This document shows positions 1 through 35,480 of a DNA stretch of 35,480 nucleotides, in pieces. The stretch covers positions 8,673-44,152 of the forward strand of contig WVWY01000021.1 in the NCBI GenBank assembly GCA_011773785.1, given 5' to 3'. Source of the stretch: Candidatus Nitrosomaritimum khambatensis (GTDB lineage Archaea > Thermoproteota > Nitrososphaeria > Nitrososphaerales > Nitrosopumilaceae). The position numbers and the translations under genes were made by a program. The notes beneath the pieces were generated by a model, which did not search any database, was not told the origin of the DNA, and saw nothing but the letters and a program-made list of their open reading frames with translations. Every line of letters begins with the position of its first letter. Position 1 is the first letter of the stretch.

Positions 1-327
1 GCAATTAGTGAGGAATCAGAATTTCTCAACGTTGATGGTGACAGGGCAGCAGCATATGTTGCCGGTAAAGTAGGCACTGACAAAGTTCTATTTATCACAA
101 ATGTAGATGGACTATTGATGGATGACAAGTTAGTTACAAAACTAACCCTTGCTGAGGCAAAAGAGATTAGGCCAAAGATTGGTCCCGGTATGGAGAAAAA
201 AATCCTCGCATCAACTGAAGCACTTGATATGGGAGTAAAAGAAGCACTAATTGCAAACGGACAAAAAGAAAATCCGGTCTCTTCAGCTATTGCTCACGAA
301 AATTGTACGGTGATTGAACATGAGTGA
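1..327 (+). CDS. lysZ: [LysW]-aminoadipate/[LysW]-glutamate kinase LysZ, C-terminal part (5' end outside window)
   Basis: The reading frame is open from base 1, so only the last 108 residues are present. They match the C-terminal half of the amino-acid kinase (carbamate kinase/NAGK-like) fold. An NVDGDRAA stretch is followed by LFITNVDGLL, the nucleotide-binding strand of acetylglutamate-kinase relatives, and by a GPGMEKKI segment near the end. In the LysW pathway this enzyme phosphorylates the side-chain carboxyl of aminoadipate (lysine route) or glutamate (ornithine route) while the substrate is attached to LysW. Identity as LysZ rather than plain ArgB rests on the following lysJ, lysW, lysX and lysK genes. 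The stop (TGA 325-327) overlaps the lysJ start, so the two are translationally coupled. lysY is expected just upstream, outside the window. Confidence 0.9.
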   Translation, partial: AISEESEFLNVDGDRAAAYVAGKVGTDKVLFITNVDGLLMDDKLVTKLTLAEAKEIRPKIGPGMEKKILASTEALDMGVKEALIANGQKENPVSSAIAHENCTVIEHE

Positions 328-1501
328 AGATCAATTTATGGGAAACCTGTATCAGAGATTTCCAGTAACACTTGAGAAAGGAAAAGGAGCTCACGTGTGG
401 GATGTTGATGGAAAAGAGTACATTGACTGCATGGGAGGATACGGCGTTGCACTTGTTGGACATCAAAATGAAAGAGTAAACAAAGCAATCAAAGACCAAG
501 TTGATAAAATTATTACTGTTCACAGTTCCCTGTACAACAAAACAAGAGAAGAATTTCTAAAAACGCTAATTGGGTTAGCGCCAAAAAATCTAACACAAGT
601 CCATCTTAACAACAGCGGTGCAGAAGCAGTAGAAGCTGCAATAAAGTTTGCACGAAAGTTTACCGGAAAAAAAGGAATGGTTGCAATGAAAGGATCATAC
701 CACGGAAAATCTTTTGGAGCATTATCAATTACATTTAATCCAAAATACAAAAAAGCGTTTCAGCCACTTGTTGAAAAAGTATCTTTTGCATCTTATGGTG
801 ACATTGAATCACTTCGCTCCGTAATTGATGAGGATACTGCATTTGTGATTTTAGAGCCAATTCAAGGAGAAAGCGGAATTAATGTTGCACCTGATGGATT
901 TTTGCAAGATGTTAGAAAGCTCTGTGATGAGAAGGGAATCATTCTAATTTTTGACGAAATACAGGCGGGGCTAGGACGTACAGGCCGATTATGGGCATGT
1001 GATCATTGGAATACTGCACCAGACATTTTGTGCCTTGCAAAGGGAATTGCAGGAGGAGTTCCAATGGGAGCAACTTTGGTTAGGCCTGACATTTTAGCTG
1101 CAATTAGCAAAGGAGAGCACTCATCAACGTTTGGAGGCAATCCTCTATCATGTGCTGCAGGAACTGCTGCGCTAAAAGCTCTAACTGAAGACGGATTGAT
1201 TGAAAACTCTGAAAAGATGGGAAAGATCTTCCATGAAGGGCTAGAAAAACTAAAAGAAAAGCACCCAATTATCAGAGAAGTTAGAGGAAAGGGTTTGATG
1301 ATAGGTGTAGAACTCAAGTTTGAAGTTCGAGACGTATTAATGAGTTTAATTGAAAAGGGAATTTTGATGCTATATTCTGGAAGAAATATTCTTAGAATTC
1401 TTCCTCCACTAGTCATAACCGAAGAAGACATAACAAAAGTTTTACAAACCCTAGATACAGTACTAAGTGAAGAGGAGAAAAAACGAAATGTTCAAGGATA
1501 A
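320..1501 (+). CDS. lysJ: [LysW]-aminoadipate semialdehyde / glutamate semialdehyde transaminase LysJ
   Basis: This is a 393-residue class III PLP-dependent aminotransferase of the acetylornithine aminotransferase family. It transfers an amino group to the semialdehyde held on LysW, giving LysW-lysine (or LysW-ornithine). The PLP lysine is K241 in CLAKGIAGG, and the ring-nitrogen Asp is D212 in IFDEIQAG. The NNSGAEAVE segment forms the phosphate-binding region, and TFGGNPL is also present. I chose ATG 320 over a TTG six bases upstream because GGTGA at 309-313 gives a well-placed ribosome binding site and the start overlaps the lysZ stop. Its 3' end overlaps the next gene by 14 bases. Length is normal for the family. 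Thaumarchaea may use the same enzyme for arginine. Confidence 0.93.
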   Translation: MSEDQFMGNLYQRFPVTLEKGKGAHVWDVDGKEYIDCMGGYGVALVGHQNERVNKAIKDQVDKIITVHSSLYNKTREEFLKTLIGLAPKNLTQVHLNNSGAEAVEAAIKFARKFTGKKGMVAMKGSYHGKSFGALSITFNPKYKKAFQPLVEKVSFASYGDIESLRSVIDEDTAFVILEPIQGESGINVAPDGFLQDVRKLCDEKGIILIFDEIQAGLGRTGRLWACDHWNTAPDILCLAKGIAGGVPMGATLVRPDILAAISKGEHSSTFGGNPLSCAAGTAALKALTEDGLIENSEKMGKIFHEGLEKLKEKHPIIREVRGKGLMIGVELKFEVRDVLMSLIEKGILMLYSGRNILRILPPLVITEEDITKVLQTLDTVLSEEEKKRNVQG

Positions 1502-1907
1502 AGTGGATGAAAAAATAATAGAATTCCTTCGAGAAAACTCTAGAGAATCTTTTGTTGACATTGGCAAAAAGCTAAAGTTATCTGAATCTGCTGTAAGAAG
1601 AAGAGTAAAAAATCTTGTAGACAGCGGTGCAATTAAAAAATTCACGCTAGAGCTTGGAGAAGAAAACGTCACCAGTGCAATAGTTTTGGTTTCAGTAGAC
1701 TCTGCAACAGATACATCAAAAGTTTCACTAAAGCTTGCCAAGCTTGAAGGAGTCAAAACTGTCTATGAAATTACTGGACAGTACGACATTACAACAATAA
1801 TTAGCGCGTCAAACATTTCAGAAATCAACAACAGTATTGACGCACTCAGGAAAATTCCCGGCGTAATTGATACAAATACAGTAATTATTCTTCGCAAAGT
1901 AGCCTAA
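1488..1907 (+). CDS. Lrp/AsnC-family transcriptional regulator (LysM-like by position)
   Basis: This 139-residue protein has a typical Lrp layout. An N-terminal winged helix (about residues 1-60, with IGKKLKLSESAVRRRVKNL as recognition region) is followed by a RAM/ACT ligand domain containing GVKTVYEITGQYDI. ATG 1488 is supported by GAGGAG at 1472-1477; the longer GTG-initiated frame has no such support. It overlaps lysJ and so is co-transcribed with lysine genes. Lrp-type regulators in lysine clusters are known from Sulfolobus (LysM), where lysine is the effector. By position this protein is a candidate regulator of both flanking lys operons, but the effector is not visible in the sequence. 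Confidence 0.88.
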   Translation: MFKDKVDEKIIEFLRENSRESFVDIGKKLKLSESAVRRRVKNLVDSGAIKKFTLELGEENVTSAIVLVSVDSATDTSKVSLKLAKLEGVKTVYEITGQYDITTIISASNISEINNSIDALRKIPGVIDTNTVIILRKVA

Positions 1908-1969
1908 AACGACATTCGGTTAGAAATTTCGAATTCTTGCTAAAATAGGATCATCTTTGTCAATTTTCA

Positions 1970-1997
1970 ACGAACCTAGTACGAATATGTTTATATG
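1970..1997 (+). promoter_or_regulatory. Promoter of the homocitrate synthase-lysWXK operon with a direct repeat
   Basis: A TATA-like TTTATATG lies at 1990-1997, 27-34 nt before the ATG at 2024, fitting a leaderless or very short-leader mRNA. Just upstream, ACGAA occurs twice (1970-1974 and 1981-1985), 11 bp apart, about one helical turn. That is a plausible recognition site for TFB or for the adjacent Lrp-type regulator. Operator function is inferred. Confidence 0.5.
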
Positions 1998-2023
1998 CTC
2001 AATTTAGGTCAGCGATTCCTGTA

Positions 2024-3214
2024 ATGAAAGATCCGAATCACTATGCAGATTTGTACAACGCTTACGATAAGAACCCTAAAAAAATTCGCGTGTTGGACAG
2101 CACACTTAGAGAAGGAGAACAGCACCCAGGAGTGTCGTTTACAAATAAACAACGAATCCAAATTGCGTGGATGTTAGATTACTTTGGAGTTGACCAAATT
2201 GAAATTTCACCTGTTGTTTCACCTGATCACAAAGACGCTGTTAAAACAATTATCAAGCAAGGTCTAAAGGCCGACATTGTATCTCACGGACGTGCACTCA
2301 AAGAAGACATTGATGTGTCATTAAGCTGCGATGCAAAATGGTGTGCAGCATACCTTGGTATTTCTGATGTTCACCTAAAGGACAAATTAAGAATCACAAG
2401 AGAGGAAGCTATGGAGAGAGCTGTTCAAACAGTAGAGTATGCAAAGTCTCATGGCTTAAAAATTAGGTTTACTGTAGAAGATGGAAGTAGAGCAGAGCCA
2501 GAGTACCTCTTAAAGATGTGCAGAGCAATTGAAGAAGCAGGAGTAGACAGAATAAGTCTTCCTGACACTGTAGGAATACTTCGTCCTATTGGGATGTACA
2601 ATTTTGTTAAAAAAGTAAGAGAAGCAGTAGACACTCCTCTTGATGCACACGTTCACAATGATATCGGTTTTGCACTTGCCAATGCGTTTGCTGCATGCGA
2701 TGCAGGAGTTGATCAAATTCACACAACAATTGATGGGATTGGGGAAAGAACTGGAATTCCTTCACTAGCTGAAGTTTCAGTTGCACTGACTTATCTTTTC
2801 AAATCTCCAAACGACTTTAGATTAGATATGCTTCAAGACCTTTCAAGACTAATTGAGGAATACACCACAATCAGACCTTATGATTCAAAGCCTATTGTAG
2901 GCTCTTCAGCTTACAAACACAAGGCAGGGACTCACCTTGCAGCCATTCTTAGAAATCCCGCCGCATATGAGCCCATTCCTCCTAGAACAGTTGGAAACCG
3001 CAGAAGGATAGTATTTGGCGAACTGGCAGGAAAAACTGGGGCTTCTTATCTTATGTCCATTTTGGGACTTGGTCAAGACACCGAATCAGCAAAGGCAGTT
3101 GCAGCGGGGTTGAAAAATCTTCGAATGGGAGACTTGCTTGAGATACCTCTAGAAGAAAGGCTTGAAAAAAAGATAATTAATGACGAAAAAGGAGAAAAAT
3201 CCGAGGAAAAATAA
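2024..3214 (+). CDS. lysS: Homocitrate synthase-type enzyme (LysS)
   Basis: This 396-residue DRE-TIM metallolyase begins with the signature DSTLREGEQHPGV (about residues 26-38). HVHNDIGFALAN, containing the two metal-binding histidines, lies in the middle. It condenses 2-oxoglutarate with acetyl-CoA to homocitrate, the first committed step of aminoadipate-route lysine synthesis. Isopropylmalate synthase, citramalate synthase and homocitrate synthase share this fold; the placement directly before lysW-lysX-lysK favours homocitrate synthase. The C-terminal tail is short and charged, with no large regulatory domain. The stop codon overlaps the lysW start by one base. Confidence 0.88.
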   Translation: MKDPNHYADLYNAYDKNPKKIRVLDSTLREGEQHPGVSFTNKQRIQIAWMLDYFGVDQIEISPVVSPDHKDAVKTIIKQGLKADIVSHGRALKEDIDVSLSCDAKWCAAYLGISDVHLKDKLRITREEAMERAVQTVEYAKSHGLKIRFTVEDGSRAEPEYLLKMCRAIEEAGVDRISLPDTVGILRPIGMYNFVKKVREAVDTPLDAHVHNDIGFALANAFAACDAGVDQIHTTIDGIGERTGIPSLAEVSVALTYLFKSPNDFRLDMLQDLSRLIEEYTTIRPYDSKPIVGSSAYKHKAGTHLAAILRNPAAYEPIPPRTVGNRRRIVFGELAGKTGASYLMSILGLGQDTESAKAVAAGLKNLRMGDLLEIPLEERLEKKIINDEKGEKSEEK

Positions 3215-3381
3215 TGGCAAAATGTGACGAATGTGATGCAGATATCTCCATACCAAGCGATGCTTTAGAAGGAGAAATCGTAACGTGTCCCGAGTGCGGT
3301 GCAAGTTTTGAATTAGCTAAAGGAGCAGAAGGTTTCGATCTAAAGCCGGCCCAAACGGTTGGCGAGGATTGGGGACAGTGA
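3214..3381 (+). CDS. lysW: Amino-group carrier protein LysW (55 aa, ends in Gln)
   Basis: LysW is a small acidic carrier to which aminoadipate (or glutamate) is attached during lysine/ornithine synthesis. The 55-residue product has the zinc-ribbon cysteines C4, C7, C25 and C28 and the characteristic tail E-D-W-G-x at the very end. ATG 3214 shares one base with the preceding stop, and its own TGA (3379-3381) overlaps the GTG start of lysX. In characterised LysW proteins (Thermus, Sulfolobus) the last residue is Glu, whose gamma-carboxyl receives the substrate amino group. Here the last codon is CAG, Gln. Everything else fits LysW well, so the identity is secure, but the C-terminal residue is unexpected. 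Confidence 0.92.
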   Translation: MAKCDECDADISIPSDALEGEIVTCPECGASFELAKGAEGFDLKPAQTVGEDWGQ

Positions 3382-4226
3382 ATCCTGACGTAACGATTCT
3401 TTACGACACCATCCGATGGGAAGAAAAAGCTCTACTAGAAGCTGGAAAGAAAAAGGGTATCAATATCCAGATGGTTGATTGTAAGAAATTATTTTTAGAT
3501 TTAGAAAAAAAACCAGAAGATTACGGAACAGTGATTCAGAGATGTGTAAGCTATTACAGAAACCTTCACTCAACTGCGGCTCTTGAGGGGCTAGGAGTTA
3601 ATGTGATCAATTGCCTAAACACTGGAATCTTAGCTGGAAACAAACTATTCACCCACATGTTGCTCAAAAAAGAAGGAGTTCCAACACCTGATGCAACAGT
3701 TGCATTTTCAAAGGATGCCGCTATGGAAGCCCTTGATTTGCAAGGATACCCCAAGGTAATCAAACCAACCGTTGGTAGTTGGGGAAGACTAATCTCAAAA
3801 CTAAACGACAAAGACTCTGCTGAAGGAATTATTGAAAGTAGAGAAAAAATGTATCCTATTTACCAGGTTCATTATCTAGAGGAATTTGTCCAAAGACCCC
3901 CCAGAGACATTCGAGCAATTATGGTTGGAGACAAGGTTGTTGCAGCCATATACAGGACATCAGGAAGTGGCAACTGGAAGACCAACATGGCCCTTGGAGG
4001 CACAGCAACTCCATGCGAAGTAAGCCCAGAGATGGAAGAGATGTGCATAAAGGCAAAGAATGCAGTGCAGGGACAGATTGTAGGCGTAGACCTAATGGAA
4101 AGCGATGAGAAGGGACTAGTTGTCCACGAGGTTAACAACACCACTGAATACAAGAACACTGTACGAGTCTGCGAAGTTGACATACCTTCATTAATGCTTG
4201 ATTATGCAATGCAATCTGGCAAGTAA
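3378..4226 (+). CDS. lysX: [LysW]-alpha-aminoadipate ligase LysX (RimK-like ATP-grasp)
   Basis: This 282-residue ATP-grasp ligase links the alpha-amino group of aminoadipate to the C-terminal residue of LysW. Visible family features are the N-terminal VTILYDTIRWEEKAL, GYPKVIKPTVGSWGR (ATP-grasp subdomain), FVQRPPRDIRAIMVGD, ALGGTATPCEVS and the C-terminal HEVNNTTEYKN with metal- and substrate-binding residues. The GTG at 3378 gives a four-base GTGA overlap with lysW; a TTG at 3369 would start inside the lysW tail codons and is less likely. Archaea may have LysX, ArgX or a bifunctional enzyme; lysine specificity is inferred from the homocitrate synthase gene in the same operon. Confidence 0.9.
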   Translation: MNPDVTILYDTIRWEEKALLEAGKKKGINIQMVDCKKLFLDLEKKPEDYGTVIQRCVSYYRNLHSTAALEGLGVNVINCLNTGILAGNKLFTHMLLKKEGVPTPDATVAFSKDAAMEALDLQGYPKVIKPTVGSWGRLISKLNDKDSAEGIIESREKMYPIYQVHYLEEFVQRPPRDIRAIMVGDKVVAAIYRTSGSGNWKTNMALGGTATPCEVSPEMEEMCIKAKNAVQGQIVGVDLMESDEKGLVVHEVNNTTEYKNTVRVCEVDIPSLMLDYAMQSGK

Positions 4227-4229
4227 GAA

Positions 4230-5363
4230 TTGGACACAAACTTTACAGTAACACCAAGATTTGCAGTTAAGATGCTAGAAAAGGCACTTCGTCTATACAC
4301 TCCTTCTCTTAATGAAAGAGCTTTGGCAGAGTTTTTGGCAGACAAGTGTGATGATTTAGGTTTTGAAGACATTCACATAGATGAGGTAGGAAATATTTTG
4401 GCAAAGAAAGGTTCAGGTTCTCCAAAGATTCTTCTTTGCGGTCACATGGACGTTGTTCCAGGAAAAGTAAAGGTAAGAAAAGAAGGAGACTCCCTTTACG
4501 GCCGAGGGGCATCAGATGCAAAAGCTCCTTTAATGGCAATGCTTTTTGCAGCAGCTTCTATTCAAAGCAACAACGGAACAATACTTTTTGTTGGAGCAGT
4601 TGATGAAGAGGGAAACGCGACAGGAATCAAGAACCTTGTAAAAAAAGAGATGGATATCGATTACGCAATTTTTGGAGAACCAAGTGGAATTAAACAAGTA
4701 ACTATTGCTTACAAGGGAAGGCTTGCAATAAACCTCAAGGTAACAGTTGAAGATAGTGCACATGCAAGTGCACCTTGGTTATCAAAAAATGCAATAGAAG
4801 AATCCATGATATTTACTAATGAGCTAAAAAAGGGTCTTGAATCAGGTCAGGAGGAAAAAACCAAAGGCATGCTTTTGACTGCAACATTAACTGAGATTAC
4901 CGGCGGAACAAGTCATAACGTTACTCCAAAAGAGTGTGAAGCCATAATGGATATCAGAATTCCTGTTGACAAGAATTGCAAAAACGTAGAGCAACAAATC
5001 GCTACACTAGTTAAGGAAATTGCACAGAGGCGTGGTGTTGAGGCATTTTACTCCATACTTGATGAGACTGAGCCATTTGAGGCACCACACAACTCACCTC
5101 TTGTGCGTGCATTTACCCTTGGAGTTATGGAAGTAGAGCATGCAAGACCTACACTAATTAGAAAAACGGGAACAGGCGACATGAATGTTATTGGAAACCA
5201 ATGGGACATTCCAGTTGTAACTTATGGACCTGGCGACCCACACGAGGCTCATACCATAGATGAAAAAGTATCAATTGACGAGTATCTACGAGGAATTGAA
5301 ATTTTGAAAAAAACACTTGCACATCTCAAGCGACTTCATGACAGAAAAATAAAGATAAAGTAA
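4230..5363 (+). CDS. lysK: [LysW]-lysine / [LysW]-ornithine hydrolase LysK (M20 metallopeptidase)
   Basis: LysK releases lysine (or ornithine) from LysW in the final step. The 377-residue product is an M20-family di-metal hydrolase. GHMDVVPG carries the first metal His and the adjacent Asp, GRGASDAKAPL the bridging Asp, DEEGNATG the catalytic Glu pair, and HEAHTIDE near the C-terminus the last His. The frame opens at TTG 4230, three bases after the lysX stop; the next in-frame ATG is 4272. I keep TTG because it preserves the N-terminal helix and the tight operon spacing, but this start is uncertain. The stop overlaps the diphthine synthase start by one base. Confidence 0.9.
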   Translation: MDTNFTVTPRFAVKMLEKALRLYTPSLNERALAEFLADKCDDLGFEDIHIDEVGNILAKKGSGSPKILLCGHMDVVPGKVKVRKEGDSLYGRGASDAKAPLMAMLFAAASIQSNNGTILFVGAVDEEGNATGIKNLVKKEMDIDYAIFGEPSGIKQVTIAYKGRLAINLKVTVEDSAHASAPWLSKNAIEESMIFTNELKKGLESGQEEKTKGMLLTATLTEITGGTSHNVTPKECEAIMDIRIPVDKNCKNVEQQIATLVKEIAQRRGVEAFYSILDETEPFEAPHNSPLVRAFTLGVMEVEHARPTLIRKTGTGDMNVIGNQWDIPVVTYGPGDPHEAHTIDEKVSIDEYLRGIEILKKTLAHLKRLHDRKIKIK

Positions 5364-6400
5364 TGCTGTGGTTTGTTGGATTAGGAATTTCAGGTGCAAA
5401 GTCAATACCACTTGAAGCGCAGGAAGTTTTAGGAAAAGCTGACATTGTATATCTTGAGCAATTCACAAGCCCCATCGGAAAATCAGATTTAACAAAAATA
5501 AAAAAAATGACAAAAGGTCAATTCAAAACTGCAAAAAGATGGCAGGTAGAAGACGGCAATGAGATTTTAAAAAATGCAAAAAGAAAAAAAATTGTTTTGC
5601 TCTCCTATGGAGATCCGTACATTGCAACTACTCACATTGAGTTAAGAGCAAGAGCTATTGAAGAAAAAATAAAAACTCACTCTATACATGCATCGTCTTC
5701 ATTGACTTCAATGATTGGAGAGTGCGGACTTCACTTTTACAAAGTTGGAAGGATTGCCACAATAATGAGCGACATGAAATCACTTACAACTCCTTACTAT
5801 GTAATTTACAAAAACATCATTGAGGGAAATCACACAGTCTTGCTTTTAGAATATAATCAGGACAAAGATTTTTTCTTGGATCCCAAGGAGGCAATCATTG
5901 GATTGTTGGAAACAGAAAAGGGTCAAAAAAGAAATGTCATTAATCCAAATACACACGCAATAGTGGCATCTAGAATAGGGTTCAAGGACCAATCAATTGT
6001 TTCAGGGAATTTCTCGAGCCTAAAAAAGCAAGATTTTGGAAAGCCACCACATACTGTCATAATTACTGGAAGGTTGCACTTTACAGAGTCTGATGCTCTA
6101 AAGATTTTTGGAAAATGTATTGATGAGCCATCAGATAATTCTGAAAAGACCAAAAAGATTTCAGTGCAAATGATGAAAAAGTACGTTCCAATGGTAAGAG
6201 AAGCCCTTGAAGAAGTAGAGCCCCTCTACAAAGACCAAAAGGAGTTTCAAACTATTTTGGAAAATGCAGAGCTGTACATCCAAGATGCCGAAAAGTTCTT
6301 AGAAGACGGGCAAGACGAAGTTGCCATTCTCAGCATTGGATACGCAGATGGTTTGGTTGATGCCTTGAGATTAGCAAAGGGCATGGAACCCAAAATGTGA
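5363..6400 (+). CDS. dphB: Diphthine synthase DphB with C-terminal DUF357-like domain
   Basis: Residues 1 to about 260 are a classic diphthine synthase, a SAM-dependent tetrapyrrole-methylase-fold enzyme that methylates the modified histidine of elongation factor 2. The start MLWFVGLGISGAKSIPLEA, the LSYGDPYIATTH segment and HASSSLTSMIGECGLHFYK are diagnostic. The protein is 345 residues, whereas the usual length is about 250-265. The extra 75-80 residues form a helical segment with YIQDAEKFLEDGQDEVAILSI and YADGLVDALR, which resembles the small archaeal DUF357 family. The function of that tail is unknown. The gene starts one base inside the lysK stop, so it is co-translated with lysine genes although functionally unrelated. 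Confidence 0.92.
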   Translation: MLWFVGLGISGAKSIPLEAQEVLGKADIVYLEQFTSPIGKSDLTKIKKMTKGQFKTAKRWQVEDGNEILKNAKRKKIVLLSYGDPYIATTHIELRARAIEEKIKTHSIHASSSLTSMIGECGLHFYKVGRIATIMSDMKSLTTPYYVIYKNIIEGNHTVLLLEYNQDKDFFLDPKEAIIGLLETEKGQKRNVINPNTHAIVASRIGFKDQSIVSGNFSSLKKQDFGKPPHTVIITGRLHFTESDALKIFGKCIDEPSDNSEKTKKISVQMMKKYVPMVREALEEVEPLYKDQKEFQTILENAELYIQDAEKFLEDGQDEVAILSIGYADGLVDALRLAKGMEPKM

Positions 6401-6442
6401 ATATCGATGAATTAAAGAGTGGGATTATTCTAGGAGATAAGG

Positions 6443-7060
6443 TTGAAACCTTTAGAAAAACTTATTGTGTCCTCAATGTATGTTGCCTCAATTAGCAACA
6501 GAGAACCTATTGAGATTATCAAGGAGAAGGGGGGAATCACTCAAGAGGTAATTGATTCTAAAATAGATGAATGCATCAAAAATGATCTTATAAAAGAAGA
6601 TAGAAAAACTCTTACTGAGTTTGGAAGAAGTTCTCTTAAAGTTGTTTTAGCTGGAGGAGTTTTTGACATTATTCATCCAGGACACATCCATACATTAAAG
6701 GCAGCAAAAGATCTTGGAGACGTATTAATCGTCGTCATCGCTACAGATAACACTGCAGAAAAAATGAAAAAAAGAAAACCACTTCATGATCAGGACCAAA
6801 GAAAGTTGCTGGTAGATTCACTATCAGTGGTAGACTTGAGTGTAGTTGGCCACGAAGGAGATATTTTCAAAACTGTGGATATAATAAAGCCACAAATTAT
6901 TGCCTTAGGCTATGATCAAGTGCATCAAGAAAAATTCATCACAGAAGGATGTAAGAAGATCAACCTTGATGTGCAAGTTGCAAGGCTTCAATCACCAATT
7001 CCTGAAGTATCAAGCTCTATCATTGAAAAAAAATACGGCGAAAACATACACGATATTTAG
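6443..7060 (+). CDS. ribL: FAD synthase-type nucleotidyltransferase (RibL-like) with N-terminal helical domain
   Basis: The product has 205 residues. Residues 66 to the end form a cytidylyltransferase-like domain: AGGVFDIIHPGH (HPGH at 78-81, the HxGH nucleotide-binding motif), HDQDQRKLLVDSL and the terminal SSSIIEKKYG, corresponding to the ISSTxIR-like motif. Archaeal RibL converts FMN to FAD using ATP. The first 65 residues are a separate helical, possibly winged-helix segment not needed for catalysis. TTG 6443 is chosen because GGAG at 6433-6436 is well spaced; ATG 6476 would remove the first turn of the domain. The convergent neighbour is riboflavin kinase, which supplies FMN and strongly supports FAD synthase over glycerol-3-phosphate cytidylyltransferase. 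Confidence 0.82.
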   Translation: MKPLEKLIVSSMYVASISNREPIEIIKEKGGITQEVIDSKIDECIKNDLIKEDRKTLTEFGRSSLKVVLAGGVFDIIHPGHIHTLKAAKDLGDVLIVVIATDNTAEKMKKRKPLHDQDQRKLLVDSLSVVDLSVVGHEGDIFKTVDIIKPQIIALGYDQVHQEKFITEGCKKINLDVQVARLQSPIPEVSSSIIEKKYGENIHDI

Positions 7061-7061
7061 A

Positions 7062-7748
7062 TTATTTTCCGTTAATTGGAATTGTTATTGTAACTTTTGA
7101 GCCGTCTGAGAGTCTTGCGCTTTTTCTAATATTGTTTTTTGAAATAAGCTCAATTGTTGATTTGTCGTGATGTGTTCTCTCTAATCTAATTAGTTGACAA
7201 TCAACATTGGAGTTGAGTTTAGCGTTGAAGCACTTTACCCAACCGTATGTCCTTTTGCCGTCAGAGTAACCACTAATTCGTATCCCTTCCATTCCCTCAA
7301 ATTGTCTTACGGCTTCTGTGTATTCTTTTTTTCCTAGTTTCACGTTTAGGGTTCCTGGAAATGGAATGTAACCAATTTTGGACTTGAATTGTTTGGTGTA
7401 TCCTTTAAGCGACATATAGTACGCGCCTTCACCCATTCCAGTAACTAGAGTTCCTTTCAACAAAACTTCAGAAGGTGCAGACTCTAAACTTTTTTGCAAA
7501 GCGTTAGATAATTTTACCATTTCAGAATATCCTTTAGAAGTAATCTTTACAGAAATTTTTCTTCCACTAATTATTCTCTCAATGAAATTATTTTCTTCAA
7601 GATCAAGCAGGTGTTTTGATGCAGACTGTTGAGACTTTTTGATTTCTTTTCCTAAAGAAGAAGTTGTAATTGTGACAAAGTTGTGTTTTGCTCCTTTAGA
7701 TAAAAGATGTGTGAGGGTTAGAATGTGCTGAATCTTGAGTTCAGTCAT
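7062..7748 (-). CDS. ribK: CTP-dependent riboflavin kinase RibK with N-terminal winged helix
   Basis: The 228-residue protein has two domains. Residues 1-95 form a winged-helix DNA-binding domain (SLGKEIKKSQQSASKHLLDLE). Residues 96-228 are the archaeal riboflavin kinase barrel (DUF120), with KGTLVTGMGEGAYYMSLKGY, IGYIPFPGTLNVKL and a late RTHHDKSTIELIS. It makes FMN using CTP rather than ATP. The chosen ATG is 7748; a TTG one codon earlier is also possible. It starts 9 bases after the dnaG stop and so is in one operon with dnaG, while the convergent ribL stops one base away. The winged helix may let the enzyme act as a regulator, as proposed for some archaeal RibK/RbkR proteins. Confidence 0.9.
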   Translation of the reverse strand: MTELKIQHILTLTHLLSKGAKHNFVTITTSSLGKEIKKSQQSASKHLLDLEENNFIERIISGRKISVKITSKGYSEMVKLSNALQKSLESAPSEVLLKGTLVTGMGEGAYYMSLKGYTKQFKSKIGYIPFPGTLNVKLGKKEYTEAVRQFEGMEGIRISGYSDGKRTYGWVKCFNAKLNSNVDCQLIRLERTHHDKSTIELISKNNIRKSARLSDGSKVTITIPINGK

Positions 7749-7757
7749 CAAAAAACC

Positions 7758-8903
7758 CTATGCGACGCCTAACTCACCGAACGTCTTGAGAGTCAAACCA
7801 TCAGAGTTTGATAGCTTTGCAACTCTATGACCAATAACACACTCTATTCCGGCGTTTTTTGCACCTTCAAGCAATCTTTGGGTAATGATTCCATCTAGTA
7901 GGAGATACTTTATTCCGGTTTGGGTTGAAAGTTTGCTAACAAGTTCGCTTATTGGAACTTTGAAAATTTCTTTTTGTTCACCATCTAAAGCAACTGCTTC
8001 TAGAGTTTCATTAAGGTCAGGATAAACCTTGGAAGCTAATTCTGCAATTGGTTTATCATCTTCGTTTTGTAGTGTTGGTGTTATAGGACCTCCACCTTCA
8101 ATCTCATCTTTGACAGGTTTTAGAATTTCATCAATTCTTGCAGGCGTTAGTTCCTCTACTTCAACACCTGTGTCTGCTTGCAATTCATAATCAAGGTCAA
8201 CAACTGATTTGAGTTCTTTTAGAATAAATCCTCCAGCTCTGTCCCCATCAAGAAATGCTACGACTTTGTCTTTGGAGTTGCAAAGTTCTTTGATAGATTC
8301 ATCAATTTTTGCACCTTCTATTGCCACTGAGTTATCATAACCTGCTCTTAGTAAATTAATTACATCAGCTCTTCCTTCTACAAGAATTATCCAAGATGCA
8401 TCATAAACTCCTGAGCTACATGTAAGTTTGGATGGACCATACGTGGATAGTTTGCCAGAATCGCCTTCGTGGACATCTCTGAGCATTCCTTCTCCTTCGC
8501 TTACGGTTTTTGTTGCCCAACGTTGTTTGATTTCTTTTGCTCGTTTTACAATATCATCTTTCTTTGCTGCTCTAACATCATCAATTGATACCAGTTTGAA
8601 ACTACAGTCAAATGGACCAACTTTATCTATGCTTTCGATTCCTGCAGCAATTAATGCACAGGTATCAATATCAGTACTCATTGGAATTAAGGCGGTTCCG
8701 CTAGTAGTGTTTGCAGTTGATTTGGCATCTACTTCTATACGACCAACTTTGGATACTCGTTGCAGTTCATTCAGATTCATCTCTGGGCCTAACAGACCTT
8801 CTGTTTGGCCAAAGATTGCTCCGATTATGTCTGCCCTTTCAACGAGCCCATCAACTTCATAGGAAAGTTTAACGTGATATTTGACAATTCCTGATTGAGG
8901 CAT
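7758..8903 (-). CDS. dnaG: Archaeal DnaG (TOPRIM primase-like, exosome-associated)
   Basis: This 381-residue archaeal DnaG homologue starts with MPQSGIVKYHVKLSYEVDG, the conserved archaeal N-terminus. The central TOPRIM domain has E176 in ILVEGRADV and the D219/D221 pair in FLDGDRAGG. In Archaea DnaG is a core subunit of the RNA exosome and has poly(A)-binding and some primase activity; the replicative primase is PriSL. The C-terminal domain (about residues 280-381) is typical of archaeal forms. A clear Shine-Dalgarno sequence lies at 8912-8920 (AAGGAGATG on the minus strand), so this mRNA has a leader, unlike many neighbours. Confidence 0.94.
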   Translation of the reverse strand: MPQSGIVKYHVKLSYEVDGLVERADIIGAIFGQTEGLLGPEMNLNELQRVSKVGRIEVDAKSTANTTSGTALIPMSTDIDTCALIAAGIESIDKVGPFDCSFKLVSIDDVRAAKKDDIVKRAKEIKQRWATKTVSEGEGMLRDVHEGDSGKLSTYGPSKLTCSSGVYDASWIILVEGRADVINLLRAGYDNSVAIEGAKIDESIKELCNSKDKVVAFLDGDRAGGFILKELKSVVDLDYELQADTGVEVEELTPARIDEILKPVKDEIEGGGPITPTLQNEDDKPIAELASKVYPDLNETLEAVALDGEQKEIFKVPISELVSKLSTQTGIKYLLLDGIITQRLLEGAKNAGIECVIGHRVAKLSNSDGLTLKTFGELGVA

Positions 8904-8911
8904 AAATTTTT

Positions 8912-8920
8912 CATCTCCTT
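8912..8920 (-). promoter_or_regulatory. Strong Shine-Dalgarno site of dnaG
   Basis: Read on the minus strand this is AAGGAGATG, complementary to the 16S tail and 8 bases before the dnaG ATG. It is one of the few strong leadered ribosome binding sites in the window and fixes the start codon. Because it is leadered, the dnaG promoter must lie further upstream, within 8921-9059. Confidence 0.7.
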
Positions 8921-9059
8921 AATTATCATGGTGGTATTTTCGTTTCTCGATATATGAGGGTATCGCAAGAATTTATGCGAAAATTTCTCAATTTTTCAAA
9001 GATCAATAATCTTATTCAACATACATTAGGAGAATCAAAAAATGAAAAATAAAAAAGGC

Positions 9060-9410
9060 TTATTCTGTGCTAAAAGAGTGACCACATGAACATGAGTTGG
9101 TTACGTTTGGATTGTTGATTTTAAATCCAGAACCCATTAGGCTTTCAATATAGTCTACGTTAGCACCTTTTAGATGGTCAATACTGTAACTGTCTACTAG
9201 TAATTTTACGCCGTTTTCCTCAAGGACAACATCGTCTTCTTCTGGTGCTTTTTCAAAGCCCATTCCATAAGACAAGCCTGAGCAACCTCCGCCTTGAACA
9301 TATACTCTAAGGTATTCTGGTTTTTCGGCTTCTTCTTTCATAAACTCGACAATCTTCTCAGCTGCTTTAGGTGTGACAGTGATCATCTTTTGGGTTTGTT
9401 CAGATGCCAT
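9060..9410 (-). CDS. IscA/ErpA/HesB-family iron-sulfur cluster carrier
   Basis: This 116-residue A-type Fe-S carrier has three conserved cysteines in canonical positions: C43 in GGGCSGLSYGM, and C107 and C109 in NSCSCGHSF. These ligate the cluster or iron during delivery to client proteins. The central GVKLLVDSYSIDHLKG and DYIESLMGSGFKINNP segments are family hallmarks. The gene stands alone, with a TATA-like element at about 9434-9445 placed for a leaderless transcript. No other suf/isc genes are nearby. Its exact clients cannot be told from the sequence. Confidence 0.93.
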   Translation of the reverse strand: MASEQTQKMITVTPKAAEKIVEFMKEEAEKPEYLRVYVQGGGCSGLSYGMGFEKAPEEDDVVLEENGVKLLVDSYSIDHLKGANVDYIESLMGSGFKINNPNVTNSCSCGHSFSTE

Positions 9411-9523
9411 AATATTTCAAAAAGTCGGCTCAAATTATAATAAGCTTTTCACACTAGACCCACTAGTAAAATAGGAAATTATTGCCATAGTTTCAATTTT
9501 TGAGAAATTTCAGTATATCTAAT

Positions 9524-9925
9524 TTAGGAATTTTCTACATGACCAATTTCGGAGGCAACTACAATTCCTATTACTTCATCGTTATCAATTACGGGGAGTT
9601 TACGAATTTTTCGTGAAGTCATCAATTCAACGGCCGTTTTTTGGTCTGTTTGTGGAGTAATTGAGATCAAGGGAGTAGACATTATTCTTCTTAATGGAGT
9701 ATCAGCCGGATAAGAATGAGCAATTAATTTTACCGTAAGATCTTTGTTAGTAACCAACCCTACTGGGACTTGATTCTCCAAAACTACGATGGCGCCAGCT
9801 TTGGAATCTTCCATAAGTTTTGCAGCTTCATATGCCGGAACTGTAGAGTTGACAGATAAGACCGAATCATCCATTATTTGTTTAAGCCATAGTTGAATGG
9901 TACTTGCGGTATTCATAGATAACAT
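9524..9925 (-). CDS. Tandem CBS-domain protein
   Basis: The 133-residue product consists of two CBS motifs and nothing else. The first covers DSVLSVNSTVPAYEAAKLM to LVTNKDLTVKLIAHS, and the second runs from RIMSTPLISITPQTD to VIGIVVASEIGHVE. Such stand-alone CBS pairs bind adenine nucleotides or SAM and modulate partner proteins; the partner here is not evident. ATG 9925 is used; ATG 9916 three codons in is an alternative. The gene follows the ribbon-helix-helix regulator gene by 35 bases on the same strand and may share its transcript. A GAAATATTTC palindrome (9935-9944) lies in that gap. Confidence 0.9.
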   Translation of the reverse strand: MLSMNTASTIQLWLKQIMDDSVLSVNSTVPAYEAAKLMEDSKAGAIVVLENQVPVGLVTNKDLTVKLIAHSYPADTPLRRIMSTPLISITPQTDQKTAVELMTSRKIRKLPVIDNDEVIGIVVASEIGHVENS

Positions 9926-9960
9926 ATTTGTTGGAAATATTTCAATGACTAAAGTAAATC

Positions 9961-10542
9961 TCAGCTTTGATAATGATGCTCATCAAATTCTGATCCTAAT
10001 GCAATTTTCAAGATTACAGTAGAATCAGTAGTTTGGAATTTCAGGTCTTTGTCAGTAGCAAAGTAACGAAACATTTGAGTCAAAAGCTGTTCGGTAAAAA
10101 CCGACCATTTCATGCCGAGGTCATGTTGAATGATAAAGGTATGCAGTTCTCCATCTATCCTATGATCAGATTTCATACCAGAGGCCCTCATGTAATCTTC
10201 TAAAGTTTCAATGCATCGTTCTAAATCATAACCACCTTTAATGAACATGACATTATTTTTGATCATTGGGAAGACTACATTGATTATCTCATCAATGTCT
10301 CTACCATCCAAGTCTGCTCCCAAGGATTCAACAATTTCTTTGGGGACTGGAACCATTCCAATCTTTTCAGAGTACCTATCCCATTGGATGTATCTTTCGA
10401 GGATTTGCTTGACAAGAACGTTTTGTGAAATTTTTCTTTGTCGGGCTTCACTGTCAAGTTCGTTAATCATCTTTTCAGGTAATCGGTAAGTTATGCTTCT
10501 TGTAACGTCCTTTTTTTGCTGTTGTTCCCTTGCTATGCCCAT
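9961..10542 (-). CDS. Ribbon-helix-helix DNA-binding protein with conserved C-terminal domain
   Basis: The 193-residue protein begins with a ribbon-helix-helix (CopG/MetJ-type) segment at about residues 12-50: RSITYRLPEKMINELDSEAR, then SQNVLVKQILERYIQW. About 140 further residues follow that I do not recognise, including GADLDGRDIDEIINVVFPM and HDLGMKWSVFTEQLLTQMFR. The C-terminal part is rich in aromatic residues and could bind a ligand or form an oligomer. Proteins with this layout seem to recur in Thaumarchaeota, but I know no characterised member. A CAGATA direct repeat lies just upstream and may be its own operator. Confidence 0.75.
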   Translation of the reverse strand: MGIAREQQQKKDVTRSITYRLPEKMINELDSEARQRKISQNVLVKQILERYIQWDRYSEKIGMVPVPKEIVESLGADLDGRDIDEIINVVFPMIKNNVMFIKGGYDLERCIETLEDYMRASGMKSDHRIDGELHTFIIQHDLGMKWSVFTEQLLTQMFRYFATDKDLKFQTTDSTVILKIALGSEFDEHHYQS

Positions 10543-10560
10543 TGTCCCTTACATAATACT

Positions 10561-10574
10561 CAGATAGTCAGATA
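10561..10574. promoter_or_regulatory. CAGATA direct repeat upstream of the RHH gene
   Basis: CAGATA occurs at 10561-10566 and again at 10569-10574, an 8-bp period. It sits 19-32 bp upstream of the start codon of the RHH gene, where a leaderless promoter's TATA region would be. RHH dimers usually read tandem short repeats, so autoregulation is plausible. This is inference from position and repeat form only. Confidence 0.35.
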
Positions 10575-10733
10575 TTAATTCATGTTTCTAAGAAAACCAA
10601 AAACACGACCAGTTATGCCTGTTATTAAAAGAGAGGTTTGGTTTAAGCTGAAATTTCAAAAATGAGTTTTTCAAAATTACTTGAATTTTGGGATAAAAAT
10701 TAAAAGGAAAATAAGAAGGAAATTGGGATTAGC

Positions 10734-13691
<2,958 letters not shown>

Positions 13692-14375
13692 TCAGAGATG
13701 AAATGATGTTTTGAAATTATTGTAAAAATTTCTCATATTGGATTTTACAGTTGAAATATTTGCATCAATTTCGGTCCGTATCTTATCAGGATCAATGTAA
13801 GGAATTTCTCGTAGTTTTTCTTCAGTTTTATCAAGCCAAAGATTTACCATTTGCTCATTAACCTCTAGGTGAAACTGAAGTCCTACAGCACTTCCATACT
13901 GAAATGCTTGGTTTGGGTAAATTTCTGAGCGGACTAGTCTGGTCGCACCTTCTGGTAAATCAAAGGTATCACCATGCCAATGAAAAACAGTGAAGGGCTT
14001 TTGAAATCCTGAAAATAGGCTTGAATTTGATTCGGCAACAAGGTCATTGTAAAAACCAATCTCTTTTTTTGTGCCAGGGTAAACTCTACCTCCAAAGGTT
14101 TTGGCAATTAATTGAGAACCCAGACAAATTCCAAGTACTGGTATTTCTTTTTCCACACATTTCTTGATTAGCTGTTGTTCGTCTCTTAGATATGGCAAGT
14201 CATCGTTTGCACTTTCTGGAGCTCCTAATATCACAACTAAAGAGAATTCTTTTTCTGGAATAATTTCATGCTTTGCATTAACTGATTGCACATCAAACCC
14301 ATCATCATTTACAAGGTCACCAAGGTAACCAGAACCTTCTATTCGTGTATTTTGAACAAACAGGACATCTGACAT
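13692..14375 (-). CDS. Class I glutamine amidotransferase domain protein
   Basis: This 227-residue stand-alone GATase-1 domain resembles the glutaminase half of GMP synthase. The nucleophile is C84 in LGICLGSQLIA, with H169 and E171 in LQFHLEV completing the triad. HWHGDTFDLPEGA is typical of the GMP-synthase-like GATase group. No synthetase partner is fused or adjacent, so the acceptor is unknown; some members hydrolyse gamma-glutamyl compounds instead. It ends 42 bases upstream of the acyl-CoA synthetase start on the same strand, and a weak operon link is possible. It shares a short divergent promoter region with the TOPRIM gene. Confidence 0.88.
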   Translation of the reverse strand: MSDVLFVQNTRIEGSGYLGDLVNDDGFDVQSVNAKHEIIPEKEFSLVVILGAPESANDDLPYLRDEQQLIKKCVEKEIPVLGICLGSQLIAKTFGGRVYPGTKKEIGFYNDLVAESNSSLFSGFQKPFTVFHWHGDTFDLPEGATRLVRSEIYPNQAFQYGSAVGLQFHLEVNEQMVNLWLDKTEEKLREIPYIDPDKIRTEIDANISTVKSNMRNFYNNFKTSFHL

Positions 14376-14383
14376 TAAAAAAT

Positions 14384-14401
14384 TTAAGCAAAAGTGCTTA
14401 A
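14384..14401. promoter_or_regulatory. Symmetric divergent promoter element
   Basis: A perfect 7-bp inverted repeat, TTAAGCA-AAAG-TGCTTAA, lies in the 49-bp gap between the GATase (-) and TOPRIM (+) genes. Each arm contains a TTAA core. The right arm plus following bases (CTTAATATG) sits 20-28 bp before the GTG start at 14425, and the same arm read on the other strand is 19-26 bp before the ATG at 14375. One symmetric element could therefore serve as TATA box for both leaderless genes. Confidence 0.45.
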
Positions 14402-14424
14402 TATGTTAAGGCAATAATTTCTGT

Positions 14425-14802
14425 GTGCTTGTAACAGAGCAAGAAGTAAACGACATTAAGAATTTTGTATCCCGTCTGAACTCGATGACAGATAGTGTCG
14501 TTGTTGTAGAAGGAAAAAGAGATTCAACAGCTTTGAGAAAAATTGGTTTTTCAGGTAAAGTTTTAGAGTTTCATAAGTTTGGAGGGATGATAAACTTTGC
14601 AGATTCTGTTGCAAAACATGAGAACCTCATTATTCTTTTTGATGGTGACAAAAAGGGCAAGTACCTCACTGGAAAAACAATTCAGCTTTTGCAAAGGAGA
14701 ACAAGAATCGATCTAACATTTAAACAAAAACTAACTACAATTACAAAAGGAAAAATTCGATTTATTGAGCAGTTAGTTTGTTATGAATCGTATATTGGCT
14801 AA
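14425..14802 (+). CDS. Small stand-alone TOPRIM-domain protein
   Basis: The 125-residue product has the TOPRIM acidic residues: E29 in VVVEGKRDSTALRKIG, and D73/D75 in IILFDGDKKGK. It resembles the archaeal UPF0292/RNase M5-like small TOPRIM proteins. The C-terminal third is basic (RRTRIDLTFKQKLTTITKGK), suggesting nucleic-acid binding. Members may cleave or process RNA, but no function is established for this group that I can name with certainty. The start is GTG, with a TATA-like element 20-29 bp upstream. The gene ends four bases inside the convergent glutamate dehydrogenase gene. Confidence 0.8.
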   Translation: MLVTEQEVNDIKNFVSRLNSMTDSVVVVEGKRDSTALRKIGFSGKVLEFHKFGGMINFADSVAKHENLIILFDGDKKGKYLTGKTIQLLQRRTRIDLTFKQKLTTITKGKIRFIEQLVCYESYIG

Positions 14803-16079
14803 GGCCAAATTCCGCGAAGCTCAAATGCTTCAACTACACGCTTTACAGCAATAGCCATGCAGGCTCGTCTCATGTCTATTTTTTTCTTTTTCGCTAATTC
14901 TAAAGCATCATCAAATCCTGCGATAAGATGGTCTTCCATGAGTTTTGCGACATGGACAAATCCCCAATACTGGCCAATGTTGTTTTGAACCCACTCATAG
15001 TATGAGATTGTTACACCGCCGGCGTTTGCCAAGATATCTGGGATTACAATAATTTTTTTCTTGTATAAAATTGGGTCTGCTTCTGGCAATGTTGGACCGT
15101 TTGCAGCTTCACCGATAATTTTACAATTAATTTTCTTTGCAATGTTAGCATCAATTTGGTTTTCTAAAGCTGCTGGAATTAGAATATCACATTTTGTTGT
15201 TAGTAATTTTTCAGTTGTAACTTTGGTACTTCCTGGGAATCCAACTACTGTTCCTTTTTTATTCTTCCATTTTTCAAGCTCTTTCATCTTCATTCCTTTA
15301 GTACTAATGATGTCTCCTTTGGAATCAGATGCTCCAATGATAATGCAGCCCATCTTTTCCAAGTATTCACCAGCAAATGTTGCTGCATTTCCAAATCCTT
15401 GCAATACTACTTTAGCTCCTCTTAAGGGCAACCCAAGTTCTTGAGCTGCCTCCCTAACACAATATGCAGTTCCCAATCCGGTTGCAACGTTTCTTGCAAG
15501 AGAACCAAACATTGGAATTGGTTTTCCAGTAATTACACCTGGTTGGTGTGTATTTCCATTTAATTTTCCATAGGTGTCCATGATTTGTGTCATTTCCTTT
15601 CCTGTTGTGTATACATCAGGGGCTGGAATATCTTTTTGAGGACCTATAATTTCTGATATCATAAATGCAAATCGTCTTGTTAATCTTGACATTTCAATTC
15701 GGCTGAATTTTTCTTTTTTAGGATTTACGAAAATTGCTCCTTTTCCACCGCCTAGAGGAACGCCTGCAATTGAGGTTTTCCAGGTCATCCATGAGGAGAG
15801 TGCCATGACTTCTCTTTCCATATATTCGACACCGCCTTCTGGGTCAAAGTATCTGATACCACCTTTGTATGGTCCACGATCGTTGTTGTGTTGACTCCTA
15901 AATCCTGTGAAAATTCTAATTTTGCCATTATCCATTCTTACTGGGACTTTAACTCTCAAAACTTTGTTTGGCATTGCAAGATATTTTCTGAGTCCTTCAT
16001 CTTTGATTCCTAAAACATCACAAGCATCGTTGACCTGTTGTGTTGCGTTATCAAAAGGGTCTGCCTCAATCTTTGCCAA
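14799..16079 (-). CDS. gdhA: Glutamate dehydrogenase (Glu/Leu/Phe/Val dehydrogenase family)
   Basis: The 426-residue enzyme converts 2-oxoglutarate and ammonium to glutamate, or the reverse. GPYKGGIRY (about 69-77), SWMTWKTSIAGVPLGGGKG with catalytic K113, and the Rossmann segment VVLQGFGNAATFAGEYLEK near residue 230 are all present. FGSLARNVATGLG and ANAGGVTISYYEW are also family hallmarks. In an ammonia oxidiser it is a likely entry point of ammonium into amino acids. The frame opens with TTG 16079; no in-frame ATG lies upstream. CTTAAATAA on the minus strand about 28-38 bp away fits a leaderless TTG start. Cofactor preference (NAD or NADP) cannot be read confidently. Confidence 0.94.
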   Translation of the reverse strand: MAKIEADPFDNATQQVNDACDVLGIKDEGLRKYLAMPNKVLRVKVPVRMDNGKIRIFTGFRSQHNNDRGPYKGGIRYFDPEGGVEYMEREVMALSSWMTWKTSIAGVPLGGGKGAIFVNPKKEKFSRIEMSRLTRRFAFMISEIIGPQKDIPAPDVYTTGKEMTQIMDTYGKLNGNTHQPGVITGKPIPMFGSLARNVATGLGTAYCVREAAQELGLPLRGAKVVLQGFGNAATFAGEYLEKMGCIIIGASDSKGDIISTKGMKMKELEKWKNKKGTVVGFPGSTKVTTEKLLTTKCDILIPAALENQIDANIAKKINCKIIGEAANGPTLPEADPILYKKKIIVIPDILANAGGVTISYYEWVQNNIGQYWGFVHVAKLMEDHLIAGFDDALELAKKKKIDMRRACMAIAVKRVVEAFELRGIWP

Positions 16080-16181
16080 CGTAATCGTTTTTGTGTTGGC
16101 TATGGTTTATTTAAGTATGTTTCTGCGATCGAAAAATTATGCATCTATGAACATAATAGAAAAAAATTTGTTTACGAATAG

Positions 16182-16189
16182 CTTATAAG
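16182..16189 (+). promoter_or_regulatory. TATA box (CTTATAAG) of the C1q-like gene
   Basis: The palindromic TATA box CTTATAAG is centred 26-27 bp upstream of the ATG at 16212, the distance expected when transcription starts at the A of the start codon. It is one of the clearest leaderless promoters in the window. Confidence 0.6.
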
Positions 16190-16211
16190 ATACACAAAAA
16201 TTCTCTAAAAT

Positions 16212-16712
16212 ATGATTAGGGATTTTGCCCAACTTTCTTGCAACTATGATCAACGGCCAAAAAAGGCAAAAGAACCAACACCAGTTGCACTTAATGTAAA
16301 TGATGCAATTACTGGATTAGAACATTTTACTACCAAAGACCCTTCAGTAATCAGAATTAAAAGATCAGGACTTTACTTTATTATTGCAGCACCCCAAATT
16401 GGTAGAAAGAGAGGTAACACATCTCGTTATGTAGATGTATGGATGAGAAAAAATGGTGAAGACATTCCCAACTCTAACATCAGGGCAAACCTCTACCACG
16501 GAACTTCAAAGGACGTAATTGTAAACCAATCCATGATTCCTCTTTTCAGAGAAGATGAAATTCAAATTATGATGAGTGTAGAAGTGGCAGGTGAGGGATT
16601 AGGTCTAGAGTGCATTAAACCAAAAGGTGAGCCTGTAATTCCAAGCATAATTTTATCCATGAGAATGGTTGAAGAATATGATGAGCTCCTAGAAGAGCAG
16701 ATTTTCCAATAA
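16212..16712 (+). CDS. Conserved protein with predicted C1q/TNF-like jelly-roll fold
   Basis: I do not recognise a named family for this 166-residue protein, but its pattern resembles the C1q/TNF jelly roll. SGLYFIIAAPQIG precedes VDVWMRKNGEDIPNSN, which matches the G-x-Y-x-(I/V)-x-(A)-P-Q and W-(L/M)-R-x-N-G-x-x-(V/I)-P-N-S signatures of C1q-like domains. Beta strands then alternate to the C-terminus. There is no signal peptide or membrane segment, so it is likely cytosolic. It is transcribed divergently from glutamate dehydrogenase. Possible roles include a trimeric binding protein; no catalytic residues are evident. The fold is inferred from motif reading alone. Confidence 0.55.
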   Translation: MIRDFAQLSCNYDQRPKKAKEPTPVALNVNDAITGLEHFTTKDPSVIRIKRSGLYFIIAAPQIGRKRGNTSRYVDVWMRKNGEDIPNSNIRANLYHGTSKDVIVNQSMIPLFREDEIQIMMSVEVAGEGLGLECIKPKGEPVIPSIILSMRMVEEYDELLEEQIFQ

Positions 16713-16720
16713 GAAATTTT

Positions 16721-16954
16721 TTATTCTACATTTTCAGAGTCTGATTTTTTCTGAAGTAAATCGTGTTCTAATTCTTCGAGAAATTCAGTAGTTTCATCAC
16801 GTGACTTTGCTAATCTTTCTTTACCCAGTCTATCTTCCATTATTTGAGTAAGGGCATTTTCCTTGTGCTGTGAGGTATTAATGTGAGTCTCCCAATCTGA
16901 CTCTAAAACTTCAAAGTCACAAACTTCGCACTGAATCATTTTAGATTTACCCAT
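16721..16954 (-). CDS. Small C2H2 zinc-finger protein
   Basis: This 77-residue protein has one C2H2-like finger near its N-terminus. CEVCDFEV gives the two cysteines, and WETHINTSQH follows with histidines spaced as in C-x2-C-x12-H-x5-H. The rest is a highly charged helix ending in acidic residues (EELEHDLLQKKSDSENVE). Single-finger proteins of this size occur in Archaea as nucleic-acid or protein binders. It lies tail-to-tail with the C1q-like gene (8 bp between stops) and just downstream of a winged-helix regulator gene on the same strand. Function is unknown. Confidence 0.75.
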   Translation of the reverse strand: MGKSKMIQCEVCDFEVLESDWETHINTSQHKENALTQIMEDRLGKERLAKSRDETTEFLEELEHDLLQKKSDSENVE

Positions 16955-16991
16955 ATCTTAGACTTTCAGATGCTTTTAAAAAATCAATTGT

Positions 16992-17378
16992 TTAGATGTA
17001 TACCTTTTTCTGGTTCATCTTGCGGTCTAGCTTGTCAATCGCCTCATCAAGAGCTCTGATGTTGAATTCAAGGAAGTTAGAGAGGTGATATATTGCACCA
17101 TATTTTTCTCCGATCTTTGAGACCATGTTGTTTTTCTCAAGAACCTTCATGTGGTGCTGAACCGCCTTGTAATCCAAACCGAGTTCTTGTGAAAGTTGGT
17201 GGGTATTTAGAGGAGTTTCTAGCAACAGCATAATTATTCGCAATCGGGTAAATCCTCCTCGTGTGCTAGTGAACAAGTAAAACAATAGCTTACGAGTTTC
17301 TTTGTCGGTTTTTCTCTGCTCACCGTCTGATTTTGATCGAATAATCTCTTTGAATTCTAGGAGTTGCTGCGTGCTCAT
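16992..17378 (-). CDS. Winged-helix transcriptional regulator (ArsR-like)
   Basis: The 128-residue protein is a winged-helix DNA-binding protein. The domain covers about residues 40-105, with TRLRIIMLLLETPLNTHQLS and the recognition helix LDYKAVQHHMKVLEKNNMV. A C-terminal helix (EFNIRALDEAIDKLDRKM) probably dimerises. A paralogue lies at 33299-33688 with the matching block LDYKTIQHNIKVLESNGLI. It is divergent from psmA, whose promoter lies in the 121-bp space between the start codons, so psmA or itself is a possible target. No metal-binding cysteines are present, so a metal-sensing ArsR role is unlikely. Confidence 0.85.
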   Translation of the reverse strand: MSTQQLLEFKEIIRSKSDGEQRKTDKETRKLLFYLFTSTRGGFTRLRIIMLLLETPLNTHQLSQELGLDYKAVQHHMKVLEKNNMVSKIGEKYGAIYHLSNFLEFNIRALDEAIDKLDRKMNQKKVYI

Positions 17379-17463
17379 TTTACCTTGAATATTAAACCCC
17401 TTTTTTGCTTAAAACACTATTCCCAAATCTTTTCCAAATCATCCGGACAAAAGCAGGACAATT

Positions 17464-17475
17464 ACCCTTAAATTG
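17464..17475 (+). promoter_or_regulatory. TATA-like element of psmA
   Basis: CCCTTAAATTG at 17465-17475 places a TTAAAT core about 28-32 bp before ATG 17500. This supports a leaderless start there rather than the TTG at 17473, which would lie within the element. Confidence 0.45.
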
Positions 17476-17499
17476 ACAAAGCAGACAACTCGCTGTATC

Positions 17500-18225
17500 A
17501 TGATGGCATCACGTGGCTACGATATGACCCCAACAATGTATTCACCTGATGGTAGGATCTACCAAGTAGAGTACGCCATTGAAACCGTAAAGCGTGGAAC
17601 ATTAGCCCTTGGAATCAAAACAAATCAGGGAGTCATCATGGCAGTTGAAGAAAAGCCCAGAGCCCTTCAAACAAGTAATGTAACTCAAAAGATTTTCCAA
17701 GTAGATTTTCATATCGGCGTAGCAGCTGCAGGATACATTCCTGATGCCAGGGTACAAGTTGATAATGCCAGACTCTTCTCACAGGGAAACAAAATGACCT
17801 ATGATGAGGCAGTTGAAGTAGGAACAGTAGCAAAACATCTTGCAGACCAATCTCACCAGTTCACACAGTATTCTGGAGTCAGGCCAAACGGTGTTGCCTT
17901 GATTATTGCTGGAGTTGATCAAAAAGGAGAATCAATCTACGTAACTGACCCAAGTGGAACATTTGTTCAATATGCAGCAATTGCTATTGGTGCTGGTTCT
18001 GAAGATGTTAATGCATTTTTGGAGAAAAACTACAAAGAGGACATGTCCCTTGAAGATGCAGCAGCACTTGCAATTGCAGCAATAAATCTCAAAGCAGAGC
18101 AAAAAGAAGGAACTGAAAACGTAAAGATGGCAAAAGTTACTTCCGAAAAGAAGGTCTTCGAAAAAATTTCTGAATCAGATTTAAAAAATTATTCTCAAAA
18201 TGCTTCAAAGTTTACCGCAGAGTAA
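17500..18225 (+). CDS. psmA: Proteasome alpha subunit PsmA
   Basis: The 241-residue alpha subunit forms the outer rings of the archaeal 20S proteasome and gates substrate entry. The N-terminal YDMTPTMYSPDGRIYQVEYAIE is the alpha-type signature with the gate Tyr-Asp and the SPDGR-QVEYA block; GTLALGIKTNQGVIMAVEEK follows. The alpha type has no N-terminal catalytic threonine, which the beta subunit provides. ATG 17500 (or 17503) is preferred to TTG 17473 because the latter overlaps the promoter element and adds residues unusual for the gate peptide. Its C-terminal tail is charged. The methyltransferase gene follows after 37 bases. Confidence 0.95.
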   Translation: MMASRGYDMTPTMYSPDGRIYQVEYAIETVKRGTLALGIKTNQGVIMAVEEKPRALQTSNVTQKIFQVDFHIGVAAAGYIPDARVQVDNARLFSQGNKMTYDEAVEVGTVAKHLADQSHQFTQYSGVRPNGVALIIAGVDQKGESIYVTDPSGTFVQYAAIAIGAGSEDVNAFLEKNYKEDMSLEDAAALAIAAINLKAEQKEGTENVKMAKVTSEKKVFEKISESDLKNYSQNASKFTAE

Positions 18226-18262
18226 TCTGCAAAATTTTCAAATTATTTGAGGTGTTAATTTT

Positions 18263-18952
18263 ATGGGTTTAGGAAGTTACTGGGGCGAAGTTCTTGAAGT
18301 ACTACGAGAAATTATTCCAGTCTACAATAAAGTGAACGCTTACATTTCTTTAGGAAAAGATGTAGAGCACAGAAATCGAGGAATTAAAGGGCGGGTTTTG
18401 CCTGGAAACAAAATTTTGGATGCTGGTTCTGGGTTTGGAAACATGTCAAAGACTGCTTCAAACCTTTGCAATGGAGATATCTCAATCACCCTTTATGATC
18501 CTCTAGTTCCAATGCTGCAAAACACTGGAACGTTTTTTGATGAAACACCAGACATGGCAAATGGAGTGTTTGAGCACATTCCTTTTAGAGATGAAGAGTT
18601 TGATGCCGTGCTTTGCGGATACTCTTTGCGAGATGCCATCAATCTTCGTATAGCAATTTCAGAAATTCACAGAGTTTTGAAAAAGGACGGTAGATTTGTA
18701 ATTGTAGATTTGGGAAAACCAGATGAGGCCTTTATCAGATTCGGAGTTTCATTTTACCTTAGGATGATACTCCCGATTCTTGCTCTTATTGCAGGAGGAA
18801 AATTGGGTTTGAAGTTTGCAACACTATATGGGACCTACAAAAGATGGCCAAAAAACAAAAAGCTAGAGGAGTTGCTTTTGGAGAAATTTTCACGCGTAGA
18901 GTTTGAGAAAGATCTTATGGGCGGGGCAATAATGGTTGCCGCATACAAATGA
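18263..18952 (+). CDS. Class I SAM-dependent methyltransferase (UbiE/MenG-like)
   Basis: The 229-residue methyltransferase has motif I as ILDAGSGFGNM (about residues 52-62), VLCGYSLRDA as motif II region and ISEIHRVLKKDGRFVIVDL as motif III, the arrangement seen in UbiE/MenG quinone methyltransferases. The C-terminal FYLRMILPILALIAGG is hydrophobic and could touch the membrane or a lipid substrate. Thaumarchaea contain menaquinones, so a quinone or lipid substrate is possible but unproven. GAGGTG at 18249-18254 is a good ribosome binding site. It overlaps the MFS transporter gene by four bases (ATGA), which suggests linked roles. Confidence 0.82.
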   Translation: MGLGSYWGEVLEVLREIIPVYNKVNAYISLGKDVEHRNRGIKGRVLPGNKILDAGSGFGNMSKTASNLCNGDISITLYDPLVPMLQNTGTFFDETPDMANGVFEHIPFRDEEFDAVLCGYSLRDAINLRIAISEIHRVLKKDGRFVIVDLGKPDEAFIRFGVSFYLRMILPILALIAGGKLGLKFATLYGTYKRWPKNKKLEELLLEKFSRVEFEKDLMGGAIMVAAYK

Positions 18953-20106
18953 ACAGAGCTTTAATTCTCGTAAATATTACAGGGCTAATTATCGGAATTT
19001 CGTATGGTCTTCATGGACCGATACTTCCAGTTTTTGCAAAAAACGTAATTGGCGCATCATATGCTGAGCTTGGTTTCATCGGGCTTACCAACTTTATTCC
19101 TTACATGTTTATCCCAGTTTTTGTTGGAATTTTACTTGATAGGTTCAACAATGGATATCTTCTCTCTTTAGGCGTTGTAATTAATTCGGCATCAATCTAC
19201 CTTCTATCAATTGCGCAATCAGTTCCAGAGATTATGGGATTTAGAATAATGACGGGAGTGGCTCATGCATTTTTTTGGCCTCCTTGTGAATCAATAATAT
19301 CTAAAGAAAGTCCAGAAAAAGACAGAGTCAAAAACATTTCTTGGTTTACAATGTTCTTTGTCATTGGATTTATGGTAGGTCCGCTGTTTGGAACTGTCTT
19401 CCTTGAAGAGCTTGATGTTACCTATAGAGTTTTGTTTCAGATAACTGCATTTATCTTGGCAACTTCACTTGTTACGGCTCTTTTAGTTTCAAGAAAAAGT
19501 ACAAAGAATCACCATGAAAAATTTTCCATGTCTTCAATTAAGGAAATGAAGAGATTTCCCGAAGTCATCATTCTTTTGATCTTTTGCACATCATGTTTTG
19601 GAATAATTTTATCAATTTATCCTGCGTTTCTAAACGATAAGGGAATGTCAGATTCGGACATTTTGCTTTTGTATTTTGCCTTTGGTGTTTCTAGAGTTTT
19701 GTCTTTGGCTTTAGCTGGAAAGCTTTCAAGAAGAACAAGCCAGACTTTGATTGCAGCTACTTTTGCAGTATCGGCAGGATTGGCCCTGTCTGTTGTTTCA
19801 GATTCAATTATCATGTTTGGTGTTGCCTTGGTTTTGATGGGATTTGGATTTAGCATATTTTTCCCACTCACCCTAGAGATAATACTCAGCAAGACCAGGA
19901 AGTCAATATCAGGAAAAATTATTGGAGCCTATGAGACTGTTTTTGGAATAGGTTGGGCAATCGGCCCTACAATAGGCGGTCCATTATCACAGGCCTTTGG
20001 GGATGAGGCCCCTTATCTGGTGTTTTGTGTAGTTGGTATAGGCGTAGCCATACTAGCAATTAGCGCTCGAAAAAAACTAGAACCCAAGAGAATGCAAAGA
20101 ATATGA
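18949..20106 (+). CDS. Major facilitator superfamily transporter
   Basis: The 385-residue integral membrane protein shows about 12 hydrophobic segments. The loop between helices 2 and 3 carries an MFS motif A-like sequence (GILLDRFNNG), and the helix 1 start (ISYGLHGPILPVFAKNVIGA) is typical of drug or metabolite exporters. The second half repeats the layout (LSRRTSQTLI as the equivalent loop). The substrate cannot be read. Translational coupling with the upstream methyltransferase (ATGA overlap) suggests the two act on the same compound, such as export of a methylated product. No regulator lies within the pair. Confidence 0.9.
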   Translation: MNRALILVNITGLIIGISYGLHGPILPVFAKNVIGASYAELGFIGLTNFIPYMFIPVFVGILLDRFNNGYLLSLGVVINSASIYLLSIAQSVPEIMGFRIMTGVAHAFFWPPCESIISKESPEKDRVKNISWFTMFFVIGFMVGPLFGTVFLEELDVTYRVLFQITAFILATSLVTALLVSRKSTKNHHEKFSMSSIKEMKRFPEVIILLIFCTSCFGIILSIYPAFLNDKGMSDSDILLLYFAFGVSRVLSLALAGKLSRRTSQTLIAATFAVSAGLALSVVSDSIIMFGVALVLMGFGFSIFFPLTLEIILSKTRKSISGKIIGAYETVFGIGWAIGPTIGGPLSQAFGDEAPYLVFCVVGIGVAILAISARKKLEPKRMQRI

Positions 20107-20167
20107 TTTAGCCTCGACAAATCTTAACAGCATTACGTTTAATTTTCAAATAAACCCAATCCATACC

Positions 20168-20521
20168 ATGATTGAGCATTCCCTAAATGTTGTTGGAAGT
20201 GAATGGTTAATCATAATTTTTGTCGCCCTGATTTTATTTTTGGGAACAGGTCATCTACCTGGAGCTGCAAGAAAACTAGGAAAAGCAGTAAGTGAGTACA
20301 ACAAAGCAAAAAACGACGTTCAAAATCAGCTGAAAGAAGTTTCGCATGACAGTGTTGAGATTTCAGGCCCCGTGGAAAATGAAAGGCAAAAAAATGAAAT
20401 CATTGCAAAGTCACTTGGAATAAAAACAGAAGGAAAGACAGACGAAGAGCTGCAAAAACAAATTTCAGATAGAATAGGTCAAAAAAGAATTGATGATCCT
20501 GAAAACCAAAAACCAAATTAA
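20168..20521 (+). CDS. tatA: TatA/MttA-like twin-arginine translocase subunit
   Basis: This 117-residue protein has an N-terminal membrane helix (EWLIIIFVALILFLGTGHLP) followed by an amphipathic helix (GAARKLGKAVSEYNKAKNDV), the hallmark of TatA/TatB. In place of the usual Phe-Gly hinge it has F-L-G-T-G. The C-terminal half is a charged, probably disordered tail with KSLGIKTEGKTDEELQKQI, found in thaumarchaeal forms. It would form the pore or recruitment component for folded, Tat-exported proteins. No tatC lies in the window. It has its own short upstream region after the MFS gene. TatB-type assignment cannot be excluded. Confidence 0.82.
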   Translation: MIEHSLNVVGSEWLIIIFVALILFLGTGHLPGAARKLGKAVSEYNKAKNDVQNQLKEVSHDSVEISGPVENERQKNEIIAKSLGIKTEGKTDEELQKQISDRIGQKRIDDPENQKPN

Positions 20522-20522
20522 T

Positions 20523-21299
20523 TTAATTTGATTTTTTTACTCTGTAGAGGTTTTTATCTAGTCGTTTTTTGGCAAACTTGTAATACTCTGGAACAATCTC
20601 AAATCCAAGATATCTCCTTCCCATTGATTTGCTAATAACAGCAACTTGTCCAGACCCTAAAAACGGGTCAAGAACAACATCATTTTTCTCACTAGAGTAT
20701 TGAAGTAATTTTTCAATTAATTTAGCAGGAAGTTTCGTAGGAGTTTTTTCATCACCTGTCCAGTATTCTCGTTTGATATCCCAGACATCTTCTTTGTCCT
20801 TGTAGTGAAGACTCCTACCATCTTTTGTTTTATCTTCTTTTTTGAACCTGGAAAAAGGATAAAATTTTCGTTTTTCATTATTTTTGCAAACATAAAGGCA
20901 ATGGTAGTGTGATGTCACAAACTTTTTTTTGGTTACAACACCAAATTGGTATTTCCAAATTATGTGATTTATAGTCGTAAATCCAACGTCATCTAGCGCT
21001 CTAAGTATATCTTTGAGATTATTCCAACCTGAGAAAACATACATGCTTCCGGACTCTTTTAGGACTCGAAAGACTTCTTTCATCCAAAGGTATGTAAAAT
21101 CATAGTAATCCTCAGGTTTGATTTCATTGTAACCTGAGATTACTCTAGATGACAATCTATTGTAATTGGCTTTTTTGGCCTTGAAGTTTATTGCAAAGGG
21201 AGGATCGGTAATTACCAGATCTATTTTGTTTTTTGGAATGTGCTCCATACCTTCAATACAATTGAAATTATAGATTTTGTTTATCTCGATCTTTTTCAA
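20523..21299 (-). CDS. DNA methyltransferase, beta-class (N6-adenine or N4-cytosine)
   Basis: The 258-residue methyltransferase has catalytic motif IV, LVITDPPFAINF (about residues 29-40), before the SAM-binding motif I, VVLDPFLGSGQVAVISK (about 213-229). That order defines the beta group (HinfI/CcrM-like). DPPF rather than SPPY favours N6-adenine. EYWTGDEKTPTKLPAKLIEKLL is the family's conserved pre-motif I block. No restriction endonuclease gene is next to it, so it looks like an orphan methyltransferase. Target site is unknown. The frame opens with TTG 21299. It is divergent from a DUF1998 helicase with about 100 bp between starts. Confidence 0.88.
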   Translation of the reverse strand: MKKIEINKIYNFNCIEGMEHIPKNKIDLVITDPPFAINFKAKKANYNRLSSRVISGYNEIKPEDYYDFTYLWMKEVFRVLKESGSMYVFSGWNNLKDILRALDDVGFTTINHIIWKYQFGVVTKKKFVTSHYHCLYVCKNNEKRKFYPFSRFKKEDKTKDGRSLHYKDKEDVWDIKREYWTGDEKTPTKLPAKLIEKLLQYSSEKNDVVLDPFLGSGQVAVISKSMGRRYLGFEIVPEYYKFAKKRLDKNLYRVKKSN

Positions 21300-21399
21300 A
21301 TTTAAAATTCAAAATCAATACCTATCTTAATAATGTCGTGAAAAAACGATGTCAATCAAACAATAAATCTCGATGGTATTGCAGAAAATTAGAGATTAA

Positions 21400-23910
21400 T
21401 TGAAATTTTCTTGTCCCAAATGTAAATCAAAGATCGAAATTCAAAAGACATTCAACAAAAAAATGCATGTTTCATGCACAAGTTGTGGGATAGAAGACAT
21501 TTTAGAATTTTCAAAAAACTATGATGAGGTTTTCCTTGAATTTTTATCAAGATTTGATGAGGGTCTAGTTTCAGAAGAGGGCATTGCAGAAAATCTCAAA
21601 GATGAAGGGATTGTTAGAACAGAAAATGAAATTAAAGAAATGATTGGCGATTACAATCCAGATGTCATCACTGAAAATGTCTTATTCACCAAAAAAGACT
21701 ATGTTTCCCAATACAAAGTTTTGAAGAATCCTGAGCCTAAAATGGGCTCAAAAGTCGAAGAAATGGGCCTTGAAGATGAGGTAATAAAATATTTAGAAGA
21801 AATTCAAATCCAACAATTTTACAAGTTTCAAGAAGAGGCGATTGAGGAAATCATATTTGGTGAAAATGTTGTAATTGAAGCTCCCACTGCTTCTGGTAAA
21901 ACAGAAGCATTTGTTATTCCAGTTATTCAAAAAATAAAAAATTCAGGAGAGGTTGGAAATGTTTTTGCAGTGTTTGTTTATCCCACAAAAGCTCTTGCCA
22001 GAGATCAATTTCCAAAAATTCAAAACTTTGCAGAAAAAGTTGGAATCGATGTTAGTCTGTTTGATGGAGATACTAGTCAAAATGAAAGAAGAAAAATCTT
22101 AGAGAAACCACCACAGATTCTTGTCACAAATTTTGATGTTATACATTACCATTTGTGGCATCAAACAAAATTTTCTTCTTTGCTTACTACCATGAAAATG
22201 TTAGTTATTGATGAGGCCCATGTTTATTCAGGAATATTTGGATCAAATGTACATTATATCATAAAGCGACTCAAAAGAGTATGTTCAAAGAAAATTCAGT
22301 TTATTGCAGCATCTGCCACCTTAGATGATGCTAAACAATTTTGTGAAAAACTTTTTGATACACCAATGAAAATAATTCATGGTTCTGGAAAAAAAGGACA
22401 AACAGACTTTGTAATGCTTTTTCCTTCATTACGAAATCAAAGAGCTTTGATGGTGGATTTGACAAAAAGGTTGACCGAAAAAAACCACAAGACGATGGTG
22501 TTTAATAATTCACATTTGAATTCAGAGCTGTTAGCAATTCAAGCAAAAAAACAAAAAATTAACATCAAAGTTCATCGTGCCGGATTGATGGCAAATTACC
22601 GAAGGTCAGTTGAAAGGGAATTCAAGAGTGATGCCTTGCAGGCTATCTCTTGTACTCCCACGCTCGAATTAGGCATAGATGTTGGAAATGTTGATGGAGT
22701 TATCTCATCAACAATTCCTGTTAATCGGTTAATTCAGAGAATTGGGAGGGCTGCTAGAAAAGGTCAGCGGGGGTATGCCTTTTTGGCACTGGGAAACGAC
22801 CCAATTTCACAATACTACAAAAATCATCCTGATGATTATTTTGAAGATGTGGAGAGAACCTACATTGATCCAAAGAATCCTTTCGTTGAAGAATTTCAAG
22901 TTTTATCAATGGCATGTGATAAGCCAATTTCTAAACACGAATTAAAAGAACATCAAGAAGTAATTCAGCACCACTTAGATGAAGAAAACCTATTGATGTA
23001 CAACAATAGAATTATTCCAAATTTTGACAAAATTGGACAAATGTTGAATGATTACAGTATCAGAGGAATAGGAAAATCAATGGACATTTTTCTTAATGAG
23101 AAAAAGGTAGGCGATAGAATCTTGCCTATTGCCTTAGAAGAATTGCACAAAGATGCAATCTATTTTCTTGCAGGAACAAGATACAAGGTAAAGGAATTTG
23201 GATATCCTGAAAAAAATTATGCAAAGCTTGAGAGAATCCCAAAAGACTATCCATACTATACCAAGGCCTTGACAGAAGAGTGGCCCACAATTGAGACCGT
23301 TTTTGAAAGAAGAAATGTTTTTGGGATGGAGGTTGCATTTTGCAAACTTCATATCAAAAAACAAGTCTATGGTTATGTTAACATCGAACTTGGTCAAGAG
23401 GTAACTCAAGGAGAAAAAGTTATTCTTGAAGAGCCGTTAGAATATGATTTTGTCACAAAAGGAATTGTTTTTCATGCGCCTAGACCACTAGAAGAAATCC
23501 AAAAAGCTGAAGATGAGGACTATACAGAAGCAAGTGGATATCATGCAACAGAACATGTTGTGATTGAAGGAAGCAATATGATTACAGGAGGAGTTTCTCA
23601 GGACCTTGGTGGAATATCACTTGGTACCTCAGGCTTAATTTTCATTTATGATGGAGCAATTGGTGGAAATGGAGCAAGTAGAGCATTATTTGACAGGCTC
23701 GAAAAGGCACTTGAGAGAGCAATGTACATCATAAAGGAGTGTCCATGTAAAAACGAGTCAGGATGTCCAAGGTGTACTTTCTCGTACCGGTGTGGAAACA
23801 ATAACGAATTTTTACACAAGTATTCTTCATTAGAAGTTCTTCAGAGAATAAACTCCGGTGAAAAAACAAAATTGGTTGATCCTACTGAAGGAGACAGACC
23901 ACTAGTATAA
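21400..23910 (+). CDS. SF2 helicase with C-terminal DUF1998 domain (MrfA/Hrq1-like)
   Basis: The 836-residue DNA helicase has an N-terminal zinc ribbon (C5, C8, C26, C29), then a small helical segment. RecA-like domain 1 has Walker A APTASGKTE (161-169, K167) and the DEAH box at 271-274. Domain 2 carries motif VI as LIQRIGRAARKGQRG. The C-terminus is a DUF1998/MZB zinc domain with C781, C783, C789, C792 and C798. This layout matches bacterial MrfA (YprA) and eukaryotic Hrq1, helicases for interstrand crosslink or mitomycin damage repair. The N-terminal ribbon is not standard in those. TTG 21400 is the likely start because the ribbon begins immediately after it. Confidence 0.88.
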   Translation: MKFSCPKCKSKIEIQKTFNKKMHVSCTSCGIEDILEFSKNYDEVFLEFLSRFDEGLVSEEGIAENLKDEGIVRTENEIKEMIGDYNPDVITENVLFTKKDYVSQYKVLKNPEPKMGSKVEEMGLEDEVIKYLEEIQIQQFYKFQEEAIEEIIFGENVVIEAPTASGKTEAFVIPVIQKIKNSGEVGNVFAVFVYPTKALARDQFPKIQNFAEKVGIDVSLFDGDTSQNERRKILEKPPQILVTNFDVIHYHLWHQTKFSSLLTTMKMLVIDEAHVYSGIFGSNVHYIIKRLKRVCSKKIQFIAASATLDDAKQFCEKLFDTPMKIIHGSGKKGQTDFVMLFPSLRNQRALMVDLTKRLTEKNHKTMVFNNSHLNSELLAIQAKKQKINIKVHRAGLMANYRRSVEREFKSDALQAISCTPTLELGIDVGNVDGVISSTIPVNRLIQRIGRAARKGQRGYAFLALGNDPISQYYKNHPDDYFEDVERTYIDPKNPFVEEFQVLSMACDKPISKHELKEHQEVIQHHLDEENLLMYNNRIIPNFDKIGQMLNDYSIRGIGKSMDIFLNEKKVGDRILPIALEELHKDAIYFLAGTRYKVKEFGYPEKNYAKLERIPKDYPYYTKALTEEWPTIETVFERRNVFGMEVAFCKLHIKKQVYGYVNIELGQEVTQGEKVILEEPLEYDFVTKGIVFHAPRPLEEIQKAEDEDYTEASGYHATEHVVIEGSNMITGGVSQDLGGISLGTSGLIFIYDGAIGGNGASRALFDRLEKALERAMYIIKECPCKNESGCPRCTFSYRCGNNNEFLHKYSSLEVLQRINSGEKTKLVDPTEGDRPLV

Positions 23911-23922
23911 AATCAAAATGGG

Positions 23923-23932
23923 ATAAATATAA
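23923..23932 (+). promoter_or_regulatory. TATA box of the SDR gene
   Basis: ATAAATATAA is centred about 24 bp before the ATG at 23951, so the mRNA is probably leaderless. The element also marks the end of the helicase transcript unit. Confidence 0.55.
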
Positions 23933-23950
23933 CAAATAACAACGAAACTC

Positions 23951-24781
23951 ATGGAAAAGGTTGCCCTTGTCACTGGCAGTTCATCTGGAATTGGATATGA
24001 AACTTCAATTGCACTTGCTAAAGATGGATATCAAACATTTGCTACTATGAGAGACACGTCAAAAGGAGATAAACTAAAAGAAATTGCCCAAAAAGAGAAT
24101 CTTCCAATAACAGTAATTGAGCTTGATGTTGATAATGAAGAATCTATTGAAAATGCTGTCAAAAAAGTAATGTCAGATGCCAATAGAATTGATGTTCTAG
24201 TAAACAATGCAGGGTATGGACAATTTGGTTGTACAGAAGATGTTTCAGTAGATGATTTCAGAAAACAGTTCGAGACAAATTTCTTTAGCGTAGTAAAAAT
24301 AATTCAAGAAGTTGCTCCAATAATGAGAAATCAAAATTCAGGAATAATTGTAAATATTAGCTCTGTAGCTGGGCGCATGGGTCTTCCAGGATCACCAGCT
24401 TACATCAGCTCAAAGTTTGCACTTGAAGGACTAGGAGAGTGTTTACGGTATGAGTTGGGAATGTTTGGGATAAAGACAACTCTCATTGAACCAGGGGTAA
24501 TCAAAACAAACTTTTTTGATTCTATGAAAATTCCTGAATCCAAAAAAGATCCAAAATACAAACATATTACAGAAAATATGCTAGCTGGTCTTAAGATGAT
24601 GGTTGAGATGGGAACTCCCCCAGCTCAGGTAGCCGAAGTTGTAATCAAGGCAATCCACGATGATGAAATGCTTCCAAGATACATTGTGGGTACAGATGCT
24701 GCTATGTTTATGGAGGCAAAAAAGTCAAAATCGGACCTAGAATTTGAAAAATACATGTCTAAAGAGCTCTTTCCAAGTTAA
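23951..24781 (+). CDS. Short-chain dehydrogenase/reductase (classical SDR)
   Basis: This 276-residue classical SDR has TGSSSGIG at residues 8-16 (cofactor-binding TGxxxGxG), NNAG at 85-88, and a serine near 137-138 in NISSVAG. Y151 and K155 in PAYISSKFALEG complete the active site. The segment around residue 34 (TMRDTSKGDKL) offers an Arg after the second strand, which leans toward NADP. The substrate is not evident; close relatives act on steroids, sugars and aldehydes. The gene stands alone between the helicase and topoisomerase IB genes with its own TATA box. Confidence 0.92.
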   Translation: MEKVALVTGSSSGIGYETSIALAKDGYQTFATMRDTSKGDKLKEIAQKENLPITVIELDVDNEESIENAVKKVMSDANRIDVLVNNAGYGQFGCTEDVSVDDFRKQFETNFFSVVKIIQEVAPIMRNQNSGIIVNISSVAGRMGLPGSPAYISSKFALEGLGECLRYELGMFGIKTTLIEPGVIKTNFFDSMKIPESKKDPKYKHITENMLAGLKMMVEMGTPPAQVAEVVIKAIHDDEMLPRYIVGTDAAMFMEAKKSKSDLEFEKYMSKELFPS

Positions 24782-24858
24782 GAACATGCCTACGTTAAAT
24801 TGATATACACTTAGAATCCCAAATTTGTCAAAGTCCGCAATTTTAAGAGTGAAAATTA

Positions 24859-26523
24859 ATGAAATGGAAAACCCTTCAACACAATGGAATCTTATTTCCT
24901 CCTGCCTTTGAAACCCAGGGAATCAAACTAAAAATAAAAGGAGAAAATGTTCCTTTGTCCCTTGACCAGGAAGAGATGGTCTATCAGTGGGCCAAGAAAA
25001 AAGACACCCCATATGCTCAGGATAAAGTTTTTCAGAAAAATTTTACCGCAGATTTTGCTAAAACTCTAGATTCTAAATTTAAAAAAATTTCATATGAAGA
25101 TATTGATTTTTCAGATGCTTACAAGCTAGTTGACAAAGAAAAGGACCTCAAAGAGATGATGTCCAAAGAAGAAAAAAAGGTCCTAGCTGCAAAAAGAAAG
25201 GAATTACGAGAACAACTAAAAGAAAAGTACGGCAAGGCCATAATGGATGGAAACGAAGTTGAAGTTGCCAACTATATGGCAGAACCACCAGGAATTTTCA
25301 TTGGACGAGGAGAACATCCAATACGTGGAAGATGGAAACCTCGAGTCACTCCAAAAGATGTTACACTAAATCTCGGTAAAGAAGCCAAAGTCCCAGAAGG
25401 AGATTGGGGGAAAATTGTTCATGACAAAGATTCAATGTGGCTTGCAAGTTGGATGGACTTTCTTACCCAAAAAAGAAAATATGTTTGGCTTGCAGATACT
25501 GCAGGTCTAAAACAGGATCGTGACAAGGCAAAATACGAAAAGGCAGTTAATCTTGCAAAGGAGATTAACAAAATCAAAGACAGAATAGTCAAGGACATGT
25601 CATCAAACGATCCAAAAATTACTAAAATTGCTACAGCATGTTATTTGATTTACAGAACAGCAATGAGAGTAGGTGACGAAAAGGATCCTGACGAGGCCGA
25701 TACTGTGGGTGCCACTACCCTTAGAAAAGAGCACATCAACCTAACTTCAGATGCCATCGAGTTTGATTTCCTAGGTAAAGATAGTGTGCGTTGGCAAGAA
25801 ACAGTTCCTGCCATAGGGCATGACAAACAGTTTCATGAAAATCTTAAGAAAATTATTCAAAATAAAAAACCCAAACAAGACATCTTTGATGGAATAACTT
25901 CACGTCATGTAAATGCCTATTATTCCAGCATTGTAAAGGGGCTTACCGCTAAAGTATTCAGAACATATTTGGCAACAAATGTTGTAAAAAATTATCTCAA
26001 AGAACATGATAATCTTAAAGGAAAAACTCCAAATGAAAAACTCTATCATGCAAAGCTTGCCAATTTAGAAGCTGCAATAATGTGTAACCATAAACGGACT
26101 ATCCCTAAAACATTTGAACACTCGTTACAAAAGAAAAGAGATACTCTAAAGAAAGTTGAAAAAGATAAACCCTGGACTAAAACAGAAGAAACTCTAAAGA
26201 AAGCAGAGTCAAAGGAAACTAAAACCGACAAGCAAAAAGAAGCAAAAGTAAAAAGAATCAAAACATTGAAGGAGCAAATTAAAAAACAAAAGCAAAGACA
26301 AAAAGAAAAGCAAGAAAAGTTAAAACTTCAAATTGATTTATCAGAAAAGACTCGAGACTATAATCTAGGAACTTCATTGAGAAACTATATCGATCCTCGT
26401 ATTTTCAAAGCCTGGACTTATGAAGTAGGCGCTGAATGGGAAAAGCTCTACACGGCTGCACTACAGAAAAAATTCCTTTGGGTTAAAAGCGATAATACAA
26501 AATGGAACGACGTCAAGGAGTAA
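24859..26523 (+). CDS. Eukaryote-type DNA topoisomerase IB
   Basis: The 554-residue enzyme relaxes both positive and negative supercoils through a 3'-phosphotyrosine link. All hallmark residues are visible: R270 in MRVGDEKD, R368 in KVFRTYLATN, H411 in CNHKRTIPKTF and the catalytic Y510 in SLRNYIDPRIF. A long Lys/Glu-rich linker of about 80-90 residues separates H411 from the C-terminal Tyr, as in human Top1. The N-terminal core begins with WKTLQHNGILFPPAF, matching the eukaryotic fold without the disordered N-terminal extension. Possession of TopoIB is a known marker of Thaumarchaeota within Archaea. Confidence 0.96.
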   Translation: MKWKTLQHNGILFPPAFETQGIKLKIKGENVPLSLDQEEMVYQWAKKKDTPYAQDKVFQKNFTADFAKTLDSKFKKISYEDIDFSDAYKLVDKEKDLKEMMSKEEKKVLAAKRKELREQLKEKYGKAIMDGNEVEVANYMAEPPGIFIGRGEHPIRGRWKPRVTPKDVTLNLGKEAKVPEGDWGKIVHDKDSMWLASWMDFLTQKRKYVWLADTAGLKQDRDKAKYEKAVNLAKEINKIKDRIVKDMSSNDPKITKIATACYLIYRTAMRVGDEKDPDEADTVGATTLRKEHINLTSDAIEFDFLGKDSVRWQETVPAIGHDKQFHENLKKIIQNKKPKQDIFDGITSRHVNAYYSSIVKGLTAKVFRTYLATNVVKNYLKEHDNLKGKTPNEKLYHAKLANLEAAIMCNHKRTIPKTFEHSLQKKRDTLKKVEKDKPWTKTEETLKKAESKETKTDKQKEAKVKRIKTLKEQIKKQKQRQKEKQEKLKLQIDLSEKTRDYNLGTSLRNYIDPRIFKAWTYEVGAEWEKLYTAALQKKFLWVKSDNTKWNDVKE

Positions 26524-26536
26524 CAGACAGACTACC

Positions 26537-28123
26537 TTATTTCTTTGTGTAGCTGAATCCCGGACCCCAGTTAGATAGTTGCTTTGCTTGATAATCTATA
26601 GAAGACTCTGTTTTTGATTCAGATGGTTCGGATGAAGATGCATCCATTGAACTGACTGGGTGATACCCTTGACATTCAAAGTTATACTCGTTGGTAAGAG
26701 CAAATCCTTTGTAAAAACTCTCTTCTGCATCATGTTCTGTTTTTATTATATAGTCAGTAACACGACAATCTGAGTAATCAAAGGAGCGGACTGTATCAGT
26801 TCCATACATTAGAGACAAATTTACATCAAATAGTTTGGTAAGTGATGATACACCTGTTATTTTTGCACCAGTCTTTCTGGAATTATCAACCACGTCATTC
26901 AACAATGGAGTTACTCCTGGGACGCCTGTCAGTTGAAATGTTGGATTGGCCCTTGAGATTAAATTGCCTTGATAGAATTCAGGAAAATCCACAACCTCCT
27001 TACCAGCATCAAAATCAAAAGTGGCGATCATGTGTGGACCGGTTCCCATATTGTATGTGTGTGATGTCCTGGTGATTGATGAAGAACCATATGTCTCCTT
27101 TGAGGTAGTTTCCAATGTAGGGTTATCAGGAGTCAAACCAGAGCACTCAACATCAAGTATCTCAGCAGTTGCAAATCCTCTCTTTCCCGTGTATCCTTCT
27201 TCTTTATCCCTAAGGGTTACAATATCATATCCAGCAACAATGCATCCTTCAAAATTTAATCCACGTAATTTCTCTTCGGAGTTGACAAACTCTACATCGA
27301 CATCAAAGTCCTCATTGAATGTACTTGCAAGTCCTGAAACTTTTAGTGATTTTGAGATTGCATCATCTATCAATGGGTGAGGCAATACCGCCGTAATTAT
27401 CTGAAAGCTTGGATTATCATAACTGCCCTCACTAAAACCAGACATAGTATTGAAGATCACAGATTCAATTTTCTCAGCACCATTATCAAATTCAAAAGTT
27501 AAGAAAGTTCGGACATCCTCAGCAAGTGTGAAAGGTAAGGGACCATAATCAGTATAAGGTTTTTCTGGAGTGGAATTGTACCTTCTATCTTCTAAATTAA
27601 AATGAACTCCACCACAATTAAATTCAATAGCAGTAACCATGGCAAATCCAGTATTTGAGGCTAAATATGACTCATAATCATCATTTAGAGTATATATCCT
27701 ATATTCCGAAATTTCGCAGTGCTTATAATTGAGGGGTTTTAGAACAACGTCATTTTGTACTACATTAACATCAACGTCAAAAAATCTATGATCATACTCA
27801 AAAGCACTGCCTCCAGTAGTACGGGCTTGTCTATGCTCATATGCTTCATCTAAGGCTTCGTGAAGATGAGGATTATCTCCAATGACACCCTCTACAGCAA
27901 AACTAGTTCCAACATTATCTACTAAATCAGAAGTTGTTGAAAATACAGGAAAGTTTACCGTTTCGACTCCATCTCTAAAGTAAAAAGTTACTTCAGTGTG
28001 TATTCCTGCAACAAAGTCATATTCTTCTGCAAAGGCCACATCTGTAAATCCAAAATTAGATACTAGAATTGTGGAAATGATAAGAAGAGGGATAAGAAAA
28101 ATTCCTTGGCTTAATTGAGTCAT
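26537..28123 (-). CDS. Secreted protein with three Cys-pair repeats
   Basis: The 528-residue product starts with a signal peptide (SQGIFLIPLLIISTILVSNF), probably cleaved near residue 32. Three repeats of about 125-135 residues follow (about 41-175, 205-332, 364-489). Each has a beta-rich opening (e.g. ATFDFDAGKEVVDFPEF), a middle FDVD or FDVN element and exactly two cysteines: C136/C170, C294/C327 and C453/C484, presumably one disulfide per repeat. The tail is Ser-rich. ATG 28123 is used rather than 28177, because it begins the signal peptide and has a TATA-like element (about 28145-28153) upstream. I do not recognise the family; a surface-layer or adhesion role is possible. No C-terminal membrane anchor is seen. 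Confidence 0.8.
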   Translation of the reverse strand: MTQLSQGIFLIPLLIISTILVSNFGFTDVAFAEEYDFVAGIHTEVTFYFRDGVETVNFPVFSTTSDLVDNVGTSFAVEGVIGDNPHLHEALDEAYEHRQARTTGGSAFEYDHRFFDVDVNVVQNDVVLKPLNYKHCEISEYRIYTLNDDYESYLASNTGFAMVTAIEFNCGGVHFNLEDRRYNSTPEKPYTDYGPLPFTLAEDVRTFLTFEFDNGAEKIESVIFNTMSGFSEGSYDNPSFQIITAVLPHPLIDDAISKSLKVSGLASTFNEDFDVDVEFVNSEEKLRGLNFEGCIVAGYDIVTLRDKEEGYTGKRGFATAEILDVECSGLTPDNPTLETTSKETYGSSSITRTSHTYNMGTGPHMIATFDFDAGKEVVDFPEFYQGNLISRANPTFQLTGVPGVTPLLNDVVDNSRKTGAKITGVSSLTKLFDVNLSLMYGTDTVRSFDYSDCRVTDYIIKTEHDAEESFYKGFALTNEYNFECQGYHPVSSMDASSSEPSESKTESSIDYQAKQLSNWGPGFSYTKK

Positions 28124-28225
28124 TGAATGTTGATGAGGCCAAAAGGTATTAAGATTCAGGTTTACAGTGCCATGCAAAGCAATTTTTGGTAGAAAGTCAC
28201 ATTATACTTCAAAATTTTTTAGAAT

Positions 28226-28233
28226 CATTTAAT
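28226..28233 (+). promoter_or_regulatory. Putative promoter of the tRNA gene
   Basis: ATTTAATT lies about 27-34 bp before the first base of the tRNA, the usual archaeal TATA spacing. A short CCCA/TGGG inverted repeat with a 6-A loop (28236-28249) follows it; its role, if any, is unclear. Confidence 0.4.
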
Positions 28234-28259
28234 TTCCCAAAAAAATGGGCATAAACTGT

Positions 28260-28375
28260 GCCGGGGTAGCTCAGCCTGGTTAGAGTGCCAGTTCGATTGG
28301 TAAAATCTAACAGGTCTTCCATAGAAGGCAATACTCATAATCTGGAGGTCGCGGGTTCGAAACCCGCCCCCGGCA
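28260..28375 (+). tRNA. tRNA-Met (CAU), elongator type, with a 41-nt non-canonical intron
   Basis: The acceptor stem GCCGGGG (28260-28266) pairs with CCCCGGC (28368-28374), with discriminator A28375. The D-stem is GCTC/GAGT, and the T-arm is GCGGG-TTCGAAA-CCCGC. Without the intron (28292-28332) the anticodon arm reads CCAGA-CTCATAA-TCTGG with anticodon CAT at 28336-28338, giving a 75-nt tRNA. The anticodon stem lacks the GGG/CCC pairs of archaeal initiator tRNA, so this is elongator Met. A tRNA-Ile2 (CAU, agmatidine-modified) cannot be fully excluded from sequence alone. CCA is not encoded. Confidence 0.9.
28292..28332 (+). other. tRNA intron between positions 30 and 31 (bulge-helix-bulge)
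   Basis: Pairing supports these borders. Exon bases GAG (28283-28285) pair with CTC (28334-28336), and TGCC (28286-28289) pairs with GGCA at the intron 3' end (28327-28330). This leaves three-base bulges AGT (28290-28292) and ATA (28331-28333), each cut after its second base. That is the hBH core recognised by archaeal splicing endonuclease. The inner helix is weak, so the motif is relaxed. Canonical archaeal introns lie between 37 and 38; this one interrupts the anticodon stem. Confidence 0.8.
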
Positions 28376-28380
28376 TATCA

Positions 28381-28584
28381 TCAACTAGAAGAGTATTTCT
28401 TATTCAGTTCAAGTCTTAGTTTTTCTTGATTCCAATAACCTTTCAAATGCTCAAATGCTTCCAATTCTTTATTCAGTTGAAGTTTAGTACTTTCTCTTTC
28501 AGTTTGTTCAATTTTTTCCATTGTTCGTTTTTGGGCATTTTCAAAAAATGTGATAGAGTCATGTATCAAATCTTCGTAAGTCAT
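28381..28584 (-). CDS. Small coiled-coil protein, unknown
   Basis: This 67-residue, highly charged helical protein (FFENAQKRTMEKIEQTERES, then LNKELEAFEHLKGYWNQEKL) is predicted to be almost entirely coiled coil. No cysteines, signal or membrane segment are present. It ends 6 bases after the tRNA 3' end on the opposite strand. A TATA-like GCTTAAG about 25 bp upstream suggests a leaderless transcript. I do not recognise the family. Confidence 0.6.
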   Translation of the reverse strand: MTYEDLIHDSITFFENAQKRTMEKIEQTERESTKLQLNKELEAFEHLKGYWNQEKLRLELNKKYSSS

Positions 28585-28659
28585 GCTAATTTTTGAAAAG
28601 TGTAAAACTTAAGCATATTGCATGTTTTTGTTTTTGAAGAAAAAATCTGGATATCAAAA

Positions 28660-29907
28660 TCAGAAATTAGAACAGTACCCACGAGCTACAAGTCGTTCAA
28701 CAGAGGATGGATTAAGACATACAGGAGCACCATTGGATATTTTCATCATCAAATGCATTCCTTCATTGCAAATTACCTCTGAGGGGTTAATTCCACTTTT
28801 GAATTGCATATGTGGTGAATGATGCATTCCATGATGTCCTCGCATATGCATTCCACAACAACCTCTATCTGATTCTTGGAAAGTAATCTCAGCATTTTCA
28901 AAAATTTTCTCAATTGTTTCCATTTTATCCAAGATTAAATCTACTTTTGCATTTACCTCAGATGAAGGAGAATTTGATTTTATCATGTTGCGTAGTTCCT
29001 CTCTTAACAAAATCTCTACTTCTTTCATAAGTTGTGTATTACCAGATTGCGCAATAGGTCCTTCTATGAACTCATAGTTATCTAAATATGCCTTTGTTGC
29101 AAGGCTTAGTGCCTTATCCGAATTGCCTAAAATATACTCATTTTTTGTTTTAGTAAGCAAGTCCTCAATTGTCTCAACATAGGCTAACAATTCATTTTCT
29201 TCTCCTTCTATTCCAAGTATTTCATCTATTTCGTGAACTATTCCACCTGCCAGAGTATCAACTTCGGTTGGATCAGCTCTTTGATCATATGCATTCCAAA
29301 GAGATTCATAAATTTCTTCAATTTCCTCTGCTTCATGCTCTGGGATGTCGGTCTTTATTTCATCAAAAATTTGCTGAGACCTCCAGACAAAGGCAGAGCC
29401 GTCTTGAAATTCTGCCATTTCGTTAATCATGCCGTCTGATACTGCTTCACCATACTCTACAATGGATGTTTCAAGAAGTCCTTTCATCAAGAAAAGTTTT
29501 GTTTCTTTCTTGTCACTGATTTCCTCTCCTACCACTAGCATTCTCGCTCTTTCAACAAGCTCCTTTGCATAATCTATAGCCGTTTGAGCTTGTTCCCTTG
29601 TTACATCAGTATTTGCCTTGTTTTGTAAATCCAAAAGCGTGGATTTAATATCAGATTCTAGTTGTGGGTCAACTGTTTGAAGTTGTGGTCTCATTAGATC
29701 ATAGAGCTCTGCAATTGGATGAGTAGCATGAACTAAAGCAAGTTCTGCATTATTTTCGTCAAGATTCTTTTCCAAGGCCCAGAAATGTCCCAATGTTTCT
29801 TCTAGATAGCCAGCAAATTCCACCTTTTCATATTCAGAATCTGCAAATGCAAATGGAATTGCTCCTAGAACAATTAGTGAAAAAATTAATGAAATTGTTT
29901 TTGTCAT
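28660..29907 (-). CDS. Secreted helical protein with Met/His-rich metal-binding tail and C-terminal Cys module
   Basis: This 415-residue secreted protein has a signal peptide (ISLIFSLIVLGAIPFAFA). A long helical region (about 25-345; VEFAGYLEETLGHFWALEKN, then VHATHPIAELYDLM) follows, which resembles the extracellular helical domains attached to FTR1-type iron permeases. Next comes a Cys-Cys and Met/His-rich stretch, GCCGMHMRGHHGMHHSPHM (about 348-367), well suited to copper or iron. The last 36 residues hold C380 and C397 in a module also found in the secreted protein at 33780-35015. TATA-like TTAATTAA (29930-29937) sits about 27 bp upstream. A metal-binding or buffering role is inferred; no permease domain is present. 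Confidence 0.75.
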   Translation of the reverse strand: MTKTISLIFSLIVLGAIPFAFADSEYEKVEFAGYLEETLGHFWALEKNLDENNAELALVHATHPIAELYDLMRPQLQTVDPQLESDIKSTLLDLQNKANTDVTREQAQTAIDYAKELVERARMLVVGEEISDKKETKLFLMKGLLETSIVEYGEAVSDGMINEMAEFQDGSAFVWRSQQIFDEIKTDIPEHEAEEIEEIYESLWNAYDQRADPTEVDTLAGGIVHEIDEILGIEGEENELLAYVETIEDLLTKTKNEYILGNSDKALSLATKAYLDNYEFIEGPIAQSGNTQLMKEVEILLREELRNMIKSNSPSSEVNAKVDLILDKMETIEKIFENAEITFQESDRGCCGMHMRGHHGMHHSPHMQFKSGINPSEVICNEGMHLMMKISNGAPVCLNPSSVERLVARGYCSNF

Positions 29908-29928
29908 GGGTTCCCAGCCAACTCTAAA

Positions 29929-29938
29929 GTTAATTAAG
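29929..29938 (-). promoter_or_regulatory. TATA-like box of the Met/His-rich secreted protein
   Basis: CTTAATTAAC on the minus strand is centred about 27 bp upstream of the ATG at 29907, consistent with a leaderless mRNA. Confidence 0.45.
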
Positions 29939-29998
29939 TAATAGTAAATTCTTTGATTTGATTATATGGTTTTAGAATGAGTTTGAGTATAGTTTGTT

Positions 29999-30442
29999 TT
30001 AGGGATTGTGCCAAAAACCACTTGAAAATCTGTTGAATTGCCCCAGATATTTGGCATAGGATTCCATCATAGAGTGAATGAAATTGTCATAGGTTTGAAT
30101 AGCTGAGATTTGCATTTGGATGTTTTGTTCCCTAATTTTTGAAAACATTTCAATTTGCTGCAAAATCGCATCAGTTACACTGTTAGAATAATTTCGATAA
30201 GCTGCTAGAATACCTTGATCAATGTCAAGCTTGTCAAAAAACTCCTTTTCTGAAATGTAGCAGGTTCCATAGACATCATCAAGTGTGTGAAGATATGCGG
30301 AATAAAGGTCTGTAGATTGTTGAAAATACGATGGTGTTTGAGACTCTAGTTTTTGAATTATTTTAGAAGTGTTGTCTTTCATTAGATCACAAATGGAGAT
30401 TTTATCATCTTTTTGTTGGGATTCTTTACTCATAATTTTCAT
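29999..30442 (-). CDS. Conserved helical protein, unknown
   Basis: The 147-residue protein is mostly helical (ISICDLMKDNTSKIIQKLE, VTDAILQQIEMFSKIREQ, and the C-terminal HSMMESYAKYLGQFNRF). It has no signal peptide or membrane segment, and two cysteines that are not spaced as a metal site. A phasin- or PhaE-like helical protein is a guess only, and I do not assign it. ATG 30442 is used; TTG 30448 and ATG 30433 are alternatives in the same frame. It lies between a secreted metal protein gene and a DUF6659-like gene on the same strand, each with its own upstream gap. Confidence 0.6.
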   Translation of the reverse strand: MKIMSKESQQKDDKISICDLMKDNTSKIIQKLESQTPSYFQQSTDLYSAYLHTLDDVYGTCYISEKEFFDKLDIDQGILAAYRNYSNSVTDAILQQIEMFSKIREQNIQMQISAIQTYDNFIHSMMESYAKYLGQFNRFSSGFWHNP

Positions 30443-30511
30443 TGACAATAGATGTTTTTATCTTAATTGTTGTATTTAGCCTCCTCAGGATATGATTTAG
30501 TGAGTTTAGTG

Positions 30512-30874
30512 CTATTCTAAATTTTGGTAGTATAGTTTGATAACTTTCTCTACTACGTTATTGGTATCAGCATCTTTTTCTGCACTTACCAAAAGTAAAA
30601 AGTCATCACCTAAGTAAAAGGAGAATCGTTTTACTTTATCGTATTCTGCAAGAGTGTAAATGGTTTTTCCAAGCCATTTGGACATTTCCTTTCTTGATTT
30701 CCAATCCATTACTGAAAGATTTACTAATTCGTTTTCTCGTCTTTCTGTAAGAAGATTTTGTACTCCCTCTCTGATTCCCCCGGCAACTTTTGATGCCCAC
30801 TCATCATAAACAGTTGCAAATCTAATTTTAGGATCAGCAGTTAAGATATCAGAGCAGAACTTTTCATAGTCCAT
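30512..30874 (-). CDS. Conserved thaumarchaeal protein, DUF6659-like (paralogue of 35079-35435)
   Basis: This 120-residue protein shares its layout with the product of 35079-35435. An N-terminal helix ending in A-D/E-P-K/E-I-R-F-A is followed by a GG or G-S-F/I-R segment with L-x-E-E/R, and the protein ends with a strand containing (F/V)-L-(L/F)-V-S-A-E-x-D. That pattern fits a family I know as DUF6659 from ammonia-oxidising archaea; the label is tentative. A roadblock-like or profilin-like sensor fold is conceivable. ATG 30874 is preferred to TTG 30886 because AATAATTAAGG at about 30890-30900 lies at leaderless distance from it. Confidence 0.65.
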   Translation of the reverse strand: MDYEKFCSDILTADPKIRFATVYDEWASKVAGGIREGVQNLLTERRENELVNLSVMDWKSRKEMSKWLGKTIYTLAEYDKVKRFSFYLGDDFLLLVSAEKDADTNNVVEKVIKLYYQNLE

Positions 30875-30975
30875 GAGTCTATCCAAATGCCCTTAATTAT
30901 TAGAGTTTAGTCACAAAGTTAGGCAAAAATTACGCGTAGGTGGGTTCCAATCTAATCTTTAACTGAATTCCTTTG

Positions 30976-31212
30976 TTAACTATCTAGTTTTTTTTTCTGT
31001 TTATTGATCGAATCAACATTTTTTTTCCAAATTTTGATAAATTTATCGTTTTTTTCAATTTCTTTTTTGATGTCATCAACATTACCCTCATCAAATTTTT
31101 TTAGTTCTTTTTCAAGTTTGGATTTAGTTTCCATGTGGAATTGGAGTTTCTGCTCTGCCTCAAGTAATTTTTTTTCTTGGTATTTTCTAACCTTATCTTT
31201 AAGAAAATTCAA
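30976..31212 (-). CDS. Small lysine-rich coiled-coil protein
   Basis: The 78-residue protein is a nearly continuous charged helix (KYQEKKLLEAEQKLQFHMET, then ELKKFDEGNVDDIKKEIEKN). It has no cysteine and no membrane segment. It resembles other short coiled-coil proteins in this region in style only. Function unknown. Compositional bias means the reading frame could be a false positive, but codon use on the minus strand is consistent and no competing frame is convincing. Confidence 0.5.
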   Translation of the reverse strand: MNFLKDKVRKYQEKKLLEAEQKLQFHMETKSKLEKELKKFDEGNVDDIKKEIEKNDKFIKIWKKNVDSINKQKKKLDS

Positions 31213-31308
31213 TTTAAAAATACTTGTAAAGTTGCTCTAAAAAAAATTTCGAAACATGCTATTTTTTGTCTCTAAAACTCTTAATTCGGTCTAATTGTAA
31301 AATTCCAT

Positions 31309-31395
31309 ATGGAAGATGATGAAAATCTACCATCACTATGTCATCCATTATTTCAAATAAAAGACAAAAAGAAGAAAATTTCAAAAAATAATTAA
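31309..31395 (+). CDS. Possible 28-aa mini-protein
   Basis: A short frame opens with ATG 31309 and encodes MEDDENLPSLCHPLFQIKD followed by a basic tail. A TATA-like CTTAAT at 31279-31284 sits at leaderless distance. Nothing else supports it, and the region may simply be the upstream spacer of the hotdog gene. Confidence 0.25.
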   Translation: MEDDENLPSLCHPLFQIKDKKKKISKNN

Positions 31396-31403
31396 TTTAA
31401 TAT
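31396..31403 (+). promoter_or_regulatory. TATA box of the hotdog ammonia-lyase-like gene
   Basis: TTTAATAT is centred 26-27 bp before the GTG at 31426, which supports that GTG as a leaderless start codon. Confidence 0.5.
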
Positions 31404-31425
31404 TGTTTAGAGTAATCAATTATTT

Positions 31426-31920
31426 GTGGAGATTTTACCAGAAGTAAAGTTAAGAGTTCGAATTAGTTCAAGTGATGCTCATTATGCAGGAAATTTAGTA
31501 GATGGCGCCCACATAATGCAACTCTTTGGGGATGTTGCCACTGAATTGACTATTCGATATGATGGTGATGAAGGACTTTTACGGGCCTATAATGATGTAG
31601 AATTTTTAGAGCCTGTTCACGGAGGAGATTTTTTAGAGGTGATTGGAAAAATAATTAGCGTAGGTAATACAAGTAGAAAAATAATTTTTGAAGCTTTTAA
31701 AATAATTTCACCAGCAAGCAACCCAGAACATGAATCAGCTTGTGATGTTTTAACGCCTCCAATTTTAGTGGCAAAAGCTGTAGGAACTGCGGTAGTTACA
31801 AAAGATAAACAAAGGAAAAAGCATGAAAACGAAGAGCCGTCTGAAGAGGAGATTTTAGAAGATTTTAAGAAAATAAAAAGTGGAGAAGCTTCAAGAATGG
31901 GACAAAAAAGTTCAAGTTAG
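31426..31920 (+). CDS. Hotdog-fold enzyme of the 3-aminobutyryl-CoA / beta-alanyl-CoA ammonia-lyase family
   Basis: The 164-residue protein matches the small hotdog CoA ammonia lyases (Kal of lysine fermentation, Acl of Clostridium propionicum). The diagnostic run is [20 protein letters not shown], then [29 protein letters not shown] and [12 protein letters not shown]. These enzymes reversibly remove ammonia from 3-aminobutyryl-CoA (giving crotonyl-CoA) or beta-alanyl-CoA (giving acryloyl-CoA). Family members are about 125-145 residues; here an extra Glu/Lys-rich tail of about 30 residues follows the conserved KDKQRK. No other lysine-fermentation genes are nearby. The actual CoA substrate is unknown. 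Start is GTG, with a TATA box at leaderless distance. Confidence 0.78.
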
Positions 31921-31960
31921 TTTTTATTATTATCATCAACTAAAAAAGAGGAAATTGAGG

Positions 31961-32131
31961 TTAGGAGCCTACAAATCCTTGAAGTTTTTCAATAACAAGT
32001 TTGTTTTCTTTTTCACTTATTTCTAAAATGTGCCCATCTCGCCAATTAAGATTAACGATGAATTCTTTAGGGATTTCAATTTCATACAATTCATCTTGTT
32101 TTCTTAATCTTGTTGTTTTTACTTGTCCCAT
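31961..32131 (-). CDS. AbrB/MazE-like swapped-hairpin mini-protein (56 aa)
   Basis: The short frame encodes MGQVKTTRLRKQDELYEIEI followed by P-K-E-F and LNWRDGHILEISEKENKLVI. The IPKEF...W-x-x-G-x-x-L-x-I pattern is the AbrB/SpoVT/MazE DNA-binding fold, which dimerises through a swapped hairpin. The usual length for one domain is about 45-55 residues, so the gene is complete. Members are transcription regulators or toxin-antitoxin antitoxins. No toxin gene is adjacent, so a stand-alone regulator is more likely. It is convergent with the hotdog gene, with 40 bp between stops. Confidence 0.75.
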   Translation of the reverse strand: MGQVKTTRLRKQDELYEIEIPKEFIVNLNWRDGHILEISEKENKLVIEKLQGFVGS

Positions 32132-32278
32132 GGTGTTCTATACAACTCATAATATCTAAGATTGATCAAATAACCTCATTATTTTAGTGAGCAATAAGAT
32201 AATGCATTTCATCTTACATGAAAATTTGTTTGATTGAAAAGGAAATTCTAAATGAGTTTTAACTTTGGAAAATAAATC

Positions 32279-32292
32279 ACTATAATATAATA
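32279..32292 (+). promoter_or_regulatory. TATA-rich promoter of the first zinc micro-protein
   Basis: A run of ACTATAATATAATA lies 17-30 bp before the ATG at 32309, at leaderless distance. The second small gene 10 bp downstream of the first has a ribosome binding site and would use the same transcript. Confidence 0.5.
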
Positions 32293-32308
32293 GATTTTCA
32301 AAAAAATC

Positions 32309-32416
32309 ATGGAAATTCCAAAATGTGAATGTCCACCAGGGGCACCTAGTTATGTCAATGAAGACGGTATGATTATTTGTAATTCCTGTGGCGGTTGGAT
32401 AGAGGGCCAATATTAG
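32309..32416 (+). CDS. 35-aa zinc-ribbon micro-protein
   Basis: The frame encodes MEIPKCECPPGAPSYVNEDG followed by MIICNSCGGWIEGQY. The four cysteines C6, C8, C24 and C27 form a compact zinc ribbon with the final CNSCG knuckle. Start is ATG after a TATA-rich region, and the stop is 10 bases before the next micro-gene's ATG. Real coding is supported by the metal-site spacing and by the tandem, Cys-rich neighbour. Partner and target unknown; a peptide this small probably acts as a subunit or adaptor. Confidence 0.65.
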   Translation: MEIPKCECPPGAPSYVNEDGMIICNSCGGWIEGQY

Positions 32417-32426
32417 AGGGAGAAAA

Positions 32427-32561
32427 ATGTCACAAAGTGAATTAGAAATAAGAATTGAAGAGCAAATTTGCCAACAATGCCACATTACAAGACCACACTG
32501 TCATTGTAAATGCCCATATTGTGGAAATCCAGAATGTGTGTGTGAATTTTCAAGAGATTGA
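32427..32561 (+). CDS. 44-aa Cys/His-rich micro-protein
   Basis: Starting at ATG 32427, behind a GAGGGAG ribosome binding site (32415-32421), the frame encodes 44 residues. Eight are cysteine and three histidine: ICQQCHITRPHCHCKCPYCG followed by NPECVCEF. The cysteines (15, 18, 25, 27, 29, 32, 37, 39) could bind two zinc ions or a metal cluster, in metallothionein-like density. The short N-terminal helix (SQSELEIRIEE) may mediate binding to a partner. It is co-transcribed with the 35-aa zinc-ribbon gene. I know no named family. Confidence 0.65.
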   Translation: MSQSELEIRIEEQICQQCHITRPHCHCKCPYCGNPECVCEFSRD

Positions 32562-32628
32562 AAATAATTTCAGTTCTAGGAATTGTTGTGATAACGCTAG
32601 TTCAATCTAGTTATGGAGTAAATAATCA

Positions 32629-32745
32629 TTATCTAATATGTCCATCACCATTTTTCAAATAATTCTGAAATTGGCATTCATTTGAACAATGGGTAAGTAA
32701 AGCATCATCAAGAGGTTTACCACAATTTTGACATTTTAATTCCAT
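32629..32745 (-). CDS. 38-aa zinc-finger micro-protein (DUF2116-like)
   Basis: On the minus strand the frame encodes MELKCQNCGKPLDDALLTHC followed by SNECQFQNYLKNGDGHIR. The pattern C-x2-C-G-K-P ... C-S-x-E-C is that of short archaeal zinc-finger proteins resembling DUF2116. Four cysteines (5, 8, 20, 24) make one zinc site. It faces the other two micro-proteins tail-to-tail, and its promoter region is shared with the receiver-domain gene on the other side. Function unknown. Confidence 0.65.
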   Translation of the reverse strand: MELKCQNCGKPLDDALLTHCSNECQFQNYLKNGDGHIR

Positions 32746-32789
32746 CACTATCGCCAAATAAAAAGAGCAGTTTTAGAATATTAAATATT

Positions 32790-32815
32790 TGTAACCGTAA
32801 TATTCGAGTGTTACA
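32790..32815. promoter_or_regulatory. Inverted repeat TGTAAC-N14-GTTACA
   Basis: Perfect 6-bp arms (32790-32795 and 32810-32815) separated by 14 bp lie in the 148-bp intergenic region between the 38-aa zinc-finger gene (-) and the receiver gene (+). The arms are two helical turns apart centre to centre, as in many dimeric-regulator operators. Regulator unknown. Confidence 0.35.
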
Positions 32816-32893
32816 GCTTTTGGTTTTTGATGATGCAATAATGTTCAAAATGAACATACAGAGCGTTATGATTTTTGTTGGTCAATTAAAATA

Positions 32894-33262
32894 ATGAATA
32901 TTCTCCATGTAGATGATTCTCCTGAAATCTGTCAGCTTTATGCAGACATGTTATCTTCTGGAAATAATTCAGTTACAAGCATAAATGATGGAAAAGAAGG
33001 ATTGAAACTTGCTCTAAAAAATACGTATGATCTAATACTTCTTGATGTATGTATGCCAAAATATAGCGGAATGGAGTTTATTCATGATTTAAAGGCAAAA
33101 AGACCTTCCGAGCTGAAAAAAATAATCATAGTTAGTGTTTTGGAGCTAAGAGAAAGTCACAAGAATGAACTTTTGAAGTTAGGTATTCACTCTGTTGAGG
33201 AAAAGCCTTCAACCATTCAAAAGCTTGAAACAATAAAGAAAGATTTGCAATTACGCGAATAA
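32894..33262 (+). CDS. Stand-alone response regulator receiver domain
   Basis: This 122-residue CheY-like protein has D7/D8 in LHVDDSPE for Mg2+, phospho-acceptor D51 in LILLDVCMPKYSGM, S81 in IIIVSVLE and K104 in EEKPSTIQ. All catalytic positions for phosphorylation are present, and there is no output domain. The cognate kinase is not in the window. Archaeal stand-alone receivers may control chemotaxis-like or transcriptional outputs through partner proteins. A winged-helix regulator gene is convergent 36 bases downstream. Confidence 0.92.
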   Translation: MNILHVDDSPEICQLYADMLSSGNNSVTSINDGKEGLKLALKNTYDLILLDVCMPKYSGMEFIHDLKAKRPSELKKIIIVSVLELRESHKNELLKLGIHSVEEKPSTIQKLETIKKDLQLRE

Positions 33263-33298
33263 ATCTGATTTAACAGAGAATGTTAATTTTTAAATGAA

Positions 33299-33688
33299 TT
33301 ATTCAATATATTTTTTCTTGGATTTTTCAAGCTTCATTTCGACATTTCTGATTACCTTGTATAAAGTTGGAAGATTAGATGAAAGCAGTTCTGATGGAAA
33401 AAACAAATCCCCGTAACCTTCTCCCTCTCTTACAATTAATCCATTACTTTCTAAAACTTTGATATTGTGCTGGATTGTCTTGTAATCTAAATTCAGTTTT
33501 TTGGAAATTTCCAAGGTGTTCATAGGGTCTTCAGTTATTGCACAAAGTATTCTCATTCTAGTAAACCTACCACTCATTCCTGTAAAGATTGAAGAGAATA
33601 ATTCCATTACATGTGGATCTTCTTTGATTTCTTCATATCTAGGCACATCTTTGAAAATTTTATTTTTACATAGATCATCTAATGGCAT
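33299..33688 (-). CDS. Winged-helix transcriptional regulator (paralogue of 16992-17378)
   Basis: The 129-residue product has a winged helix at about residues 35-95: TRMRILCAITEDPMNTLEIS, then LDYKTIQHNIKVLESNGLI. A C-terminal coiled helix (YKVIRNVEMKLEKSKKKY) probably dimerises. The recognition block is nearly the same as in the regulator divergent from psmA, but the N-terminal 30 residues differ. No metal-binding cysteines are seen in the helix. The convergent receiver-domain gene might be a functional partner, but nothing in the sequence proves it. Confidence 0.85.
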   Translation of the reverse strand: MPLDDLCKNKIFKDVPRYEEIKEDPHVMELFSSIFTGMSGRFTRMRILCAITEDPMNTLEISKKLNLDYKTIQHNIKVLESNGLIVREGEGYGDLFFPSELLSSNLPTLYKVIRNVEMKLEKSKKKYIE

Positions 33689-33779
33689 TGTTTGTTATTT
33701 ACAAAACTATCGAAATAAACCTTAAAAGATTTTGCCAAAATTTTTCATTGAAAAATATGAAAAAAGAAAGTGTGTTTCC

Positions 33780-35015
33780 CTATTGGAAGGGATCTATGAA
33801 TGGACAGTTGACGATGTGATCTGAATCCATTGGTCTTGCTAGTCCTACTGAGATTAATCCTGCTTGTTGATATGCATCAATGTCTGCTTTGGTTTCAAGA
33901 ACTGCAGCATTTTCCGGATCTTCCCAACCAATCATGAAGATTCTCCACATTGGGGAATAGTTTGCATCACCCGGAGCTCCCGCAGCAATACCTGGCTGGA
34001 AACCTAATGGGCCGGAACCAGCAATTCCGTTCCTAAACTGGAACAAATCAACTGCTGCAGAGTTTGCAATCAAGCTTGCTGATGTTGGTGCATCAACCAC
34101 TCCCATCATTCCTGCTGGACCACTTGGAGTGGCATCAGTTACAATGTAGTAGATTGTTCTTCCATCTGGACCCCAGCCCCTGTGAGCAACAAATGTTACT
34201 GTCATCTCCTCAGTGTTGATATCCAAAACTTGTCCACCTCCATACGGAGTGTCATCTGCTAAAGTTTTGTCTTCTTTTACCATCATTTGACCCTCAGGCC
34301 AAACAATTTGTGGCATGTTAAGAACTACGGGAAGATCTGATAGAGTTACCTCTCCTGCATCCTCAGCTGCCACAATCATCTCTTCAGAGTCCAAAACTCT
34401 TGGAGTTGCATCATCGTTCCATGTTACATGAACATGACTCGTTAGTGCACTGTAGATTTCTGGTTGAGCTGGCGTACTAGTAAATACTTGAGCTTGGTAT
34501 CCATGTATTCCTACACCTTCCACTCCATTTGTAAAGAAGTAAGTTGTGGATAATGCTTCATTTGGCGTATTAGCAATTAATGGTGCAAGTTCTACTTTCC
34601 ATCCTTGTTGTTCGGTAATTACATCAGCGTGTGTTTGATCACTTGAATCAGTGATGATGTAATGGACTTCTCCACCGTTATAGTATCCCATGTGCATTGG
34701 AATTGTTGCTGGAACGTTTGCTCGTGCTAATGTAAGTAATGAACCTGGGCCAGCTATAGATTCAGCTTCTTCAATAGTTACATTGTCATTTGATTGAACA
34801 ATAGTTCCCCAACCTCTAGCTTCTACCTTTTTAGCAGAAGATTCATGCAAGCATGCATGATTCCCTGTGTGAGTTTTTTTTACAAGAACATCGCCGTCTT
34901 TACAAGTAACCATATCAATTGCAAATGATTCAGCAACTATGCCTGGTGTAATGAACATGGTCAATAATGGAATCATTGCCAATATGGTCAATTTCTTTGT
35001 AAAATGTGACGTCAT
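33780..35015 (-). CDS. Large secreted protein with duplicated domain and N-terminal Cys module
   Basis: The 411-residue protein has a signal peptide (LTILAMIPLLTMFITPGIVA, cleavage near residue 32), then a short Cys module (C38, C55, ending in ARGWG). Two related domains follow: the first contains HYIITDSSD, and the second opens with RGWGPDGRTIYYIVTDATPS. Both repeat a Y-I-(I/V)-T-D strand and an FTNGVEG or FRNGIAG turn. The end (DSDHIVNCPFIDPF) is distinctive of a thaumarchaeal secreted family I have seen but cannot name securely. No membrane anchor is present. A surface or envelope role is likely. A TATA box (35036-35045) lies about 25 bp upstream. Confidence 0.78.
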   Translation of the reverse strand: MTSHFTKKLTILAMIPLLTMFITPGIVAESFAIDMVTCKDGDVLVKKTHTGNHACLHESSAKKVEARGWGTIVQSNDNVTIEEAESIAGPGSLLTLARANVPATIPMHMGYYNGGEVHYIITDSSDQTHADVITEQQGWKVELAPLIANTPNEALSTTYFFTNGVEGVGIHGYQAQVFTSTPAQPEIYSALTSHVHVTWNDDATPRVLDSEEMIVAAEDAGEVTLSDLPVVLNMPQIVWPEGQMMVKEDKTLADDTPYGGGQVLDINTEEMTVTFVAHRGWGPDGRTIYYIVTDATPSGPAGMMGVVDAPTSASLIANSAAVDLFQFRNGIAGSGPLGFQPGIAAGAPGDANYSPMWRIFMIGWEDPENAAVLETKADIDAYQQAGLISVGLARPMDSDHIVNCPFIDPFQ

Positions 35016-35035
35016 TGTTTTCAGACCTTACAAAT

Positions 35036-35045
35036 ACTATAAATT
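35036..35045 (-). promoter_or_regulatory. TATA box of the duplicated-domain secreted protein
   Basis: AATTTATAGT on the minus strand is centred about 25 bp upstream of the ATG at 35015, a strong leaderless promoter consistent with an abundant secreted protein. Confidence 0.5.
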
Positions 35046-35078
35046 ATTTTTACCAAGTTTGGGTCTAAATTTGAGAAA

Positions 35079-35435
35079 TTATTTTAGAAGATTTTGAATC
35101 TTTCTTGCTGTAGTATCAATTTCTATATCTGGCTCTGCAGAAACAAAAAGGACCTTGTCATCAACAAAAAATGTCATCGTTACAACTTTTGTCCTTCTTG
35201 CTGCAGCATATTCTACGGCACCTAAATTATCATCAAAATCTTGTCTAGTTCGAATTCTTAAGACTGCCTCAATGAACATTTTTTTTCGTTCTTCTTCATT
35301 TTTGAGTGGAACCAAGCCGGTTCTGAAGCTTCCCGCTACCAAATTTCCCATCATATCTAAGAATCCTGCAAATCTAATTTCTGGTTCATTTGCAATTAGA
35401 TCGGCCTTATGTTGATATGATTGGATATCAGACAT
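35079..35435 (-). CDS. Conserved thaumarchaeal protein, DUF6659-like
   Basis: The 118-residue protein has an N-terminal helix, IANEPEIRFAGFLDMMGNLV, then GSFRTGLVPLKNEEERKKMF and a C-terminal sheet ending in FFVDDKVLFVSAEPDI. It is the clearer member of the two-paralogue set in this window. The name is tentative. Soluble, no signal peptide. The start ATG 35435 is the only good one in frame. It lies directly upstream of the secreted protein gene on the same strand, with a 63-bp gap containing that gene's own TATA box. Confidence 0.68.
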   Translation of the reverse strand: MSDIQSYQHKADLIANEPEIRFAGFLDMMGNLVAGSFRTGLVPLKNEEERKKMFIEAVLRIRTRQDFDDNLGAVEYAAARRTKVVTMTFFVDDKVLFVSAEPDIEIDTTARKIQNLLK

Positions 35436-35480
35436 GATTTAACATACAAAAATTACCGATAAATATAATCTATTGATTTT

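Follow-up and report, generated by a model that had tools for sequence, protein, structure and literature searches.

Tandem genes for two Cys-rich micro-proteins in ammonia-oxidising archaea, with links to ligand-responsive regulators and to an oxidoreductase operon

Short Cys-rich reading frames at the locus

The window (the whole 35,480-nucleotide stretch of DNA analysed here, from Candidatus Nitrosomaritimum khambatensis) contains three short open reading frames rich in Cys and His, of 35, 44 and 38 aa. As a preliminary description of this DNA had reported, two of them lie in tandem with a ribosome binding site in between, and the third faces them. ORF1 (32309..32416, plus strand; MEIPKCECPPGAPSYVNEDGMIICNSCGGWIEGQY), which was characterised by its conservation, invariant residues, dN/dS and an AlphaFold2 model, has four Cys in the single-site arrangement C-x-C-x15-C-x2-C-x2-W. 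It is preceded by a TATA box, TATAATAT (32281..32288, plus strand), 28 nt 5' of its start. A Shine-Dalgarno-like AGGGAG (32417..32422, plus strand), recognised from the sequence and from the coupled geometry of 12 tandem loci, separates it from ORF2 and is spaced 4 nt from the ORF2 ATG. ORF2 (32427..32561, plus strand; MSQSELEIRIEEQICQQCHITRPHCHCKCPYCGNPECVCEFSRD), with eight Cys and three His in the order C-x2-C...HCHC-x-CPYCG...C-x-C, is a paralogue, lacking the TGG tail, of a micro-protein encoded in an oxidoreductase operon. ORF3 (32629..32742, minus strand, read from the ATG at 32742; MELKCQNCGKPLDDALLTHCSNECQFQNYLKNGDGHIR) has four Cys in a treble-clef-like C-x2-CG...HCS-x2-C pattern and belongs to a multicopy family of the genus.

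Both flanking genes of the preliminary description were recovered. The AbrB/MazE-like ORF of 56 aa (31961..32131, minus strand) is divergent from ORF1 and stays below the curated cut-offs (PF04014, 20.0 bits for a cut-off of 24.7; NCBIfam, 17.7 for 28.3). Relatives of it were found near ORF1/ORF2 at 4 of the 21 loci compared (neighbourhoods including L097, L105 and L106), a loose association. The stand-alone receiver domain of 122 aa (32894..33262, plus strand) is a strong match (PF00072, 2.4e-18); its family is present at several loci, so that its proximity says little, and it is probably an incidental neighbour. Positions 31426-31920 (plus strand) encode a 164-aa hot-dog-type protein that exceeds the NCBIfam cut-off for 3-aminobutyryl-CoA ammonia lyase (2.9e-50). 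As to a viral origin, no relatives of the micro-proteins were present in IMG/VR; sequence and fold searches of the PDB gave no significant match, and these families were not found described in our literature searches.

The three ORFs had been described as one cluster. They do not form one conserved unit, since ORF1 and ORF2 recur together and ORF3 does not. The closest relatives of ORF3 are found in the same genus, in several copies per genome and at unrelated loci, and a three-gene cluster was rejected on this ground; at the sister tandem loci (L091, L092), no ORF3 accompanies ORF1 and ORF2. Constraint on ORF3 is weaker than on the other two (dN/dS 0.29, for 10 pairs of mixed paralogues), and its scores are below the cut-offs for the treble-clef families DUF2116 (13.3 of 26.8 bits) and YacG (14.7 of 79 bits). 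Judged by its sequence relatives, ORF3 is a member of a locus-independent, multicopy, treble-clef-like family and an unrelated neighbour of the pair.

The ORFs were compared with the C(P)XCG zinc-finger micro-proteins of haloarchaea, studied in Haloferax volcanii (PMC6562870, PMC10716476, PMC11241148). Like these, all three are archaeal, have four-Cys sites built from paired Cys, lack an enzyme domain and, at 35, 44 and 38 aa, stay under the 70 aa that delimits the family. None has the two C(P)XCG motifs that the family also calls for: ORF1 has CNSCG and a C-x-C, ORF2 a single CPYCG, and ORF3 CQNCG and CSNEC. The motifs are known to tolerate slight variation (PMC11241148): the P or the G may be absent, or one motif may be spaced by three residues. 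ORF3 approaches these variants. ORF1, however, combines one C-x2-CG knuckle with one C-x-C, the C-x2-C/C-x-C pairing appears twice in ORF2, and the two form a coupled pair tied to RAM and CBS proteins; the likeness is one of motif and not a demonstrated sequence relation. Among the haloarchaeal members, some have no zinc or hold a different metal, so that Cys sites of this kind may also be empty, and AlphaFold2 cannot tell these cases apart (PMC11241148).

Conservation of ORF1 and ORF2

When 350 genomes of the class were searched with a profile, ORF1 was found in the Nitrosopumilaceae and nowhere else; clear matches (E<1e-3) were obtained in about 75 of the 200 genomes assigned to that family. 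Across 25 diverse members, Cys6, Cys8, Ile23, Cys24, Cys27 and Trp30 are invariant. The dN/dS ratio is 0.088 (121 close pairs from 54 loci), and substitutions in close pairs at the 54 loci are distributed 116/113/782 over the three codon positions. The ORF2 orthologues of other genera follow the pattern YTDCxxCHNPLPHCHCKCPYCGxRDxCECALFDAATGG, in which none of the eight Cys varies, and the dN/dS of ORF2 lies between 0.107 (11 close pairs) and 0.135 (187 pairs). The window copy has the eight invariant Cys, with C2-C1-C2-C1 spacing, of the ORF2/OFOR-linked family as we define it here (OFOR, 2-oxoacid:ferredoxin oxidoreductase), but neither of the other two traits of that family, a C-terminal TGG and a site upstream of OFOR alpha (see below). 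The preliminary description had proposed to look for stops or frameshifts in relatives and for selective constraint; on both counts ORF1 and ORF2 hold, being conserved in frame and under purifying selection.

The two ORFs are found in tandem in 13 genomes of four genera (g1, g4, g12 and g15). At the 12 tandem loci examined, ORF2 starts between -16 and +11 nt relative to the end of ORF1, a geometry that fits translational coupling, and the pair was therefore taken as one unit. That such short frames could be chance ORFs, or a conserved RNA taken for coding sequence, is suggested by their length; the codon-position pattern, with changes concentrated at third positions, refutes it for ORF1 and ORF2. 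The Cys codons kept across genera and an in-frame fusion of ORF1 to a CBS protein (see below) also speak against it, and we give this explanation a negligible probability. Both ORFs are kept in frame across genera with every Cys invariant, and comparative sequence analysis indicates that they are a genuine pair of real, constrained, co-translated micro-protein genes of ammonia-oxidising archaea. The suggestion that the 44-aa peptide has enough ligands for two metals is borne out in so far as its eight invariant Cys would fit two four-Cys sites.

Most ORF1 loci, the window among them, have a TATA-like box about 27-31 nt 5' of the ATG. Its position near -28 implies a transcript that is probably leaderless, as judged from the promoter sequence. 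A block resembling AAACATCTTTTAAGAT or TAAACATCTTTTAAGATT recurs by eye 5' of the TATA box in several genera, at about -60 to -42 (approximately 32249-32267 in the window). A palindromic operator 5' of ORF1 was also considered and rejected, palindromes being no better than in shuffled sequences (Fisher chi2 45.5, df 52). Within the genus of the window, ORF1 was found in only two, perhaps three, of the nine other genomes searched; this patchiness marks it as accessory and dispensable. Genomes of the Nitrosotalea type have a lone ORF1 at one fixed site, adjoining a putatively Sua5-like gene.

The AlphaFold2 model of ORF1, built from 43 sequences, is a beta-hairpin (pLDDT 83), and Foldseek returned no match to it with E below 3. 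Together with an acidic turn and a C-x2-CG second knuckle, the hairpin recalls the TFIIB/TFB zinc ribbon (PF08271, PF11781), and ORF1 might be a stand-alone ribbon of this type, docked on RNA polymerase to adjust initiation. Ten of the 25 ORF1 members touch Zn_ribbon_RRN7 (best 4e-4) and three touch Zn_Ribbon_TF (best 0.009), and TFB genes occur in some neighbourhoods. These weak matches remain under the Pfam cut-off, however, and the window ORF1 has none. Its first knuckle is C-x-C instead of C-x2-C, no Foldseek match goes below the value given above, and profile-profile comparison with the TFB ribbons of its own genome gave a non-significant probability of 6.8% over 15 columns. A TFB-ribbon origin, hinted at by the Pfam matches, is left unsupported by this comparison, and we regard the polymerase-docking role as very unlikely. 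The structure model of ORF2 was poor (pLDDT 64).

At Nitrosarchaeum-type loci (L107:7274, L136, L149, L176 and L178), a third small Cys4 protein of 52 aa (MNIYDT...RCxxC...PKCGQCxNP) is encoded 3' of ORF1-ORF2, forming a three-gene string.

An ORF2 relative in the OFOR operon

The ORF2 profile also matched a near-universal paralogue, present in 255 of the 350 genomes of the class. This micro-protein, MSSxEEEEFAICVECGNSIEKCVCVCPYCGERDKCECALFDAATGG, is 44-50 aa long and has eight Cys, which together with the final TGG are invariant among 19 diverse members; its dN/dS is 0.03. In the genome of the window, the profile places it at G000:C7:48223-48360 (L221:6221-6361, minus strand in L221). Its gene lies directly upstream, on the same strand, of a gene for a 636-aa alpha subunit (POR_N, POR, PFOR_II) of a 2-oxoacid:ferredoxin oxidoreductase (OFOR), followed by the beta subunit gene. 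A first set of loci, drawn from several families, showed this adjacency in 22 of 23 cases, and a further set that extended to other classes of the phylum showed it in 18 of 20, or 40 of 43 in all (L239-L260 and L289-L308 among them). In one of the three exceptions no OFOR could be detected within 1.5 kb; the other two are f46 genomes. Near-universal in ammonia-oxidising archaea and encoded beside a central carbon enzyme, the micro-protein yet has no family in Pfam or NCBIfam. Genes this short are often missed by gene finders, and neither database has a family for ORF1 or ORF2 either.

Sequence comparison indicates that ORF2 is a duplicate of this ancient eight-Cys micro-protein, and the original role of its lineage was therefore probably to bind OFOR. 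Other genera retain the C-terminal TGG in ORF2. It is absent in the genus of the window (G000, the window genome, G051 and G018), where short unrelated ends replace the ALFDAATGG tail. The window ORF2 is not near OFOR, and the OFOR-adjoining gene is another copy in the same genome. In a gene tree of the superfamily, the OFOR-linked clade and a clade of DFAEYTKC type are separate and the ORF2 of the window genus has no firm placement; its assignment is based on synteny and on the HCHC signature, not on the tree. The DFAEYTKC type is a third eight-Cys paralogue, also without the TGG tail, and is present in the window genome (G000:C27:3483-3572). In G018 it is encoded divergently beside ORF1-ORF2 (L092:6537).

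ORF2 may have kept the job of its parent and serve OFOR, or an enzyme related to it, either as a small subunit with a metal or Fe-S site or as a modulator of activity; ORF1 would then be its companion, a mini-protein of redox type (rubredoxin-like). The position of the parent directly upstream of the alpha gene and its invariant Cys and TGG end favour such a role, as does one locus, L235:5943-7066 of genome G039, where an ORF2-type gene is flanked by a RAM(79) gene and, directly after it, an OFOR beta-like gene, with no alpha gene in this interval. We nevertheless consider it doubtful, since the ORF2 of the window genus has lost the invariant tail and is away from OFOR, the Cys spacings differ from the ferredoxin pattern CxxCxxCxxxCP, and the parent itself does not adjoin OFOR in the f46 genomes.

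The parent resembles the delta subunit of four-subunit OFORs, likewise a small Cys-rich protein of the operon; it differs in being about 45 aa long, in lacking the ferredoxin Cys pattern and in having no Pfam or NCBIfam family. It is possible, if some way from probable, that the parent family is an unrecognised third OFOR component in this archaeal phylum, with two four-Cys metal sites and the invariant TGG C-terminus, and that in the Nitrosopumilaceae it was duplicated and rewired to form, with ORF1 as a new partner micro-protein, a regulatory pair that senses a metabolite. If the parent is a subunit, two-subunit models of OFOR for these archaea would be incomplete.

Ligand-sensing partners and a candidate adaptor role

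At 24 of the approximately 39 loci outside the Nitrosotalea-type site, genes for stand-alone Lrp/AsnC RAM domains (PF01037, 79 and 176 aa) are found no more than 750 bp from ORF1, in several arrangements. Since each genome has 11-22 matches to PF01037, about 2% would be expected by chance; common descent links the neighbourhoods, and the counts are hence not independent. Neither the window nor the Nitrosotalea-type genomes have a RAM gene within 3 kb of ORF1. Where ORF2 occurs without ORF1, the gene for the 79-aa RAM protein often fills the upstream place (L233, L235, L237 and L238), and same-strand pairs of this gene with ORF2 are found in g12, g13 and g22.

Three Nitrosarchaeum/Nitrosopumilus metagenome-assembled genomes encode ORF1 fused to the N-terminus of a protein with a CBS pair (L122, positions 2416-2952; L124; L130), and in two of the three a stand-alone ORF1 is present as well (L136, L178). 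These fusions are reminiscent of the archaeal CBS-zinc-ribbon proteins of Ta0289 type, in which a ligand-binding CBS pair is joined to a small metal ribbon. ORF1 differs in that a gene of its own usually encodes the ribbon, and in its N-terminal position in the fusions.

The preliminary description proposed a small module for metal sensing or for RNA or protein binding. Its observations are confirmed and its interpretation is partly supported. A three-gene metal sensor finds no backing, ORF3 belonging elsewhere and no tie to metal transport or resistance being seen; on the sequence evidence, a protein-binding or regulatory role of ORF1 and ORF2 fits better than metal sensing, given the RAM and CBS partners of the pair and the OFOR partner of ORF2's parent family. 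That the micro-proteins bind zinc reversibly, and so report or buffer the metal, would agree with their many Cys and with the zinc binding common in archaeal micro-proteins with such motifs (PMC11241148). We hold it to be unlikely, since genes for metal transport, metal resistance or metalloregulators are absent from the conserved neighbours of ORF1/ORF2, and since invariant four-Cys sites, with Ile, Gly and Trp conserved as well, resemble structural more than exchange sites.

Our preferred reading, put forward tentatively and at somewhat less than an even chance, is that ORF1 and ORF2 are real coupled genes transcribed together as a single short message that is probably leaderless, that ORF2 was duplicated from the OFOR-operon micro-protein, and that the products are metal-stabilised adaptors of ligand-responsive regulators. 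One four-Cys metal site would organise the beta-hairpin ribbon of ORF1 and two sites the fold of ORF2, zinc being the likeliest metal. A stand-alone RAM protein, with its Lrp/AsnC ligand-binding domain, or a CBS pair would sense a metabolite, and the micro-protein would dock on this sensor or on the sensor's target, so that the signal may be passed on or modulated; the metal, the docking and the regulatory output with its direction are what we infer. The best functional precedent for this adaptor reading is Brz/Brb of Halobacterium salinarum, in which a tiny protein with a zinc finger shares its transcript with another tiny protein and acts in transcription regulation (PMC2253796, PMC3184054). 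The likeness lies in tiny proteins, a two-gene operon and transcription regulation. Brb, unlike ORF1 and ORF2, is a basic protein without this Cys pattern, and the comparison is of function, not homology. Transcription control in these organisms is little known, and the ORF1-ORF2-RAM link provides a concrete set of candidate regulatory partners.

One contig labelled as a Planctomycetaceae bacterium (L174, JAJDEI010000015.1) also has ORF1, together with RAM and Lrp genes of the type found in ammonia-oxidising archaea, and is probably a misbinned archaeal contig.
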